Notes under the pieces: model-generated
Told to the model about the DNA's origin: nothing
The model's database searches: none
What the model saw: only the letters and a program-made list of their open reading frames with translations
Source of the DNA: Leucothrix mucor DSM 2157
GTDB lineage: Bacteria; Pseudomonadota; Gammaproteobacteria; Thiotrichales; Thiotrichaceae
NCBI RefSeq assembly: GCF_000419525.1
Contig: NZ_ATTE01000001.1
Span: 4,524,501-4,588,500 of the forward strand
DNA length: 64,000 nucleotides
Direction: 5' to 3'
Made by a program: the position numbers and the translations under genes
In this document: positions 1 through 64,000 of the stretch, one piece after another
Layout: every line of letters begins with the position of its first letter
Position numbering within the stretch: the first letter of the stretch is position 1

Positions 1-1446
1 CAGGTTCACCTCGACCGAGCTAATAAGGGACTCCTCTAAAGTAAGCGAGAAATCTGGTGTGTTAGAGGCCGCAACCAGCCAATACCCGTGTTGGGTAATT
101 TCAGGGGTGATAAAGGTTTTATGGGGGCGGTAGTTGGTGGTGGCTGGCAAGCCGCTTTGCCACGTTGCATCCGCTGGCGTTTGGCTGTCTAACAAGCCTC
201 TTAATTCATTAGGGTTATTATAGCGGCTACGTTTAATAACCTGATCAGCGTCTAACTTCCAGGCGCGAAAATAGACCACATCCAGATTGCTGTGCGTCAG
301 CTCGATAGAGCGCTTACCCAAGCCATCATTTTGCATACCCAGCATTCTAAGTGTAGGTAGTTGAATATTATCAGCGATGCTTTGGCAGGCGAGGGTGATG
401 TCATCTTTTGGTAATTGATTGAGGCAGGGCTCCAACGCCGCAAGGCTTCGAATTAAGGAGTCCGGCTCATCTTGTTGGCTTAGAATAAGGCCAATGGTGT
501 AAGGCAGTCGTTTAGCCCAAGGTAAAGGTTCGCCGCGCGCTTGTTCCTGCTGGTCACGCTCACGCAATGCGCTAACAATAACTTCAGCTGAGTCTCCATG
601 TTGTGAATACACTAAGTCGATTTTAGTGAGAAACGCTTCCAGTGCCGCCTCGGTTTGTTGCTTGGCGCTAAACTCATCTTCTAAGCCATTGAGTAGGCTG
701 ATAGCGCGCTTTAAAGGATGTTGAGTCTCATCGCTTGGCTCAACAGTGTCGGCGTAAGGTCTGGCTAATAGCGCTTCTGCTGAAAAGCCTTTCGCTTGAT
801 TGCTGTGAGTAGGGCTCCATAAGCTGGTATTTTTCAGAGAGTTCACCCAAAGATATACCACTGTATCGTGAATGCTGCCGCGTACTCGCTCCGGGTAGCC
901 GGTGTCATTAAAGTAGCTATCAAGGTTTTCCAGAGGTAATTTGCCGAATGAGTTGACCGACTCGTAGCGACCTTCTGACAGCGTATAAGCTGCTGTAAAT
1001 GCTTGATTTTGATCATCAAGCAACTGCGCCATGGTCTTCTGCTCCAGGCTCAGTGGCTTACTTGATTCGATGGTTTCACGATTGCGAATCTGCCAGCTGT
1101 TCTGGCTGATATAGCCTTCAAACAGCGCGGCATAGTGCAGATTAATCAGTAACTGGGAATCCTTATCCTCAGGCCACGGCTTTTCGGCTAATAGCGCCAA
1201 ACCCTTTTCGGCACCATTGCCAGCTTGCGCAGCGGCGGCCATTAACAAGGCTTCTCGCCAGGTTTTGTTATCTTGCTCTTCAATTGCTTGATTCAGAATG
1301 TCATCTAACTTGACTGAAACATCCTGATATTTACCGGCTTTGATTAGAGAGTCCAATGCTTGCCAGTCTGGAGTGGCCGCACTGGCGGTCACCGAAACGA
1401 CACTAAGCATCACGAGTGATAGGAAGCGTTTAACGAGGTAAGACAT
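1..1446 (-). CDS. Alpha-2-macroglobulin-like secreted protein, N-terminal part (cut by window edge)
   Basis: An open frame of 482 codons runs from an ATG at 1446 to the left edge without a stop. It begins with a signal peptide (about residues 1-24, Lys/Arg then a hydrophobic run ending ASAA). A helical, TPR-like region follows. Near the visible end comes a beta-type segment with GYWLVAAS and SSVEVNL, the style of the first macroglobulin domain of bacterial alpha-2-macroglobulins, which trap proteases in the periplasm. The thioester region (CxEQ) would lie outside the window, so the family call rests on the N-terminal part only. It could be another large secreted protein with the same opening. 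The upstream region is AT-rich and shared with a small membrane-protein gene transcribed the other way. Confidence 0.55.
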   Translation of the reverse strand, partial: MSYLVKRFLSLVMLSVVSVTASAATPDWQALDSLIKAGKYQDVSVKLDDILNQAIEEQDNKTWREALLMAAAAQAGNGAEKGLALLAEKPWPEDKDSQLLINLHYAALFEGYISQNSWQIRNRETIESSKPLSLEQKTMAQLLDDQNQAFTAAYTLSEGRYESVNSFGKLPLENLDSYFNDTGYPERVRGSIHDTVVYLWVNSLKNTSLWSPTHSNQAKGFSAEALLARPYADTVEPSDETQHPLKRAISLLNGLEDEFSAKQQTEAALEAFLTKIDLVYSQHGDSAEVIVSALRERDQQEQARGEPLPWAKRLPYTIGLILSQQDEPDSLIRSLAALEPCLNQLPKDDITLACQSIADNIQLPTLRMLGMQNDGLGKRSIELTHSNLDVVYFRAWKLDADQVIKRSRYNNPNELRGLLDSQTPADATWQSGLPATTNYRPHKTFITPEITQHGYWLVAASNTPDFSLTLEESLISSVEVNL

Positions 1447-1781
1447 GTAAGTGATCCCGCAGAGTATTTTTATTGATGAGAATGTTTAAAAACTTCTCGC
1501 TTAAATCTGTTAATACTAATTTTGAAGACTATTTTTAGTGTAGTTCAGTCCTGAGCGCTTTAAAAGTCAAAGCCATATTAAATTTTTGTGAAGGTGAGCG
1601 AAGTCTTAGAAAGATAAATTTAAGCAACTTAAATCAATAAACTACTTTAGTTGATTAAAATAAATACAAATAAATTGAACTAATTGCTTAAATAGTGTTC
1701 TATAGGGTTGTGACAGGTTAAGCGTGGGTTCATTTTCTGAGTGGGGCAGAGAATGGTAGAACGTGAGTCTTGTAGAGGAGA
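1447..1781. other. AT-rich divergent intergenic region
   Basis: About 335 bases separate the start of the macroglobulin-like gene from the small membrane-protein gene. The stretch is AT-rich and presumably holds promoters for both directions. I see no convincing -35/-10 pair with standard spacing, no strong palindrome and no small gene. Confidence 0.4.
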
Positions 1782-1787
1782 ATGACG

Positions 1788-2126
1788 ATGGCAATACGAA
1801 AGATCAGAGCAAATCGGGCGACTCGTGAGGGCGAGTACGTGGTTATCGAAACGTATTCAAAGCGTTGGATGTACGTCATGTCGGGTGCTGCAATGGGCGT
1901 GCTGGCAGGTACTCTAATATTGGATGATTACTCATCCTTTGTCTCGCTGCTGGCCGGTTCGATGGTTGGAACCTTTTACGGTGGTGAGGGTGATACGCGC
2001 TATGTTCCGTTTGCGGATGTAGTCGAGATTAAGAAGTACCCATTCCGTCGGGTGACGGTGGTATTAGATGATGAGCGGGTTAAAAGGCGCGGCGGTGGTT
2101 TGCCACCACGCCCAAAAGACTCATAG
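1788..2126 (+). CDS. Small membrane protein, unknown function
   Basis: This 112-residue protein has a basic N-terminus, then two hydrophobic segments (about residues 30-47 and 50-65, Gly/Ala-rich) and a charged C-terminal part ending in a Pro/Arg-rich tail. It is probably an inner-membrane protein with a small soluble domain. The ATG at 1788 is preferred over the one at 1782 because the AGAGGAG ribosome-binding site sits 7 bases upstream of it but is almost adjacent to the first. Its 3' end overlaps by 6 bases the end of the convergent puuB-like gene. I do not recognise the family. Confidence 0.6.
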   Translation: MAIRKIRANRATREGEYVVIETYSKRWMYVMSGAAMGVLAGTLILDDYSSFVSLLAGSMVGTFYGGEGDTRYVPFADVVEIKKYPFRRVTVVLDDERVKRRGGGLPPRPKDS

Positions 2127-3440
2127 CTTGTCGCGTAAGGAGTAATAAGTCATTGCCAGCACAAGTAGTGGCAGGCGCATGACTTCTCCGCCAGGAAACG
2201 GGTAAGTGCGCAGGTCGGCCATGGTGTCGAACTGCGCCAACTTTCCACCAATCATATCGGCCATGATTTTACCGGCAAAGGTCGCCATTGCCACGCCATG
2301 ACCCGAGTAACCGCTGGCAGACAGCACATTCTCAGAAAGCTTGGCAAAGTAGGGCATACGGCTAACCGTAATCGCCAATGTGCCACCCCAGCCATAATCA
2401 ATCGGTGTCTGCGCGAGCTGCGGATACACTTCCAGCATATGACCGCGTACAAAGTTTTTAATATCCGCCGGAAACTGAAAACTGTAATTCTCACCGCCAC
2501 CAAATAACAAACGTCGGTCGGCACTTAAGCGAAAGTAATTCACTACAAAGCGCGAATCGGCAACCGCATGATTTTCCCGCAATAACTCCAGTGCCAGCGC
2601 TTCCGGCAATGGAGCAGTGGACACCATGTAATTGTTAATCGGCATCACGCGCGAGGCGACTTTGCGGTTTAACTTATCCAGATAGCCATTACAGGCAAGC
2701 AGCACATGCGTTGCTTTAATCGTGCCGTTTTCCAGCGTAACTGTTACCGGCTTATCACCGGAATACTCCAGTACTGGCGACTCTTCATAAATAATCGCAC
2801 CGGCTTCATGTGCCGCTTTGGCGAGTCCTAAGGCAAAGTTTAGTGGATGCAAATGCGCTGCTTCTTTATCCAGTGTGCCGCCAAAGTACGACTCAGAGCC
2901 AACTAAGCGGCGAATCTCTGCCTGATCAAGATACTCAATCGCATCGTAATCGTATTCATTTTGCAGCTTTGTAGCATAGGCTTGGGAATGTTTGAGGTTA
3001 CGCTCCCGATGATCCGCATGAATAATACCGGGCGTGAGATCGCAATCGATCTTGTGCTGCTTAATCAGCTTTTTGCACAGCTGATTGGCCGCCAAGCCAA
3101 TATCCCATAACTCGCGGGCATGGTCTTTGCCGTATTGCGACTCTAAAGTGCTTTGGTCGCAGCGCTGATCGGTGGCGACTTGCCCACCGTTACGCCCCGA
3201 CGCGCCCCAGCCAACCCGATGCGCATCCAGCAAAATAACGGAAAAGCCCGCTTTGGCTAAATGCAGCGCCGAGGATAAGCCCGTATAGCCCGCACCAATA
3301 ACACAGACATCCGCGGTTTCCTCGCCAGACTGACGAGGAAACTTAGGGATAGCATTGGCCGTCGCATGATAATAAGAATCAGGATATTCACCGGCTTTGT
3401 CATTACTGTAGAGAAAGCCTTGCTTACCAATGGCTGCCAT
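2121..3440 (-). CDS. puuB: Gamma-glutamylputrescine oxidoreductase-like FAD enzyme
   Basis: This 439-residue flavoprotein of the DAO family has a Rossmann motif GAGYTGL at residues 49-55, followed by GWGASGRNGGQ, which is typical of PuuB/OrdL enzymes. A C-terminal GYSGHGVAMA motif contacts FAD. PuuB oxidises gamma-glutamylputrescine to the aldehyde, giving ammonia and hydrogen peroxide. Its start codon overlaps the stop of the aminotransferase gene by one base (TAATG), so the two are translationally coupled. It is the last gene of the leftward polyamine unit. The exact glutamylated amine substrate is inferred from the PuuA-like and Pot neighbours. Confidence 0.85.
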   Translation of the reverse strand: MAAIGKQGFLYSNDKAGEYPDSYYHATANAIPKFPRQSGEETADVCVIGAGYTGLSSALHLAKAGFSVILLDAHRVGWGASGRNGGQVATDQRCDQSTLESQYGKDHARELWDIGLAANQLCKKLIKQHKIDCDLTPGIIHADHRERNLKHSQAYATKLQNEYDYDAIEYLDQAEIRRLVGSESYFGGTLDKEAAHLHPLNFALGLAKAAHEAGAIIYEESPVLEYSGDKPVTVTLENGTIKATHVLLACNGYLDKLNRKVASRVMPINNYMVSTAPLPEALALELLRENHAVADSRFVVNYFRLSADRRLLFGGGENYSFQFPADIKNFVRGHMLEVYPQLAQTPIDYGWGGTLAITVSRMPYFAKLSENVLSASGYSGHGVAMATFAGKIMADMIGGKLAQFDTMADLRTYPFPGGEVMRLPLLVLAMTYYSLRDKL

Positions 3441-4831
3441 TATAAATATCCGGCCTCTTTCGCAGCAGCATAAGTGCTGTCCAATACTTCACGAGCCTTA
3501 GTAATCAACTCATCCGCCTCTTCATGGCTAAGTACCAGTGGTGGTGAGATAATCATGCTGTCGCCCACATGGCGCATAATCAGGCCATTGGCAAAGCTGA
3601 TCTCGCGACACATTAATCCAACCGTGCCTTTCTTAACTTCAAATGGCGCGCGAGTGGCTTTATCTGGGGTTAACTCCAGCGCGCCCATTAAACCAATCAT
3701 ACGCGCTTCACCCACTAAAGGATGCTCGCCCAAGGCTAGCCATTTCTCTTGCAGGTAAGGCCCAATATCGCTTTTAACCCGCTCAACGATATGCTCTTTT
3801 TGCATAATATCCAGCACCGCTAAGGCCGCCGCGCAAGTGACCGGATGACCTGAATACGTGTAGCCATGTTGCAACTCGCCACCTTCGTTAATCAGCCCTT
3901 CGGCAACCCGATCGCTAATCATTACGCCACCGATTGGCAAATAGCCGGAGCTAAGTGCTTTAGCGATGCAAATAAAGTCAGGTTTGATATTAAAGGTTTC
4001 GCTGGCAAACCATTCGCCGGTACGCCCAAAGCCTGTGATCACTTCATCAGCGACTAGCAGAATTTCATACTTATCACAGATGCGTTGGATTTCAGGCCAG
4101 TAGCTCGCTGGTGGAATAATCACACCACCTGCACCTTGTACTGGTTCTGCAATAAAAGCGGCAACCCGCTCAACACCCAACTCCAGAATTTTCGCTTCAA
4201 GCTCCTGAGCTCGTGCTAAACCAAATTCTTCCGGTGGTTGATCACCACCTTCGCCATACCAATAAGGCTGGTTGATGTGCACGATATTCGGAATCGGCAA
4301 ATCGCCTTGCTCATGCATATACGTCATGCCGCCTAAGCTGGCGCCGGCAACGGTTGAGCCGTGGTAGGCATTTTTGCGAGAGATAATCACCTTCTTATCT
4401 GGCTTGCCGAGGCTCGCCCAATAGTGGCGAACCATCCGTAGCATGGTGTCATTCGACTCCGAGCCGGAGCCGGTAAAGAAGGTATGATTAATATGAGCCG
4501 GAGCCAATTCCGCTAGCTTTTTCGAGAGCGCCACAACCGGTGGGTGTGTTGTCTGGAAGAAGGTATTGTAAAATGGCAATTCACGCATTTGCGCCGCAGC
4601 CGCATCGGCCACTTCATCGCGCCCGTAGCCAATGGCCATGCACCATAAGCCGGCCATGCCATCCAGCAGTTTATTGCCTTCAGAATCCCAAACATACACG
4701 CCTTTACCTTTGGTAATCACGCGTGCGCCTTTTTCATTCAGCGATTTAGCGTCACTGAACGGGTGCAAGTGGTGGGCAGCATCCTGACTTTGAGCGATTG
4801 CCGTATTTGTTTCTGGTGGATTGTGTGTCAT
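3440..4831 (-). CDS. spuC: Polyamine (putrescine)-type class III aminotransferase
   Basis: This is a 463-residue PLP-dependent class III aminotransferase. It shows GSGSESNDTMLRMVRHYW in the cofactor region, DEVITGFGRTG around the PLP-contacting Asp, and AKALSSGYLP holding the likely Schiff-base Lys. The sequence resembles SpuC, which transfers the amino group of putrescine or cadaverine to pyruvate; related omega-amino acid transaminases cannot be excluded. I chose the ATG at 4831 because GAGG lies six bases upstream and the start matches family length; an extension to 4894 would run into the upstream puuA gene. It lies between puuA and puuB in one leftward transcript and offers a transaminase route beside the glutamylation route. 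Confidence 0.8.
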   Translation of the reverse strand: MTHNPPETNTAIAQSQDAAHHLHPFSDAKSLNEKGARVITKGKGVYVWDSEGNKLLDGMAGLWCMAIGYGRDEVADAAAAQMRELPFYNTFFQTTHPPVVALSKKLAELAPAHINHTFFTGSGSESNDTMLRMVRHYWASLGKPDKKVIISRKNAYHGSTVAGASLGGMTYMHEQGDLPIPNIVHINQPYWYGEGGDQPPEEFGLARAQELEAKILELGVERVAAFIAEPVQGAGGVIIPPASYWPEIQRICDKYEILLVADEVITGFGRTGEWFASETFNIKPDFICIAKALSSGYLPIGGVMISDRVAEGLINEGGELQHGYTYSGHPVTCAAALAVLDIMQKEHIVERVKSDIGPYLQEKWLALGEHPLVGEARMIGLMGALELTPDKATRAPFEVKKGTVGLMCREISFANGLIMRHVGDSMIISPPLVLSHEEADELITKAREVLDSTYAAAKEAGYL

Positions 4832-4860
4832 AAATACCTCGGGTCGCAGCGTTGGCAGTA

Positions 4861-6237
4861 TTAAACAGTGAGTAGTAAGTGCTCGCGTTCCCACGGGCTA
4901 ACTACCATCATATATTCATTAAATTCGTGTTCTTTCAAAGCTTTGTAAACATCGCAGAATGGGCGACCGAGTAACTCTTTCAGCTCATCGCACTCATCAA
5001 AATCAATCAGTGATTCCAGCAAACCACGCGGTAAGCCATAGTCCGCGCTGTGCGCATCGCCATTAAACTCTTCACGGCACTGGGTTTGGTTGATCATGCC
5101 GAGGTAGCCGGTGGCCAAGCTGGCCGCAATCGCGAGATACGGATTGGTATCCATACCGGCAATCCGGTTCTCAACGCGGCGCGCTTCCGGTGGGCTGTTG
5201 GGTACGCGTAAGCCTGCTGAACGATTATCGCGCGACCATTCCAGATTGATTGGCGCAGAGTCGCCCGGCATCAGGCGGCGATAAGAGTTTACATACGGCG
5301 CAAGCAAGCAAGTCGCTGCGCCTAAATATTTCTGCTGGCCACCAATAAAGTAGTCAAACAGCTCCGTGCTGCTGCCATCGGGATTGCTGAAAATATTCTC
5401 GCCAGTGGTCGCATCCAACACACTTTGGTGAATGTGCATGGCGCTGCCGGGGTGGTTCTTCATCGGCTTAGCCATAAACGTTGCGTAGCAGTCGTGGCGC
5501 ATGGCGGCTTCACGGATCAAACGCTTAAATACAAACACCTGATCAGCGAGTTCCATGGGGTCGCCGTGGGCCATATTGACTTCAAGCTGAGCAGGGCCAC
5601 CCTCCTGAATCAGGGTGTCGATTTCCATGCCTTGCGCTTCGGCGAACTTATAGATGTCTTCGATGATCGGCTCGTACTCATCAATCGCCATCATTGAGTA
5701 AGACTGGCGGCCCACACTTTGGCGACCAGAGCGTCCAACAGGCGGTTCCAGTGGCTGATCAGGATCGGTGTTGCGTTCGGTTAAATAGAATTCAATTTCC
5801 GGTGCGATAACCGGCTTCCAGTTGCGTTCGGCATAGGCATCTAAAATGCGCTTTAGCACATAGCGCGGCGCACAAGGTACTGGGCGATCATCCTGAAAAT
5901 ACAGATCGTGGATTACCATTAAACTCGGCGAACGGGCCCAAGGCAGCGAGCGCACCGTGCTTAAATCCGGGACTAATTTAATATCGACTTCCGTCATGTA
6001 TTCTTTGGAATCAAACTCCAGATACGCACCAGTAATGCTTTGGAAGAAGATGCTGTAAGGCAGGAAGGTCGGGTTCAGCGCGCTGAACTTGCTGGCGGGC
6101 ATTAGCTTGCCACGGGCTACCCCGTGGATGTCGGCAATGGTGCATTCCACCTCATCAATCCGGTGGGTGGAGATGAGTTGCCTGAGTGCTTTTATTGAGT
6201 CAGGTTGATTGCTGATCATAGAGTACTGCTTCGACAT
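4861..6237 (-). CDS. puuA: Gamma-glutamylpolyamine synthetase (glutamine synthetase family)
   Basis: This 458-residue protein has the glutamine-synthetase catalytic fold. Acidic metal ligands lie in APEIEFYL and EGGPAQLEVN, the active-site block is MAKPMKNHPGSAMHIHQS, and the ATP/glutamate block is NRSAGLRVP. The family ligates glutamate to an amine; polyamine context (aminotransferase, PuuB, Pot transporter) points to gamma-glutamylputrescine formation rather than glutamine synthesis. An in-frame ATG at 6219 is an alternative start; neither has a strong ribosome-binding site. It is first in the leftward unit and divergent from potF across a 0.2 kb control region with two palindromes. A paralogue lies at 10540. 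Confidence 0.85.
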   Translation of the reverse strand: MSKQYSMISNQPDSIKALRQLISTHRIDEVECTIADIHGVARGKLMPASKFSALNPTFLPYSIFFQSITGAYLEFDSKEYMTEVDIKLVPDLSTVRSLPWARSPSLMVIHDLYFQDDRPVPCAPRYVLKRILDAYAERNWKPVIAPEIEFYLTERNTDPDQPLEPPVGRSGRQSVGRQSYSMMAIDEYEPIIEDIYKFAEAQGMEIDTLIQEGGPAQLEVNMAHGDPMELADQVFVFKRLIREAAMRHDCYATFMAKPMKNHPGSAMHIHQSVLDATTGENIFSNPDGSSTELFDYFIGGQQKYLGAATCLLAPYVNSYRRLMPGDSAPINLEWSRDNRSAGLRVPNSPPEARRVENRIAGMDTNPYLAIAASLATGYLGMINQTQCREEFNGDAHSADYGLPRGLLESLIDFDECDELKELLGRPFCDVYKALKEHEFNEYMMVVSPWEREHLLLTV

Positions 6238-6263
6238 AAAGGGCCGTTGGTTGGGAAAAATTA

Positions 6264-6366
6264 GTGATCACATTCTGGTTTGAGGTTTGGCCAAAGTCAA
6301 GGGCAGCATCCGGCCAGTGGCTAAAAGTTGAACCTTGGATAAAGCATTTTCTATTTTTGTGATCAC
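6264..6366. promoter_or_regulatory. Paired GTGATCAC palindromes in the puuA/potF divergent promoter region
   Basis: The perfect palindrome GTGATCAC occurs at 6264-6271 and at 6359-6366, each followed by ATT. The second is extended to TGTGATCACA. Their centres are 95 bp apart, close to nine helical turns, so a dimeric regulator could bridge them. A TTGACT hexamer at 6372-6377 may be a -35 element for potF, but no good -10 is spaced correctly. The regulator is not encoded nearby. The core resembles CRP-like half sites but has no spacer between halves, so it is probably not a CRP site. Confidence 0.5.
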
Positions 6367-6446
6367 ATTTATTGACTTGAAAAATTCTTTATGCAAAATT
6401 AATAACTGGGTTTTTCACGACTAAATTTTTGGAGCGAGTTGACACT

Positions 6447-7559
6447 ATGAGCATGAAAAAAGCATTGGTAATGGCAGTTTCTACGGCGATCTTCTCAATG
6501 GGAGCGACGCTGTCCGGAACGGCATTAGCAGACGATGAAAAGGTAGTGAACGTTTACAACTGGTCCGATTATATTGATGAAAGTGTATTGGCCGATTTCA
6601 CCAAAGAGACCGGCATTAAAGTCAATTATGACGTGTTTGATACCAACGAATTATTAGAAACCAAATTGCTGACAGGCGCGTCGGGATACGATGTTGTAGT
6701 GCCTAGCGCTAACTTTATGTACCGCCAAATTAAAGCCGGCGCGTTTATGGAATTGGACAAAAGCAAACTGCCAAATTACAAAAACACCTGGCCAATGATC
6801 AATGAGCGCACTGCCGCTTATGACCCTGAAAATAAGCATTCCTTTACCTACATGTGGGGCACCACCGGTATTGGTTACGTTGAAGAAAAAATTAAAGAAA
6901 TCATGCCAGATGCGCCAGTTAACTCTTGGGATATGATTTTCAAACCTGAAGTGGCAGCGAAGTTTGCTGATTGCGGTATTCACTGGTTAGATGCGCCAAC
7001 CGAGTTGGTCCCAGCTGCACTGCATTATTTAGGTTTACCACCGGCTGATTTCAGCAAAGAAAACCTTGAGAAAGCCGAAGAGCTAATTGCTAAAGTGCGC
7101 CCATACATTCAGAAATTCCACTCTTCTGAGTACATCGGTGGCTTGGCGAATGGCGACATCTGTTTAGCAGTGGGTTACTCGGGCGATATTCTGCAAGCGC
7201 GTGACCGTGCGGTCGAAGCTAAAAACGGCAACACCGTGGTTTACACCATTCCAAAAGAAGGCGCACAAATGTGGTTTGACCAGATGGCGATCACCTCAGA
7301 TTCTAATAATGTTGAAGAAGCCTATACCTTCATGAATTACATCTTACGCCCTGAAGTGGCGGCTAAAGCCAGTAATTTTGTGAGCTATGCCAATGGTAAC
7401 TTGGCGTCTCAGGAGTTTTTAGATGAGTCTGTATTTAAAGACACGGCTGTTTACCCAGATGAAGAGACACTGAAAGGCTTGTTCGCAGTACTTGCGCCAG
7501 ATCCAAAACAGCAGCGCTTGCTAAACCGCAGCTGGACTCGCATTAAGAGCGGTCAATAA
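6447..7559 (+). CDS. potF: Putrescine/spermidine ABC transporter periplasmic binding protein
   Basis: This 370-residue exported solute-binding protein of the PotD/PotF family has a signal peptide ending near TALADDEK. VVNVYNWSDYI, typical of polyamine binders, follows directly. Further family blocks are VVVPSANFMYRQI, MWGTTGIGY and WFDQMAI. It captures polyamines in the periplasm for the PotGHI importer encoded next. The ATG at 6447 is preferred; a TTG at 6429 would add six residues without a better ribosome-binding site, and an ATG at 6453 is also possible. It heads a rightward run in which potG starts 8 bases after its stop. Confidence 0.9.
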   Translation: MSMKKALVMAVSTAIFSMGATLSGTALADDEKVVNVYNWSDYIDESVLADFTKETGIKVNYDVFDTNELLETKLLTGASGYDVVVPSANFMYRQIKAGAFMELDKSKLPNYKNTWPMINERTAAYDPENKHSFTYMWGTTGIGYVEEKIKEIMPDAPVNSWDMIFKPEVAAKFADCGIHWLDAPTELVPAALHYLGLPPADFSKENLEKAEELIAKVRPYIQKFHSSEYIGGLANGDICLAVGYSGDILQARDRAVEAKNGNTVVYTIPKEGAQMWFDQMAITSDSNNVEEAYTFMNYILRPEVAAKASNFVSYANGNLASQEFLDESVFKDTAVYPDEETLKGLFAVLAPDPKQQRLLNRSWTRIKSGQ

Positions 7560-7567
7560 GGTTAATC

Positions 7568-8707
7568 ATGGCTGTTAATACTAACGGAAACAAAGTATTT
7601 GAGCCGTGGAATGATCCCCAAAAAACGCCGTTAATCCGATTTGAAGGAGTAACGAAGCGCTACGGGGATTTTACCGCGATTGATAATTTAACCTTAGATA
7701 TCTACGAGAAAGAGTTTTATGCCCTGCTCGGGCCATCGGGCTGTGGTAAGACAACGCTATTGCGTTTGCTGGCGGGGTTTGAAACACCCACCGAAGGCCG
7801 TATTTTGCTGGGCGGTAAGGATTTATCTAAAGTCCCGCCTAATCAGCGCCCAGTTAACATGATGTTCCAGTCGTACGCTTTATTTCCACACATGAGCGTC
7901 GAAAAGAACATCGGTTTTGGTTTAAAGCAGGAAGGTCGCAGCAAAGCAGAAATTGCCGATCGCGTGGCAGAAATGCTGAAACTGGTCCAGCTGACTGAGT
8001 TTGCCAAGCGCAAGCCGCATCAGCTATCCGGTGGTCAGCGTCAGCGGGTGGCCTTAGCGCGCTCACTGGCTAAAAATCCAAAGCTATTATTGTTAGATGA
8101 GCCACTGGGCGCATTGGATAAAAAGCTGCGCGAACGCACTCAGTTCGAGCTGATGAATCTGCAAGAGTCCTTAGGCGTAACCTTTATGATCGTAACCCAC
8201 GATCAGGAAGAGGCCATGACTGTCGCTAGTCGGATTGCGATTATGGATAAGGGCATCGCAGTGCAGGTGGATACGCCCGCCGCCATTTACGAAGCCCCGA
8301 ACTCCCGCTATATCGCCGACTTTATTGGGGATGTGAACTTCATTGAAACCACCCTCAGCAGTCGCGAAGGTGATCAGCTACAAGTGGCGTCCACCTTTAA
8401 GACGAAGTTTAGTCTGGAAAGTGATATTCAGGCCGAGATTGGTAGCACGTTATGGCTCGCCATTCGCCCTGAGAAAATCGCTATCAGCAAGCAACAGCCG
8501 ACCGACAAAGACAACATTGTACAAGGTGAAGTCATTGATATTGCCTACTCGGGCGATACCTCGACCTACCACGTAAAAATTGCCGACGGCACCATTGTTA
8601 AAACACTGCAAGCCAACCAACGACGCTTAAGTAATCGCGAGATTACCTGGGAAGATAAGGTATGGCTATCCTGGACCAATACTGCCGCCATCGCGTTGGC
8701 CAAGTGA
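7568..8707 (+). CDS. potG: Polyamine ABC transporter ATPase
   Basis: This is a 379-residue ABC ATPase. Walker A is GPSGCGKTT (about residue 57), the signature is LSGGQRQR, Walker B is LLLLDEPLGALD, and the H-loop is in VTHDQEEA. A C-terminal TOBE domain (about residues 285-375) is typical of PotA/PotG/UgpC importers. It powers uptake through PotH and PotI. AAGG precedes the ATG. It sits in the potFGHI order known from enterobacteria, with 8-base gaps on both sides. Confidence 0.9.
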   Translation: MAVNTNGNKVFEPWNDPQKTPLIRFEGVTKRYGDFTAIDNLTLDIYEKEFYALLGPSGCGKTTLLRLLAGFETPTEGRILLGGKDLSKVPPNQRPVNMMFQSYALFPHMSVEKNIGFGLKQEGRSKAEIADRVAEMLKLVQLTEFAKRKPHQLSGGQRQRVALARSLAKNPKLLLLDEPLGALDKKLRERTQFELMNLQESLGVTFMIVTHDQEEAMTVASRIAIMDKGIAVQVDTPAAIYEAPNSRYIADFIGDVNFIETTLSSREGDQLQVASTFKTKFSLESDIQAEIGSTLWLAIRPEKIAISKQQPTDKDNIVQGEVIDIAYSGDTSTYHVKIADGTIVKTLQANQRRLSNREITWEDKVWLSWTNTAAIALAK

Positions 8708-8714
8708 GGGCATC

Positions 8715-9623
8715 ATGAAAGCAGACTTTAATTGGGGGCGCTTTTTTCTCATCGGCATCCCTTTACTCTGGTTGCTGCTGTTTTTCTTAACGCCTTTTTT
8801 AATCGTACTTAAAATCTCCCTGTCGGATATGGCCACCGCCATGCCGCCATACGCACCGGCTTATGAAGCGGGCAGTGGGTTACTGGGAATTTGGGCGATG
8901 ATTCAGGCGATGGACTTTGAGAACTTCATCTGGCTGCTCGACGACAATATCTATTGGCTGTCTTACTTATCCAGTTTGAAAATAGCCTTCTTCTCGACCA
9001 TCTTCACGTTGCTGCTGGGCTACCCCATTGCTTATGGCTTGGCGCGCTCACCGGAAAAGTGGCGGGGCTTCTTAGTCTTGTTAGTCATTTTGCCATTTTG
9101 GACCAGCTTCCTAATCCGCGTGTATGCCTGGATTGGTATCTTAAAAAGCGAAGGCTTCCTTAACCACTTCCTGCTGTGGCTGGGCGTGATTGATGACCCG
9201 CTGGCGCTGATTAATACCAACTTCGCGGTGTACATCGGCATCGTGTACTCCTATTTGCCGTTTATGGTGTTGCCACTGTATGCCGCCTTGGAAAAAATGG
9301 ATGACTCCTTAGTCGAAGCGGCGTTGGATCTTGGAACGACACGCATCGGTGCCTTCTGGCAGGTGACATTCCCATTGTCGATGGCGGGCGTGATTGCCGG
9401 TTGTTTCCTTGTGTTTATTCCAGCGATGGGTGAATTCGTGATACCGGATCTGCTCGGTGGCTCTGAAACGCTCATGATTGGTAAAACGCTGTGGGGCGAG
9501 TTCTTCTCCAACCGTGACTGGCCGGTGGCCTCTGCGGTAGCGATCGTATTACTGCTGTTATTAGTGGTTCCGATATTGTTATTCCAACGCCAGCAAGAAA
9601 AGGCACAGGAGGCGGCATCATGA
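8715..9623 (+). CDS. potH: Polyamine ABC transporter permease 1
   Basis: This 302-residue inner-membrane permease has about six hydrophobic helices. The conserved EAA loop is at about residues 197-215 (EAALDLGTTRIGAFWQVTFP), which contacts the ATPase. It has a periplasmic loop after the first helix, as in PotB/PotH. It pairs with PotI to form the channel. The last four bases overlap the start of potI (ATGA), indicating coupled translation and equal dosage. Confidence 0.9.
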   Translation: MKADFNWGRFFLIGIPLLWLLLFFLTPFLIVLKISLSDMATAMPPYAPAYEAGSGLLGIWAMIQAMDFENFIWLLDDNIYWLSYLSSLKIAFFSTIFTLLLGYPIAYGLARSPEKWRGFLVLLVILPFWTSFLIRVYAWIGILKSEGFLNHFLLWLGVIDDPLALINTNFAVYIGIVYSYLPFMVLPLYAALEKMDDSLVEAALDLGTTRIGAFWQVTFPLSMAGVIAGCFLVFIPAMGEFVIPDLLGGSETLMIGKTLWGEFFSNRDWPVASAVAIVLLLLLVVPILLFQRQQEKAQEAAS

Positions 9624-10429
9624 ATGCGAATCGTTTTACTTGGTTTAATGCCACCACGCTCACCTTCGGTTTTGTTTTTTTATATTTACCGATTTTATTA
9701 TTGATCGTTTACAGTTTTAACGACTCTAAGCTAGTGACTGTGTGGGGTGGCTTTTCAACCCGCTGGTACGTCAGCCTGTTTCAAAACGAGTCGTTTATGA
9801 GTGCGGCATGGGTCACATTAAAAGTGGCTCTGCTGAGCGCCACCTTAGCCACCATCATGGGTACGCTAGCTGCGCTAGTGTTAACCCGTGCCGGGCGGTT
9901 TCGTGGGCGCATGTTGTTTTCCGGAATGATTTACTCGCCACTGGTCATGCCAGAGGTGATTACCGGTCTGTCTTTATTGCTGTTATTTGTGGCGATTGGA
10001 TTGGATCGGGGTTTTTGGACAATAACGATCGCTCACGTCACATTTTCGATGTGTTATGTAGCAGTAGTGGTATCATCTCGCTTAATCAGTTTCGACCGAT
10101 CATTGGAAGAAGCAGCGCGTGATTTAGGCTGCTCTTCGGTCGGTGCATTCCTGCAAGTAACCCTGCCAATTATTATGCCGGCAGTGGTTGCAGCATGGCT
10201 GTTAGCCTTTACCTTATCGCTCGATGATTTGGTGATCGCATCTTTCACATCAGGCCCCGGTGCTACCACCTTGCCGATGAAGATTTACAGCCAGGTGCGT
10301 TTAGGATTGAAACCTGAAATTAACGCCTTATCAACGCTGCTGATCGTAGCAGTCTCGGTGGGTGTGATCAGTGCCTCATTGATTGCCAAGCGCGCGGAGA
10401 AAATTCGCGAGCGGGCCAATGCGGACTGA
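9620..10429 (+). CDS. potI: Polyamine ABC transporter permease 2
   Basis: This 269-residue permease has about six membrane helices and an EAA loop reading EEAARDLGCSSVGAFLQVTLP, the second half of the PotHI channel. An AGGAGG ribosome-binding site lies inside the end of potH. The N-terminus opens with a membrane helix directly, as in PotC/PotI. It is followed by a 110-base gap with two hairpins before the second ligase gene. Confidence 0.9.
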   Translation: MNANRFTWFNATTLTFGFVFLYLPILLLIVYSFNDSKLVTVWGGFSTRWYVSLFQNESFMSAAWVTLKVALLSATLATIMGTLAALVLTRAGRFRGRMLFSGMIYSPLVMPEVITGLSLLLLFVAIGLDRGFWTITIAHVTFSMCYVAVVVSSRLISFDRSLEEAARDLGCSSVGAFLQVTLPIIMPAVVAAWLLAFTLSLDDLVIASFTSGPGATTLPMKIYSQVRLGLKPEINALSTLLIVAVSVGVISASLIAKRAEKIRERANAD

Positions 10430-10459
10430 CAAGCGTTAGAACAAAGTCGTGTGTTATCT

Positions 10460-10516
10460 GGCGGACAGCTGCGTTGTGCAGGCTGTTCGCCCGGTGATAT
10501 CAAATGTGGTATCACC
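10460..10516 (+). terminator. Tandem hairpins after potI
   Basis: Two inverted repeats follow the pot genes. The first (10460-10491) pairs GGCGGACAG with CTGTTCGCC around a GC stem with one bulge. The second (10493-10516) pairs GGTGATA with TATCACC and is followed by TATTTA. The U-run is short, so this may reduce transcription into the ligase and agmatinase genes or stabilise the pot message rather than terminate fully. Confidence 0.45.
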
Positions 10517-10539
10517 TATTTACTTAGCAAAGGCAAATC

Positions 10540-11868
10540 ATGCAACAAGAAATAAAAGCATTCATATCAGCTAACCCAGATGTAAAAGAAGTTGATTTGA
10601 TCATTATGGACATTCCGGGCAACTTTTACGGAAAGCGCTATGCGATTACAGACCTAGAGAAATTGGCTGTTAATGGTCTGAAATTCCCACGCGGTATGCC
10701 GCTAATGTCGGTACAAGGGCACGCGATTGATGCGCTTGGCCACGGCATTGACGATGGCGATCCGGATGCTTCGATTGAATTAGTACCAGGTAGTTTACGT
10801 CGTGTTGGCTGGGAGTCGGAGCCACGCGCACAAGTGATGGTGACCTACACGCAGGGTGAGGAAGACTCTCCATTTTGGGAGCCACGCACCATCCTGAAAA
10901 AAGTGTTAAGCCGTTTCGAAAGCAGCGGTTACCGCCCGGTTGTGGCGTTTGAATTAGAATTCTATTTGTTTGACTTAAAGCGTACCAATGACGGTTTAGT
11001 ACAAGCGCCATTGGGCCAGTTAACCGGCCAGCGCGATACTTACGCGGTTATGGGTATTGATCGTTTGGCAGACTTTGGTAAGTGCCTGAGCGACATTTCC
11101 CGTACCTGTGCAGAGCAGGGCGTGGATATTGGTCCGGCATCCGCTGAGGTGGGTTTGGGTCAGTATGAAATCAACTTAGTGCATAACAGCGACGTGATGG
11201 AAGCGGCTGATCAATGTGCGATGTTCCGCCGTATCGTTAAAGGCGTTGCGCTAAAGCACGGCTTCCAAGCTAGCTTTATGGCTAAGCCATACATTGATGA
11301 CGCCGGTAACGGCCTGCATTTGCACGTGAGTGTGTACGACGACGCGGGTGAAAACTTGCTGGCAGCGAATGACGATAAGAAACTGCTGCATGCAGTGGCT
11401 GGCGTACTGAAGCTAATGCCAGAGTCGCTGTCTATCTTCGCACCGAACGTGAATGCATTCCGCCGCTTAAAGCCAGGTAATAACGTGCCAATCGGCCCGA
11501 CTTGGGGCTATGAGAACCGCTCAGTTGCGGTGCGCATTCCAGAGTCTGAAGCTAAAGATCGCCGTATCGAATACCGCGTTGGTGGTGCTGATGGCAACCC
11601 ATACTTAACGCTGGCAACTTTATTGGCTGGCATGCATAACGGTATGGAAAAAGAGTTAGACCCCGGCGCCCCGACTGAAGAGTTGAGTGAAGATTCTTTC
11701 GGCTTGCCGACTGACTTGCTGGATGCGTTATACGTCACTGAAGAGTCCGAGGTATTAAAGGAGTATCTTGGCAGCGAATTCGTCGGCGTGTATTGTGCCC
11801 AAAAGCGCAGTGAATTTAACGCGTACGAAGCAGCAATTTCAGCGAGGGAATACGATTGGTACCTGTAA
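10540..11868 (+). CDS. Second glutamine-synthetase-like gamma-glutamyl-amine ligase
   Basis: A 442-residue glutamine synthetase family protein with [29 protein letters not shown] and [13 protein letters not shown] blocks covering the metal, glutamate and ATP sites. It is a paralogue of the 4861-6237 protein but clearly diverged, including a shortened N-terminal beta-grasp region. Position between the Pot importer and agmatinase suggests it glutamylates a second amine (spermidine, agmatine-derived putrescine or another amine). The substrate cannot be read from sequence. AAAGG precedes the ATG, and its end overlaps the agmatinase start by 13 bases. Confidence 0.8.
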
Positions 11869-12761
11869 ATAGCATTTCAAATTATGGCAATGTGTTCAGC
11901 TATATGGGGCAGAACTTAAGCCGTGATTTAAACGAAGCCGACGTGTTTATCGTCGGCATTCCATACGACATGGCTACGACAGGCCGCGCCGGTACTCGTG
12001 GTGGCCCAATGGCTATCCGCCAAGCTAGCGCGCACATTCGCTGGGAAGAAAACCGTTGGCCGTGGGACTTCTGCGCCTTTGAAAAGATGCGGGTTGCCGA
12101 CTATGGCGATCTGGAGCCTTTCACCGGTAATCAGCAGTCATTGCTGGATGAAGTCGAAGAGCACGTTGGCGCCTTGGTGGATGCAGGTAAAACTGTACTG
12201 GGCTTTGGTGGCGATCACTTTGTGACTTTGCCGCTGATGCGCGCGCACGCTAAAAAGCATGGCAAGATGGCGATGATCCATTTTGACGCGCACACAGACA
12301 CCTACAGCGAGCCGGGCAGCGAGTTTAACCATGGCAGCATGTTCCACTTTGCACCGCTGGAAGGCCTGATTGATCCGGCCAAAAGCGTGCAGATCGGCAT
12401 TCGTACCGAGTACACCGTGAAAGATCACCCGTTTACCGTGATCGACGCGGCGGACGCCAATGACCGCAGTGCCGCTAGTATTGTCGAACAAATCAAAAGT
12501 ATTGTCGGCGACACGCCAACGTACCTGACATTTGATATCGACTGCTTGGACCCTGCGTATGCACCTGGCACTGGAACACCGGTACCGGGCGGATTGACGA
12601 GTGATAAGGCGCTGAAGATCATTCGTGGATTGGTGGGCGTTAATTTGGTCGGAATGGATGTGGTAGAAGTTTCCCCACCGTATGACCATGCAGACATCAC
12701 CGCACTAGCAGGAGCCACGCTGGCGCTGGAAATGTTGTATGTATTGGCGGCAGGAAAGTAA
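11856..12761 (+). CDS. speB: Agmatinase (ureohydrolase family)
   Basis: A 301-residue ureohydrolase. The two-manganese site is visible in [18 protein letters not shown] and [17 protein letters not shown], with [11 protein letters not shown] near the C-terminus. Agmatinases hydrolyse agmatine to putrescine and urea; guanidinobutyrase or guanidinopropionase are close alternatives. The start is a TTG at 11856 with GAGGG seven bases upstream, overlapping the preceding ligase gene, which indicates coupling. It ends the rightward polyamine run and supplies putrescine to the PuuA/SpuC/PuuB enzymes encoded to the left. Confidence 0.85.
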
Positions 12762-12789
12762 CAACTTTCTATCTCATTTTTGAAATAAA

Positions 12790-12818
12790 TACTGTATGAT
12801 ACCGCCCTTCATACAGTA
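12790..12818. promoter_or_regulatory. Inverted repeat over the tRNA-Arg promoter
   Basis: TACTGTATG (12790-12798) and CATACAGTA (12810-12818) form a perfect 9-bp inverted repeat immediately before the tRNA. TATGAT at 12795-12800 fits a -10 box, and the GC-rich stretch ACCGCCC just after it looks like a stringent-control discriminator common at tRNA promoters. No clear -35 is seen. The half site CTGTAT recalls LexA boxes, but the spacing is wrong for LexA. Confidence 0.45.
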
Positions 12819-12819
12819 T

Positions 12820-12896
12820 GCACCCGTAGCTCAGCTGGATAGAGTGTTGCCCTCCGAAGGCAAAGGTCGCGCGTTCGAATCGCGCCGGGTGCGCCA
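12820..12896 (+). tRNA. tRNA-Arg (anticodon CCG)
   Basis: A full cloverleaf is readable. The acceptor stem pairs GCACCCG with CGGGTGC, and the D arm has GCTC...GAGT. The anticodon stem TTGCC/GGCAA encloses CTCCGAA, giving anticodon CCG for the Arg codon CGG. The T arm is GCGCG-TTCGAAT-CGCGC, followed by discriminator G and an encoded CCA. The gene is 77 bases with the CCA. It follows agmatinase, and accessory genes begin after it, so it may be an old integration site, but no integrase or duplicated 3' end is seen nearby. Confidence 0.97.
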
Positions 12897-13094
12897 TTTA
12901 TTTAAACAATTTAGATGGCTTTTAATACTCCAATAGCTAAGTCCTGTAGAACCTAAGTTGTAGCCCAAAACTAAAATCAATATCGATCTTGTCAGCCAAG
13001 CATGATTGGTCTTCAATGACTTATTTGGGGAATAGCAGCTCAGGGTACTCTAGTTGAGCAAAGTAACGATAGAACTATTAATGGATCTAACTGT

Positions 13095-13400
13095 ATGAAA
13101 TCAAAAATAAATTCAATTTTTCTAGTTTCACTGATGGTTGGAATGATCGGTTTTTCTATCGGGGGGATGAGCTCAACAGCAGCTACGAGTATTAGTTGGT
13201 TTTTCTTTTCAGCAGTGGCTTCTTTTTCTGGCATTTTAATAGCGGCAAGCATTGAAAGCTTGGGTAAAACCAGACTTCAGGAAGCACAAAGAATTAGCAG
13301 TGCATTGGTTTTTATTGAGGCTTTTCAAGCAACATACGAATCTACCTTAGAACAGAGTCCACTCACTCAAACCGAAAATGAGTTTACCCATGATAATTGA
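13095..13400 (+). CDS. Small two-helix membrane protein, unknown
   Basis: This 101-residue protein opens with Lys-rich residues, then has two membrane helices (about residues 8-28 and 33-53) and a charged C-terminal helix. It is AT-rich relative to the flanking polyamine genes. Its end overlaps the next gene by about 20 bases (or 11 if the next start is at 13390), suggesting a pair. No family is recognised. Confidence 0.55.
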   Translation: MKSKINSIFLVSLMVGMIGFSIGGMSSTAATSISWFFFSAVASFSGILIAASIESLGKTRLQEAQRISSALVFIEAFQATYESTLEQSPLTQTENEFTHDN

Positions 13401-13941
13401 TGCTCTGGTTGAAAAGTTAAGTAAGCCAGTTGACTTAGCCCTATTCTTTATTACTTACTCATTTGTGTTTCTAGGCGATACTTTCTATTTTCAGTCAGAG
13501 CCAAAGTCAGAGGTTATTGCAGGAGTTTCTGCGATTGGTATTTTAGGACTAAAGCAACTTGCTGTCTTTGTTTGTACCTGGTTTAAACCTCCAATAAATA
13601 AGAAGTTAGCTAATGCTAAGGAATGCTTCACCGACAAGAGCAAAGGTACAACAGTACAGGCACGGAGAAAGATTGAATCTATCGAGGTGCTTCTGAAAAA
13701 AGAGCTAATTGATGCTGAAGATGCTAACCAAAGACTGCAGGCGATACTTGTAGCAAGCTTCGATAGCATATCGATTGCTAAGAAAGTAGAGGAGGACTTA
13801 AAAGGTGAAGATAGTACCGACGAAATTAATGCCCCTGCGAAAAAAGCTAGCTCAGGGCGGACAAGACCCACTAGGAGGATAGTCCCCCCTAAGGAATATA
13901 GAACTGGGCAGTCAAAGGCAGGGGATACTCACCAAAATTAA
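13378..13941 (+). CDS. Membrane-anchored coiled-coil protein, unknown
   Basis: A 187-residue protein with two predicted membrane helices (about residues 18-36 and 45-66), then a long charged helical region rich in Lys/Glu (about 75-150) and a basic, Pro/Arg-rich tail. An alternative ATG at 13390 would remove four residues. It forms a unit with the preceding small membrane protein and ends convergently, overlapping by four bases the AAA/nuclease gene. Function unknown; the layout suggests a membrane-tethered scaffold or effector. Confidence 0.55.
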   Translation: MSLPMIIDALVEKLSKPVDLALFFITYSFVFLGDTFYFQSEPKSEVIAGVSAIGILGLKQLAVFVCTWFKPPINKKLANAKECFTDKSKGTTVQARRKIESIEVLLKKELIDAEDANQRLQAILVASFDSISIAKKVEEDLKGEDSTDEINAPAKKASSGRTRPTRRIVPPKEYRTGQSKAGDTHQN

Positions 13942-15509
13942 TCAGCTTCTTTAGGGTTACTCAGAGAGCCCTCAGCCTCAACAGCCACCACATTGCGCGT
14001 TAGCTTGCTAAACTCCACACCAATCAAATAAATCGGCTGATTCAGCGCTTTAAATTTATCGGCGTAAGCTTTGTCTTTTATCTGCTGCAGCGCTTCACCG
14101 TTTGCTTCGCGCTCGACCACTTTAAATTCAAAAATATAAACCTGCTGATTAAATTTAAGCGTCATATCAATGCGGCCTAAGTTGGTGGCATCCTCCACCG
14201 TCACATCCAGCCCAAGTGATGCAAAGTAGGAGTAAAACACCGAGGCGTAGAAGCCCTCATAGGCTTGAATATGGTTGTTGTTATACCAGTGATGCGGGAT
14301 GCTGGAATAGAAGCTATGGAACAATTTTTCTAAGCCATCAAAATCATTCGTCAGCAGTAATTGGCGCAACTGCATACGCTGCCGAACTTGTGCACCGCCA
14401 TCTTGTACCAAGTGCTTTAGCAGGCTGTTGTTTAGGCTTTGATACACCTCGCGGTTGGGGTAGCCGAGGGTATAAAAGTAATTCCCATCCAGCAGTTCGC
14501 GCTTTTTAATGGTCAGGTAGCCGGTTTGAAACATCAGTGCTTCAATTGCCATTTCATCCACATCAAAGCTGGATAGCAGCTCCTCATCGCTGCTTAGCTG
14601 GCCCAGTAGTGGCGTGTGAATGTGCCGCTTGGCCAACACATTCACTAAAAACGTGGGTGTGCCAGTTTCAAACCAGTAGTTTTTGAACTCCCGACGCTCA
14701 AATAGCAGCAAGATATCAAACGGGTTGTAGACGCCTTTTCCTAGCCAGTTGTAACCGTTGTACCAGTCACGAATTTCCTGACGGTCGAATCCATCCAGCT
14801 CAGGTGCAAACACGGTATCAATATCGTGATCGGTATAGCCGCATAAGGTTGAATAGCGTTGATCTAGCGTGATGTCATTTAGATTATTTAAGCCCGAAAA
14901 CAGACTCACTTTAGAAAACTTACTCACCCCAGTTAGAAAGCTGAAGCGGATATGCGCGTCATAATCCTTAATCGTGCCATAGAATCCACGCAAAAAATCG
15001 CGGTTGGCTTTGGCAACGTCCGGATAATCAAGCGCATCAAGAATGGGTTTATCGTACTCATCGATCAGTATGACAACGGGTTTAGCATGTTGCTCTTTCA
15101 GGTGACGGATCAGCTCTGAAAACCGGCCTCCAGCATGGCTAAAGGTTGGTGTAAGCCCAGCGTCCCGCTCCATATAGGTTAGCTGCTCATCTAATGAGTT
15201 CGCCAAGCTTTGTTCGGTCGTGAAGGTTTGACGACCAAAGCTAAAGCGTATCACTGGATAGCTCACAGACCAGTCCCATTGCGGATACGCCGCCAGCCCA
15301 TCGAATAAGGGCTTATTTCCCTCAAACAATTCTTTCAGCGTATCGAGAAACAGGCTTTTACCGAAGCGGCGTGGACGGGATAGGAAGTAGTGTTTACCGT
15401 CTTGTATCAGCTGCAATGCCAGAGGCGTTTTGTCCACGTAGTAGTGGTTATCTTCGCGAATCTCTTTGAAGGTCTGAATGCCAATGGGGAGTTTTTTGCG
15501 CTGAGACAT
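13938..15509 (-). CDS. AAA-ATPase-like / PD-(D/E)XK nuclease domain protein (PF09820-PF08011 type)
   Basis: A 523-residue protein matching the common 'AAA-ATPase_like + DUF1703' architecture. It opens with LPIGIQTFKEIREDNHYYVDKT, shows a phosphate-binding loop in SRPRRFGKSL (about residue 46), and Walker B in VILIDEYDKP. The C-terminal part has the nuclease-type core GRIDMTLKFNQQVYIFEFK, with Asp and Glu-Phe-Lys as catalytic candidates. Such proteins are numerous, often in multicopy families, and have no settled function; a link to mobile DNA or defence has been proposed. It lies in the accessory patch after the tRNA. Confidence 0.8.
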   Translation of the reverse strand: MSQRKKLPIGIQTFKEIREDNHYYVDKTPLALQLIQDGKHYFLSRPRRFGKSLFLDTLKELFEGNKPLFDGLAAYPQWDWSVSYPVIRFSFGRQTFTTEQSLANSLDEQLTYMERDAGLTPTFSHAGGRFSELIRHLKEQHAKPVVILIDEYDKPILDALDYPDVAKANRDFLRGFYGTIKDYDAHIRFSFLTGVSKFSKVSLFSGLNNLNDITLDQRYSTLCGYTDHDIDTVFAPELDGFDRQEIRDWYNGYNWLGKGVYNPFDILLLFERREFKNYWFETGTPTFLVNVLAKRHIHTPLLGQLSSDEELLSSFDVDEMAIEALMFQTGYLTIKKRELLDGNYFYTLGYPNREVYQSLNNSLLKHLVQDGGAQVRQRMQLRQLLLTNDFDGLEKLFHSFYSSIPHHWYNNNHIQAYEGFYASVFYSYFASLGLDVTVEDATNLGRIDMTLKFNQQVYIFEFKVVEREANGEALQQIKDKAYADKFKALNQPIYLIGVEFSKLTRNVVAVEAEGSLSNPKEAD

Positions 15510-15753
15510 GGCTACGGCTTTTGAATGAGTTAACTATGAGTGTACTTGGATTCAGGGAGGCTCGCTAGTTTGGTGGGTACTCAGCCAGTTCTCTTAGGCA
15601 CTACTTACAAGCTTGTGAGTGTTGTTAATTTGAGTAGTAGGGATTATCATAATTTAGGCTGTTAATTTAACATATTTGTATTTTAAACCTCCTTTATGGT
15701 TTGAAATTAATGGTCAACGCTGTCTATCAAATACTTCAGGGAAAAGAGCAATC

Positions 15754-16053
15754 ATGGATGCTTGCAGTAACGATATGTTGTGTGGCTTTTTGGAGCAGTT
15801 TCTAGGAGGGTCATCTATCAACCTAATTGAGGTTGTTATTTATTTTACCCTAAGCTTTGGCTTCTACACATTGGGCTCCTACTCAGGTCGAGTTAACGAG
15901 GAGAGCTTCATCAACGGCATTATGTATTACATCAATATTCAGGCATTTAACTCGGCGAATATTCCCCAGAACATCGATGAAAACTCCCAGAGACATGTGA
16001 TTGAAGCTAAGTCTCGTTTAGCTAAGAAAATCATGCCACGCGTGCCTCACTAG
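15754..16053 (+). CDS. Small single-helix membrane protein, unknown
   Basis: A 99-residue protein with one membrane helix (about residues 21-41) and a soluble C-terminal part ending in a Lys/Arg-rich helix. The ATG at 15754 is preferred, with GGGAAAAGAG upstream; an upstream TTG at 15676 would add 26 residues of unlikely sequence. Its stop overlaps the next start by one base (TAGTG). Family not recognised. The pairing with a LysM-like protein hints at a cell-envelope role. Confidence 0.5.
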   Translation: MDACSNDMLCGFLEQFLGGSSINLIEVVIYFTLSFGFYTLGSYSGRVNEESFINGIMYYINIQAFNSANIPQNIDENSQRHVIEAKSRLAKKIMPRVPH

Positions 16054-16427
16054 TGGCTAGCTTTAGTGCGAAAATATCGGTTGTTGGTTTGCTGATTATT
16101 GGTTTCTACCTAATCTTTTGCAGCCCAGGCTTTCTCTCTGGTAAGGGAGGGCTTTCATATGTGCAAGCTGGGAATATTAATATTAGTCGTTCGACAGTGA
16201 GTATCTATCAGGAAGCAAGTCCAATTATTACTCGTTATGACGGCCAGCGGCCTCCTTGCAAGAAGCGTTATCGTGTTTTGCAAGGTGATACGCAATGGTC
16301 GATCGCGGAACGCTTCGCAACTCAAGCAGATAAACATCAGTGGATCAGGAGTATGAGGTGGGTTTCTGGTAAGCAGATTGGTGACACTCGGCTAGCAATC
16401 GGTGAGCTGCTTTGTGTGGGGTGGTGA
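16053..16427 (+). CDS. Membrane-anchored LysM-like protein
   Basis: A 124-residue protein starting at GTG 16053, overlapping the previous stop by one base. One N-terminal membrane helix (about residues 8-26) is followed by a spacer and a C-terminal domain. The domain reads KRYRVLQGDTQWSIAERFA and ends AIGELLCV, which resembles LysM ('Y.V..GDT.w.IA..f'). LysM domains bind peptidoglycan, so the protein probably sits in the inner membrane facing the wall. Annotated from motif only. Confidence 0.5.
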   Translation: MASFSAKISVVGLLIIGFYLIFCSPGFLSGKGGLSYVQAGNINISRSTVSIYQEASPIITRYDGQRPPCKKRYRVLQGDTQWSIAERFATQADKHQWIRSMRWVSGKQIGDTRLAIGELLCVGW

Positions 16428-16502
16428 TTATGAAAGTGGCGTATATTTTCATAAAAGGAGACGGTCACATTGAACTAAAGGCATAGTGACGCCTTCAAAT
16501 AA

Positions 16503-16536
16503 AGTATATACTTAATATATATTATCAAAGGAGGTG
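16503..16536 (+). promoter_or_regulatory. vapBC operator: two abutting AT palindromes and strong ribosome-binding site
   Basis: AGTATATACT (16503-16512) and TAATATATATTA (16513-16524) are both perfect palindromes and touch each other. AAAGGAGGTG at 16527-16536 is a near-perfect Shine-Dalgarno before the vapB ATG at 16541. VapB-VapC complexes usually repress their own promoter through such inverted repeats, so this is the likely autoregulatory site. Confidence 0.6.
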
Positions 16537-16540
16537 CACC

Positions 16541-16777
16541 ATGCAAACAGCACGTATTTTTCAAAACGGTGCCAGTCAAGCCGTCAGAATACCCAAAGAG
16601 TTTCGCTTTGAGGGCAAGGTCGTTGAAATCAAAAAAATAGGCAATAACTTAATTCTACGGCCTATTCCAGACTCGTGGGACAGCCTGTTTAATAGTCTGG
16701 ACAAGTTTACGGATGACTTCATGCCAGAAGGTAGAGAGCAGCCGGAGCAGCAAGCTGAGCGTGAGGCATTTGACTAA
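16541..16777 (+). CDS. vapB: VapB-type antitoxin (AbrB/MazE fold)
   Basis: This 78-residue protein has the swapped-hairpin DNA-binding fold of VapB: FQNGASQAVRIPKEFRFEGKVVEIKKIG in the first half, where 'Q.V..P...' contacts DNA. An acidic C-terminal tail would wrap and inhibit the toxin. It overlaps vapC by one base (TAATG). It binds its own operator and neutralises the RNase. Confidence 0.9.
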   Translation: MQTARIFQNGASQAVRIPKEFRFEGKVVEIKKIGNNLILRPIPDSWDSLFNSLDKFTDDFMPEGREQPEQQAEREAFD

Positions 16778-17175
16778 TGGTTATGCTGGATACAAACATC
16801 TGCATTTACATCATTAAGCGCAAACCTGCGAGTGTTCTAGAGCATTTTGAAGCGTTCCAACCGCGAGATATTTTAGTGTCATCTGTTACAACATCAGAGT
16901 TGTATCATGGCGTGCATAAAAGCGAGCGCTTTCGGGAAAATGAGGAGGCACTGAATGAGTTTTTGCTTCCATTAAATGTTGTGGATTACGATGAGTCTGC
17001 ATCGTATATCTATGGTGAGATTCGTGCTGACCTTGAGCGCAGAGGGTGCGTAATCGGGCCATTAGATTTGATGATTGCGGCTCATGCTTTGAATTTAGGA
17101 ATGCCGTTAATTACCAACAACGTGCGTGAATTCGAACGCGTTCCCGGCCTGATTGTTGAGAACTGGGTGAGCTAA
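16777..17175 (+). CDS. vapC: VapC-type PIN-domain toxin ribonuclease
   Basis: A 132-residue PIN protein. The acidic metal site is visible as MLDTNICIY (Asp), TSELYHG (Glu), IGPLDLMIAAHA (Asp) and a late Asn/Asp in ITNNVREFERV. VapC enzymes cut specific RNAs, often initiator tRNA or 23S rRNA, when the antitoxin is lost. A second ATG at 16783 is also possible. The pair lies next to the alginate lyase locus. Confidence 0.92.
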   Translation: MVMLDTNICIYIIKRKPASVLEHFEAFQPRDILVSSVTTSELYHGVHKSERFRENEEALNEFLLPLNVVDYDESASYIYGEIRADLERRGCVIGPLDLMIAAHALNLGMPLITNNVREFERVPGLIVENWVS

Positions 17176-17235
17176 CAAAAATGGCTCACAACCTTAAAGA
17201 CTGCCAGCCATAACCCCAATCAAAAAACGTAAATC

Positions 17236-18054
17236 CTAAGGCAACACCTCAATCTTCACATTCGTAAAATCAATCCCATTATCCGGGGTGTTTTTCTTCT
17301 TTGAAGAGCCAAATGTTTTGCTGTTGACATGAAACGCCAACATACCAAAGTTATTAGTGGCGCTACCGTTATCCGTTACGCCAAAGGTGCTCAGTACCTT
17401 ACCCGCCTGACTCAGTGAGCCGGAGATTGCCACGCCTGCAGCGACTTTTTGAACAGTCATAACACCGGTATAGGTTTGGCCAGGTGCAAACTGGTAGGCA
17501 CTCCCACCGCCACCAAGGTGCTTGTAACCCTTCGTTGTCCCTAACAAGCGGCCTTGCGTGTCCTGCTTATGCTTGCGAATATCAATGTTCGCTTTAGCTG
17601 CATCTTTGAGGTTTACGTCAAAGTCGATCATATAGCCGGGTAGGCCATCATAGTTTACGTTCGGCTTTTTCGATGAGGCGGATAAGTCACCCTCTAGCGC
17701 AGCGCGGCCTGCTTTGTCATACAAGCCAACACGGAAAGCCGAGTCGCGGTTAGTGCCGAGGGTTCTAGGCGTTGTAAAGGTGAAGGTTGCTTTTAGAGTC
17801 CGGCCATCAGCCAGTGTTTGAGGCGCAAAGGTTGCGCGTATGCCACGCCCCGAGCCACCAGAAACCAAGCCCAAAGAGCCTTTGCTCACTTCAATCGCAC
17901 CGGATGTGGTGGTGGACCACCAGTTAGTATCTTGTGCGTCTGCGCCATTGTTTCGGCCACCATCAGTAAAACTATCATTCACGACAACGCTTGCCGCCAT
18001 TACGTTGCTGGCCATAAGACCTGCAACGGCTACTAAAGAAATCAGTCGTTTCAT
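17236..18054 (-). CDS. Secreted beta-sandwich protein next to alginate lyase, unknown
   Basis: A 272-residue protein with a signal peptide (MKRLISLVAVAGLMASNVMAA). The mature part has a beta-rich, Gly/Thr-rich sequence resembling a concanavalin/jelly-roll sandwich (opening VVVNDSFTDGGRNNGADAQDTNWW, later DFDVNLKD and FGMLAFHVNSKTF). The ATG at 18054 is chosen because GGAGAG lies seven bases upstream. It is 39 bases downstream of the alginate lyase gene in the same direction, so it probably binds or processes alginate oligomers. No catalytic motif is recognised. Confidence 0.6.
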   Translation of the reverse strand: MKRLISLVAVAGLMASNVMAASVVVNDSFTDGGRNNGADAQDTNWWSTTTSGAIEVSKGSLGLVSGGSGRGIRATFAPQTLADGRTLKATFTFTTPRTLGTNRDSAFRVGLYDKAGRAALEGDLSASSKKPNVNYDGLPGYMIDFDVNLKDAAKANIDIRKHKQDTQGRLLGTTKGYKHLGGGGSAYQFAPGQTYTGVMTVQKVAAGVAISGSLSQAGKVLSTFGVTDNGSATNNFGMLAFHVNSKTFGSSKKKNTPDNGIDFTNVKIEVLP

Positions 18055-18093
18055 ATTTCTCTCCAATCAGAGTACTTGTTATTGAGTTTTGTA

Positions 18094-19539
18094 TTACTGC
18101 GCAGGTGAGTGCGAGTAATCTAACTTATAAAAAATCACCCGATCAAAGTCCGTTTCTGGCTCTGGGCTGGTGTTGTTTTGAGAATAAGCGCCCGCTTTGA
18201 AGAACATAAATTCGTCTTCAACACTAAAGCCACTGTCGCGCATATCAAAGGGCTCCGCGCTAACTACGGTGCCGTCATCGCGAGTAATATCGACGTGCAA
18301 CATTGGAATGGTTTTATCGCCTTCCTGTTTGCCTTTGACTTCAATCCGGTAGCTGAAGACTTCATCAAGGGCGATACCGTCAGCAGGGTTTTCGGTGCGG
18401 TCGCTGCGCTTTCCGATAATCTCAACCCAAGTTTCTTTGCCAGTGGCAGGCTCGTGAGCAAAGTAGATCGAGCCGAATTTATTGCCCGGCAGTTTGCGGT
18501 AATACAGGCGAATTGGTTCATCATCTTTTGCGTGGATCTGCCCAATAATGACGCGACCAACTTGGTAGGCTTTACCTTGTCTAGTGACTTGATTAACCGA
18601 CAGGGTCGCATTCAAAACACCATCTACGCCGCCCGCTTTTTCCTGTGCCGACTTGGGCGCTGAGGAGAATACCCAGTTGTTTGCATTTGGGTAGCCGCCA
18701 TCAATCCGCGTGTCAATATCGTAGTTGCCTCGGCGAAGCATGCCGCGTAGTTCTGTGCGGGTGTACTTGGTGTTTTTAGAGGTTTTGGCACCCGCTGGCG
18801 TTGAGCGAAACACCATTCCACCGGTTGCAGGATCGGTATAAAAGTAGCGTGGATCAGTCCAGCCAGCGGCGAGTTCATTCTCGTAAACGCTGTCCGATTT
18901 ACCGTCGCCATCATCGTCCGCTGGCGTGGTCACATACCAGCCGAGTAGGTCGAAGTTTTTACCGGGAGGTTGGTCAGTGTGTAGTCCAAACAGACCTTTG
19001 CCTTTGCGCGCGGTAACGACCGCTTTCTCTGGTTTTTCAACCGGAGTCCCGCAGCCTGAAGCCACGACTTCAACCATGCTGTTCCAGCTATTGCTTTCGT
19101 TGCCGTTAGCGATCACTTTTACGTACTGTGCTTTCAGGTCATCAAACTCATAAGGCTCAAGTGCCAGCGTTTCACCACCGGATTGGCGCTCAGGAACGAT
19201 GGTGGTATAGGCTTTGTTATCCAATGATGCGGCAATGGAAAAGTCAGATTTACGGCTGTCGCCTTTATGCCAGGCAATGCTGAATGACTTGAGTGTTTGC
19301 TGTGCGCCCAAATCGAAAACAACGGATTTTGGTGCGCCTTGGGATTCATTTGACCAGCGAGAGTCTGGATCAAGGTTGCCATCAATTAGGTTTTCCGGAC
19401 CATGCGTTTCTTCATACAACCCATCATCCGTTGCGGAAATGATAGTCAGTGGTTCGTTACCTTCACAGGCGGTATTTGCAGAGACAGAGCTGGCACACAA
19501 AAGCAGTGCAGACAGGGCTGTCATACTAAGATGATTCAT
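18094..19539 (-). CDS. Alginate lyase, PL7 family, with N-terminal F5/8-type carbohydrate-binding domain
   Basis: A 481-residue exported enzyme. A signal peptide (to SVSANTA) is followed by a discoidin/CBM32-like domain (about residues 25-165: ENLIDGNLDPDSRWSN, VFDLGAQQTLKSFSIAWH) and a C-terminal PL7 domain. The three PL7 signatures are present: YTRTELRGM, IGQIHAKDD and FFKAGAYSQNN, which carry the catalytic Arg, Gln/His and Tyr. PL7 enzymes cleave alginate by beta-elimination. Start 19539 has GGAGGA five bases upstream; a longer start at 19599 would add 20 non-signal residues. Expression is probably controlled by the palindrome at 19569. This suggests contact with brown algae or alginate biofilms. 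Confidence 0.88.
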   Translation of the reverse strand: MNHLSMTALSALLLCASSVSANTACEGNEPLTIISATDDGLYEETHGPENLIDGNLDPDSRWSNESQGAPKSVVFDLGAQQTLKSFSIAWHKGDSRKSDFSIAASLDNKAYTTIVPERQSGGETLALEPYEFDDLKAQYVKVIANGNESNSWNSMVEVVASGCGTPVEKPEKAVVTARKGKGLFGLHTDQPPGKNFDLLGWYVTTPADDDGDGKSDSVYENELAAGWTDPRYFYTDPATGGMVFRSTPAGAKTSKNTKYTRTELRGMLRRGNYDIDTRIDGGYPNANNWVFSSAPKSAQEKAGGVDGVLNATLSVNQVTRQGKAYQVGRVIIGQIHAKDDEPIRLYYRKLPGNKFGSIYFAHEPATGKETWVEIIGKRSDRTENPADGIALDEVFSYRIEVKGKQEGDKTIPMLHVDITRDDGTVVSAEPFDMRDSGFSVEDEFMFFKAGAYSQNNTSPEPETDFDRVIFYKLDYSHSPAQ

Positions 19540-19568
19540 TAATTTCCTCCAAGAAAAATGCCATAGGT

Positions 19569-19610
19569 TTGTAAAATTAGTTTTACAAGTCACAAACATA
19601 TGTTTTACAA
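19569..19610. promoter_or_regulatory. Palindromic operator upstream of the alginate lyase gene
   Basis: TTGTAAAA-TTAG-TTTTACAA at 19569-19588 is a perfect 8-bp inverted repeat, and a third TTTTACAA half site lies at 19603-19610, 22 bases (about two helical turns) from the second. The site lies 30-70 bases upstream of the lyase start. The regulator is unknown; a GntR- or LacI-type alginate-oligomer repressor is plausible, but none is encoded nearby. Confidence 0.5.
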
Positions 19611-19807
19611 ATTTAGCATATAATTTTGAAAACTAACATACTAGAAATTATCATCGCTGCAGCGGGGTGAATTGCTCACCAAGAAATATCCAGCCTGAAT
19701 TTTCCGAAAATTTGCTTATCAAACAACGAAGAAATAACGAACCTTGAAACAGGTACGGCATGCCAGACGCGAGAGTGCGCTGGCAAGTTGATGCTGAGTA
19801 GGTTTGA

Positions 19808-19841
19808 GGCCTGAAGCGAGGCAGGGCTTGCCTCTCAGGCC
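19808..19841 (-). terminator. Strong hairpin just downstream of the 780-residue protein gene
   Basis: GGCCTGA at 19808-19814 pairs with TCAGGCC at 19835-19841, with an inner GAGGCA/TGCCTC stem. It begins nine bases beyond the stop of the leftward gene. The T-run (ATTTTT) is on the plus-strand side, so as a leftward terminator it lacks a canonical U tract; it may instead protect the mRNA end. Confidence 0.5.
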
Positions 19842-19849
19842 ATTTTTAG

Positions 19850-22192
19850 TTAACCAGAAAAGTAGTAATTGTAATCAGCGCATTGCTTAATTACGTCATT
19901 AAAATACTGCGTATCTTCATAGTCACGTATCTTTTTGAAGTTCTCCCCAAGGCCCTTTTTCTTGGCAAATTGGGTCGATTCCGGATAGCTTGTATCGTCG
20001 CCATGTGGCCAATATTTATTAAATTCAGACCCATTTTCAGCCTGTTTAATGTATAGCTCGTTTTTCTCGATTTTGGCCAATGCGTACAGCGCTTTTACCT
20101 TTAATTCCCGATCGGTTGTTTGCTGTACTACGCGCTCATAATGCTCACGCGCTTTGCTAAAATCGGTCACGCCTTTTTTCCAGGAGACGGTCGAGCGATA
20201 CGTTCTAATCAGGTTGGGGGAGTTTCCGAACCACGTCATATTGTAGTAGGCGGTTGCCAGTAAGAACTGGGCCTGTGCATCGCTTGGATCGCTGTTGGCT
20301 TGCTTCTCCAGTGCCTGCATGGTTTCAATCACTTGCAGCAGCGTGCGGGCTTTGGAAGGAACCCGATTATTACCGCTGCGTCCGGTGGTGAATGGATTGT
20401 AAGTGGTTTTAAATAACTTGTGATCGGCCGCTTCGGCAGCAGTTTTAGCTTGGTCGAATTTGCCTGCAGCGAGGTACTTTCTGGCAATCAATTCATTAGG
20501 ATCAGTCGTTGGTGTAAAGGCTTTGGTCTCAAAGTCGATCTCGCCGAATGCTTTGACAAAGTCAGCCGCCATTTTTTGCTCTAAACGGTTGGGAGACTTT
20601 TTGGTTTGCAGGGTTTGCAGCTCTTTGATTTCCTCAGCTGTAATGCCATCCAGCACAATATCCCCACGCTGCTTGGCGAGGTAGGCTTTACCGGGTTGAT
20701 TGGCGCTCACATACAGCGGCTCCAGCTTGGCGTAGGTGTAAGTCATAATGTCCTGAGTGCGGCGCTTGTAGGGATTATTGTACTCGTCCTCCCAGATATC
20801 GCTGCTGATGGATTTCTCCAGTTTTTCAGCGGCCACCAAGTCATTAGCGATAACGGTTTCACTCGCGGGGTCAATCGCCTCCAGATTTTCCAGATACACC
20901 AAGTGCTGTAGCGGCTTCACATAAGGCACGCGTAAATCATCAGGGTAGGCGGCAAGGAAAGTGCTCACATCCGCCACCGTAATGGCTTCCCCTGAGAGCT
21001 GTTTTAAGTAGACCGCAGCATAGTCGGTGAGGAATAGATCTTTGCGCTTTTTATCCTGTTTAACTTGGTCGATGAACTGGCTGAATCTAGCAAGATATTG
21101 GGTACGACGGTCGCGCAGTTTCTGTTTGGCCGCTTCCGTTTTGGCATCTTCATAGGCTTTTAGGTCATCAATCAAAACGTCTTTATTAATGCCACGAGAA
21201 GACTGCAGCCATGGCTGATCCGGGCCACCGGGAACATGGTCGGCAAACTGCACAAATTCCAATTCACGAAACAGCATCGCATCAAACCAATCGGAATCGG
21301 GAGCCAGCGCATAAACGGCTTTGAGCTCTTCCTGTGTATTGGCATTCACTCGCAAGGCGCGCACAAAATGCATCAGAGCGCGTTCATCATCATTTTTGCA
21401 CAGCGCCATTAAAGAGGCCCATTCCTCATCTGTTTTAATGCTGAAATTAAGCTGGGCCTGAAGTTTTTTAGTCTCGGTTTCCGCAAAGCGGGTGGCAAAT
21501 TGGTAGGCTGATTCCGCTCGCTTGCCGCTACGTTGCAGCGCTCCGGCGTATAGCAGGCCGGTCCAGATGGCGACTTCTTTATTCGGTTGTTGAATGTCGG
21601 CGCTTAGGCGCTCGTAGGTGCTAATGGCTTCCGGATATTGTCCGGTGTAATGCAAAATACGCACTAATAAATACGCATAACGCTGGCGTAAAAAGGCATC
21701 CTTTTCAGTTTCCAGCTGCTGGTTTATTTCGCCGATGAGTGTGTTGCCAAGCTTTAGGTTTTCAGCGCGTTGCTGTTTTAGCTCTTCTTTACTTAGCCAG
21801 CGTGAGTCGCCTTGGTCGGCAATGGGTTCTTGCTTTACTACCACGCTGAGATAGGCCTTTACCGCATCGGATTGGCTGGCCAGTTTGTCTGCGTTTCGGT
21901 CATACACAATGGCTCTGGCATCTTCCGGTGACACTTTCAGGTAGTCGGCCCACGCTTTGAGGTTATAGGTTTCGGTGGCGTTCGATTCATCGTATTCATC
22001 ACTGCTGTAAGAGCCGGGAAAATAACTGTAACGCCGCACAAAGTGCGCTTTAACTAACTCGCCATAGAGAATATCAAGGCTTTTGGAATAGTAGAAATAT
22101 TCCGGCTCATCCCAGCCGCAGGAGGAGACCGCCGTGGTAAACAAAAAACTGGCCATTAAGGTGCTTTTAAATAGCTGTTTAAGGGATTTCAT
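19850..22192 (-). CDS. Large exported TPR-like helical protein, possible lipoprotein, unknown
   Basis: A 780-residue protein with a signal peptide whose end, TTAVSSCGWDEP, could be a lipobox with Cys 25. The rest is almost all helical, with TPR-like repeats (TGQYPEAISTYERL around residue 180; DPSDAQAQFLLATAYYNM near 640; FSKAREHYERVVQQTTDRELKVKALYALAKIE near 690). No enzymatic motif is seen. It overlaps the upstream 337-residue exported protein by four bases (ATGA), so the two act together, most likely in the periplasm or at the outer membrane. Function unknown. Confidence 0.65.
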   Translation of the reverse strand: MKSLKQLFKSTLMASFLFTTAVSSCGWDEPEYFYYSKSLDILYGELVKAHFVRRYSYFPGSYSSDEYDESNATETYNLKAWADYLKVSPEDARAIVYDRNADKLASQSDAVKAYLSVVVKQEPIADQGDSRWLSKEELKQQRAENLKLGNTLIGEINQQLETEKDAFLRQRYAYLLVRILHYTGQYPEAISTYERLSADIQQPNKEVAIWTGLLYAGALQRSGKRAESAYQFATRFAETETKKLQAQLNFSIKTDEEWASLMALCKNDDERALMHFVRALRVNANTQEELKAVYALAPDSDWFDAMLFRELEFVQFADHVPGGPDQPWLQSSRGINKDVLIDDLKAYEDAKTEAAKQKLRDRRTQYLARFSQFIDQVKQDKKRKDLFLTDYAAVYLKQLSGEAITVADVSTFLAAYPDDLRVPYVKPLQHLVYLENLEAIDPASETVIANDLVAAEKLEKSISSDIWEDEYNNPYKRRTQDIMTYTYAKLEPLYVSANQPGKAYLAKQRGDIVLDGITAEEIKELQTLQTKKSPNRLEQKMAADFVKAFGEIDFETKAFTPTTDPNELIARKYLAAGKFDQAKTAAEAADHKLFKTTYNPFTTGRSGNNRVPSKARTLLQVIETMQALEKQANSDPSDAQAQFLLATAYYNMTWFGNSPNLIRTYRSTVSWKKGVTDFSKAREHYERVVQQTTDRELKVKALYALAKIEKNELYIKQAENGSEFNKYWPHGDDTSYPESTQFAKKKGLGENFKKIRDYEDTQYFNDVIKQCADYNYYFSG

Positions 22193-23202
22193 TTCGGCTG
22201 GCTCCTTGGAGAAAATTCGGTCGCGATGGTGGCAAGCTCATTCGGAGAAAAGCGTGCGGCTTCGCGGAGGGTATAAAAAATAATTTCATCGGGGTGCATG
22301 ACGGCGCTCAGTTGCTCGGCAGCGGTATGCAAGGCGTCGAGATCGACCGTATCCACCTGCAACTCATCGTCGGGGTAGAGGTAATATTCCTGCCAATAAT
22401 GCCCTTGGGTGACTTTGTAATGATTGGTTTTCAGGCGTTCGGTTTTCGCCGCATTCACCTCGGCGCTATTGGCTAATTGCACCAACTTACCTTGGCGAAT
22501 CACCCGCGTTTGCTGGTACAGCGGCAGCGCAAGATCAAGCGGCAGCGGGTAGTTTTCAAAGTTGTGCAGGTAGCGTTGGCCTTCTTCGGTATCGAGAATG
22601 TAATTGTTAATCTCAGGGTCTGTAATATCGCTCATGTTGTAATACATCAGCGCCGCTCGCGCCACCGGTGGCACGCCCGTGCGTTTGGCATATTTCACCT
22701 GATGCAGGCGTAAGGTCACGCTGATGTGTGGGTAGTCCACTTTCAGGCGCTCAAGGAATTTGAAATAGACGTCGCGGGTTTGGCCGGTCCAATCGCAATC
22801 CACCTGTAAGTGCGTATAGGTTTGCGGCGGAATGTGGGTGAGAATCTGCGCGTGAATAGCGTCCCGCGAGCCAAGCTTCAGCGCATTATTATCAATATAC
22901 ACAACCGGCGTGACGGCTACTGAGGGCGGTGTGCGGATGCTCGTTGGATTGACCGATAGCTGTTGGTTGCGATAACCAATATCCAGCAGCTTGAGGTAAA
23001 GCTGTTTGGGTGCGTAGCGTTGCAGGCTGGCAGGGTCGTCGGTGTAGCTATTGGTCCAGTGGTAATAGCTGATTTTGGCGGGCGCGTTGGTGGCTTTTAT
23101 GGCATTGGCGGGTTGCCAGTAAAGCGCTGCCATGCCGGCAAGTAGCAGGGTGAGAGCTATGGAAGTCTGGCGAAATGATCGTGAATTCAATGCGTTGGGC
23201 AT
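22189..23202 (-). CDS. Exported protein, possibly TIM-barrel / glycosidase-like, unknown
   Basis: A 337-residue protein with a signal peptide or anchor (residues 1-34, ending PANA). The mature part alternates strand- and helix-like segments (ISYYHWTNSY, VTPVVYIDN, HLQVDCDWTGQTRDVYFKFLERLK, ISVTLRLHQVKY, GVPPVARAALMYYNMSD), reminiscent of (beta/alpha)8 proteins with acidic residues at strand ends (VDCDW). I recall similar unannotated proteins paired with TPR-like partners. It is coupled to the next gene by a four-base overlap. A carbohydrate-related role is only a suggestion. Confidence 0.55.
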   Translation of the reverse strand: MPNALNSRSFRQTSIALTLLLAGMAALYWQPANAIKATNAPAKISYYHWTNSYTDDPASLQRYAPKQLYLKLLDIGYRNQQLSVNPTSIRTPPSVAVTPVVYIDNNALKLGSRDAIHAQILTHIPPQTYTHLQVDCDWTGQTRDVYFKFLERLKVDYPHISVTLRLHQVKYAKRTGVPPVARAALMYYNMSDITDPEINNYILDTEEGQRYLHNFENYPLPLDLALPLYQQTRVIRQGKLVQLANSAEVNAAKTERLKTNHYKVTQGHYWQEYYLYPDDELQVDTVDLDALHTAAEQLSAVMHPDEIIFYTLREAARFSPNELATIATEFSPRSQPK

Positions 23203-23485
23203 GGTTCCATCCGGTTGCTAGCCTCGTGCGGTGGTTTGAGTGTTTTTAAACCAATGTGCTTAGTCAGTAGTATAGGATGTTATTGGAGATTAGTGGGGGT
23301 GAGTGTGGTTTTATGCTGTGTATTTGGCTTATTGTGATTTGTGGGTGGATTCCGTATAGTTCTGTTATTAAATTAGCCAATATTGTAAATTCTAATGCTG
23401 ATCAATAGGTTGGGTGTATGCGGAGAGGCTATGTTGTTTGGACTACACGGAAGGCTATGTTGAATAATTTCCGTATAGCATACTG
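23203..23485. other. Left flank of the cassette array: repeats, candidate promoter, no integrase
   Basis: This noncoding stretch holds two kinds of direct repeat. TTCCGTATAG followed by CTGTTAT occurs at 23350-23368 and 23469-23489. AGGCTATGTTG occurs at 23426-23436 and 23452-23462, 26 bases apart. The last GTTATAC (23485-23491) is the junction where the first cassette begins. Integron attI sites carry two direct integrase-binding repeats next to such a junction, so this may be an attI remnant, but the usual neighbouring intI gene is absent. Confidence 0.35.
23333..23360 (+). promoter_or_regulatory. Candidate cassette promoter
   Basis: TTGTGA (23333-23338) and TATAGT (23355-23360) are separated by 16 bases and point into the cassette array. 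The -10 lies inside the repeated TTCCGTATAG element. A second, weaker pair (TTGTTT 23434-23439, TATGTT 23456-23461, 16-base spacer) is closer. Either could act as the common cassette promoter. Confidence 0.35.
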
Positions 23486-23506
23486 TTATACAAAAAAGGA
23501 TTTCTC

Positions 23507-24163
23507 GTGTCATCAGAATTATCTCAAGAGCTATATGCTCTTTATAAAAAATATGAATCAGATCTATACGAATTTGGAGAGAGGTCCAACGAGATAGTTC
23601 ATGGCCCTTTCCTTATATCGCCAAACGATAAATTCTCTACTTCAAAAGTCAGAGTTGTATTTATAGGCCAAGAAACTAACGGCTGGAGTTGTAAAAAAGA
23701 CATCTCAAATCAAATGGAAACGTACTCAAAGTTTAATCTTGGGGAAAAGTATGTTTCAAGCCCATTTTGGAATGTGATTAGGAAGTTTGAAAAATCTATT
23801 ATTGGAGAGACGCACTCATCATCATGGTTAAATATTAATCGATATGACGAAAATAGCAAAAAGCCATCCAATGAAAATAGAGAGCTATTATCTGGTTTAG
23901 ATACATTGCTTTTATCAGAGCTTAAAATTTTAAAGCCCGATGTCACCATATTTTTAACTGGTCATAGTTATGATAGTAGAATCATTCCTCTGCTCAGCGC
24001 TCAAAAGACAAGCATAGGTGAATTCGATCAAAAGCAAGTATGTGAAATGATAACAAACTCTATAGGTGGTCGGGTATTTAGAACCTATCACCCAAATTAT
24101 TTAAGGCGCTCTGGCCTTGAGAGCAGAGTAATTTCAGAAATTTGCTCTCAAGTAAATGTATAA
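23507..24163 (+). CDS. Cassette A gene: unknown protein with UDG-like motifs
   Basis: A 218-residue soluble protein starting at GTG 23507 with AAAAGGA seven bases upstream. It contains VVFIGQETNGWSC (about residues 48-60), LKPDVTIFLTGHSYD and a late RTYHPNYLRR. A Gly-Gln-Glu loop and a His-Pro loop in this order recall the uracil-DNA glycosylase-like superfamily, including many uncharacterised cassette proteins, but this is weak evidence. The last bases run into the attC site. Codon use is AT-rich, unlike the neighbouring chromosomal genes. Confidence 0.6.
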   Translation: MSSELSQELYALYKKYESDLYEFGERSNEIVHGPFLISPNDKFSTSKVRVVFIGQETNGWSCKKDISNQMETYSKFNLGEKYVSSPFWNVIRKFEKSIIGETHSSSWLNINRYDENSKKPSNENRELLSGLDTLLLSELKILKPDVTIFLTGHSYDSRIIPLLSAQKTSIGEFDQKQVCEMITNSIGGRVFRTYHPNYLRRSGLESRVISEICSQVNV

Positions 24164-24238
24164 CAAGGCAATTAAAAATCGCCCACAAAAACACGCGGGC
24201 TGGACTCGCTCCGCTCGCCTTTTATTGCGGCGTTATAT
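24158..24238 (+). other. attC site 1 (end of cassette A)
   Basis: The left core is GTATAAC (24158-24164) and the right core GTTATAT (24232-24238). Inside, GCAATTAAAA on the left pairs with TTTTATTGC on the right with one unpaired base, the extrahelical-base pattern of folded attC bottom strands. A GC-rich middle (GCCC...GGGC and CTCGCTCCGCTCGCC) forms the apex. Length 81 bases. Confidence 0.85.
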
Positions 24239-24255
24239 TTTTTAGGAGGCATTAT

Positions 24256-24423
24256 ATGTTCGGTTGGTTGTTCAGTCTATTCACCTGGCTAACTGAGTTA
24301 TGGGGAAAAGTCCCAGAACCCGTTAAAGAAAAAATTATTTATATGATCGTCGAAACACTTGATATGATATTTAGAGAGTTTTTCCGTTCAAAGAAAAAAG
24401 GGCAGGAAACAAATAATGAGTAA
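24256..24423 (+). CDS. Cassette B first gene: small amphipathic membrane-associated protein
   Basis: A 55-residue protein with AGGAGG seven bases upstream of its ATG. The N-terminus is Trp/Phe-rich (MFGWLFSLFTWLTELWGKVP), followed by KEKIIYMIVETLDMIFREFF and a Lys-rich tail. This looks like a small amphipathic helix-turn-helix that may associate with membrane. Similar short proteins occur in other cassettes as far as I recall. It overlaps the second gene by eight bases. A longer frame starting at 24142 merely reads through the attC site and is rejected. Confidence 0.6.
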   Translation: MFGWLFSLFTWLTELWGKVPEPVKEKIIYMIVETLDMIFREFFRSKKKGQETNNE

Positions 24424-24715
24424 TTTTAGAGATTTTGTGAAATCCAGAACAGGGCAAAAAATGATTAGCTCTTCTTCAGCTCAAGGTTTAACTACTCAAA
24501 TAAGCGGAACTTTGGCTACTACGGGGTTAAGTATATCTAGCAATGATAGAGAAAAATTTTCATCTGAAGTTGTACAAGTCGCTAATAGTGACGAAGTTCT
24601 AACTGAGTTAAGCGAATCAATTGGTGATCCAAAAGAAAATGAAAGCGAAGATGAATTTGTTGAGCGTGCGAAATCTACTCTCGCAAAGATATTGAAAAAT
24701 AAGTTAATAAAATAA
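24416..24715 (+). CDS. Cassette B second gene: small acidic helical protein, unknown
   Basis: A 99-residue soluble protein, Ser/Thr-rich at the N-terminus (ISSSSAQGLTTQISGTLATTGLSISSNDREKF), then acidic and helical (GDPKENESEDEFVERAKSTLAKILKNKLIK). It is translationally coupled to the 55-residue protein, so the cassette carries a two-gene module. A toxin-antitoxin or effector-immunity pair is possible, but nothing in the sequence proves it. Confidence 0.55.
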   Translation: MSNFRDFVKSRTGQKMISSSSAQGLTTQISGTLATTGLSISSNDREKFSSEVVQVANSDEVLTELSESIGDPKENESEDEFVERAKSTLAKILKNKLIK

Positions 24716-24787
24716 ATATAACAAGCCACTGCACTCGGAAATTTTACTCGCTTGGCTCCCAAAATTCCGGTGAGTGGGGCGTTATAC
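24716..24787 (+). other. attC site 2 (end of cassette B)
   Basis: The left core is ATATAAC (24716-24722) and the right core GTTATAC (24781-24787). The arms GCCACT...CGGAAATTTT and AAAATTCCGGTGAGTGGGGC pair with small interruptions, giving a hairpin with extrahelical bases. Length 72 bases. Confidence 0.85.
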
Positions 24788-24799
24788 GAAAGGAAGATA

Positions 24800-25229
24800 A
24801 TGAGTATTGAGCAAGAATTTTCTGAATACCAGGATATCTGGGACGATTGTAATCTTGGCTATGTCATTTGTGAGAACAAGTCAGGGCTATCTGGCCTTCC
24901 AGCTATAAACGAAATTATTTCAAAAAAATGCTAGATTCAATTCCTACAAGAGTGGCATCAGCCAGCGTATTGAAAATGAGGCGCAAAGGCTTTTTTTTGA
25001 AATGACCAACGAAGCTATTTCTATGTCATATGGAGATCACAGGCAACTCTCGGATGATGAATTATACAGACTATTTTATTCGTTTATCAGATCTGTTGGT
25101 GATGGTGAGTTCTTTACCAACTTTTCTGATGACGGCTGGTTTTCATTAACGAAGCATACTCGTGATAGTTTGTTTTGTTTAGTTGGTAAAGAAAAAATTG
25201 GTATGTGGTTTAGCTATGATGACGAGTAA
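24800..25229 (+). pseudogene. Cassette C gene split by a frameshift in an A7 run
   Basis: The frame from ATG 24800 (AAGGAAG just upstream) gives 44 residues and stops at 24932-24934 just after a run of seven A (24922-24928). Removing one A continues smoothly into a second frame (RFNSYKSGISQRIENEAQRLFFEMTNEA...) that runs to the stop at 25227-25229, making one protein of about 142 residues. The second part alone could start at ATG 25002. The restored protein is soluble and acidic, of unknown family. The break may be a real inactivating indel, a slippage site or a sequencing error. Confidence 0.65.
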
Positions 25230-25231
25230 TT

Positions 25232-25350
25232 GTATAACAAGGCTTTGCAGTCCGGCAGCGCAGGCGGTGTCGAATTGTGTGCATGGTCGTACCGCCCATT
25301 TTTACACACAATACGCCCCACATGCACTGCGGTAGAAAGCGGCGTTGGAT
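25232..25350 (+). other. attC site 3 (end of cassette C), long form
   Basis: The left core is GTATAAC (25232-25238) and the right core GTTGGAT (25344-25350), which fits GTTRRRY but is not the complement of the left core. That is expected when the next cassette supplies the last six bases. The inside is highly palindromic: GAATTGTGTG pairs with CACACAATAC, and GGCGGT with ACCGCC. At 119 bases it is the length of Vibrio-type repeats. Confidence 0.82.
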
Positions 25351-25358
25351 GCTCCATT

Positions 25359-25772
25359 ATGAATAAACTAAGATGGATATCACTTCCCATAGCATGCATT
25401 CTAGTATGGTATACAACCCTAATTCTGGGCATGTTAATCATAAATTTTTCGATTTATTTCTGTCCGAAAGATCAGATGATTTCTGGCATGTGTATGGCTT
25501 CATGGTGGGATAGTGTTGAAGCAATTATTTTTTGTTTCAGCACCGGATTATCAGCAGCCTTAATTGTAACAACAGCATTTTTTATTGCTCCTGTTGGCAG
25601 GGTTCTTGTTGCTTGGCTTACATTGGGTATTGGCAGTATGGTTGCGCTCTATCTGGCTTTCCAGTTATCTGCCTGGGATATGTTTGCCTCAGCAGTCTGC
25701 GCTGGTTTACTGGTTACATTTTTACTCACACGATCTCGCTTTGCACAACAAGGTATCCAACAAAAAAATTGA
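25359..25772 (+). CDS. Polytopic membrane protein after the last attC
   Basis: A 137-residue protein with four membrane helices (about residues 5-28, 50-74, 78-98 and 104-122) and a CPKDQMISGMCMASWW loop with paired Cys. Its ATG lies nine bases after the attC 3 right core, so its 5' end looks like the start of a fourth cassette, but no attC follows it. A longer frame from 25230 only reads through attC 3. The family is unknown to me, although similar four-helix proteins are common in marine gammaproteobacteria. Confidence 0.6.
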   Translation: MNKLRWISLPIACILVWYTTLILGMLIINFSIYFCPKDQMISGMCMASWWDSVEAIIFCFSTGLSAALIVTTAFFIAPVGRVLVAWLTLGIGSMVALYLAFQLSAWDMFASAVCAGLLVTFLLTRSRFAQQGIQQKN

Positions 25773-25786
25773 GAATATAGGACAAA

Positions 25787-26263
25787 ATGGAAACCAACCC
25801 GTATAAGCCTCCTACGGCTTCCTTAGCTGTTGATAGTGCTCCAAATGATGAGCTGAACACGCGTGAACTTTATAATAAAGTGCTGATTTTTAGAGGTCGG
25901 ATGGGGCGAATCCGGTATCTTTATACAACTGTGGCGGGGTTAGTCATGGCGCTGATAATGATTATGTTTTGGGGTAGATTATCCCCATTTCTGATGGTGC
26001 CAGCGACTATTTATTATGGCGTTAAAGTACCTTGGGTTTTTGCGGCCTCTTCAGTCAGAAGAGTGCAAGATTTAGGTAAGCCAGCAGTCTGGGCTTGGTT
26101 TGCCTTGCTACCGCCTATGTTCATCTGGTTGGCCATTGCGCCAAGTGAAGATAAGCCAAACAGCCATGGTAAGCAGGTTTTTAAACCCACCAAATGGGAA
26201 TATACAGGGGTAGTTTCCTCATTATTTCTGGCAGGCATATTTCTATTAGTCTTTGCGTATTAG
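25787..26263 (+). CDS. DUF805-like membrane protein
   Basis: A 158-residue protein starting METNPYKPPTASL, with F-R-GRMGRIRYLY before the first helix and SVRRVQDLGKPAVWAW between helices, both marks of the DUF805 (YhaH) family. About four membrane helices follow. AGGA lies five bases upstream of the ATG. The role of DUF805 proteins is unknown. It is the last gene before the convergent ABC exporter and shows no attC. Confidence 0.65.
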   Translation: METNPYKPPTASLAVDSAPNDELNTRELYNKVLIFRGRMGRIRYLYTTVAGLVMALIMIMFWGRLSPFLMVPATIYYGVKVPWVFAASSVRRVQDLGKPAVWAWFALLPPMFIWLAIAPSEDKPNSHGKQVFKPTKWEYTGVVSSLFLAGIFLLVFAY

Positions 26264-26320
26264 TGCTCACAGCGCATCGGTGGTTGCGCTTGGGTTTGAG
26301 CGGGTGCTGTGGAAAGCCTG

Positions 26321-27037
26321 CTAACCCACCGCCACATTCGCCTTATCCGAATCAATTCGTCCATCCACCAATTCAATAATCCGGTCACAACGCTGCGCCA
26401 ATCTCGGGTCATGCGTCACAATCAAAAAGCTAGTTCCACTGTCTTTATTCACGCGGCGCAGCAGTTCAAATATCGTATTGGCCGATTCGGTATCGAGGTT
26501 CCCCGTTGGCTCATCAGCCAGTACCAGCGCAGGCTGCATGACCAATGCGCGAGCAATAGCCACACGTTGCTGCTGACCACCGGATAAGTCATTACTCATG
26601 TTCTTACCGACTTTGCTTAGTCCCACTTGCTCAATCAGCTCTGCTGCGCGTTGTTTCATGGCGTCATCCGGTCGGCCACGGGCCGCGAGTAGTGGCAACA
26701 TCACATTTTCCAGCGCCGTAAATTCTGGGAGTAAGTTGTGAAACTGAAACACAAAGCCGATGGATTTGGCGCGTAACTTGGTGAGGTCGCTATCCTCCAA
26801 CTGAGTGGTGGCTTGGCCGGTCACATACAGCTCGCCGCTGGTGGGTTTGTCGAGCAGCCCGATCTGGTTGAGCAGGGTACTTTTACCCGAGCCGGAAGGG
26901 CCGATCAGTGCCACAAATTCGCCTCGCTTAATGGTCAAATCGATGCCGTGCAGCACTTCCACTTCCGAGGGCATGCCGATGTTATAGGCTTTGCGGATTT
27001 CCTGCAGTTGCAGGGTAATTGCATTTGACTCAGCCAC
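26321..27037 (-). CDS. ABC exporter ATPase (MacB/LolD/DevA type)
   Basis: A 238-residue ATPase with Walker [10 protein letters not shown], signature [15 protein letters not shown], Walker [13 protein letters not shown] and H-loop VTHD. The LolD/MacB subfamily is shown by DEPTGNLD. It works with the FtsX-like permease (27030-28256) and the adaptor (28253-29545) encoded upstream in one operon, overlapping the permease by eight bases. The assembly resembles DevBCA/MacAB exporters that move lipids or toxic compounds out through the periplasm. Substrate unknown. Confidence 0.85.
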
Positions 27038-28256
27038 GAATCGCCACCGCCGGGTCTAGTCGCGCCGCTTGCAGCGCGGGGAATAGGGCCGCCATGGTGC
27101 CGACCAGCGTGGCTCCAATGGCCGCATACACAAACAGCATCGGGTCAAAGGTAATCGGGAATAATTGGGTGCCATCGGGGTTAATCGCGATATTGCGCCA
27201 CAGGGTTAAAAACAGCCAACCGAAGCCCGCGCCTAACACCGAACCGATCAAACCCGTCAGCGCGCCTTGCAGTAAAAACAGCCGTAAAATTTGCTGCCGT
27301 GTGGTGCCGGTTGCCCGCAAAATGCCAATCGCTTTAGATTTCTGCACCACGGATACCACCAACACGCTGGCAATGCCTAATGCCGCTGTTAACCCGACAA
27401 AAAAGCGAATCACATTATTCGACATGGATTGGGCTTCCAGCGCGCTAAAAAACTGCGAGTTGCTGGCAATCCAGCTATCAACCTTTAAGCCGGTTTGCGC
27501 CTTGATCGTTTGCGCGACGGTCTCGGCGGTAAAGGGCGCATCCAGGTTTAGCTCAACACTCGTGACACCACCCGATAAGTTGAGCAGGCTTTGTGCGGTA
27601 CGCAGTGCGATAAACACGGAGCGTGAATTTGCCCCACTATTACCAAAGTCGAAAATCCCGCGAATGCTTAGGGTTGCGGTGCCACCGGAGGCGGTTTGTA
27701 AGTTGAGTTTATCGCCAGTCCATACGCCTAAGTCTTTGGCTAAATCGCTGCCAACCAGTATGTCTGTTCCGCTGATATTGGGACTGCCTGAGATGATTTT
27801 ACTGCTAAGCGCGATGAGTTTGAGGTAAGTATCCGGCTCGATGCCGGTCAGGCTCACAGCTTTATTGGCTTCGCCGCGAACGATAAAACCTGCGCCTGAT
27901 ACCACTGGCGCAACTACGGTAACCCCTTTCATTTTGCCGACTTGTGTCATCACCTTTTGCCATTGATCAACCGACTGCAAACGTTGTGCGCGGGGTTGTA
28001 TTATCGTGGCGAGTTTTCCATCGCCCGCTTGGTGTAAAGGGCGGGAGACTTCCTTAGGTGGCAGAATCACGATCTGCGCCTGAAAGTCCAACGTGCGGCG
28101 AAACAAGTTATCTTGCAGGCCGCCAATTAAAGCCGAGATAAACACAATCACCGACACGCCAAGCGCAACACCCGACATAATCAGCAAGGTTTGCATGCGT
28201 GCTTCACGCATAAAGCGAATCGCCAAAATCCACTCAAACGGCAATAGCGGGTTCAT
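27030..28256 (-). CDS. ABC exporter permease (DevC/LolE/FtsX-like)
   Basis: A 408-residue permease with one N-terminal helix (residues 23-45), a large periplasmic domain of the MacB core type (about 50-270), and three C-terminal helices (about 280-400, FtsX domain: [30 protein letters not shown]). This topology belongs to type VII mechanotransmission ABC transporters. It is the middle gene of the operon, overlapping both neighbours. Confidence 0.85.
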
Positions 28257-29545
28257 GGCTGCACAGTCACTCGCACCAGCTGATCTGCTTTGATCAGCGC
28301 CAAACTCGCCAGAATCACGGGTTCTCCTTCTTTGAGTCCGCTTAAGATCTCCACGTTTTCATCACCACGTAAACCCAGTGTAACGGCTTGGCGAACCGTG
28401 TGTTTCTTGCGCACCACCAGCACCCATGGCTCATCGCTGCTGGCATCGTGCAATGCGCCAGTAGGAATCACTAAGGCTTCAGCTTTTTTAGCGGTTTCAA
28501 TATCGACCGAGACCGTCATGTCCTGCCGTAAATAATCCGGTGGCTGCTTAACGCGTAATTTCACATCGACTGCACCACGCGTAGCATCCACGCCGGGGTT
28601 AATGTAGCTGACTTCGGCATCAAAGCGTTGCTTAGGAAAGGCATCGGCAGAGCTGAGCGCCAGTTGTCCTAGCGCCAGTTTGGCGAGATTGCGTTCGTCG
28701 ATTTGCACTTCAATAAGCGTATTGCCTTCGGCTGCCAGCACCATTAAGGTTTTGCCGGTGGTGGCAATGTCACCCGGCTCAATGCTGCGGCTAATCAGCG
28801 TGCCATCGGCGGGTGCGAGAATGGCGTCTTGCGTCAACTTGATCTCTGCTAATTTTTGACTGGCACGAGCTTGTTCCAGTGAGCTGATCAGGAGCTGGGC
28901 ATCACTGCCGTTGGATTGATTACTTTGCACTTGCAAACGCGCGGCTGCCAACCTGCTATTGGCCACATCGTAATTGTGTTGGGCTGTGTCCAGTTCGTTA
29001 TTGCTGACGTAATTTTTGCTGTTCAGGCTGCGAATACGGATAAATTGCTGGCGGGCCTGTTCGACATCAGCCTCTATCTGGCGCAAGTTTTCTTCAGCAG
29101 TAGGCAGTAGCACTCTCTGTTGCTGCTTTAGTTTGACCTCCGCCAGTGTTACGGCCGCTGTGGCTTGTGCGAGGCTGGCGCGGTCGATTTTGTCATCAAG
29201 TTGGATGAGTAATTGGCCGCGTTTGACTTGCTGACCTTCCTTCACTGGGATCGCAGTGACTCGCCCCGTCACTTCAGACGCCACCGCGATGCGCTGAGGC
29301 CAGGTTACCCGGCCGCTTGCGACGATCGTTTGGCGCAGTTCACCTTTGGTTACGGCATAGGCATCAACGGGTGTACCCCAAATTGCGTTACGGGCAAAGT
29401 AGGCCGCGATGAATAAGACTAGCAGGATGGCCGCAGTGATTTTTAACCAACGAAGCAAACCCCGAAAGAATCTGGAGATTAGGGGAGTGCTTGGTTTTGC
29501 CGATTCTTTGTTTAGTGTTTTGGTCACTGTTATCATCATCTGCAA
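28253..29545 (-). CDS. Periplasmic adaptor (HlyD/MacA-type) of the ABC exporter
   Basis: A membrane-fusion protein of up to 430 residues. An N-terminal helix (about 35-50) is followed by a lipoyl half-motif ([30 protein letters not shown]), a coiled coil (about 120-215), the second lipoyl half ([25 protein letters not shown]) and beta-barrel/MPD domains. It links the permease to an outer-membrane channel. The listed 5' end is a TTG; the ATGs at 29539 and 29536 are likelier starts. A perfect 10-bp inverted repeat lies across the upstream edge. Confidence 0.82.
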
Positions 29546-29567
29546 ATAGGATTTTGGAATCCTATTT
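29544..29567. promoter_or_regulatory. Perfect 10-bp inverted repeat at the start of the exporter operon
   Basis: AAATAGGATT (29544-29553) and AATCCTATTT (29558-29567) are separated by TTGG. The repeat abuts the exporter adaptor start codons on the minus strand, so it could be a repressor operator or an mRNA hairpin hiding the ribosome-binding site. A second, GC-rich inverted repeat AGCGCC/GGCGCT lies beside it at 29570-29586. Confidence 0.45.
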
Positions 29568-29725
29568 ATAGCGCCCTTTCGGCGCTGAGCAATTGATATA
29601 AATCACTTCAGCGACGAAAGCCTTTTCAGGTGTTGAATTTGTCCGAAGCCTTTTCAACGGAAGCGCTAAACGATTTCCATGCCGTGTCAACGCCACCTTT
29701 TAGCACGCTAATCAGCAGGAAGCCG

Positions 29726-30469
29726 TCACTTAATCGGCGCAGAATACAGCTCTACTTTGGCATTTTTGATTTGGTAGCCCGCAGTCGCCAGCTTGGTATC
29801 CACTTTTTCGACGGTGATTTCACCTGTCACCCAAACCGGCAAGTAGGTATCTTCCAACGCAACACTGGTACCAGCGCCGGGTGTGACCATCACCGTTTGA
29901 TGGGCCGGTGGCGGTGGTGAGTGAATGCAGCTGCCATAGTAAGGCACCAGCAAGAAATCGCCGACCATTTCACCACTAGTATCCAGCGGCGCAACGTAAC
30001 CGGGAATGCGAATCTTCTTGCCACTGAGCGCTTGATTGGCTCCGGCATTATTAAACTCGCCCATGACTTGTTTGTAGAGCTCGCGTTCCTCTGGGGAGCC
30101 TTCCTTGGCTTCCTGAATACGTGCCTGATAACGGGCCAAGATCTTGCTGGGTTGAAACCCTTCCGGAACCAAGTCATCCCACATCATATCCTGATAAGCC
30201 GCCTCTGCCTCATTGGATTGGGCCGCCGCTTTAGAGTCCGCTTTAACCACATCGGCAATATCAGTGCCCAGCGCAGGGGCTCCTTCAGGAATGGGGTCGG
30301 CATCCTTGCTCGCCTCAAAGGGTTTAGTGGGCGTGTAGTTTTCATCCGCGACCACAACATTGCTGGATTGAGCTTTGCTAGTCGCAGGCTCATCTGTTCC
30401 GCCACAGGCTGTCAGCAACAAACATGGAATAATTAAGGTGTTAATTTTCATAAGCTTTTTCATGGTCAT
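29726..30469 (-). CDS. DUF3299 lipoprotein of the zinc operon
   Basis: A 247-residue lipoprotein with lipobox LLLTAC (Cys about residue 22), a low-complexity acidic linker, and a C-terminal DUF3299 domain with IRIPGYVAPLD, FLLVPYYGSCIHSPPPPAHQ and VWVTGEI. The Cys-His pair in GSCIHSPP could hold a metal. It is the fourth gene of the zinc operon, coupled to the permease by an ATGA overlap. DUF3299 proteins often accompany ZrgA-type loci. A periplasmic zinc-handling role is inferred from that context. Confidence 0.8.
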   Translation of the reverse strand: MTMKKLMKINTLIIPCLLLTACGGTDEPATSKAQSSNVVVADENYTPTKPFEASKDADPIPEGAPALGTDIADVVKADSKAAAQSNEAEAAYQDMMWDDLVPEGFQPSKILARYQARIQEAKEGSPEERELYKQVMGEFNNAGANQALSGKKIRIPGYVAPLDTSGEMVGDFLLVPYYGSCIHSPPPPAHQTVMVTPGAGTSVALEDTYLPVWVTGEITVEKVDTKLATAGYQIKNAKVELYSAPIK

Positions 30470-31725
30470 ATCTTAACGGTTAGGCCGTCTTGCAGCGTGC
30501 GGCGATAGGCAATTAACGCCGGTAGTGTGCTAAAAATAACGGCTAATACGGTGACCAGCAGCAGCATTAATCCATCACTCCAGCCCGGTATCCATGTGTT
30601 GAGGTGCAAGCCATATTCGGCAATTACCCACGGCTGGGCAAACTGCACGCCAGCAAATACCAAGGCGCATCCCAGCAGACAACCCATCACCACGATAAAT
30701 AGGGCCTCCAGCAAAAATAGCATGAAAATGTAGCGTGGATAAGCCCCGACCGCCCGTAATATGGCCATTTCCCTGCGTCGTTCATTGAGGGTTGAAAGCA
30801 AAGTTGTGAGCATGCCGAGTAATCCGGCGATGAGTACAAAAATAGTGATAATACGTAGCACGATTTCAAATTGCCCAATGGCTTGCCAGAGCTCAGCCAA
30901 CGCGACGCCCGGCACCGCAGCTAACAGCGGTTCCTGCTTGTATTGATTGATCTCACGTTGCAGGCGGAAGGTAGCAGAGCGGCTTTTGAGTCCTGCCAAA
31001 AAGGCGGTAATGGTCTCAGGCTCCAGATTCATACGGGCGGCTTTTTCGGCTGAAATGTTAAAGCCGGGAACAGGCGCGCCAGATTGCCAATCGAGGTGAA
31101 TGGCTTCAATGCCTTCCAGTGAAACATGCACGGTGCGATCGATCGGGGTACCGGTGGGTTTGAGAATGCCAACCACGGAAAAGGGTTTGTTTTTGTGCTC
31201 GGAAAAACTGGCTCCGTTTGCGCCATGTGCCAGAATGATCTGGGTGCCGAGTGTGTAGCCCAGTCGTTTAGCGACCTCTGCACCCAATACCGCATCATAC
31301 ACGCCCTCGAAAGGTTTGCCCTGAGCAAAGCTTAAGGGTTGCTGGTAGGCGTAACGGTAATGCTTAAAGTAATCCTGATTGGTGCCCAGTACGCGGTAGC
31401 CTTTGTGCGAATCGCCGAGTGATAGCGGAATGGTCCAGGCAATCTGATCGTGCTTCACATAATGCTGATAAGTATCCCAGCCAATATTGTTGGTGGCGTT
31501 ACCAATGCGGAACACGCTGTAGAGCAATAATTGCACCTGCCCACTGCGCGCTCCCACCACCAAATCGGTGCCTGAGATGGTGTTCATAAAGCTGCTTTTG
31601 GCTTCTTTGCGGATGTATTCCACGCCCAGCAATAAGCTTACGCTAATGGCAATGGAGATTAGGGTTAGCAATACGCTAATGCGTCGGTTCCAGAGGCTGC
31701 GCCAAGTGAGTTTGAGTAGAATCAT
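30466..31725 (-). CDS. Zinc-operon ABC permease (FtsX-like)
   Basis: A 419-residue FtsX-type permease. It has an N-terminal helix (about 17-37), a large periplasmic domain (to about 275), and three C-terminal helices with GLLGMLTTLLSTLNERRREMAILRAVGA, the hallmark loop of the family. It is encoded between its ATPase and the DUF3299 lipoprotein, with four-base overlaps at both ends. In Vibrio, zrgABCDE encodes a Zur-controlled zinc transport system; this gene corresponds to one of its membrane components, but direction of transport is not shown by sequence. Confidence 0.8.
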   Translation of the reverse strand: MILLKLTWRSLWNRRISVLLTLISIAISVSLLLGVEYIRKEAKSSFMNTISGTDLVVGARSGQVQLLLYSVFRIGNATNNIGWDTYQHYVKHDQIAWTIPLSLGDSHKGYRVLGTNQDYFKHYRYAYQQPLSFAQGKPFEGVYDAVLGAEVAKRLGYTLGTQIILAHGANGASFSEHKNKPFSVVGILKPTGTPIDRTVHVSLEGIEAIHLDWQSGAPVPGFNISAEKAARMNLEPETITAFLAGLKSRSATFRLQREINQYKQEPLLAAVPGVALAELWQAIGQFEIVLRIITIFVLIAGLLGMLTTLLSTLNERRREMAILRAVGAYPRYIFMLFLLEALFIVVMGCLLGCALVFAGVQFAQPWVIAEYGLHLNTWIPGWSDGLMLLLVTVLAVIFSTLPALIAYRRTLQDGLTVKI

Positions 31726-32399
31726 AAGGCGGTATTTATCTCACTAAGCTCAATGACGCGCGGAAAATGACTGGCGATGTGCGGGTCATGACTGACAAAA
31801 ATAATGGTGCTGTGTTGAGCTTCGGCCTGCGTGAATAGCAGGTCAATAAAGCGGTCGCGAGTGCTAGTATCTAGCGCTGAGGTTGGCTCATCGGCAATAA
31901 TAATTTCTGGTTGGCCGATTAATGCGCGTGCTACGGCAACACGTTGTTGCTGGCCGACACTCAGCTCGGTGACCATCTTACTGCGTAGCGATTCATCCAG
32001 CTGTAAATGATCTAGCAGTTGAGTCGCTGCCTGTTGCGGGTCTCCGGCTTTGTCGCGGCGGCGTTTGGAAAAGCTGCAGGGCAGCGTGATGTTTTCCACC
32101 ATCGACAAATAGGGGAGTAAGTTGAACTGCTGGAAAATCACGCCCATGTGATCGGCCCGAAAACGGTCGCGCTTGCTGGAGGAGGCGCTATGCAAATCCT
32201 CCTCCAGTAAGCGAATACTGCCATCGGTGGGGGTGAGAATACCTGCCAGTAGATTCAGCAGCGTGGTTTTCCCACTGCCGCTTTCACCGCGCAAAAACAC
32301 ATGCTCACCCTGAGCAATGGTCAGCTCAGGGATATTGAGAATGTCTTTCGACTGACCTTTCCAGCGATAGCGCAATTGCGCAAGTTCAACAATATTCAT
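31722..32399 (-). CDS. Zinc-operon ABC ATPase (LolD-like)
   Basis: A 225-residue ATPase with Walker A GESGSGKTT, signature LSVGQQQRVAVARAL (Val replaces the usual second Gly-side residue of LSGGQ), Walker B IIIADEPTSALD and H-loop VSHD. It overlaps the ZrgA-like gene upstream and the permease downstream by four bases each, so all four genes of the operon are translationally coupled. It drives the FtsX-like permease encoded next. Confidence 0.82.
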   Translation of the reverse strand: MNIVELAQLRYRWKGQSKDILNIPELTIAQGEHVFLRGESGSGKTTLLNLLAGILTPTDGSIRLLEEDLHSASSSKRDRFRADHMGVIFQQFNLLPYLSMVENITLPCSFSKRRRDKAGDPQQAATQLLDHLQLDESLRSKMVTELSVGQQQRVAVARALIGQPEIIIADEPTSALDTSTRDRFIDLLFTQAEAQHSTIIFVSHDPHIASHFPRVIELSEINTAL

Positions 32400-33139
32400 T
32401 GGCTAAGCAGTACGATTCCATCGTTGTTTAGTTCTAAGTGGCCGGCTTGGCTGGTGCTAATCCAATCAACATCGACATCTTCGAAGCCTTTTGGAAAAGC
32501 AGAGAATAAGCGGACATCGACTTGGGTTAGTTTTGCTGGGTTTTCGCAGCTGAAGTTCCAGGTGACATCCACGTCGTTGTGAGCGCTTTCGGCATGATCT
32601 GACTCATGATCATCGTGCTTCTCATCTGCGTGATCGTCATGGTGCTCATCGTGATCAGCGTGTTTTTCATCGCTATGGTCATCATGGTCGTTATGCTTAT
32701 CATCGTCATGATGCTCATCATGGGCTTCATGTGCGTCGTGGTGTGCATCATGCTCGCCATCACCGTGCTTTTCTTTGCTATGGGCATCAACCTGAGCGGA
32801 CTCGATATCCACTGATGCTAACGTGCAAGCGGCAGAGGAGTCAGCAATCAGCAGCGTATCACCGGCTTTGAGCTTATTCACGGCTTGATGGATTGTTTTA
32901 TGATCGGCCTCATCGGAAGCCAAATGCTCAAATCCAAAGATATTCGCAGCAGGGGACTCCAGTGTAATTTCCATGCCAGCATCCGTCGTGGCGATGGTTA
33001 AGCGAGCAGCGCCATGTTCATGCGCAGCGTGCTCTGTGTGGCCAGTATGGCTTTCTGCCATGGCAGAGTTACACAGCAATAATGAGGACAACGCAGAGGT
33101 GGCCAGTGTGGTTTTGATCGATGCGGCAGATAGCTTCAT
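32396..33139 (-). CDS. zrgA: ZrgA-like (DUF2796) His-rich periplasmic zinc-binding protein
   Basis: A 247-residue exported protein with signal peptide ending NSAMA, then the DUF2796 opening HEHGAARLTIATTDAGMEITLESPAANIFGFEH. A central His/Asp/Glu-rich stretch (about residues 117-190, many HDDH and HDEH units) is followed by a C-terminal beta part (VTWNFSCENPAKLTQVDVRLFSAFP). DUF2796 is the ZrgA family, the first gene of a Zur-repressed zinc system in Vibrio. The His-rich loop would buffer zinc. It heads a four-gene operon and has a Zur-type palindrome 44 bases before its start. Confidence 0.87.
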   Translation of the reverse strand: MKLSAASIKTTLATSALSSLLLCNSAMAESHTGHTEHAAHEHGAARLTIATTDAGMEITLESPAANIFGFEHLASDEADHKTIHQAVNKLKAGDTLLIADSSAACTLASVDIESAQVDAHSKEKHGDGEHDAHHDAHEAHDEHHDDDKHNDHDDHSDEKHADHDEHHDDHADEKHDDHESDHAESAHNDVDVTWNFSCENPAKLTQVDVRLFSAFPKGFEDVDVDWISTSQAGHLELNNDGIVLLSQ

Positions 33140-33182
33140 GATGACATTTGAGGTAGTTAGACGTCAGGCCATTATATTTAAA

Positions 33183-33197
33183 TGCAACAATGTTGCA
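33183..33197. promoter_or_regulatory. Predicted Zur operator of the zinc operon
   Basis: TGCAACAATGTTGCA is a 15-base near-perfect palindrome (one central mismatch axis) upstream of the ZrgA-like gene. A matching copy precedes the Fur/Zur regulator gene at 33686. Both share TGYAACA and GTTGCA halves. It is most likely bound by that regulator with zinc. Confidence 0.65.
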
Positions 33198-33215
33198 AAA
33201 CTTAATTGTTTAATT

Positions 33216-33653
33216 TTATTTATGGGTTGTGCAGCTCACACATTGGCCCTGCAAACTCAGGTCGGTTTCTTCCAGCTGAAAATCTTTTGGCAGGTTAGTC
33301 ATTGGCGTGGCATTGACGCCTTCTAAGCAATAGATTTGCTCGCACTTTTTACAATGAAAATGGGCGTGTGGCTGGCTTTCAGGCTCAGCAACGGCGCTAA
33401 AAAACCAGGCACGGTTCACACTGGCAATGCGATGTGCAATGCCTTGTTCAACCAGCCAGTCCAGCGTGCGGTAGAGCGTAACCCGATCCAGCGATAAGCC
33501 ACGTTCTTTAGCGAGCGCTTCAATGGTGTGGTGGTTTAGTGCGGTTGGCGCAGACAACAGAATATTCAGGACGTGCTCCCGTGCAGGCGTGGATCGTCCG
33601 GAAGCTTGACTGAGTAGCTTAGTAACGCTCTGTTTAATCTCGTCTGGGGTCAT
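33216..33653 (-). CDS. zur: Fur-family zinc regulator (Zur-like)
   Basis: A 145-residue Fur-family repressor. The winged helix (about residues 15-85) has the recognition segment LSLDRVTLYRTLDWLVEQG. Zinc ligands are visible as HAHFHCKKCEQIYC and a late CVSC pair, forming the structural Cys4 site, plus the His-rich hinge. Position beside the ZrgA-type operon and shared palindromes argue for Zur rather than Fur. It is probably autoregulated through the site at 33686-33700. Confidence 0.85.
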   Translation of the reverse strand: MTPDEIKQSVTKLLSQASGRSTPAREHVLNILLSAPTALNHHTIEALAKERGLSLDRVTLYRTLDWLVEQGIAHRIASVNRAWFFSAVAEPESQPHAHFHCKKCEQIYCLEGVNATPMTNLPKDFQLEETDLSLQGQCVSCTTHK

Positions 33654-33685
33654 CGATTAGTTTCGGTAGTCATGTTTAGGTAAAT

Positions 33686-33700
33686 TGTAACATAGTTGCA
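33686..33700. promoter_or_regulatory. Predicted Zur operator of the regulator gene
   Basis: TGTAACATAGTTGCA lies 33 bases upstream of the regulator start. It matches the zinc-operon site at 33183 in both half sites (TGYAACA and GTTGCA), suggesting negative autoregulation. Confidence 0.6.
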
Positions 33701-33733
33701 TTTTACCTTGCCAAGCCTCGTATCGGTTCGGTT

Positions 33734-34207
33734 TTAAGATTGCGGGGTTACGTGTGTATGAGTGTGCGCGCCATGGGAGCCATCAGTGTGGGAGTGTGCG
33801 ACATGATCAATCATCACTGGCACAATATAAACCTGCCCATGGCGTACGCCCGGCTGGCTAATAGTGCTTTCTGCAAAGGCTGAAACCTCTTTCACTTTAC
33901 CGCGCAATACCACCGTTTCCATGCAGTTATCATGATCTAAATGCACGTGTAAGGTCGAGATGCTTAAGTCGTGAGATTGGTGCTGCGACTCGGCCAAGCG
34001 ACGCGATAAATCCCGTTCATGGTGATTGTAGATGTAGGTTAGGGTGCCGACACAATCGGCGTTATCGTCTCTCATCAAGCTGTCTTGGTCGAGCTTGTTT
34101 CGAATCAAGTCCCGCACAGCTTCCGAGCGATTTTTATAGCCACGCTCCTGAATAAAATGATCAAAACGCGCGCCTAACTTGTCTTCCAGAGAAATTGTAA
34201 ATCGCAT
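33734..34207 (-). CDS. nikR: Nickel-responsive ribbon-helix-helix regulator NikR
   Basis: A 157-residue NikR. The N-terminal ribbon-helix-helix (MRFTISLEDKLGARFDHFIQERGYKNRSEAVRDLIR) binds DNA, and the ACT-like domain carries the nickel ligands in HQSHD, LHVHLDHDNC (His-x-His and Cys). The C-terminus is extended with about eight extra His (HVAHSHTDGSHGAHTHTH), which may add metal storage. The ATG at 34207 matches family length; a GTG at 34243 would add 12 unusual residues. It is divergent from the DUF4198 nickel module, with an operator between them. Confidence 0.92.
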   Translation of the reverse strand: MRFTISLEDKLGARFDHFIQERGYKNRSEAVRDLIRNKLDQDSLMRDDNADCVGTLTYIYNHHERDLSRRLAESQHQSHDLSISTLHVHLDHDNCMETVVLRGKVKEVSAFAESTISQPGVRHGQVYIVPVMIDHVAHSHTDGSHGAHTHTHVTPQS

Positions 34208-34315
34208 AGCTGATGGCTCTTTTCGGGCGAAATAGAAAGCCACATGATACCCGACATTGGGTGCTAAGATTACAGTTCATACATTTTTGTAAATCCTCTT
34301 AACTTCTGCGGTTAA

Positions 34316-34342
34316 GTATGAAAAAATAAATTTTTATCATAC
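34316..34342. promoter_or_regulatory. NikR operator
   Basis: GTATGA (34316-34321) and TCATAC (34337-34342) are exact matches to the Escherichia coli NikR half sites, here with a 15-base A/T spacer instead of 16. The site lies just upstream of the DUF4198 gene start at 34360 and between the divergent nikR gene and this module, so NikR probably represses the module when nickel is ample. Confidence 0.75.
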
Positions 34343-34359
34343 TTTAAAGGGATGTAAAC

Positions 34360-35103
34360 GTGATCAAATCTAACAACAAAGTGTTTATGGCGACAGCGGC
34401 TGGTTTGGTTTGTCTGTTATTAGCAGGACAAGCAGCGGCACACGGTATCTATGCGAAAGAGCGTCATGATGAAGTTGTGATTATTTATGGCCACGGGCCA
34501 ACCGATGAAAAGTATGAGCACAAAGATTTGTTAGAGCTCAAGGGCTATGGCAAGGATAGCGCAGCGCTGAAAGTCGATTACAGCAGCAAAAATGGTTACA
34601 TCACGCTAGCACCTTCGGAAGATCTTAAAGCGGTTAGTGGCGTATTTGATAACGGTTACTGGAGTGAGCAAGCTGATGGCGAGTGGGTTAAAAAGTCTAA
34701 AGATCAGGTAGAGGGTGCCAAGCAGGGCGGCCGCTATATGAAATATAACACCACCATTCTCAAGCCATTGGGCGGAGCGCCTAAAGCAACTGGCGCACTA
34801 TTGGAAATCGTACCAATGGTTGATCCGCTAACATTGAAGCAGGGCGATAAGCTGGAAGTACAAGTGCTATCCAATGGCGAGCCAGTACCCAATATCGAGC
34901 TAGCTGCTGAGATCACTACTAACCGCATGCACAATGTTGTGAAAACTGACCGTAACGGTAAAGCGACCATTACCATCCGCAATGATGGCTTGAATGTACT
35001 GGGGACTGAAACAGAAACCAAGCTAGAAGATACGACTAAAGCCGACAAGTCTGTCAATTTCGCAACGTTGGCATTCACGTATCCTTTAGGTGCTGATGAG
35101 TGA
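34360..35103 (+). CDS. DUF4198 periplasmic protein, nickel uptake accessory
   Basis: A 247-residue exported protein with a signal peptide ending QAAAHG. His at the new N-terminus (HGIYAKERHDEVVIIYGHG) may bind metal. The DUF4198 body follows, with a carboxypeptidase-regulatory-like Ig domain (VPNIELAAEITTNRMHNVVKTDRNGKATITI) at about residues 170-215. Such proteins accompany nickel/cobalt uptake systems (NikK-type). It is controlled by the adjacent NikR site and coupled to the next gene by a four-base overlap. No transporter core is encoded next to it. Confidence 0.75.
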   Translation: MIKSNNKVFMATAAGLVCLLLAGQAAAHGIYAKERHDEVVIIYGHGPTDEKYEHKDLLELKGYGKDSAALKVDYSSKNGYITLAPSEDLKAVSGVFDNGYWSEQADGEWVKKSKDQVEGAKQGGRYMKYNTTILKPLGGAPKATGALLEIVPMVDPLTLKQGDKLEVQVLSNGEPVPNIELAAEITTNRMHNVVKTDRNGKATITIRNDGLNVLGTETETKLEDTTKADKSVNFATLAFTYPLGADE

Positions 35104-35351
35104 TGAATCGTTATTTTAGTCATTTATGGACTTGTGCTGTGCAGCTGGCGATTGCTGGTGCTTTAGGATTAGTCAGCCTGTCAGCAGTGGCGCATCCGGG
35201 TCATGGTAAGAGCTTTGGCACGGCGGAAGAGCCTAATGCATTGCTGTGGGTTTGGCTGGCAGTGCTGGGCGTTGCGATGCTGGCGGGTGTTTGGCGCTTG
35301 TATATGGTGCTGATTGGCAGCAAGCGCCAAGCGAAGTCCGACTCGGAATAA
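35100..35351 (+). CDS. Small membrane protein of the nickel module (NikL-like)
   Basis: An 83-residue protein with a signal/anchor helix (residues 12-31), an AHPGHGKSF motif that leaves a His near the processed N-terminus, and a second helix (about 46-68) followed by a basic tail. The His-Pro-Gly-His motif after a cleavable helix is typical of small nickel/cobalt uptake components. It overlaps the DUF4198 gene by four bases. Function is inferred from context and motif. Confidence 0.65.
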   Translation: MMNRYFSHLWTCAVQLAIAGALGLVSLSAVAHPGHGKSFGTAEEPNALLWVWLAVLGVAMLAGVWRLYMVLIGSKRQAKSDSE

Positions 35352-35501
35352 GTTCGTTTAAAAGTAGGTTACTCCAGGGCGGTTTATGCCTTGGGGTAGT
35401 TTTGCTTGTGGTTTGATAGCGCCACTTTAGTAGTTCAGCGTGTACTCACATCGACTTGTTAAAATCGGATACCCCCGATCTATTAACGAGTCTTTCTGAT
35501 T

Positions 35502-35996
35502 ATGATGAAGCATCAATCTGGTTCCGTACTCCTTGTCGCGCTAGGCTTTACCTTAGTGATTTCAATTATGGTTGTTTCCGCGGTTCAGCGGGCAGGCCTT
35601 CAACAGAAAATGACCGCGAATCTAAAAGATAAAGAGCTCTCTTTTCAGGCGGCTGAGTCGGCGCTGAAACAGGGTGAAGCATTTCTGGCTACGTCCTCTG
35701 AAGTTGCGTTGTTTGGAAAGTTTGACGATACACAAGGGCTGTATACTTTTGACAAGCAACGTGAGTTTACGACTAAAGAGAGTTGGCAGTCGCTAAGTAC
35801 GCGTGAAGCGGATAAGCCGCATCAGGTAGCCAGCAAGCCGGTTTATATTGTCGAAGAGCTGCCAGAGATTCCTGAGATGGGCGATAGCCTGGAAATCCCA
35901 AGACCGGTCAGCAGTGCGTATTACCGTATTACTGCACAGTCAAATGGTGGAACGGAGCAGGCAAACACTGTGTTACAAGTCATGTATAAGAAATAA
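35502..35996 (+). CDS. pilX: Type IV pilus minor protein PilX
   Basis: A 164-residue protein with the PilX opening HQSGSVLLVALGFTLVISIMVVSAVQRAGLQQKMTANLKDKELSFQAAESALKQGE: one N-terminal helix in place of a standard prepilin leader, then the typical 'A-AE-AL--GE' helix. The C-terminal part is beta-rich. Minor pilins PilVWX and PilY1 form the tip and priming complex. It faces right, convergent with pilW, instead of lying directly upstream of pilY1 as in Pseudomonas. Confidence 0.82.
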   Translation: MMKHQSGSVLLVALGFTLVISIMVVSAVQRAGLQQKMTANLKDKELSFQAAESALKQGEAFLATSSEVALFGKFDDTQGLYTFDKQREFTTKESWQSLSTREADKPHQVASKPVYIVEELPEIPEMGDSLEIPRPVSSAYYRITAQSNGGTEQANTVLQVMYKK

Positions 35997-36041
35997 CTCG
36001 GCGATTAATTATCTGATCAATAACTCGGGTTGCTAGCCAAA

Positions 36042-37169
36042 TCAATAACCGATATTTCTATTTCTCAGTGAGATGGTTGAGCTGTAAACGCGTCGTAAGT
36101 GGCGATCGCCTTTAGCCATTTTTAACTGTGCGCCATTAAACGTCACGGTCTGACTTTCGGGTAACACGAAGTTATTCTTTGAGCGAAGCAGTAAGCTGAT
36201 TTTCACACTCACCACGTTTTGCCAATCGGCGATGGCATCCCCGCTAACATAATAGTTGGGCGAGTTATTGCCCGTCGTATCCTCTCCAAATAAAACCTGT
36301 AGATTTTCCACATAGCTTAAGACTTCTTCCGGAGCCTCCGGCTTTGCGTCAGCTCCCAACCGCGCCATGTACAGCGTGGGTACGCCACTGGCAGCCGCAT
36401 TTGGTTTGCTAACAAAAAAGATGGCTTGTTGGAGTTTGCTGACTTCCGTTGTTGGAATATTGAGATCATTAAAGGTGTGAGCAATATTCCCCGGTGTGTT
36501 GCAGCTATCCGCGGCAATATCGGCAGCAGTATCCTGACCATTACAGGCAGGGCTATCCGTAGTTTCGCAGCTGCAAGCCTGAGCAAAAGTCACCGTCTTG
36601 CAGTCATTAACAATGACAACATCACCTTGTTTCAAATCCAGCTCAGTGAAATTGAGAATGCCATTATTTACACTATCTAAGGCACTGCTGACGCCTTTTG
36701 TGTACCAGACTTTTAAAATATCAGAATGGGTAACGGACGAAATATCTTTATCAATCACCGCGCCACCAGAAGATGACCATTGGCCATTCGCCGCACTTAA
36801 AACCGGTGCATCCGCATCAGTGGTATACGCTTCGCCGTAGTCGCTATTTGCCGCTTCCCAGCCCTCAATGGCTTGCCATGGAGTAAAGCTTGGTTCATTG
36901 AAATCTAATAAGGAAACGGTGTTGATTTGCTGACTGGTCTTGCAACCAAAGCCACCGGCTCGCTGCACAATGGAATTGATTACCGATAAACCAAATCGGG
37001 CATTTTCCTGAAGCTCAGCCTCGGCACTCAATAGTCGTTTGGATGAGTAGGTGGACATGACGATTTGCGTCGCATAAACCATTGCGAAGGAACCAATCAG
37101 CATTGCGATCAGTAGCTCTAGCAAGCCAAGTCCTTGCTGATTTTTGAGGGTTGTCTGCGTCTTTATCAT
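36042..37169 (-). CDS. pilW: Type IV pilus minor pilin PilW
   Basis: A 375-residue prepilin-like protein with leader cleavage at KNQQG|LGLLELLIAML, Glu at +5, and NARFGLSVINSIVQRAGGFGC, characteristic of PilW. The large C-terminal domain has several Cys pairs (ACSCETTDSPAC), probably disulphides. It is the third gene of a leftward fimT-pilV-pilW unit and ends 45 bases from the convergent pilX gene. Confidence 0.85.
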   Translation of the reverse strand: MIKTQTTLKNQQGLGLLELLIAMLIGSFAMVYATQIVMSTYSSKRLLSAEAELQENARFGLSVINSIVQRAGGFGCKTSQQINTVSLLDFNEPSFTPWQAIEGWEAANSDYGEAYTTDADAPVLSAANGQWSSSGGAVIDKDISSVTHSDILKVWYTKGVSSALDSVNNGILNFTELDLKQGDVVIVNDCKTVTFAQACSCETTDSPACNGQDTAADIAADSCNTPGNIAHTFNDLNIPTTEVSKLQQAIFFVSKPNAAASGVPTLYMARLGADAKPEAPEEVLSYVENLQVLFGEDTTGNNSPNYYVSGDAIADWQNVVSVKISLLLRSKNNFVLPESQTVTFNGAQLKMAKGDRHLRRVYSSTISLRNRNIGY

Positions 37170-37193
37170 GCAATGGCCAAGTTCGATTAGTGG

Positions 37194-37694
37194 TTAAAAA
37201 TTTGAAGTGATGACGGTTTTGACGATCTCATCATCCATTGATCGCCACCAGACTTTAACGGCGTAGCTGTCGCCTATCCCATCGCAAGCCGCGCTCGTTT
37301 GACTGCCGTCGTCGGGTGTTGAGTCGATGCAAACCACGGCTGAGCCTTGCGGTAATGAGCGGATGCCACTATTTGGATGGTCGCCTGTCCATTGGTACAT
37401 ATCGCTTTGCGCCATATCACTCGGGTCGCAACCGGTGATAGTGAAACAGTCTGCGTGGTAAGTCGCGGTGGGCAAGTGGTATTGTCGGGCTTGGGTGCCG
37501 GCAGGGTTGGCGCGCATTCGCTCGCTCATATCATGTGCCAGTAAAATAGCCTGTGTATTTAAATACGCGTTATGGCTGAACTGTTGAGCTTTGACTTGCA
37601 GCCCTGCAGCGCCAAGTGCGCCCAGAGAGATCACGATAATAGTGACCATTACCTCGATTAGGGTGAAGCCCGTTTGGTGAGAGAATTTATTCAT
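37194..37694 (-). CDS. pilV: Type IV pilus minor pilin PilV
   Basis: A 166-residue prepilin with leader SHQTG|FTLIEVMVTIIVISLGALGAAGLQ, Glu at +5, and the PilV-type continuation KAQQFSHNAYLNTQAILLAHDMSERMRANP. Cys pairs in CFTITGC and later suggest disulphides. It overlaps the FimT gene by eight bases and precedes pilW. Confidence 0.88.
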   Translation of the reverse strand: MNKFSHQTGFTLIEVMVTIIVISLGALGAAGLQVKAQQFSHNAYLNTQAILLAHDMSERMRANPAGTQARQYHLPTATYHADCFTITGCDPSDMAQSDMYQWTGDHPNSGIRSLPQGSAVVCIDSTPDDGSQTSAACDGIGDSYAVKVWWRSMDDEIVKTVITSNF

Positions 37695-38235
37695 TGCAGC
37701 CGGTTACCTGATCATCGTCCCGCGCTTCGCGGAAGCGGCCAAAGTTCGAGACTTTAATTGCGATAAGCTTGTCATTTGATTCTGAACTGCTGCAAAACAG
37801 AAAAGTGGTTTTGTAGCCGTCGGCAAGGCCTTGGTTGTCAAATGTAATGTGGCTTAGGGAGGTGTTAACGCTAAGGCTGCCAGCCATACTTTCTCGGGTA
37901 CTAACGACTTTTTCCGCAGGCTCAATCAATCCGTTTCGATTGGCATCCATGAATACCATCCACCCATTATTCCAGTTGTTTTTAGAGGAACTGCATTGGG
38001 TATTACTGGCGTTACTGCCACAAATGGTCGCCCAGCTTCCGGCGGTTATCGCACTGCTGCGTGCCAAATTCAGGGCCGAGATGAGCTCTTCACGACTGGC
38101 ATCTTTTTTGTTCTTATTGATTAAGCCCACTAAGCTTGGAATGGTTATTGCCGCAGCAATTCCAATGATGCAAATGGTGGTGAGCAGCTCAACAAGCGTG
38201 AATCCATTTATGTTTTTAGTATTCGTTGGCTTCAT
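37687..38235 (-). CDS. fimT: Type IV pilus minor pilin FimT/FimU (GspH-type)
   Basis: A 182-residue prepilin with leader NING|FTLVELLTTICIIGIAAAITIPS and a GspH/FimT domain: LISALNLARSSAITAGSWATICGS, WNNGWMVFMDANRNGLIEPAEKV. These pseudopilins initiate pilus assembly. It is first in the leftward minor-pilin unit, divergent from pilY1. FimT and FimU cannot be told apart safely here. Confidence 0.82.
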   Translation of the reverse strand: MKPTNTKNINGFTLVELLTTICIIGIAAAITIPSLVGLINKNKKDASREELISALNLARSSAITAGSWATICGSNASNTQCSSSKNNWNNGWMVFMDANRNGLIEPAEKVVSTRESMAGSLSVNTSLSHITFDNQGLADGYKTTFLFCSSSESNDKLIAIKVSNFGRFREARDDDQVTGCNE

Positions 38236-38500
38236 GTTTGAAACGTTCTTATTTCAGCGGTTAAACCACATTAATTATTTTCCTTAGAGTATTCGCAATA
38301 AGCCAGATGGCAGCTGAATCGTCGATGAGCTATTAAGGTAAGATACAGCAAGGCTAACTTAGGCTGATTTATAATTATAAAAATAAGCGTTAGCTCGACA
38401 GCAAATTTAGACCTGAAAAACGTGTTTATGGACGAACATAAGAATTAACGGCGCCTGTTCCCGACAACGGCAGCCCCTTAAACACTACCTCGGCATCGGC

Positions 38501-41500
38501 ATGAAAATAATAAAGCGCATTAACTCTGAATCTCCTATCCATTCTGTATTTTCTGTGAGTGCGGTTTTATGCCTGAGCTTGATAACACTGATCGCCACCC
38601 AGTCAGCGCAAGCAGCAACGGCGATCAATGAGTCGGAACTGAGTTGTACCAATCTTGGTGGCGTGCTCGGGCCAAACCTGATTCCCAATGGCTCCTTTCC
38701 CTCTGCCGGAGATCTCAGCACGAATATTTATGGCGCCACTACGGCTTATGACTACCTCTTTGACCCTAGTTATTCAGATGGTTGGCCAAACGATGGCGGC
38801 TGGGAGCCAGACAATGGAAGATACTTAATTACCTCACGCACCGGGCCAGTAAGCTACGGAGCTTCAGCAGGCGGTATCTGGCATGATTTGACGGGCGTCG
38901 GCGCGAGCCTAGACCCTTATGACCGGTTTATGGTGATCAATGGGCACTTGCAAGCCGGTGTTGTGTTTGAAATGCCAGTCTCGGTTTCTGCGGATAAAAG
39001 TTACGAATTCTCAGCTTACTTTTCGAATCTGGTTTCCAGTACGGTCAGAGATTTTATTGAGCCCAATCTCGCGTTTGAGTATTCGGATGATAACGGTGCC
39101 ACTTGGTCGGATGTGGTCTCCACAGGGAATATCCCCTACACCACAACACCCACTTGGGAGCAGCGCGTCGGCTATGTCACCGCGGGTGCAACCGGTACGA
39201 TGTTGATTCGTTTCCGCTCGGTGACACCCGGCGGTAGCGGAAACGATTTTGCGATTGATGGCTTATCCTTTCAGGAATGTGAAATTCCGTTTGATTACTC
39301 CGATGCGCCCGCTGGCGGCTCAACTGCACCCGATGGCTCTGGCATTACGACCTATGGCGAAGCCATGCACACGATTGTATCTGGCCTCCAACTTGGCGCA
39401 GCAATCGATGAAGATTTAGTATCCATTGCCAGCGCTAATGCGGATGGCGATGGCGCGGATGATGATGGCGTTACGTTTCCTGAGTTAGAGGTTGAAAAGG
39501 ATGCCAGCATCTCGGTAGCGGTCAACCAGCTAGCGGCGAATGATGGCTATCTGCAAGCGTGGATCGACTGGAATGGTGATGGTGATTTTGCCGCCAATGA
39601 GCAAGTCGCGAGTAACTTACAATCGTCGGTAGCGGGCGCTAGCACTATTGATATTGCGGTCACGGTTCCCGCTGATGCCACGATCAACCCGACGTTTGCC
39701 CGTTTTCGCTGGTCGAGCAGCCCTGACCTAGACACCAATGGCACCGCGATGGGCGGTGAAGTTGAAGATTATATGTTGGTGATTAAAGGGGATGAGTCAA
39801 CCGCAGCGTGTGTGATTGATGATATTGCCACACGCCAATACAGTAGTGCTTCTCCCTCTGCCAGCTCGCGTTTCTTAAGTGACAGCACTTATGTTTACGA
39901 AGCCATTTTCGACAGTAACGATTGGTCTGGACAAATACTGGCTTACAACCTGACAACAGAGCAGGGCAAAGGCGGTGTGAAAGCGGTCGTGTGGGATTCC
40001 AATCGAACGGTTAGAGCGGGCAGTCGTTCGCTGTATACCTATAACCCAACGGCTGAATCGGTACGCGGCTCGCCGTTAGATTGGGACAGTTTAAATGATC
40101 AGCAAAAAAGCTGGTTTGCCAGAAATGATGGTGCGCTCATGGGGCAAGCCCGTGTGAACTGGTTGCAGGGTGTTCCGGATACCACTGCGCCGGGTAATAG
40201 CTTGCGCGCGAGAAGCGTTCTAATGGGCGATATTATCAACTCCAGCTTAACTCTCCGAGACCCAATAACGAATTACGGATACAAGTTACTGCCGGGTGTT
40301 GAAGGTACGAGCTACGCCTCATTTTTAGCCGATAAAATTAAAAGCAGTGCCAGTTTATTATTCGGGACGAATGATGGAATGTTCCATGCCTTAGACCCTA
40401 AAACCGGTGAAGAGCTATTTGCTTATGTTCCTAATGAGGTCATCAAGCGCTTACCGGATATCAGCAGCCCACTGTATGGCTGCGATGAAGCGGACTGCCT
40501 GAAGCACGAATATATGGTTGATGGTGTCTCCACACTTGGGGATGCCTATCTTTCGGGAGGCTGGCGCACTGTATTGCTTGGTACTTTAGGTTTGGGTGGG
40601 CAAGGCCTGTTTGCGCTGGATGTGAGCGAGCCGGAAAACTTCTCTGAAACCGATATCCTTTGGGAAATATCCTCCAGCCAAGCGCCGGATAATGAGGCGA
40701 CTTTTAGCCAGCACCTTGGTTACACACAGCCATCTGCCAGCATCGTAAGAATTAAAAATGGCAAATGGGTCGCCGTGGTCGCAAATGGCTACGACAGCAA
40801 AAGCAAGCAAGCGGTGTTGTTTGTCATTGATATGGAAACTGGCGCGCTAATCAAATCATTCAATACTTTGAGTGGCTCTGAGGCTGCGCCTAATGGCTTA
40901 TCCACACCCACCGTGGTCGATATGGATGGCGATTTTATTGCTGATCGGGTTTATGCCGGAGACATGCTTGGAAACCTCTGGTCGATAGATGTTAGCAGCG
41001 AAGACACGGCGGAATGGAAATTTTCCTACGGCAATAATGCAGCACCTGAGCCATTCTTTCGTACCTGTAGCGATAATAGCTGTACTGATCCGCAAGCCAT
41101 TACGGCGGCACCTCAGGTGGGTAAAAATCAAGTCAGTGGTTTGATGGTGTATATCGGGACGGGTCGCTACTTCGATATTGCAGATGGCAGCCTTGAGTTT
41201 CCAGGCTTCGACAGTTTTTATGGCGTACAAGATAATGGCGTGACCGTTAAGCGCAGCGAGTTAGTTAAACAGGAAATCTTGGCTGATGTGGCGGTTACCA
41301 GCGATCTCAAGTCGCGAATCACTAGTGATAATAGCGTGGATTACACCAATGATCGGGGTTGGTCTCTGGACCTGCTAACGCCACCAGCGGCGCGTGCCAA
41401 TGGCGAACGAGTTATTAGCAAAGCGATCTTGCGCGGCGGTCGAATTATCTTTACCACGCTCACCCCGACGGTTGGCCGTTGCGATTTAGGTGGCACTAGC

Positions 41501-41797
41501 TGGATTATGGAAATTGATGCTGAGGATGGTTCACGATTGTCTGTTGTCACCTTTGATGTCAACGATGATATGGCGTTTACCGAAGCAGATAACAGCACGT
41601 ATCAGGATGACCCAACGGTTGTTAGCGGGTTGCAGCAGGTCTCTTTGGGGCTGGTTAGAAGCGCGCCGGTGATTATGCATCACACCACTCGCTCAGAAGG
41701 TAAGTATGTTTCGGGGTCTGAAACCGGCGTCGGTATGTTCAGAGAGTCCAACTCCAAGTTTAGTGGTCGCATGTCATGGACAAGCATTAGCAACTAA
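38501..41797 (+). CDS. pilY1: PilY1-type pilus tip adhesin with N-terminal GEVEDY-type region
   Basis: A 1098-residue exported protein with a signal peptide to about residue 38 (QSAQAAT). The N-terminal half lacks the usual von Willebrand A domain. It has a jelly-roll-like region (about 50-260), then DYSDAPAGG, a W-IDWNGDGDF block and GGEVEDYML (about 420), the mark of GEVEDY surface domains. The C-terminal half is the PilY1 beta-propeller: LLFGTNDGMFHALDPKTGEELFAYVP and a calcium loop DMDGDFIADRVYAGD (about 806), known to control pilus extension in Pseudomonas. The start lacks a clear ribosome-binding site. It likely sits at the pilus tip and mediates attachment. Confidence 0.87.
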   Translation: MKIIKRINSESPIHSVFSVSAVLCLSLITLIATQSAQAATAINESELSCTNLGGVLGPNLIPNGSFPSAGDLSTNIYGATTAYDYLFDPSYSDGWPNDGGWEPDNGRYLITSRTGPVSYGASAGGIWHDLTGVGASLDPYDRFMVINGHLQAGVVFEMPVSVSADKSYEFSAYFSNLVSSTVRDFIEPNLAFEYSDDNGATWSDVVSTGNIPYTTTPTWEQRVGYVTAGATGTMLIRFRSVTPGGSGNDFAIDGLSFQECEIPFDYSDAPAGGSTAPDGSGITTYGEAMHTIVSGLQLGAAIDEDLVSIASANADGDGADDDGVTFPELEVEKDASISVAVNQLAANDGYLQAWIDWNGDGDFAANEQVASNLQSSVAGASTIDIAVTVPADATINPTFARFRWSSSPDLDTNGTAMGGEVEDYMLVIKGDESTAACVIDDIATRQYSSASPSASSRFLSDSTYVYEAIFDSNDWSGQILAYNLTTEQGKGGVKAVVWDSNRTVRAGSRSLYTYNPTAESVRGSPLDWDSLNDQQKSWFARNDGALMGQARVNWLQGVPDTTAPGNSLRARSVLMGDIINSSLTLRDPITNYGYKLLPGVEGTSYASFLADKIKSSASLLFGTNDGMFHALDPKTGEELFAYVPNEVIKRLPDISSPLYGCDEADCLKHEYMVDGVSTLGDAYLSGGWRTVLLGTLGLGGQGLFALDVSEPENFSETDILWEISSSQAPDNEATFSQHLGYTQPSASIVRIKNGKWVAVVANGYDSKSKQAVLFVIDMETGALIKSFNTLSGSEAAPNGLSTPTVVDMDGDFIADRVYAGDMLGNLWSIDVSSEDTAEWKFSYGNNAAPEPFFRTCSDNSCTDPQAITAAPQVGKNQVSGLMVYIGTGRYFDIADGSLEFPGFDSFYGVQDNGVTVKRSELVKQEILADVAVTSDLKSRITSDNSVDYTNDRGWSLDLLTPPAARANGERVISKAILRGGRIIFTTLTPTVGRCDLGGTSWIMEIDAEDGSRLSVVTFDVNDDMAFTEADNSTYQDDPTVVSGLQQVSLGLVRSAPVIMHHTTRSEGKYVSGSETGVGMFRESNSKFSGRMSWTSISN

Positions 41798-41884
41798 TCC
41801 GGCCTTTACAATGCAATCTCCTTAATGAGAAGCTCTAGTCAGAGGCATCATCTCATTCTATGAATTTCAACTTTTGGAGTAAGC

Positions 41885-43552
41885 ATGACGTTAATTGAAG
41901 GATTAACGGCCTCTATGCCGGTATTGGCTGTTCTGCTATTTTTAGTCATTCTCCGAATGCCTGCCACGCGGGCGATGCCATTGGCGCTGCTAATTACGGC
42001 AGTAATGGCTTGGCTAGTTTGGAAAGTTCCTACTCAATACATTGTTGCCTCAGTTATCGAGGGCTGGGTGATTGCTTTCGGGATTACCATTATCGTGTTC
42101 GGTGCGATTGTGTTGTTGCGTACGCTGCAAGCCAGCGGGGCGATTGATGTGATTCGGGCCGGCTTCACCCGCGTATCGCCAGACCGGCGAGTTCAGGCGA
42201 TTATCATTGCATGGTTATTTGGTTCGTTTTTAGAAGGTGCATCGGGCTTTGGTACGCCTGCGGCTATTGCTGCGCCGCTGTTAGTGGCGCTGGGGTTTCC
42301 TCCTCTGGCGGCTGTTGTTATCGCTTTAATTGCAGATAGCTCCGCAGTCTCGTTTGGCGCAGTTGGTACGCCGGTTTTAGTTGGCATTACCCAAGGTTTA
42401 GATCAGCCAACGGTTGAGTTTGTGCGGGAAATCGCAATTCGTGCAGTCAGTATTGATATCTTTGTCGCCAGCTTTTTGCCACTGGTAATGATCTGTATGC
42501 TCACACGGTTTTTTGGCGAACGACGCTCCTTACTGGATGGACTAAAACTATTCCCGTTTGCGCTGTTTGGTGGCTTGGCATTTACATTGCCTGCGTACGC
42601 CGTCGCGGTTTTACTTGGGCCTGAGTTTCCATCGATATTTGGGGGCATTATTGGCTTAGCTATTGTAATTTTCGCGGTGAAAATTGGCTTCCTGCAACCT
42701 AAGCAAGCATGGGACTTTGGCGACCAGACAGAAGAAAATGGTGCTGGTGCTGGTGCTGGTGCTGGGTCGCTTGCGTTAAGTGCTGCTTCCGAGCCCGACT
42801 CAGCCACGTTAAATACTAACTCTCTCTCAAAGCCCAAAATGGGATTACTAATGGCATGGCTGCCATACCTATTAGTCGCCGCTTTCCTAATTATCACCCG
42901 CGTTGATTTTTTACCGTTTAAATCATTGTTTACCCAAGTCACCGTCGGCTTGCGTGATATATTCAACACAGGAATAAGCGCTGCGATTCAGCCATTATAT
43001 TTGCCCGGCACGTTATTTGCGGTGGTGGCACTCATCACGGCGGTATTACACAAGCTACCTGCGGCCAAAGCTCTCGGAGTTTGGAAAGCGTCGAGCTTAT
43101 CGCTACTACCAACTGTAATTGCCTTAGGCGCATCCTTACCAATGGTGCGAATTTTTATTAATTCCAGCGTGAATTCGGCTGATTTAACCGCCATGCCGCT
43201 GGAGTTAGCTAATCTTGCCGTTCAAACCTTCGACACTACATGGCCGATTATGTCGCCATTTGTGGGTGCATTGGGGAGCTTTATTGCGGGTTCGGCGACG
43301 TTTTCGAATATGATGTTTGCGACCTTGCAACAAAGTGCAGCCATGCAAACCGGCAACAGCCCAACCACTATTCTGGCATTGCAAATGCTGGGCGCAAATG
43401 CAGGCAATATGATCTGCGTAGTGAATGTGGTAGCCGCCGCATCAGTGGTTAATTTGGTGGGCAAAGAAGGCCAGATCATCCGGTTGACCTTAGCCCCGAT
43501 GCTCTTTTATGTATTGGGTTGTGGCTTAGTGGCGACCTTGTTTTTTCTCTGA
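41885..43552 (+). CDS. L-lactate/glycolate permease (LctP family)
   Basis: A 555-residue membrane permease with about 13 helices and the family blocks [21 protein letters not shown] and [17 protein letters not shown]. LctP/GlcA proteins import lactate, glycolate and related 2-hydroxy acids with protons. GGAG lies seven bases before the ATG. A cytoplasmic or periplasmic loop near residue 286-294 contains an Ala-Gly repeat encoded by four GTGCTG units. The genes downstream are 2-hydroxyacid dehydrogenases, which supports this substrate range; the glycolate oxidase operon lies 15 kb away. Confidence 0.87.
42741..42764 (+). repeat. GTGCTG x4 tandem repeat inside the permease gene
   Basis: Four exact hexamer copies encode alternating Gly-Ala in a loop of the LctP-like permease. 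The unit is a multiple of three, so copy-number changes would alter loop length without breaking the frame. Confidence 0.85.
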
Positions 43553-43592
43553 TTTAAATAATTCACTGCAACGATAGCAATGGGGATAAAGA

Positions 43593-44585
43593 ATGAAAAT
43601 TGCGGTATTTTCCAGTAAGCCTTACGACGAAGAGTACCTGAGCCAGTGCGCCGATAATGACCTGGAGCTGCGCTTTTATGAGCACAAGCTTGATCATAAA
43701 ACGGCGGTCATTAGCAAAGGTTTCGAGGTGGTCTGTTGTTTTGTCAATGACGACCTCTCCGAGCGAACCATCAATGAGCTGGCCGACAACGGCGTTAAGC
43801 TCATCGCCATGCGCTGCGCAGGCTACAACAATGTCGATTTAGAAACCGCTGAGAAGCGTGGCATTAAAGTCTGCCGCGTACCAGAATATTCCCCTCATGC
43901 GATTGCCGAACACGCTTTGGCGCTACTGCTTACGCTAAACCGGAACATTCACCGCGCCTATAACCGTGTGCGGGAAAATGATTATTCGTTAAACGGCTTG
44001 CTGGGTTTTGATTTGTACCAGAAGAAAGTCGGCGTTATTGGAACCGGTAAAATTGGCGCAACCTTTTGCAAAATCATGCAAGGCTTAGGTTGCGAAGTGA
44101 TTGCTTACGACCCACATCCCAATAACGATGTGAAAGACCTCGGGATTCAATACGTGAGTCTGGAAAAAATCTGGGCAGAGTCCGATATTATCTCGCTGCA
44201 TTGCCCGCTGTTACCGGCGACTCGCCACATCATCAACAGCAACTCCATTTATCAAATGAAGCAGGGCGTGGCGCTCATTAACACCAGCCGTGGTGCATTG
44301 ATTGATACCCGCGAGATTATTGGAGCGTTGAAAACCGGCCGCATCGGCTATTTGGGCTTGGATGTGTATGAGGAAGAGGCGAATTTATTCTTTGAAGATA
44401 AGTCGAATCTGCTACTGCAAGACGATATTTTTGCCCGCCTGCAAACCTTCCCGAATGTGTTGATTACCGGGCATCAGGGCTTTTTCACCAAGGAAGCGCT
44501 AAGCGCGATTAGCGCGGTCACCTTGGGAAATATCCGAAATTTTGCCGATGATAACCTAGATAAGATGCATTTAGTGACTAGCTAA
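43593..44585 (+). CDS. ldhA: D-2-hydroxyacid dehydrogenase (D-lactate dehydrogenase, LdhA-like)
   Basis: A 330-residue NAD-dependent enzyme. The nucleotide fold is seen in VGVIGTGKIGATFCKIMQGLG (about residue 148), with catalytic residues in ALINTSRGALIDT (Arg), Glu in YEEEANLFF, and His in NVLITGHQGFFT. This matches fermentative D-lactate dehydrogenases, which interconvert pyruvate and D-lactate. It is 40 bases downstream of the permease and likely co-transcribed. Its end overlaps the convergent GMC oxidoreductase gene by 15 bases. Confidence 0.87.
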   Translation: MKIAVFSSKPYDEEYLSQCADNDLELRFYEHKLDHKTAVISKGFEVVCCFVNDDLSERTINELADNGVKLIAMRCAGYNNVDLETAEKRGIKVCRVPEYSPHAIAEHALALLLTLNRNIHRAYNRVRENDYSLNGLLGFDLYQKKVGVIGTGKIGATFCKIMQGLGCEVIAYDPHPNNDVKDLGIQYVSLEKIWAESDIISLHCPLLPATRHIINSNSIYQMKQGVALINTSRGALIDTREIIGALKTGRIGYLGLDVYEEEANLFFEDKSNLLLQDDIFARLQTFPNVLITGHQGFFTKEALSAISAVTLGNIRNFADDNLDKMHLVTS

Positions 44586-46190
44586 TGGAATCTGACTCAT
44601 CGCATGTTCGCTGATGGCGGTAATCGTCAATGAAGGATTAACCCCAGGGTTTGCCGAAATCATTGAGCCATCGCACACCAACATATTGCAGTAACCAAAC
44701 ACGCGATTATCACGATCAATCACGCCTTGGCTGTCATCTTTGCCCATCACTGCGCCACCTAAAATATGCGCAGTGCCGGGCACACCTTTCAGCGATTCAT
44801 GCAACAAACTCGTCGCAACGCCATTCACTTCTTCCTCATACTGCTTAGCCAGTTTATTGGCAACCGGAAGGTGGGCTGTAGGCGCTTCATCGCCTGCAGT
44901 AACTTCAGTTTTAATGCCACCAAACAAGCCACGTTTGAATTGCAGCGTGCTATCCAAATGCTGCATAAACAATAAAACTGTGGTGCGTTTAGCCCAGTCA
45001 TCAACCGTGTGCAGCTTAAAGCCTTTTTTCGGGTTTTTAAGATAATAACCAATTAATATCCCAAGTCGCTTAACCAGCGATTTTCCGGGAATCGACACTC
45101 TAGGTACCATCAACAACCGCCAAAATCCCGAGCCAGCGCTATAGCGACACACTTCCAAATGCGAGTCATCATCTGGATGCAGAATCGAGCCAATCGCCAA
45201 GCCTTTGCTGTAATCCGCCTCTTTATCCAAGCTAGTCACGGAGATCAGGCTTTCATTATTCGTGCGTATTTGCTTACCAAGTTGGTTAGATAAGCGGGGC
45301 AGGGAACCAGTGGCTTTTAACTTTTGCAACAGCGGTACTGTGCCCATAACGCCCGCTGAAAAGATCACGCCCTTAGCCGTAATGGTGGTGGTTTTGGAAA
45401 ATAGTTTAGTGCTCGATTTCACACTAATCACATAGCCTTGCGAGCCGAGTCGATCATTCGCTGCGGATTTCTCAGGCAGCGGCTTTACATCAATCACCTT
45501 AGTTTCTGCTTTAATCTCCGCGCCGAGCTGCTGCGCCAAGTGCAGATAGTTTTTATCCAGCGTATTTTTAGCATTATGGCGACAACCCGTCATACACGCA
45601 CCACAGTGAATGCAGCCGGTGCGGTCAGGGCCTTTGCCATCAAAATAAGGGTCTTTCACCGTTTCGCCGGGTTGTCCAAAGTACACCGCGACCTTGGTGT
45701 GATGAAATTCGTGTTGTTTGTTATTGCGGGCAGCGACCTTTTGCAAGGCTAAATCGGCCGCGTGCAGGCTTGGGTTTTCATTGGTGCCCAGCATTTTATA
45801 AGCGGTTTCATAGTGCGGTGCTAAAGTCGTTTCCCAATCATTGAGCTTGGCCCAACTGCCGCTTTCAAAAAACGGTGTTTTAGGAATGGGCAAGGTAGAG
45901 GCATACACCAAGGAGCCGCCGCCCACGCCCACGCCGGAAAGCGCATTAACATGTTTTAGAAAGCTAAGTTGCATAATCCCCGTCAGGCGTAACTTGGGCA
46001 TCCACAGCCAGCGCTTTAAGTCCCAGTTGGATTTGGCAAAGTCATCGCCGTGATACCACTTTCCCTGCTCAATCACCGCGACTTTGTAACCTTTTTCGGC
46101 TAATCGCAAAGCGCTAACCGAGCCACCAAAACCACTACCAACGATCACGTAGTCATAATCTAAAGGGTTGTTATTATTATCGTTATTCAT
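44571..46190 (-). CDS. GMC-family oxidoreductase (cholesterol oxidase-like)
   Basis: A 539-residue flavoprotein with FAD motif YDYVIVGSGFGGSVSALRLAEKG and C-terminal NPSLTITAISEHA. A CIHCGACMTGCRHNAKNTL block (about residue 190) could hold an iron-sulphur cluster, and GVGVGGGSLVYAS is present near residue 90. These features mark the cholesterol-oxidase branch of the GMC family, but many members act on other alcohols. In this neighbourhood of hydroxyacid enzymes the substrate is unclear. An N-terminal run of Asn precedes the fold. No secretion signal is evident. Confidence 0.8.
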   Translation of the reverse strand: MNNDNNNNPLDYDYVIVGSGFGGSVSALRLAEKGYKVAVIEQGKWYHGDDFAKSNWDLKRWLWMPKLRLTGIMQLSFLKHVNALSGVGVGGGSLVYASTLPIPKTPFFESGSWAKLNDWETTLAPHYETAYKMLGTNENPSLHAADLALQKVAARNNKQHEFHHTKVAVYFGQPGETVKDPYFDGKGPDRTGCIHCGACMTGCRHNAKNTLDKNYLHLAQQLGAEIKAETKVIDVKPLPEKSAANDRLGSQGYVISVKSSTKLFSKTTTITAKGVIFSAGVMGTVPLLQKLKATGSLPRLSNQLGKQIRTNNESLISVTSLDKEADYSKGLAIGSILHPDDDSHLEVCRYSAGSGFWRLLMVPRVSIPGKSLVKRLGILIGYYLKNPKKGFKLHTVDDWAKRTTVLLFMQHLDSTLQFKRGLFGGIKTEVTAGDEAPTAHLPVANKLAKQYEEEVNGVATSLLHESLKGVPGTAHILGGAVMGKDDSQGVIDRDNRVFGYCNMLVCDGSMISANPGVNPSLTITAISEHAMSQIPLASH

Positions 46191-46213
46191 TGTTTACGCC
46201 TATCGGTTGGTGC

Positions 46214-47218
46214 TTATGGCTTGCAGAGTGCTGCGATTTTATCAAGTAACGCCTGAGGTACGTCGACGCCTTCGGCTTCGTGTTTGGCGCGTAAATTGTG
46301 GCGTCGTTCACCGGGAATACGCACGTCATTATCTTCAGTCATCGCGCTAAACATCGACTCCATGTGGGCCAGGTAATCACTGCTATAAAAGTCCGGATTA
46401 AACGCGATAATGCTTTGGCCAACATTCGGTGGGCCATCTTCATTATTGCTAAATAGTGGCGTTTCATAAGAGCAATTACCACCAGTGAGTGCGCCACCCA
46501 TCAAGTCTACAATCAATCCCAATCCAAAACCTTTTGGCCCGCCGACTGGCAACTGTGCGCCCTTCAATGCAGCGGCGGCATCGGTGGTTGGGTTGCCATT
46601 AGCATCAATCGCATGGCCAAGCTCAATCGGCTCGCCTTCGCTGGCGGCTTTAACGATATTCACGCGCGCCGTGGAGGCGGTCGCCATGTCGATCACCAGC
46701 GGTTCGGCGTTCTCACGAGGCGAGCCAAAGGCAAAAGGGTTGGTGCCAAAAAACGGTACTTTACCGCCATGTGCGGCCACGGCTTTGGAGGAGTTGGCAA
46801 ACATCAGCGACATTAAACCGCGCTGCGCCAAGCGGCGAACAAACCAGCCCAACACGCCCGCAGAATAGGAGTGATTAATGGCCAACATACCAATGCCTTG
46901 CTCGCGGGTAGTGACGATCAGGCGCTCTTCCGCATGCATATACGCCGTGTGGCAAAAGCCATGATGAGCATTAACGATGGTGGCTGCTGCAGACTCTTTC
47001 ACAATTTCCGGAATCGCATTGCCATCCACTTTGCCGCAGCGTAAGTGGTTGAGGTATAAGTGAATATAGCCCAAGCCCACATTGCGAATGCCTTCTGCTT
47101 CGGCGTCCATCAACTCTTGCGCCACCACGCCAGCTTGTAATTCACTGGCACCGCATTGGCGTAGCGCGTCGTAACTAAGATCGTGGATTTGCTTTAGGCT
47201 AAGCCGGGTCATTGTCAT
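46214..47218 (-). CDS. LDH2-type NAD(P)-dependent 2-hydroxyacid dehydrogenase
   Basis: A 334-residue protein of the malate/L-lactate/L-sulfolactate dehydrogenase family (ComC/YbiC). Blocks include INHSYSAGVLGWFVRRLAQRG, FFGTNPFAFGSPRENAEPLVIDMATA and GGPKGFGLGLIVDLMGGALTG. The specific substrate cannot be read; sulfolactate, malate, ureidoglycolate and lactate are all known for the family. GGAGGA lies upstream of the ATG at 47218. It lies 23 bases upstream of the GMC gene, forming a leftward pair. Confidence 0.85.
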   Translation of the reverse strand: MTMTRLSLKQIHDLSYDALRQCGASELQAGVVAQELMDAEAEGIRNVGLGYIHLYLNHLRCGKVDGNAIPEIVKESAAATIVNAHHGFCHTAYMHAEERLIVTTREQGIGMLAINHSYSAGVLGWFVRRLAQRGLMSLMFANSSKAVAAHGGKVPFFGTNPFAFGSPRENAEPLVIDMATASTARVNIVKAASEGEPIELGHAIDANGNPTTDAAAALKGAQLPVGGPKGFGLGLIVDLMGGALTGGNCSYETPLFSNNEDGPPNVGQSIIAFNPDFYSSDYLAHMESMFSAMTEDNDVRIPGERRHNLRAKHEAEGVDVPQALLDKIAALCKP

Positions 47219-47301
47219 GCAGAGTCCTCCAGTGAATGGTCAGCTCAGTGTAAAGGCTTGGCTGGCTTTGTACAATCATCGGGCCAGGGCGGTTTTCAAT
47301 C

Positions 47302-47359
47302 TTGCATTTTGGCGCGCTTGGTCTACACTAAGTAACACTAACTGTCACTTAGTGTAGAC
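47302..47359 (+). promoter_or_regulatory. abiE promoter and 13-bp inverted-repeat operator
   Basis: GTCTACACTAAGT (47321-47333) and ACTTAGTGTAGAC (47347-47359) are exact 13-base complements with a 13-base spacer. The right arm ends two bases before the ATG, and no ribosome-binding site is visible. TTGCAT (47302-47307) and TACACT (47324-47329) make a -35/-10 pair with 16-base spacing, placing the left arm over the -10. AbiEi antitoxins repress their own operon through such repeats. Confidence 0.7.
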
Positions 47360-47361
47360 CC

Positions 47362-47913
47362 ATGCAACCAATATCAACGCTAAAACAAGCACTGGCCGAA
47401 TTGCCTGAAACGCCAAGCGGACTCTTTTTCACGCTTAGCGATTTACGGCCGATTTTGCCGGAGCTCTCAACGGATGCCTTTAAGGCATTACTATCCCGTG
47501 CGGCAAAATCGCAGCTGCTAAAGCGTGTCTGTCGTGGCATTTATACCGTGCCTAAGCGCAGTCGGGTCGATGGTTATGAGTTGTATCAAATCGCCGCGCG
47601 GTTACGAGCGCATGAGTTTAACTACATTAGTTTGGAATCCGTGTTGAGTGATGCAGGCGTTATCTCACAAATTCCGATGCAGTGGGTCACGATTATGTCA
47701 TCGGGTCGCAGCCAAGTGATTGAGTGTGAAGGCTTCGGGCGCATTGAATTCATACATACTAAAAAGAAGCCCGAGCAACTCACCGATCAATTAACGTATG
47801 ACGCGCCATGTCACCTATGGCGAGCCAATGTTGCTTTGGCGATAGAGGACATGAAAGTCACGCGCAGAGATCTCGATTTAATAGACTGGAGCGTAGCCAA
47901 TGAGCTTATTTGA
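47362..47913 (+). CDS. abiEi: AbiEi-type antitoxin and transcriptional repressor (type IV toxin-antitoxin)
   Basis: A 183-residue protein with an N-terminal winged helix (LFFTLSDLRPILPELSTDAFKALLSRAAKSQLLKRVCRGIY) and a C-terminal domain typical of AbiEi (YISLESVLSDAGVISQIP...). AbiEi proteins counter the AbiEii toxin without binding it directly and repress the operon. It overlaps the toxin gene by 14 bases, and its promoter is covered by a 13-bp inverted repeat. Such systems also give abortive phage resistance. Confidence 0.85.
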   Translation: MQPISTLKQALAELPETPSGLFFTLSDLRPILPELSTDAFKALLSRAAKSQLLKRVCRGIYTVPKRSRVDGYELYQIAARLRAHEFNYISLESVLSDAGVISQIPMQWVTIMSSGRSQVIECEGFGRIEFIHTKKKPEQLTDQLTYDAPCHLWRANVALAIEDMKVTRRDLDLIDWSVANELI

Positions 47914-48781
47914 TGAGCTAGTGGATGAAGCCATTCAGCACAATACCGCTTTTGCGCCACTGCGTGTGGTGGTCGAAAAAGAGTTGCTGCATCACGATAT
48001 TATCCGTGAAATGAGTCGGGCAGGGTTGTTATCACAGCTCACCTTTATGGGCGGGACGTGCCTGCGCGCTTGCTATGGCTCCAACCGTTTAAGTGAAGAC
48101 TTGGATTTTACCGGTGGGGTCGGTTTCAATAAGGCAACATTGGAAAGCATGGCGGATGTGCTAATCAAGCAGCTGAAAACCAAATACGGCTTACAGATTG
48201 ATGTCACCGAGCCCACGCGTGAAACCGGCAATGTCGATACGTGGAAGCTAAAGGTCATTACCCGACCACAACGCCGGTCGGTGCCCACGCAACGTATCAA
48301 TATCGACATTTGCTCAGTGCCTAGTTACAGCCGTCATCCCTCGCTATTACAAAACCATTATGGCGTGGATATGGGCACGGGTAGCTTGCTGCTGCAAATT
48401 GAAAGCCTTGAGGAAATCTTTGCCGATAAAATTGTGGCCTTTGCATTGCGCCCCAATCGGATTAAAAACCGCGACCTCTGGGATATTGCATGGCTGATGC
48501 AGCAAGGGGTAAAGCTGCCGATTGATCTGGTCATGAAAAAGCATATTGACCACCAGCAGACGCGTGAACAGTTTATGCAGAAGCTGGGTGCGCGCAGAGA
48601 AGAGTTACTCACTGCTGCGGGTTTGGAGACTGCTTTCGCTAATGAAATGAGCCGCTTTCTGCCGCCTGAAATCGCTAAAAACACCGTCGAGGCCGAGGGC
48701 TTTTTTAGCTACGTCCAGCAAACCGTTGGCAATGCCTGTCAGTCGGTACTGAGTTCGGAGAATCAGGGCTTTCGAATGTAG
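47900..48781 (+). CDS. abiEii: AbiEii-type nucleotidyltransferase toxin
   Basis: A 293-residue nucleotidyltransferase-like protein. The active-site motif is FMGGTCLRACYGSNRLSEDLDFTG (GG-x-S/T...D-x-D), and a later motif is RINIDICSVPSY, with LEEIFADKIVAFALRPNRIKNRDLWDIAWL, all hallmarks of AbiEii/MenT-type toxins. Relatives such as MenT add nucleotides to tRNA and block translation. Cotranscribed and overlapping with the antitoxin. Confidence 0.88.
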   Translation: MSLFDELVDEAIQHNTAFAPLRVVVEKELLHHDIIREMSRAGLLSQLTFMGGTCLRACYGSNRLSEDLDFTGGVGFNKATLESMADVLIKQLKTKYGLQIDVTEPTRETGNVDTWKLKVITRPQRRSVPTQRINIDICSVPSYSRHPSLLQNHYGVDMGTGSLLLQIESLEEIFADKIVAFALRPNRIKNRDLWDIAWLMQQGVKLPIDLVMKKHIDHQQTREQFMQKLGARREELLTAAGLETAFANEMSRFLPPEIAKNTVEAEGFFSYVQQTVGNACQSVLSSENQGFRM

Positions 48782-48842
48782 TTGCTTGAACTTACACTCC
48801 CTGAGCCTTATATTCCTTACTCCTTAAATCGACGGTCATCCT

Positions 48843-49769
48843 ATGTCCTCCATCATCTCCATCGTCGACTTGTGTAAGACCTACGACTCAGGGCATCAAG
48901 CGCTTAAATCAGTCAATCTTGAAATTAAAAAGGGTGAAATCCTAGCCTTACTCGGCCCTAATGGCGCGGGTAAAACAACTCTGATTTCAACCATTTGCGG
49001 CTTAGTCTCGCCCACCTCTGGCACTGTGACCGTCGATGGCCACGACATTATCAAAGATTTCCGCCACACTCGTTCCTGCATTGGTTTAGTGCCGCAAGAG
49101 TTATCGCTTGGCGCATTCGATAAAGTCTGGGATACAGTCTCGTTTAGCCGTGGACTGTTTGGTAAAAAGCCAAACCCAGCCTACATCGAACAGCTGCTGA
49201 AAGACCTAACGCTGTGGGATAAAAAAGACAGCGAGCTAATGCGGCTATCCGGTGGTATGAAGCGCCGTGTGCTGATTGCCAAAGCCCTGTCGCATGAGCC
49301 AAGCGTGTTATTCCTCGATGAGCCAACGGCGGGTGTCGATGTTGAGCTGCGTAAAGACATGTGGAAGATCGTGGACAAGCTACGCGACTCTGGTGTGACC
49401 ATTATCCTCACCACGCACTACATCGAAGAAGCCGAAGAAATTGCCGATCGGGTTGGCGTTATCACCAATGGCGAGCTGCTGCTAATCGAAGACAAAGACA
49501 CGCTCATGCGCAAGCTCGGCGAAAAGCAGATGACTATCGAGCTGCGTGAACCCATCAATGCTATTCCAGAGAATATGAGCGAGTACAATCTGGCGCTGTC
49601 TGCCGATGGCACGGCGATCACCTACACCTACGACACCCACGCAGAGCAAACGGGCATCACCGCCTTACTGCAAGCGCTGAACGATGCGGGCCTCTCACTT
49701 AAAGATTTAAAGACCACGCAAAGCTCGTTAGAAGATATTTTCGTTAAATTGGTCGGGGATGCGGCATGA
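48843..49769 (+). CDS. ABC-2 exporter ATPase (YadG/DrrA-like)
   Basis: A 308-residue ATPase with Walker [10 protein letters not shown] (about residue 40), signature [15 protein letters not shown], Walker [13 protein letters not shown] and H-loop [10 protein letters not shown], followed by a C-terminal domain (about 215-308) as in DrrA/YadG proteins. It pairs with the overlapping ABC-2 permease. The substrate is unknown. The ribosome-binding site is weak. Confidence 0.85.
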
Positions 49770-50527
49770 ACTATCAAGCCATAAAAGTAATTTACAACAA
49801 TGAAATGATGCGAGCCTGGAACACCTTGTTGCAGAGTATTGCCTCGCCGGTGATTTCGACCTGCTTGTATTTCGTCGTGTTTGGAGGTGCCATTGGCGGG
49901 CGCATTCAGGAAGTGGATGGCGTGCCGTATGGCTCGTTTATCGTCCCCGGTTTGGTGATGTTGTCTTTGCTCACGCAGAGTATTTCCAATGCCTCTTTTG
50001 GTATCTTCTTTCCGAAGTTTACCGGCACCATTTACGAAGTCATGTCCGCGCCGATTTCATTCATAGAAATACTGATTGGCTATGTCGGTGCGGCAGCTAC
50101 CAAGTCGCTGATTATCGGTGTGATTATCTTGGTCACGGCCAGCTTCTTTGTCGATCTGCAGATACAACATCCGGTTTGGATGGTGGCTTTCCTGCTGCTG
50201 ACTTGCGTCTCTTTTAGCTTGTTCGGGTTTATTATCGGCTTGTGGGCGACCAACTTTGAAAAGCTGCAACTCATCCCGCTATTGGTGATTACGCCGCTGG
50301 TGTTCTTGGGTGGAAGTTTTTACTCCGTCAGCATGTTGCCACCGGCTTGGCAGACTGTGACCTTGTTCAACCCCGTGTTGTACCTGATCAGTGGCTTCCG
50401 CTGGAGCTTCTTCGGCGTAAGTGACGTTAGCGTTGGCATGAGCTTATTTATGATCATGTTGTTTTTAGGGATCTGTATGGCGATCGTGGCGTGGATGTTT
50501 AAAACCGGATATCGCCTGAAGCAGTAA
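49766..50527 (+). CDS. ABC-2 type permease (YadH-like)
   Basis: A 253-residue membrane protein with six helices and the ABC-2 signature region ([46 protein letters not shown]). It starts by an ATGA overlap with the ATPase gene. Together they match the YadGH pair, a conserved exporter of unknown cargo. Confidence 0.85.
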
Positions 50528-50607
50528 AAACTACTTGATTCACACTATTGCGGGTTCATAATCGGAAATCAGGAATCTGTTTCCACCCCCAATTTAGTGA
50601 GATGTGT

Positions 50608-51366
50608 ATGTTGACCCCAGAGCAGGTGCAAACCTTTAACGAACAAGGTTTTGTGGTATTGCCAAGCGTTGCCGACGCCGAGACGATCGAGTTAATGCGT
50701 GAAACCACGTTTGCGCAACTGAAATCACGCGAGCAGCCGCTTGAGCTGGAGTCTGCCGTTAACTACCCCGGTGCCCCTGAAACTAAGGACGCACCGGGTG
50801 GTGACACCGCCCGCCGCCTACTCATGGCCTACGATCGCGCTCCCGTGTTTCGCGACTGGGCGCATCACGAATTCATCACCCAAAATATCCAACAATTGCT
50901 GCAAAGCAACGAGCTGTGGTTTACCCCAAACCACCACAACACCGTAATGACCAAGCACCCGAAATACAGTAGCGACACGCTCTGGCATCGGGATACGCGC
51001 TACTGGCATTACTCGGATAATCGCCTGATTAATGCATGGACCGCACTCGGCTCAGAGCACCAATTAAACGGCGGCATGAAGGTCATCCCCGGTTCGCACC
51101 TATGGCATGTCGATGATCAGGGACTGGACGATTTACAGTTTTTGAAGCTCGACTATGAAGGCAATCAGGCAATGCTGGAAAAGGCGATTTATGTGAACCT
51201 CAACCCTGGCGATGTGCTGCTGTTTAGCCCGTTTATATTCCACGCCGCTGACCGCTGCCAGATTGACGAGCTGAAGTGCTCACTGGTGTTTACTTATCAT
51301 GGCGAAGAGACTGTGCCGGTGAGTAATACTAAGTCTAGTCGGTTGCCTGAGGTGCGGGTTATTTGA
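50608..51366 (+). CDS. Phytanoyl-CoA dioxygenase (PhyH) family Fe(II)/2-oxoglutarate enzyme
   Basis: A 252-residue oxygenase. Iron ligands are visible as LWHRDTRYW (His-x-Asp) and FIFHAADRC (His), with Arg following for 2-oxoglutarate and a late SLVFTYHGEE strand. MLTPEQVQTFNEQGFVVLPS is the typical opening, which favours the ATG at 50608 over the longer frame from 50548. The family hydroxylates diverse small molecules; the substrate is not evident. Its stop is followed by a small hairpin. Confidence 0.8.
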   Translation: MLTPEQVQTFNEQGFVVLPSVADAETIELMRETTFAQLKSREQPLELESAVNYPGAPETKDAPGGDTARRLLMAYDRAPVFRDWAHHEFITQNIQQLLQSNELWFTPNHHNTVMTKHPKYSSDTLWHRDTRYWHYSDNRLINAWTALGSEHQLNGGMKVIPGSHLWHVDDQGLDDLQFLKLDYEGNQAMLEKAIYVNLNPGDVLLFSPFIFHAADRCQIDELKCSLVFTYHGEETVPVSNTKSSRLPEVRVI

Positions 51367-51384
51367 GGTTGGTTTTTAGGAGGT

Positions 51385-51405
51385 GGTTCACATGAAAAGT
51401 GAGCC
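51385..51405 (+). terminator. Hairpin after the PhyH-type gene
   Basis: GGTTCAC and GTGAGCC pair (one G-U) around ATGAAAA. No T-run follows. The loop contains an ATG with AGGAGG eight bases upstream, opening a nine-codon-scale frame to a TAA at 51422-51424, so the structure could also be a leader that hides a start codon. Confidence 0.35.
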
Positions 51406-51450
51406 ATCTTATACTATTGGTTAAAGCGTTAGCATTACTAGGAAAGAGCA

Positions 51451-52071
51451 TTGGATTGGAAACACATAAAATTATTCTTAATTGTTGTTAGTGGAATTTT
51501 AATAGCTTCACTTAGCTTTGTGCTGGGGATTAGTTTTGGAGTGTCTTATGAGTATGATTCATTATTGACAGTTTTAATTCCGTTTCTAGGTGTCCTCGGG
51601 AATTGGGTTGCTGGCTTAGGTGCCCTAGCTGCCGTATTCACTGCACTTTGGCTTGCAGACCAGCAAAGAAAAAGAGATGCGGAAGATCTTAATATCGTTT
51701 TTAGTGTTTATATTTCAACAATAAATCCAGAGCCCTACTTAGCCGTTATTGTTACTTGCAAGGGAAGTAAACCGAGTAGGCTAAATTCCATTACTATACA
51801 CTCTGGCAACTCGAAAATGGCACTGGCGATTTCACAGCTTGATAACACAGGCAATCAGTTACCAATACTATTATCATATGGACAACAAGCCACTTGCATT
51901 TTAAAAAGAGGAACTAGCACTAGTATTAATGATTTTGTCAAAAATAACTGTTCTGGGTTGTACCAAAATCTATATCTTTCTATAAATACGTCAACAATGA
52001 GCTTCAAAACTCCGTTCGATGCTAAGGTTATAGAGTACTTAGAGGAAAAAAGTGCGACCCAAAAAAGGTGA
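51451..52071 (+). CDS. Two-helix membrane protein with soluble C-terminal domain, unknown
   Basis: A 206-residue protein starting at TTG 51451 with AGGA seven bases upstream. Two N-terminal helices (about residues 8-31 and 39-68) end in a DQQRKRDAE stretch, followed by a beta-rich C-terminal domain (about 80-195). The plan resembles many small membrane proteins with 'GALAAVFTALWLADQQRKRD', often found in mobile or defence neighbourhoods. AT-rich relative to flanking genes. Function unknown. Confidence 0.55.
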   Translation: MDWKHIKLFLIVVSGILIASLSFVLGISFGVSYEYDSLLTVLIPFLGVLGNWVAGLGALAAVFTALWLADQQRKRDAEDLNIVFSVYISTINPEPYLAVIVTCKGSKPSRLNSITIHSGNSKMALAISQLDNTGNQLPILLSYGQQATCILKRGTSTSINDFVKNNCSGLYQNLYLSINTSTMSFKTPFDAKVIEYLEEKSATQKR

Positions 52072-52151
52072 TCAAATAATAGCACAACAAAAATACTGTA
52101 CTTAGCGTCGCTGGCGCTCATCTTTTACTGATGTATTAGTAAGCATAGGTC

Positions 52152-52352
52152 TCACGTCACTATATTCTTTACTAGGTAGCCGAATTCCCGCTGTCTTATT
52201 TCGTGCAAAGCATCCTCTGTAGAAACGCCGCCAGAGGCTATAGATTTGGGGTTTTCTAATGACCTCAACAACTTTTCTTTAAGTCTCTGACGCTCAATAG
52301 TCTCTACTTTGTCAGTATTTGCTTGTTCCATACCTGTTTCTGCAATACTCAT
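52152..52352 (-). CDS. Small charged protein, unknown
   Basis: A 66-residue frame, hydrophilic and helical (DKVETIERQRLKEKLLRSLENP, DALHEIRQREFGYLVKNIVT). It lies alone between a membrane protein and HigBA on the opposite strand. No good ribosome-binding site is visible, and an ATG at residue 8 is an alternative start. It could be an orphan antitoxin-like protein or a chance frame. Confidence 0.3.
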   Translation of the reverse strand: MSIAETGMEQANTDKVETIERQRLKEKLLRSLENPKSIASGGVSTEDALHEIRQREFGYLVKNIVT

Positions 52353-52603
52353 GATAGTGAACTCATTTCGATAATATCAACTTCGAACAATCCCAGACTC
52401 GACCTTTTACAAACTCTTTCACACATGAGCTGTTACCACCTTTAATGTGAATTACGTAGCAGTAAACACATCGAGTCTAGGGAGAGGTCGGCAGTAAAAT
52501 ATGGAGTCAGGTACTGGATACTCTGGATAAAGGTATCAGATATTCGGTACTATAAGTTACTAATAGGGCAAGATTTGATCTTGCTAGCTATACGCTGTTT
52601 GCG

Positions 52604-52627
52604 TACACTTAATTAATGAAAAGTGTA
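52604..52627. promoter_or_regulatory. higBA operator across the toxin start codon
   Basis: TACACTT (52604-52610) and AAGTGTA (52621-52627) form an inverted repeat spanning the higB ATG at 52616. No Shine-Dalgarno precedes this start. Binding of HigA, alone or with HigB, would block both promoter and start, matching known HigBA autoregulation. Confidence 0.5.
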
Positions 52628-52948
52628 TTCGTTGAATCAACCATCTTTGAGAAGTATCGTGAGGAATATCTCAGCGATGAAGAGTTTAGCTTTTTTCAGG
52701 CCGAGCTTATGTCAAACCCAAAACAGGGTGACGTGATTCAAGGCACAAATGGTTTGCGGAAGATTCGAGTCGCAAGCAAAGGTAAGGGGAAGCGCGGTGG
52801 TTCCCGAGTTATCTACTACTTCCTCGATGAACGGAGACGGTTCTACTTGCTTACCATTTATGGCAAGAACGAAATGTCTGATTTAACCGCAGATCAAAAG
52901 AAACAGTTAAAGGCTTTTATGGAGGCATGGCACAATGAGCAATCGTGA
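52616..52948 (+). CDS. higB: HigB2-type mRNA-cleaving toxin (RelE superfamily)
   Basis: A 110-residue RelE-fold toxin. Conserved basic and aromatic residues lie in GLRKIRVASKGKGKRGGSRVIYYFLDE and FYLLTIYGKNEMSDLT. From memory it is strikingly close to Vibrio cholerae HigB2, which lies in that species' superintegron. HigB2 enters the ribosome and cuts mRNA. Toxin precedes antitoxin, the reversed order typical of HigBA, with a 14-base overlap. Confidence 0.92.
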   Translation: MKSVFVESTIFEKYREEYLSDEEFSFFQAELMSNPKQGDVIQGTNGLRKIRVASKGKGKRGGSRVIYYFLDERRRFYLLTIYGKNEMSDLTADQKKQLKAFMEAWHNEQS

Positions 52949-53249
52949 TCTATTTGCAGAATTAAGTTCAGCACTTGTTGAAGCTAAAGAGCACTCTGAG
53001 GGTAAGCTTACTCTCAAGACTCATCAAATCAACGACGTAAGTGAGCTTAATATCTCACCAAATGAAATTCTGACTATTCGTGAGCAGTTTAATATGTCGC
53101 GAGGTGTATTTGCGCGCCTGCTGCATACCTCTGCGCGAACGCTGGAGAACTGGGAACAAGGGCGTAGCGCCCCTAATGGACAAGCAATTACGCTGTTAAA
53201 GCTTGTTCAACGTCACCCGGAAACGCTGACGCATATTGCTGAGTTATAA
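52935..53249 (+). CDS. higA: HigA2-type antitoxin (XRE helix-turn-helix)
   Basis: A 104-residue antitoxin. The N-terminal disordered part (residues 1-35) would mask the toxin, and the helix-turn-helix reads IREQFNMSRGVFARLLHTSARTLENWEQGRSAPNG. GGAGG lies ten bases upstream within higB. It represses the operon. The stop codon lies inside TTATAAC, the left-core sequence of attC sites, but no attC follows. Confidence 0.92.
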   Translation: MSNRDLFAELSSALVEAKEHSEGKLTLKTHQINDVSELNISPNEILTIREQFNMSRGVFARLLHTSARTLENWEQGRSAPNGQAITLLKLVQRHPETLTHIAEL

Positions 53250-53269
53250 CTAAGTACTGAAGGATAAAG

Positions 53270-53995
53270 CTAACTCCGAATAATCCCATCCTCAGCTTTT
53301 TCAATATGCTGCAAACTCTCCCGCACATGGCGTACATGCGCCGTTGCCGCTCGGTGCGCCCATTGTGGTTGGCGGCTTAATATCGCGTTATAAATCTGGT
53401 GGTGGTGTTTATCCATCTGGCTTTTAAATTCTTCGCGATGGCTTAGGTTGCTAACCGCAGCTTCTACCGATTGCAGCATCATGCTTTTCAGGCTATTCAA
53501 TACATGAATCAGCACGGCATTGTGCGAGGCATTGGCAATGGCCCGATGAAACGCATGATCAAGGTGTGCGTTGGTTAGCGCATCGGCTTCTTCCATGGCT
53601 TCAAAGGCTTTGGTGATCTGGTAGAAATCCTGCTTGGTTCCTCGCTCGGCGGCCAGTTGCGCGGCGTGGCCTTCCATTTGTTCTCGCACTTCCATTAAGT
53701 CATACAGCGTGCGGGAGTGGTCGTGAAACAAGTGCATTAGGGCGCTTTCATTGGGCACTTCAGGAATGATGCCGGAAACAAAGGAGCCCTTGCCGTGAAA
53801 GGTGTCGATTATTCCGCGTCCGTGTAGTTCTTTTAAGGCTTCACGAATCAAGGTACGCGACACGCCAAGGCGTTCTGTGAGCTGCCGTTCGGAGGGTATT
53901 TTATGGCCGGGTTTGTAGTCACCTTCCAGAATCAATTGTTCCAGACGGTGTGCAACGCCATAGGCGACGGGGGCTGATCTGTTCTCCAATTGCAT
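53270..53995 (-). CDS. FadR-subfamily GntR regulator (GlcC/LldR-like)
   Basis: A 241-residue regulator with an N-terminal winged helix (KIPSERQLTERLGVSRTLIREALKELHGRGIIDTFHGKGSFV) and an all-helical FCD ligand domain with metal-type residues (HLDHAFHRAIANASHN, HHQIYNAIL). FCD regulators sense small carboxylates. It is divergent from the TRAP/glc operon and flanked by two matching palindromes, so it most likely controls that operon by glycolate or a similar acid. The ATG at 53995 is preferred because a longer GTG start at 54034 would place an operator inside the gene. Confidence 0.85.
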   Translation of the reverse strand: MQLENRSAPVAYGVAHRLEQLILEGDYKPGHKIPSERQLTERLGVSRTLIREALKELHGRGIIDTFHGKGSFVSGIIPEVPNESALMHLFHDHSRTLYDLMEVREQMEGHAAQLAAERGTKQDFYQITKAFEAMEEADALTNAHLDHAFHRAIANASHNAVLIHVLNSLKSMMLQSVEAAVSNLSHREEFKSQMDKHHHQIYNAILSRQPQWAHRAATAHVRHVRESLQHIEKAEDGIIRS

Positions 53996-54002
53996 TTCCT
54001 CC

Positions 54003-54125
54003 ACTGGTATGACCAGTTGGCCATAGGATTTCACTATCCTAGCAGATTGACCATTTGAGCCAATATTTATTTGGCGTTTCAGGCAGATACGGCAATCCGG
54101 GAGATCAAAAACTGGTAGTACCAGT
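54003..54125. promoter_or_regulatory. Two GntR/FadR-type operators between the regulator and the TRAP/glc operon
   Basis: ACTGGTATGACCAGT (54003-54017) and ACTGGTAGTACCAGT (54111-54125) share the palindrome ACTGGT-N3-ACCAGT, the classic TGGT-N-ACCA form of FadR-family sites. The first lies just before the regulator start (autoregulation), the second upstream of the TRAP operon. Their centres are 108 bp apart. Confidence 0.8.
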
Positions 54126-54267
54126 TGATAGAGTGTTGGACGAGTCGGCGATTTTCAGTGAATGATAGGCTTAGCAGTGACTGTCCGGTGGCAGATAGGA
54201 TAAGCCCGTGAGGGCTCGGTCAGGGTGCTGTGCTTGTTTCTTACATGCAGTTTGGAGGAGTACTTAC

Positions 54268-55383
54268 ATGATTGAAAAGAAGAATTTATTAGCCGGTGCA
54301 CGCCGTGGATTTCTAAAGGGCGCAGCCACGTTGGGGATTGCAACCGTGGCGGCAATGAGTGTCTCAACGGGCGCGATGGCTAAAGCACAAACCTGGAAAA
54401 TCCAATCCACTTGGGATGCGGGAACCGTGGGTTACACCTTGTTTGAGGAGTGGTGTAACAGTATGGAAGAGAAGACCGGCGGCGAGCTGGCCTTTAAAGC
54501 ATTCCCTGCAAAATCGGTTGCTGCCGATAATAACGCGCTTTTCGACGCGGTCCGCAATGGCGTACTGCAAGGCATGAATCCATTTACGCTGTACTGGTCG
54601 GGTAAAATCCCTGCCTCAGTGTTCTTATCGTCTTATCCTGGCGGGCCAGATCAGCCGCATCAGTGGGATACCATGTTCTACTCTTTGGGCATGTTGGAAA
54701 AGACGCGCGAAATCTACAAGAAGTTCGGCCTGTTTTATGTCGGCCCAATTCATCACGATGCCAATATCATTCACTCCAAGCGCCCCGTTAATACTTTGGC
54801 CGATCTTAAGGGCATGAAAGTGCGCCTGCCGGGTGGCATGGTGGCGGAAGTGTTCCAGAAGTTTGGTGTGTCTACAGTTGCGATGCCGGGGTCTGATATT
54901 TTCCCAGCGCTGGAAAAAGGCACGATTGATGCAGCCGATTACGTTGGCCCTGCGGTGAACTACGAGCTGGGTTTTGCTCAGGTGACTGACAATATTCTGT
55001 TTGGTCCTCCGGGTGTGATGTCGATCTATCAGCCAGTGGATTTGATGGATTTAACCGTGAGCTTACGTGCTTGGAGCAAAGTCTCTGAGAAGGTGCAGAA
55101 GATTGTTGAAGCGGAAGTGCGCAACTACTCGCAAACGCATTATTTAGCGATTCAAAAGCGTAACTTTGAAGCGATGGTGAAGTTTAAAGAAGCTGGCAGC
55201 AAAGTGTCACGTTTAAGCACGGCTGATTTTGATGAGTTCCGTCGTGCAGCCATCCCGGTTTGGTACAAATGGGCAGGTAAAGATGCGGCAGCCAAAGAGA
55301 TTTTCGAGCTGCAGTTGGAGTATATGAAAAACGACCTGGTGGGTTACATCACCGATAAAGATATTGAAGGTATGAGTTACTAA
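54268..55383 (+). CDS. dctP: TRAP transporter substrate-binding protein (DctP/TakP-like)
   Basis: A 371-residue periplasmic binder with a twin-Arg-type leader (ARRGFLKGAATLG) and AMAKAQ cleavage region. Body motifs are WKIQSTWDAGTVGYTLFEEW, LKGMKVRLPGG and PALEKGTIDAADYVGPAVNYELGF, close to the TakP branch that binds 2-keto or 2-hydroxy acids. The ATG at 54268 has GGAGGAG eight bases upstream; the open frame from 54208 is not likely. It leads the operon and probably captures glycolate, lactate or a keto acid for DctQM. Confidence 0.87.
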   Translation: MIEKKNLLAGARRGFLKGAATLGIATVAAMSVSTGAMAKAQTWKIQSTWDAGTVGYTLFEEWCNSMEEKTGGELAFKAFPAKSVAADNNALFDAVRNGVLQGMNPFTLYWSGKIPASVFLSSYPGGPDQPHQWDTMFYSLGMLEKTREIYKKFGLFYVGPIHHDANIIHSKRPVNTLADLKGMKVRLPGGMVAEVFQKFGVSTVAMPGSDIFPALEKGTIDAADYVGPAVNYELGFAQVTDNILFGPPGVMSIYQPVDLMDLTVSLRAWSKVSEKVQKIVEAEVRNYSQTHYLAIQKRNFEAMVKFKEAGSKVSRLSTADFDEFRRAAIPVWYKWAGKDAAAKEIFELQLEYMKNDLVGYITDKDIEGMSY

Positions 55384-55409
55384 GCCTCAGTTCTGAAGCG
55401 CTGAACACG

Positions 55410-55434
55410 CGGGTAGGGCGCTCTGCCTTACCCG
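55410..55434 (+). terminator. Attenuator hairpin between dctP and dctQ
   Basis: CGGGTAGGGC (55410-55419) pairs with GCCTTACCCG (55425-55434), 10 bp with one G-U, followed by TTATT. Such a hairpin after the binding-protein gene often lets it be made in excess over the membrane subunits. Confidence 0.6.
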
Positions 55435-55463
55435 TTATTCCCACATATAAGGAGGTCGAAAGC

Positions 55464-56171
55464 ATGTCTGATTTGGAAGGATTTGGTTTTGTCATGCCGC
55501 ACTGGTTTTACTGGGGCTGGCTGGCAGTAATGCCGTTAATTATGATGGGCTTAGACCATCTGATGTCACGCAATAAACCCAAGGTTGAAGACGATAAATT
55601 ACCCCCCGAGATTAAAGAATTATTAGAAGGTGAAGACCCTAACGCTAAATACGGCTCCCTTGGCAATGGCTTTACCCGCGTGTTTGACTGGATCAGCGAG
55701 AAGACCGGTGTATTTGTGGCTTTCTGGACAGTGAATGCAGTGTGTTTTTATTTCTTCGAAGTGGTCATGCGTTATCTGTTTAATATGCCGACCATTTGGG
55801 TGCATGAAGCGTCCTATTTGTTATTGGGGATGCAGTATTTATTAGCCGGTAGCTTTGCCTTGCTACATGGCGCGCACGTTCGGGTCGATGTGGTTTACAA
55901 CTTGCTACCCCCGCGCGGCCGTATCGGGATGGATATTTTTACCTCGATGTTTTTCTTTATTTTTGCCTTCGCACTCACGTTGACCTCATGGTTGTTTTTT
56001 ACCGACTCTTACGGCATGAGCGAGACCACGGTCGAAACCTGGGGCATTCAGTACTGGCCGGTTAAGGGCATGATGTTATTTGGCTCCATGCTGTTGTTAA
56101 TGGCTGGTGTATCAAAATTTATTAAGGATATTCAATTGTTTATCCGTATGGGACGAGGAGAGACATCATGA
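55464..56171 (+). CDS. dctQ: TRAP transporter small membrane subunit (DctQ)
   Basis: A 235-residue protein, larger than usual for DctQ. One N-terminal helix (about 12-31) and a hydrophilic stretch (about 35-75) precede the four-helix DctQ domain (VNAVCFYFFEVVMRYLFNMPTIWVHEASYLLLG..., HGAHVRVDVVYNLL). GGAGG lies upstream of the ATG. It overlaps dctM by four bases. This extended form occurs with TakP-like binders. Confidence 0.87.
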   Translation: MSDLEGFGFVMPHWFYWGWLAVMPLIMMGLDHLMSRNKPKVEDDKLPPEIKELLEGEDPNAKYGSLGNGFTRVFDWISEKTGVFVAFWTVNAVCFYFFEVVMRYLFNMPTIWVHEASYLLLGMQYLLAGSFALLHGAHVRVDVVYNLLPPRGRIGMDIFTSMFFFIFAFALTLTSWLFFTDSYGMSETTVETWGIQYWPVKGMMLFGSMLLLMAGVSKFIKDIQLFIRMGRGETS

Positions 56172-57718
56172 GCAATGCCGCTTCTGCAGCGACTAAGTCA
56201 ACCAGTCTGCTGGGTTCCGTTATCGGACGCTTAGGGACGACGCTAATGGTCACGGCCACGCTGGCGCTAGCCTTTGTGATCTGTATTGAAACGATTAATA
56301 TTCTGTTTTACGACAACTGGGGCGATGAGTATTTTCTGTTTCGCTCGGCGGGTATTTTGCAAAATGTGGATATCGGCCCCTTAACCTATCTCATGTTCGG
56401 CTCACTGTTGGTGGCGCTGATGATGGGCTTGCCGCTGGCCTTTGTGACCGGTGGCTTGGGTGTTGTGTTCATCTATTTGGTGGGCGATGCGGCGATGTTG
56501 AACATCATTCCGGGTCGTATTTTCCCGATGATGACCAACTCCGATTTGGCCGCCATTCCGCTGTTTATCTTTATGGCCTCGATGTTGGAGCGCGCCGGAC
56601 TGATCGAGCAAATGTTCACGGTGGTTTACAAGTGGATGGGCGGCTTAAACGGCGGCTTGGCCATGGCGACGATCTTGGCCTCAACCATCCTTGCAGCGAT
56701 GGTGGGTGTAATCGGTGCCGCAGTAGTCACGATGGGTATTATCGCGCTGCCTGCGATGCTGAAACGTGGTTATGATCCTAAAATTGCGCTGGGCTCGATT
56801 ATGGCCGGTGGTACTTTGGGTATCCTGATTCCGCCATCCATTCTTGCGATTTTGTATGCGGTGGTTGCGCAGCAGTCGGTGGGTGAGTTGTATCTTGGCT
56901 CGATTATTCCGGGCTTTATGTTATCTGGTATGTATATCGCTTATGTGCTGATCCGTACCAAAATCAATCCTAAGTTAGGCCCACCAGTGCCACCGGAAGA
57001 GCGTATTTCATTCCGTGAAAAGCTGTTGCTGTTACGAGCCTTGATTGCACCGCTATTTTTAGTGTTCTTGGTACTGGGCTTATTGTTTGGTGGTATTGCA
57101 ACGCCAGTTGAAGCCGCGGGTATTGGTTCGTTTGGTGCCATGATTGTGGCGGGCTTACACGGCTCATTCTCGATTGATGCACTTAAAGAAGCCTCAGTGA
57201 CTACTGCCAAAGCCTCGGCCATGGTGTTGTGGATTATGTTTGGTGCCTCGGTATTTGTTGGCTTCTACATTCTGCAAGGTGGTCAGGACTTTATTACGCA
57301 GTCGATTTTAGGCACTGGCTTATCGCCATACGGCATCTTATTCCTGCTGATGTTCTTATTGGTGATTTTGGGTATGTTCCTGGATTGGGTGGGTATTTTG
57401 CTGTTGGCAGTACCGATCTTTATCCCGATTGTGCAGAGCCTGACGTTTGATGGTCTGTTCGGTTTACCGGGGGTTGCTGCGGACGATGTGGTGCTCTGGT
57501 TTGGTGTGCTGTACTTGGTGAATATGCAGATGTCGTTCCTGAGTCCGCCCTTTGGTTATGCGCTGTTTTATATCCGAGGCGTGTGCCCGCCAGAAATTTC
57601 AATGGGAACCATTTTTAAGTCAGCACTGGTATTCTTATTCCTTCAGGCAGTGGGCTTAGCGGCGTGTATTTTGTTCCCCGGAATCGTGACGTGGTTACCT
57701 AATCTGGTGTACGGCTAA
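56168..57718 (+). CDS. dctM: TRAP transporter large membrane subunit (DctM)
   Basis: A 516-residue permease with about 13 helices. Family blocks are FPMMTNSDLAAIPLFIFMASMLERAGL, GGTLGILIPPSILAILYAVVAQQSVGELYLGSIIPG and FLDWVGILLLAVPIFIPI. It moves the ligand delivered by DctP using a sodium gradient. Coupled to dctQ and followed by a 62-base gap before glcG. Confidence 0.9.
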   Translation: MSNAASAATKSTSLLGSVIGRLGTTLMVTATLALAFVICIETINILFYDNWGDEYFLFRSAGILQNVDIGPLTYLMFGSLLVALMMGLPLAFVTGGLGVVFIYLVGDAAMLNIIPGRIFPMMTNSDLAAIPLFIFMASMLERAGLIEQMFTVVYKWMGGLNGGLAMATILASTILAAMVGVIGAAVVTMGIIALPAMLKRGYDPKIALGSIMAGGTLGILIPPSILAILYAVVAQQSVGELYLGSIIPGFMLSGMYIAYVLIRTKINPKLGPPVPPEERISFREKLLLLRALIAPLFLVFLVLGLLFGGIATPVEAAGIGSFGAMIVAGLHGSFSIDALKEASVTTAKASAMVLWIMFGASVFVGFYILQGGQDFITQSILGTGLSPYGILFLLMFLLVILGMFLDWVGILLLAVPIFIPIVQSLTFDGLFGLPGVAADDVVLWFGVLYLVNMQMSFLSPPFGYALFYIRGVCPPEISMGTIFKSALVFLFLQAVGLAACILFPGIVTWLPNLVYG

Positions 57719-57780
57719 CAGCCTGTTATTATCTAAATTCTTAATCCTTAAATTAGTCTGCAAATAGCAGGAGGTCATGT

Positions 57781-58212
57781 ATGTTGTCCATCAATCGCTT
57801 AGATCAGCAAGATTCACAATTATTACTCGAAGGTGCACGGGCTAAGGCGCGTGAAATCGGTGTTCCCATGTGTATAGCAGTCACCGATGAGTCGGGTACC
57901 TTGCTGGCGTTTGAGCGCATGGATGGTGCCAAAGTGACTAGCGTGACTATTGCGCAAAATAAGGCGTTTACGGCGGCCGGTGCGCGTAAAGCCACCAGTG
58001 CGATTAATGAGGCCTGTGTACCTGGCAGTTTAGTCTTCGGGATTCATACCTCTTTTGAAGGGCGTTTTTGCGTTGTGGGTGGCGGCTTGCCGGTGTTGAT
58101 CGACGGTGAAGTCGTCGGCGCAATTGGTGCCAGTACCGGCACACCACAGCAGGATGAAGAATGTGCGCAAGCGGGTATCGATCACTTTATGAGTGCCAGA
58201 AGTGCGTCGTAA
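57781..58212 (+). CDS. glcG: GlcG/HbpS-type protein
   Basis: A 143-residue protein of the GlcG/HbpS fold: IGVPMCIAVTDESGTLLAFERMDGAKVTSVTIAQNKAFTAA, then FCVVGGGLPVLIDGEVVGAIGASTGTPQQDEECAQAGI. GlcG accompanies the glycolate oxidase genes in Escherichia coli; HbpS relatives bind heme or cobalamin. AGGAGG precedes the ATG. It lies between the TRAP and glcDEF genes, supporting a link to the same substrate; its exact role is unknown. Confidence 0.85.
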   Translation: MLSINRLDQQDSQLLLEGARAKAREIGVPMCIAVTDESGTLLAFERMDGAKVTSVTIAQNKAFTAAGARKATSAINEACVPGSLVFGIHTSFEGRFCVVGGGLPVLIDGEVVGAIGASTGTPQQDEECAQAGIDHFMSARSAS

Positions 58213-58255
58213 GCAAGTGGCGTAAAACAGGATAGTGCAAGAGGAGGAGAGATCA

Positions 58256-59767
58256 ATGTCGGAGTTTAAAAGAGTAGACAAAGCGCAGTTAGCGCAGCAG
58301 TTTCGGGAGTTTATCGATCCGGAGTATGTGATTTCGGATGATGAAACCCTGAAGCCGTATGAGTGCGATGCTTTGTCGATGTATTGCGAAATGCCGATGT
58401 TGGTCGTGCTTCCGGAAACGGTGGATCAGGTGCAGGGGGTGATGCAGATCTGCCATGCACAACAAATTCCGGTCGTGGCGCGTGGAGCTGGAACCAGCCT
58501 GTGCGCCGGTGCCATGCCGCATCCCGATGGCGTGGTGTTATCGCTGGCGAAATTCAGCGAGATTATTGAAATTGATACCGAAGCGCGTACCGCCAGAGTG
58601 CAACCGGGTGTGCGCAATCAGGCGATTAGCGAAGCGGCTTCGGAGTTTGGGTTGTATTACGGGCCAGATCCATCCTCACAAATTGCCTGCACCATTGGTG
58701 GCAATGTGGCGGAAAACTCAGGCGGGGTGCATTGCCTGAAGTATGGCCTTACGGTTCACAATATTCTGAAAGTGGAAATGCTGACGGTGGAAGGCGAGCA
58801 CGTCACCATCGGCTCCGAAGGTTTGGATAGCTGCGGCATGGATTTGCTGGCGCTGATTACTGGCTCGGAAGGGCTGTTAGGCGTGGTTACCGAAGTCACC
58901 ATTAAATTACTCCCCACCCCAGAAAAAGCGCAAGTCATTATGGCGGCCTTTGCCAATGTGCAGGATGCCGGTGATGCGGTGGGTGGCATTATTGGAAAAG
59001 GCATTATTCCGGCTGGTTTGGAAATGATGGATAGCCACGCGATTGTGGCGGCAGAAGGCTTTGCCAAAGCGGGTTATCCCATTGAGGCGAAAGCGCTGCT
59101 GCTGTGTGAAGTGGATGGTACAGCGGAAGAGGTGGATGAGCATATTGAAGCGACGCAAGCGCTGTTTCGCGAGTATGGTGCGACCACCATTCGCGTGTCT
59201 CAAAGTGAAGCGGAGCGGGCGTTGCTATGGAAAGGGCGCAAGTCTGCCTTTCCGGCGGTTGGGCGAATTTCACCGGATTATTACTGCATGGATGGCACGA
59301 TTCCACGCGGCCAGTTGGCGCATGTGCTGACTGAAATTGATAATATGTCGGCCTTTTATGATTTGCGTGTAGCGAATGTGTTTCATGCCGGTGATGGCAA
59401 TTTGCATCCACTGATTTTGTTTGATGCCAATCAGCCGGGGCAGTTTGAAAAGACCGAAACCTTTGGCGGCAAGATTCTGGAGTTATGCATTGAAGTTGGC
59501 GGCACGATTACCGGCGAGCATGGCGTAGGCATTGAGAAAATCAGGCAAATGCCAATGCAGTTTAACGATCAGGAGTTGGCACAGTTTCATACGGTGAAAG
59601 AGGCGTTTGACCCTTTGGGCACGCTCAATCCGGGTAAGGGGATTCCGCTATTGAAGCATTGTCAGGAATATCGCAGCTTAAGTGGTGGCAGTGAGCATAG
59701 CCATCATCCGGCACAGCCACATTCTCACTCTCATGAACATGGTTTAGCAGGAGCACAACATGGCTGA
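58256..59767 (+). CDS. glcD: Glycolate oxidase FAD subunit GlcD, with His-rich C-terminus
   Basis: A 503-residue FAD-linked oxidase. The PCMH-type FAD domain is seen in VVARGAGTSLCAGAMPH and GNVAENSGGVHCLKYGLT, and C-terminal blocks NVFHAGDGNLHPLILFD and GGTITGEHGVGIEK are present. It oxidises glycolate (or D-lactate) to glyoxylate (pyruvate) together with GlcE and GlcF. The ATG at 58256 has AGGAGGAG upstream; the 58235 frame has no better site. The last 22 residues are His-rich (SEHSHHPAQPHSHSHEHG), an extension not usual for GlcD. It overlaps glcE by eight bases. Confidence 0.9.
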   Translation: MSEFKRVDKAQLAQQFREFIDPEYVISDDETLKPYECDALSMYCEMPMLVVLPETVDQVQGVMQICHAQQIPVVARGAGTSLCAGAMPHPDGVVLSLAKFSEIIEIDTEARTARVQPGVRNQAISEAASEFGLYYGPDPSSQIACTIGGNVAENSGGVHCLKYGLTVHNILKVEMLTVEGEHVTIGSEGLDSCGMDLLALITGSEGLLGVVTEVTIKLLPTPEKAQVIMAAFANVQDAGDAVGGIIGKGIIPAGLEMMDSHAIVAAEGFAKAGYPIEAKALLLCEVDGTAEEVDEHIEATQALFREYGATTIRVSQSEAERALLWKGRKSAFPAVGRISPDYYCMDGTIPRGQLAHVLTEIDNMSAFYDLRVANVFHAGDGNLHPLILFDANQPGQFEKTETFGGKILELCIEVGGTITGEHGVGIEKIRQMPMQFNDQELAQFHTVKEAFDPLGTLNPGKGIPLLKHCQEYRSLSGGSEHSHHPAQPHSHSHEHGLAGAQHG

Positions 59768-60830
59768 TATCAGCAAGCAATTAGAAGCCGGAGTGCTCGC
59801 GGCTTATGAAGCTGGGCAGGCGCTGAATATTGTTGGCGGCGGCAGTAAAGGATTTTTAGGGCGTGAGACTGCTGAGCGGGCGGAGCATCAAGTATTAAAC
59901 CTCTCGGAGCATAGCGGGATTGTGAGTTATCAGCCGGGGGAGTTGGTATTGACCGCACGCGCTGGCACCACGCTAAACGAGATTGAAGCGGCATTGGATG
60001 AGCAAGGCCAGATGCTGGCGTTTGAACCGCCACACTTTGGCGAGACCGATACCATTGGCGGCACCTTGGCTTGTAACCTCTCAGGGCCAGCACGGCCTTG
60101 GGGCGGCTCGGTACGCGACCATGTATTGGGTATTCGCCTGATTAATGGCATGGGTGAGCACCTGCGCTTTGGTGGGCAAGTGATGAAAAATGTGGCGGGT
60201 TACGATGTGTCGCGTTTGCAAGCGGGGGCCATGGGAAGTTTAGGGGTGATCACTGAGATTAGCTTAAAAGTGATGCCTAAACCCGCGCACACGGTCACTT
60301 TAACGCAAGTGATTAGTGCGGATGAGGCGATTACACTAATGAATAAGCGCGCTGGTGTGGCCAAGCCATTGACGGCAGCGTGTTGGGTTGATGGTGTGTT
60401 GTATTTGCGCTTAGCCGGCGCACGTGCGGCCGTTGAAGCCACGCAAACTCAGTGGGGCGGTGAGGTGTTGGAAGAGGCTGATACCTTCTGGAGCAAGCTT
60501 CGAGATCAGCAACATGCCTTTTTCTCTGGCGATGAGCCACTCTGGCGTTTTTCGGTGAAGCCGACTGCAGCACTGGCGGAGTTAGAAGGTGATCAATTAT
60601 TGGATTGGGGCGGCGCACAGCGCTGGTATCGCGGTGAGGGGCGTCTGGGCATGATGCAGCTGATCGCGACGGAAGCCGGGGGGCAGGTTTCTTTATTCCG
60701 TGGTGGCGATCGTAGTGGTGAGGTGGCTCATACACAGCCGGAAGTATTACAACGCATTCAAATACAACTTAAGCAACGCTTTGACCCGAAAGGGATTTTT
60801 AACCCTGGCCGCGTATATGGCTGGCTGTAA
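59760..60830 (+). CDS. glcE: Glycolate oxidase FAD-binding subunit GlcE
   Basis: A 356-residue protein with the FAD-binding core of GlcE: LTARAGTTLNEIEAALDEQGQMLAFEPPHFG, IGGTLACNLSGPARPWGGSVRDHVLG and GYDVSRLQAGAMGSLGVITEISLKV. It is the second flavin-domain subunit of the complex. AGGAG precedes the ATG, eight bases inside glcD. Ends KGIFNPGRVYGWL, typical of the family. Confidence 0.9.
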   Translation: MADISKQLEAGVLAAYEAGQALNIVGGGSKGFLGRETAERAEHQVLNLSEHSGIVSYQPGELVLTARAGTTLNEIEAALDEQGQMLAFEPPHFGETDTIGGTLACNLSGPARPWGGSVRDHVLGIRLINGMGEHLRFGGQVMKNVAGYDVSRLQAGAMGSLGVITEISLKVMPKPAHTVTLTQVISADEAITLMNKRAGVAKPLTAACWVDGVLYLRLAGARAAVEATQTQWGGEVLEEADTFWSKLRDQQHAFFSGDEPLWRFSVKPTAALAELEGDQLLDWGGAQRWYRGEGRLGMMQLIATEAGGQVSLFRGGDRSGEVAHTQPEVLQRIQIQLKQRFDPKGIFNPGRVYGWL

Positions 60831-60844
60831 CCGGAGGTTCTGTT

Positions 60845-62050
60845 ATGCAAACGAATCTTATCGCTAAATTTCAACAGTCGGCACAGGGGCAGGAAGCGGA
60901 ATCGATTTTGCGCAGCTGTGTGCATTGCGGATTTTGCACGGCGACTTGCCCGACTTATCAGGAATTACATGATGAGCGCGATGGCCCACGGGGGCGCATT
61001 TACCTGATCAAACAGATTTTGGAAGGCGCTGAAATTACCGAGAAAACGCAGACGCATTTGGATCGCTGTTTGAGTTGTCGAAGCTGTGAAACAACTTGTC
61101 CTTCCGGGGTTAAATACGGGCGCTTGGTGGATATTGGGCGCAGCTTGGTGGAAGACGCTGTGCCACGTCCGGCAAAAGATCGCTTAATGCGTTGGAGTTT
61201 GCGCAAAGTGCTGCCACATGCGCATTTGTTTGGGCCATTGTTGAAAGTCGGGCAGGCGGTTCGGCCACTAACGACTGGTGCGCTGAAGGCGAAGATTCCG
61301 CTCAAACAAGTCTCATCACCCTGGCCTGCGAGTAGCCATAATCGGGTGATGTTGGTGTTAGCCGGTTGTGCGCAACCTTCAGCGGCGCCTAATACCAATG
61401 CCGCTGCCGCGCGGGTGTTGGATAAGTTAGGCATAACTTTGGTTGAAGCGCCTAAAGCGGGCTGCTGTGGTGCGGTGAGTTATCACTTATCGGCACACGA
61501 CGAAGGTTTAGACTTTATGCGCCGTAATATCGATGCGTGGTGGCCAGCGATTGAGGCGGGCGCGGAAGCCTTGGTAATGACGGCCTCTGGTTGTGGCGCA
61601 ATGGTTTCTGAGTATGCCTACTTACTGCGCGATGACCCCGCTTATGCTGAAAAAGCCAAGCGAGTCAGCGAGTTATGCAAAGACTTATCCCAGATTTTAT
61701 TGGGTGAAGATTTAAGTACTTTAGAATTAGCTAAGCGCGATGAGAAAGTAGCATTTCACTGCCCCTGCACCTTGCAACATGCGCTGCAATTAAATGGCAT
61801 CGTTGAGCAAGTATTGGAAAAAGCCGGCGTTAATTTATCCAAAACCAAAGACAAACATTTGTGTTGTGGTTCAGCCGGAACCTATTCGATTTTACAGCCA
61901 AAACTCAGCAAATCTTTGCTGGATAACAAACTCAAAGCCTTGATGTTGGATGCGCCCACGCGTATCGTTACAGCCAATATTGGTTGCCAACTGCATCTCG
62001 GAACGAAGTCAACAGTGCCGGTGCAGCATTGGATTGAATTACTCGAATAG
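60845..62050 (+). CDS. glcF: Glycolate oxidase iron-sulphur subunit GlcF
   Basis: A 401-residue protein with two [4Fe-4S] motifs, CVHCGFCTATCP and CLSCRSCETTCP (about residues 22 and 73), and two CCG domains (AGCCGAVSYH about residue 200, LCCGSAGTYS about residue 340). It passes electrons from the GlcDE flavins to the quinone pool at the inner membrane. GGAGG lies upstream of the ATG, 14 bases after glcE. Confidence 0.92.
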   Translation: MQTNLIAKFQQSAQGQEAESILRSCVHCGFCTATCPTYQELHDERDGPRGRIYLIKQILEGAEITEKTQTHLDRCLSCRSCETTCPSGVKYGRLVDIGRSLVEDAVPRPAKDRLMRWSLRKVLPHAHLFGPLLKVGQAVRPLTTGALKAKIPLKQVSSPWPASSHNRVMLVLAGCAQPSAAPNTNAAAARVLDKLGITLVEAPKAGCCGAVSYHLSAHDEGLDFMRRNIDAWWPAIEAGAEALVMTASGCGAMVSEYAYLLRDDPAYAEKAKRVSELCKDLSQILLGEDLSTLELAKRDEKVAFHCPCTLQHALQLNGIVEQVLEKAGVNLSKTKDKHLCCGSAGTYSILQPKLSKSLLDNKLKALMLDAPTRIVTANIGCQLHLGTKSTVPVQHWIELLE

Positions 62051-62064
62051 CATGAGACTTTTCC

Positions 62065-63210
62065 ATGAAAATTGTTGTCGCACCGGACTCGTTTAAAGAA
62101 AGTTTATCCGCCGAAGGCGTTGCTCAGGCAATTGGCCGTGGTTTTCAGGAAATATTTCCCAACGCCGAGTTGGTGTTAGTGCCGGTTGCCGATGGTGGCG
62201 AAGGCACGACGGACTCTTTAGTGGCAGCAACCGGTGGCCAGCGCTTTACGCAATTGGCGACTGGTCCGTTAGGTGAGCAAGTTGAAGCCTTTTGGGGTCA
62301 ACTCGGTGATGGTATTACAGCGGTGGTTGAAACCGCTGCAGCCTCTGGTTTGGACTTAATTACCCCACAACAACGTGATCCACTGGCGGCCACAACACGT
62401 GGCACTGGTGAGCTGATTTTGGCGGCGCTGGATCGCGGTGCAAAACACATTATTGTTGGCTTAGGCGGTAGTGCGACCAATGATGGTGGCGCGGGTATGC
62501 TGCAAGCACTAGGCGTTAAACTGCTGGATGCGCAAGGTAATGATATTGCTGCTGGCGGCGCTGGCTTAGCGCAACTGCACAGCATCGACCTGAGCCAAAT
62601 GGACACGCGGCTGGCGGACGTAAAATTTGATGTCGCTTGCGATGTTGATAACCCATTAATTGGTGACAATGGCGCGTCTGCCATATTCGGCCCACAAAAG
62701 GGTGCAACGCCTGAGTTGGTGGCTGAGTTAGATAAAAACCTCGCACACTTCGCTGAAGTTGTTTTAGCGGCTACTGGCAAAGATATTGTGAATATTCCCG
62801 GTGCGGGCGCGGCGGGTGGTTTAGGTGCGGCGTTCTTAGGTTTCTTAGATGCAACCCTGAAAAGCGGTATCGATATTGTGTTGGATGCGGTGTCGTTTGA
62901 GGAGAAAATACAAGGTGCCTCGCTAGTGATTACCGGCGAAGGGCGTATCGATAGCCAAACCGTTCGTGGTAAAACGCCAGTGGGTGTGAGTAAGCGCGCC
63001 AAAGCGGCGGGTAATATTCCGGTGATTGCCTTAGCTGGCTCGGTAGCGGCTGATGCGCACGTGGTTCATGAGCACGGGATTGATGCAATTTTTAGTGTGG
63101 TACCGGGAGTGGTAACGCTGGAAACGGCCTTAGCCGAGGCGGATGCTAATTTGTGTCGTACCGCGCGAAATGTGGCGATGAGCCTAAAGCTGGGTGGGAT
63201 GACTGCCTGA
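62065..63210 (+). CDS. garK: Glycerate 2-kinase (GarK/GlxK family)
   Basis: A 381-residue type-2 glycerate kinase. MKIVVAPDSFKESLSAEGVAQAIGRG, VPVADGGEGTTDSLV, IIVGLGGSATNDGGAGMLQALG and ITGEGRIDSQTVRGKTP are the family blocks. It phosphorylates glycerate made from glyoxylate, carrying glycolate carbon into glycolysis. It follows glcF by 14 bases, so the operon covers uptake, oxidation and entry into central metabolism. Confidence 0.9.
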   Translation: MKIVVAPDSFKESLSAEGVAQAIGRGFQEIFPNAELVLVPVADGGEGTTDSLVAATGGQRFTQLATGPLGEQVEAFWGQLGDGITAVVETAAASGLDLITPQQRDPLAATTRGTGELILAALDRGAKHIIVGLGGSATNDGGAGMLQALGVKLLDAQGNDIAAGGAGLAQLHSIDLSQMDTRLADVKFDVACDVDNPLIGDNGASAIFGPQKGATPELVAELDKNLAHFAEVVLAATGKDIVNIPGAGAAGGLGAAFLGFLDATLKSGIDIVLDAVSFEEKIQGASLVITGEGRIDSQTVRGKTPVGVSKRAKAAGNIPVIALAGSVAADAHVVHEHGIDAIFSVVPGVVTLETALAEADANLCRTARNVAMSLKLGGMTA

Positions 63211-63242
63211 GTGATGCGATCGCTCCGGCAGTCGGGCAGAAT

Positions 63243-63473
63243 TTACGACAGTAGTCGTATCAGCGTCTGCGCGTGATTCGCTGCTTCGATACCGCGTTCG
63301 GTTAAATAACCACCGTCAACTTGGTCGGTTAAGCCTTTTTCAAACAATCGGGCGGCGGCTGCAACTAATTCTTGCGGGGCTTCATGGGAATGAACTTTGA
63401 TGCCGGTCGCTGCAGACTCTAGATTGAACTGTGTCAGTAGCTTAACTTCTTCCAGCTGATCGTGTATTGGCAT
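63243..63473 (-). CDS. TIGR02647-type small protein
   Basis: A 76-residue protein: FNLESAATGIKVHSHEAPQELVAAAARLFEKGLTDQVDGGYLTERGIEAANHAQTLIRLL. This matches a small conserved gammaproteobacterial family (TIGR02647) labelled as putative DNA-binding, with a winged-helix-like pattern. GGAG lies upstream of the ATG. It is convergent with the glycerate kinase gene. Its real role is unknown. Confidence 0.7.
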   Translation of the reverse strand: MPIHDQLEEVKLLTQFNLESAATGIKVHSHEAPQELVAAAARLFEKGLTDQVDGGYLTERGIEAANHAQTLIRLLS

Positions 63474-63593
63474 AATTTTCTCCTGCTCCTAATTGGTCGG
63501 ATTGTCTTGCGACAATGGCTCCATCATAGCTGAAAGCTGCTGATGAATCAGTTGAAATGTTGGGTTTAAAATTACAGCATTTTCAGGATGCGA

Positions 63594-64000
63594 TCAGGTG
63601 ACCAATGTTTTGATCAAACCAATGCCGGAAATCAGTATGAGCGCGACCAACACCATGCGCCGCAATTTGGCCTCCGGTAAATAATTGAACAGGCGCGTGC
63701 CGTAGTGAATCCCCACAAACATCACTGGAATAGCGACCAGTGAGGTATAGAAAATCTCTTTGGAATACACGTCACTTAGTATTGCACCGGCCATAAATGC
63801 GGCTTCGCTGATGAAGAAGTAAATCACCATGGTGGCGCGGATTCTACTCACGGTAATCCCAGAGCCTGTCAGGAATAAGGCAATTAATACGCCACCGATG
63901 GCGGCTAATCCATTAAACAAACCGGCCAAGCTGCCGACGATAACTAAGCGGATGGCGGATGGCTCGGGTTTAAAGCGAAATTGGATCAGGCTGAGTACGC
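63594..64000 (-). CDS. TauE/SafE-family membrane permease, C-terminal part (cut by window edge)
   Basis: An open frame continues to the right edge, giving 135 residues of the C-terminal half. The frame enters from beyond 64000 as VLSLIQFRFKPEPSAIRLVIVGSLAGLFNGLAAIGGVLIALFL, which contains the second family repeat (GSLAGLFNGLAAIGG). Several hydrophobic helices follow and the protein ends GIGLIKTLVT. TauE/SafE proteins move sulphite, sulphoacetate or other organic anions. The true start lies outside the window. Confidence 0.8.
   Translation of the reverse strand, partial: VLSLIQFRFKPEPSAIRLVIVGSLAGLFNGLAAIGGVLIALFLTGSGITVSRIRATMVIYFFISEAAFMAGAILSDVYSKEIFYTSLVAIPVMFVGIHYGTRLFNYLPEAKLRRMVLVALILISGIGLIKTLVT

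Follow-up and report, generated by a model that had tools for sequence, protein, structure and literature searches.

A short integron cassette array headed by an attI-like site in a genome in which no integron integrase was detected

A cluster of attC sites that lacks an integron integrase raises the question of whether its cassettes landed at an arbitrary chromosomal position or whether they occupy an integron platform from which only the integrase has gone. To this question we bring a locus in the window analysed here (the whole 64-kb stretch, positions 4524501-4588500 of a 5.1-Mb chromosome), belonging to a two-contig, 100% complete genome (G000) that also carries an 89-kb plasmid, and compare it with a family sample of 63 genomes in 8 genera, G000 included. 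Three attC-bounded units with an attI-like left boundary are present, and no integrase gene (intI) over the cut-off was detected in the complete genome. We consider it highly probable (about 0.85) that the locus is a short integron cassette array standing on its attI, in a genome that no longer has the integron integrase. The features, all on the + strand, are as follows.

23350..23487, +: attI, from blastn against the intI-side attI of the same-genus genome G003; presumed left limit
23486..24232, +: cassette 1, 747 bp; its start at 23485/23486 matches the attC1 left core over 8 bases
23507..24163, +: cassette 1 gene, GTG start, 218 aa; predicted uracil-DNA-glycosylase superfamily fold
24158..24238, +: attC1, covariance model R1 E 1e-9 (match on the - strand) and architecture scan
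24233..24781, +: cassette 2, 549 bp; its start matches the attC2 left core over 9 bases
24256..24423, +: cassette 2 gene a, 55 aa; aligned homologues, with the same overlapping layout elsewhere
24416..24715, +: cassette 2 gene b, 99 aa; 8-bp overlap with gene a; phrog_2336
24716..24787, +: attC2, model R1 E 2.9e-14; bottom-strand fold z -3.3
24782..25344, +: cassette 3, 563 bp; its start matches the attC3 left core over 7 bases
24800..25229, +: cassette 3 gene, frame broken; pieces 24800-24934 and 24927-25229
25232..25350, +: attC3, 119 nt with a long variable arm; architecture scan and fold z -3.3
25359-25772 and 25787-26263, +: two small membrane-protein-like genes (the second DUF805) right of attC3

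The initial annotation had described three sites with TATAAC left cores and GTTATAY or GTTGGAT right cores, closing AT-rich units of 747, 549 and 563 bases whose genes all face the same way, and each of these statements was confirmed. The left cores lie at 24159, 24717 and 25233 and the right cores at 24232 (GTTATAT), 24781 (GTTATAC) and 25344 (GTTGGAT), the last of which pairs with its left core only in the vicinity of GTT/AAC; the unit lengths are exact, the cassette-filling ORFs all lie on the + strand, and cassettes 1, 2 and 3 have GC contents of 36, 36 and 40%, against 53% in flanking genes. At all three sites the R and L boxes and spacers stand in the proper order. An architecture pattern (TAACAA - L box ... 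L' box - G[GC]C - GTT[AG]), written after the sites had been seen, occurs three times on both strands of the window, exactly at attC1-3, and in none of 100 dinucleotide-preserving shuffles.

Covariance model R1 was built from 14 attC sites, all from other genomes of the family; attC3, at 119 nt, is longer than any of these training sites (at most 101 nt). R1 scored attC2 at 61.7 bits (E 2.9e-14) and attC1 at 44.8 bits (E 1e-9). The score of attC3 (11.7 bits, E 0.95) was not significant, being sixth among the 19 matches listed and below those of three unrelated window positions. Two of the three sites are thus significant, and the failure of at least two sites, which the initial annotation had set as the outcome contrary to its reading, did not occur with this model. 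The initial annotation had also proposed a search of the genome for further attC sites, and the whole-genome R1 scan at E <=0.001 returned attC1 and attC2 alone. In two folding runs, the bottom strands of attC2 (z -2.8 and -3.3) and attC3 (z -3.1 and -3.3), modelled as single-stranded DNA, showed R and L stems with extrahelical bases. The result is ambiguous for attC1, whose bottom strand gave z values of -1.4 and -1.3 and a minimum-energy fold different from the attC cruciform, the centroid fold retaining the R stem. Members of the attC1 sequence class also occur in G010 and G016, and two sister sites of this class differ in their folds, R and L stems forming in L076 but not in L072. Top-strand z values for sites 1, 2 and 3 were -0.7, -2.7 and +0.5. 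Each left core agrees with its own cassette start over more bases (8, 9 and 7) than with that of the right-hand neighbour (6, 6 and 3), which is the mark of excised, once-circular units; as an exception, the attC3 left core fits the start of cassette 1 best (9 bases versus 7 for its own).

By its sequence, the DNA directly left of cassette 1 is an attI site, overlooked in the initial annotation, that heads the array. It carries a left box TTCCGTATAG at 23350-23359, a right box TTCCGTATAG at 23469-23478 and, between them, two direct motif copies ending in GGCTATGTTG (23417-23436 and 23443-23462). Additional copies of these motifs are present, one of which has the opposite orientation. Its G/TT crossover at 23485/23486 is the exact boundary of cassette 1. 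In blastn, the site aligned over 82 bp at 73% identity with the attI beside intI of G003, and 21 bases across the crossover were identical. In the one-cassette integron of G003, intI lies on the opposite strand, followed by ...CCTTCCGTATAGCATACT and then GTTATG at the first cassette; the equivalent in the window is ...TTTCCGTATAGCATACT and then GTTATA where cassette 1 begins. The sequence TTCCGTATAGCATACTGTTAT is invariant in all three aligned attI sites. As a reference set we used 19 intI-attached attI sites, located beside 19 of 23 intI loci with crossover motifs picked by eye, and against these the window site matched at E 6.4e-6. This blast comparison is the evidence, since our attI model R2 includes the window sequence and its score there carries none. 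Since the array stands on an attI homologous to the intI-side attI of a sister genome, we regard the locus as an integron platform minus its integrase and not as cassettes at a random site.

Several observations count against this reading of the array: attC3 has no significant R1 score, the minimum-energy fold of attC1 departs from the cruciform, the attC3 left core suits the start of cassette 1 better than its own, outside the 21 identical bases the window site resembles the G003 attI only moderately and has one motif copy in the opposite orientation, and among 10 promoter-like matches (7.1 +/- 2.3 expected) none stands out as a Pc promoter. An empty-site allele was not found at the loci of G028 and G019, which have an upstream gene about 70% similar and carry other genes beyond it. 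Elsewhere in G000, a second attI candidate from the attI model (2163777-2163846, E 2.3e-6) was rejected, as it has no GTT at the crossover and no cassette by scan.

The genome-wide search for intI that the initial annotation had suggested gave no gene over the TIGR02249 cut-off in G000, the best match reaching 79.9 bits against a cut-off of 265. The best matches below the cut-off are ORFs of 302 and 310 aa. Across the family, intI is over the cut-off in 35 of the 63 genomes and matches at E 1e-60 in 37, and the same-genus genomes G003, G004 and G006 have it. According to the mechanism that we propose, circular cassettes would have been integrated singly at the G/TT of attI by an IntI of the type still found in the sister species, each attC probably recombining as a folded bottom strand. 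After the loss of IntI the cassettes would stay and decay, so that the array would now be a relic, and renewed mobility would require an IntI that entered the genome or worked from another replicon.

How the platform came to be without its integrase has two main answers. One, to which we give close to an even chance, is decay in place: a complete integron once stood here, and a deletion reaching the neighbouring gene removed the intI on the left side of attI. The presence of attI is consistent with this course, and loss of intI has been named as an origin of CALINs (clusters of attC sites lacking an integron integrase; PMC8618304, PMC11389934). Genome G033 provides what may be an intermediate: it has no intI at E 1e-60 and two attI copies, each adjoining a match to the 5' end of intI (53 and 34 aa, each partly inside attI, as the query frame reads through attI), so that it looks like plain decay, with attI beside short 5' intI stubs and no intact intI. 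At the window locus itself, however, tblastn found no intI remnant, either in the window with the IntI of G003 at E 10 and those of G003 and G010 at E 1, or in the 1.5 kb left of attI at E 0.1, and the start of a gene that is conserved at about 70% in two other genera lies 283 bp from the crossover.

The other answer, for which we see somewhat less than an even chance, is that a copy of attI alone was placed here and that its cassettes were loaded in trans by an IntI since lost. To this the other integrase-less arrays of the family are directly relevant. A set of 26 arrays without an integrase, which includes the window but not every array found by R1, was checked for an attI on the left side. 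An attI match at E <=1e-5 heads 7 of the 26, namely the window, contig C77 of G003, four arrays in G010 and contig C53 of G016, compared with 0 of 26 across the crossover in a reverse-strand control at the same threshold; two partly palindromic attI sites do match in reverse (one at E 2.2e-5 across the crossover, the other at E 1e-9 elsewhere). The other 19 arrays, which have no attI at this threshold, weigh against the orphan attI platform. Seven of the 26 have less than 1.3 kb of left sequence, four of these 19 gave weak matches with a GTT crossover (G016 C18, E 0.001; G059 C16, E 0.011; G016 C49, E 0.012; G059 C64, E 0.42), and for the remaining 15 no attI match was counted.

In G010 the one intI found at E 1e-60 lies at 1.276 Mb of contig C2, and four attI-headed orphan arrays stand at 0.61, 0.90, 0.92 and 0.96 Mb of the same contig, 320-660 kb from it. 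G003 has, on contig C77, a second attI of 73 bp that is 97% identical to the one beside its intI, followed by at least 8 attC sites in our own scan, 5 of which were also detected by R1 at E 0.001; the 6.4 kb to its left contain no intI match save two 14-aa matches inside the attI itself. In addition, the left box TTCYGTATAG occurs at -120 to -144 in 6 of the 7 orphan attI loci. In genus g5 it forms a common left edge, 120 bp before the crossover, at five loci, one of which adjoins intI; it stands at -135 in the window and at -144 in G003 C77, so that the window site and the G003 orphan attI have it in common, but it is missing from the intI-attached attI of G003, a point against the orphan origin.

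Sequence comparison also indicates that the cores of the orphan attI sites are better conserved than the adjoining DNA. One orphan site of G010 is identical to the intI-attached site of that genome over the 60-bp core before the crossover, whereas in the more distant part only 129 of 158 positions agree (Fisher p 6.8e-5), and four comparisons of an orphan site with the attached attI of G016 show the same gradient (p 1.4e-5 to 7.8e-4, the pairs not being independent). These differences are what a platform served in trans might display. On the other hand, the gradient also appears when the window is compared with G003 (p 0.001 and 0.004), although G000 is without IntI, it is not significant in one orphan/orphan pair (p 0.18), and in G003 it amounts to homology ending at -67; dispersal is a deduction from sequence, and gene conversion could yield the same conservation of the core. 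With regard to the choice between an intI once present here and an attI that came alone, the other orphan sites lend credibility to loading of the platform in trans. The existence of several intI-less landing sites in related bacteria suggests that one integrase may feed many sites. In its broadest form, which we put forward tentatively and hold to be clearly short of an even chance, the family attI would be a dispersible platform, with copies of about 120-145 bp at several intI-less loci all loaded by one integrase elsewhere, and the window would be a satellite stranded after the loss of that integrase. Truncated attI sites can travel in unusual cassettes of mobile integrons (PMC12901181), which is one possible way for an attI to move.

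A third explanation, which we hold to be improbable, is that the cassettes were inserted off target at a chance secondary site (attG) and that the resemblance to attI is accidental. Insertion at attG is known (PMC12444791), the identical stretch is short at 21 bp, and there are other family arrays without an attI match; the 82-bp alignment at E 6.4e-6, the extra motif copies and the exact register with the cassette boundary nevertheless speak for attI, and assignment to the attG class, a site that is neither attI nor attC, was rejected because the window site matches attI. That the three sites are accidental inverted repeats, or intrinsic terminators separating ordinary genes, is refuted, despite a terminator-like hairpin on the - strand of attC1 (1 found in the region versus 1.5 expected), by the result in the shuffled sequences, the R1 E-values and the own-register matches of the left cores.

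The contents of the cassettes qualify the claim of the initial annotation that each product is a candidate new function, which is too strong: the first product has a known fold, the gene pair of the second cassette occurs elsewhere, and the frame of the third is broken. The cassette 1 protein matched PF03167 of Pfam (E 0.0042, 17.6 of 24.3 bits) and Arch_udg of NCBIfam (E 0.0063, 16 of 250 bits), in both cases under the cut-off, so that a curated-family score for the uracil-DNA glycosylase superfamily was not reached. Its AlphaFold2 model has a mean pLDDT of 81, and the best PDB match of this model in Foldseek was 1l9g (E 5e-6, TM 0.47-0.52, rmsd 7.7), which identifies the predicted structure as the uracil-DNA-glycosylase superfamily fold; glycosylase activity is at most a prediction. 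Relatives were found at 18 loci in several phyla, all distant at about 30% identity, and 17 aligned members conserve GQ (nearly always GQET) and FRTYHPNYL; a PDB sequence search with this family gave no match.

The overlapping gene pair of cassette 2 recurs in two plasmids, one from Psychrobacter and one from Klebsiella, and in a Klebsiella phage record (a prophage); its products there are hypothetical proteins, and the homologues of gene a show 26-35% identity. In the Klebsiella prophage the pair sits on the opposite strand between the lysis genes and terminase, and a second Klebsiella phage record has gene b at the same place with no annotated gene a. Such a position is typical of morons, and by analogy one might guess at a phage-exclusion role for the pair. 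Gene b matches phrog_2336 (E 1.5e-21), a family without an assigned function, and has no relative in the viral contig collection searched. PADLOC returned nothing in the window cassettes, and Rfam at gathering thresholds nothing in the 64-kb window except one tRNA.

The reading frame of the cassette 3 gene breaks near seven consecutive A residues at 24922-24928. Searches of plasmids, phages and the 62 other family genomes gave no homologue of its second piece; the first, of 44 aa, was scanned against family libraries only. Since IntI is gone from G000, this frameshift fits the status of a relic. To the right of attC3, the genes at 25359-25772 and 25787-26263 have 42% GC and are AT-richer than the flanks, and no attC was found after them. 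The former has no match in the 62 other family genomes and the latter is matched in 12 of 59 other genomes, at only 25-32% identity. The two are possibly a cassette remnant that has lost its attC.

Integrase-less arrays headed by the attI of their own genus would matter as a sequence-level test that separates a dead relic from a satellite platform used in trans; if the satellite platform is true, the capacity of a genome to handle cassettes extends beyond its intI locus. CALINs and complete integrons are found in similar numbers (2961 and 2760; PMC9024848), and off-target insertion, intI loss and rearrangement (PMC8618304) or integrase loss and translocation (PMC11389934) have been proposed as their origins. 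Archaeal attI sites have been described adjoining intI (PMC9668308). IntegronFinder 2 detects no attI outside class 1 integrons (PMC9024848), so that a feature such as the window attI would go unrecorded, and since attI outside class 1 is poorly described (PMC9024848), retention of attI by CALINs is seldom recorded. A search of titles and the beginnings of abstracts, a corpus outside which most subscription literature lies, yielded no description of attI-headed arrays without intI.

Among known systems, the array shares attI, attC and cassettes mostly without known function with sedentary chromosomal integrons, but G000 is without intI. It resembles the dispersed CALINs of Xanthomonas (PMC12444791) in being an integrase-less array, which there occupy fixed loci away from intI, whereas the part of that paper available to us reports no attI and the window attI matches that of its own genus. 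As with off-target insertions at attG, the cassettes lie away from intI, but their left boundary is an attI and not a chance site. The label CALIN given by the initial annotation holds under the IntegronFinder definition, with at least two attC sites, cassettes in a single orientation and no intI nearby; what it misses is that the array begins at a recognisable attI, which makes the locus, in our reading, a platform minus its integrase.

A complete Gabija defence system was identified by PADLOC (GajA, E 1.5e-267; GajB, E 6.4e-199) within a single integron cassette of ~4 kb in G003, a genome of the same genus as L. mucor. The cassette has its own attC, and 9 bases of the attC left core are identical to the cassette start.

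L134 (G003, contig C77), 8555-12577, reverse-complement coordinates: Gabija cassette (PADLOC and attC match)

The overlapping two-gene unit of the second window cassette (24256-24715) also occurs in two plasmids and in a prophage of Klebsiella (L136, L137, L197); the prophage copy sits in moron position. We regard this unit as a candidate phage-exclusion pair.

For many integrases of the family the reading frame stays open into an N-terminal extension, giving open frames of 465-519 aa versus ~320-340 aa in the others. In addition, one chromosome, G069 C2 (2266577-3164715), has five intI copies with identical scores, which fall into two clusters (spacing, 4482 bp).

L069, L075, L078, L104, L105, L107-L111, L113 (genomes G003, G016 and G059, and the genus labelled g2): IntI with open N-terminal extension

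The sequence CCGTATAGCAT, which also occurs in the attI box, was present within the intI coding sequence ~400 bp from the crossover.

L100, L104, L105, L107-L113: CCGTATAGCAT inside the intI coding region

This internal copy may be a putative second binding site, or it may have arisen by chance. GTTGAACTAAACCGC starts precisely at the attI crossover in five loci from four genomes (L070, L071, L105, L110, L168). Judging from the ORFs in L071, GTTGAACTAAACCGC looks like the terminus of a putative IS that would encode a tyrosine recombinase together with an IS91-like transposase.
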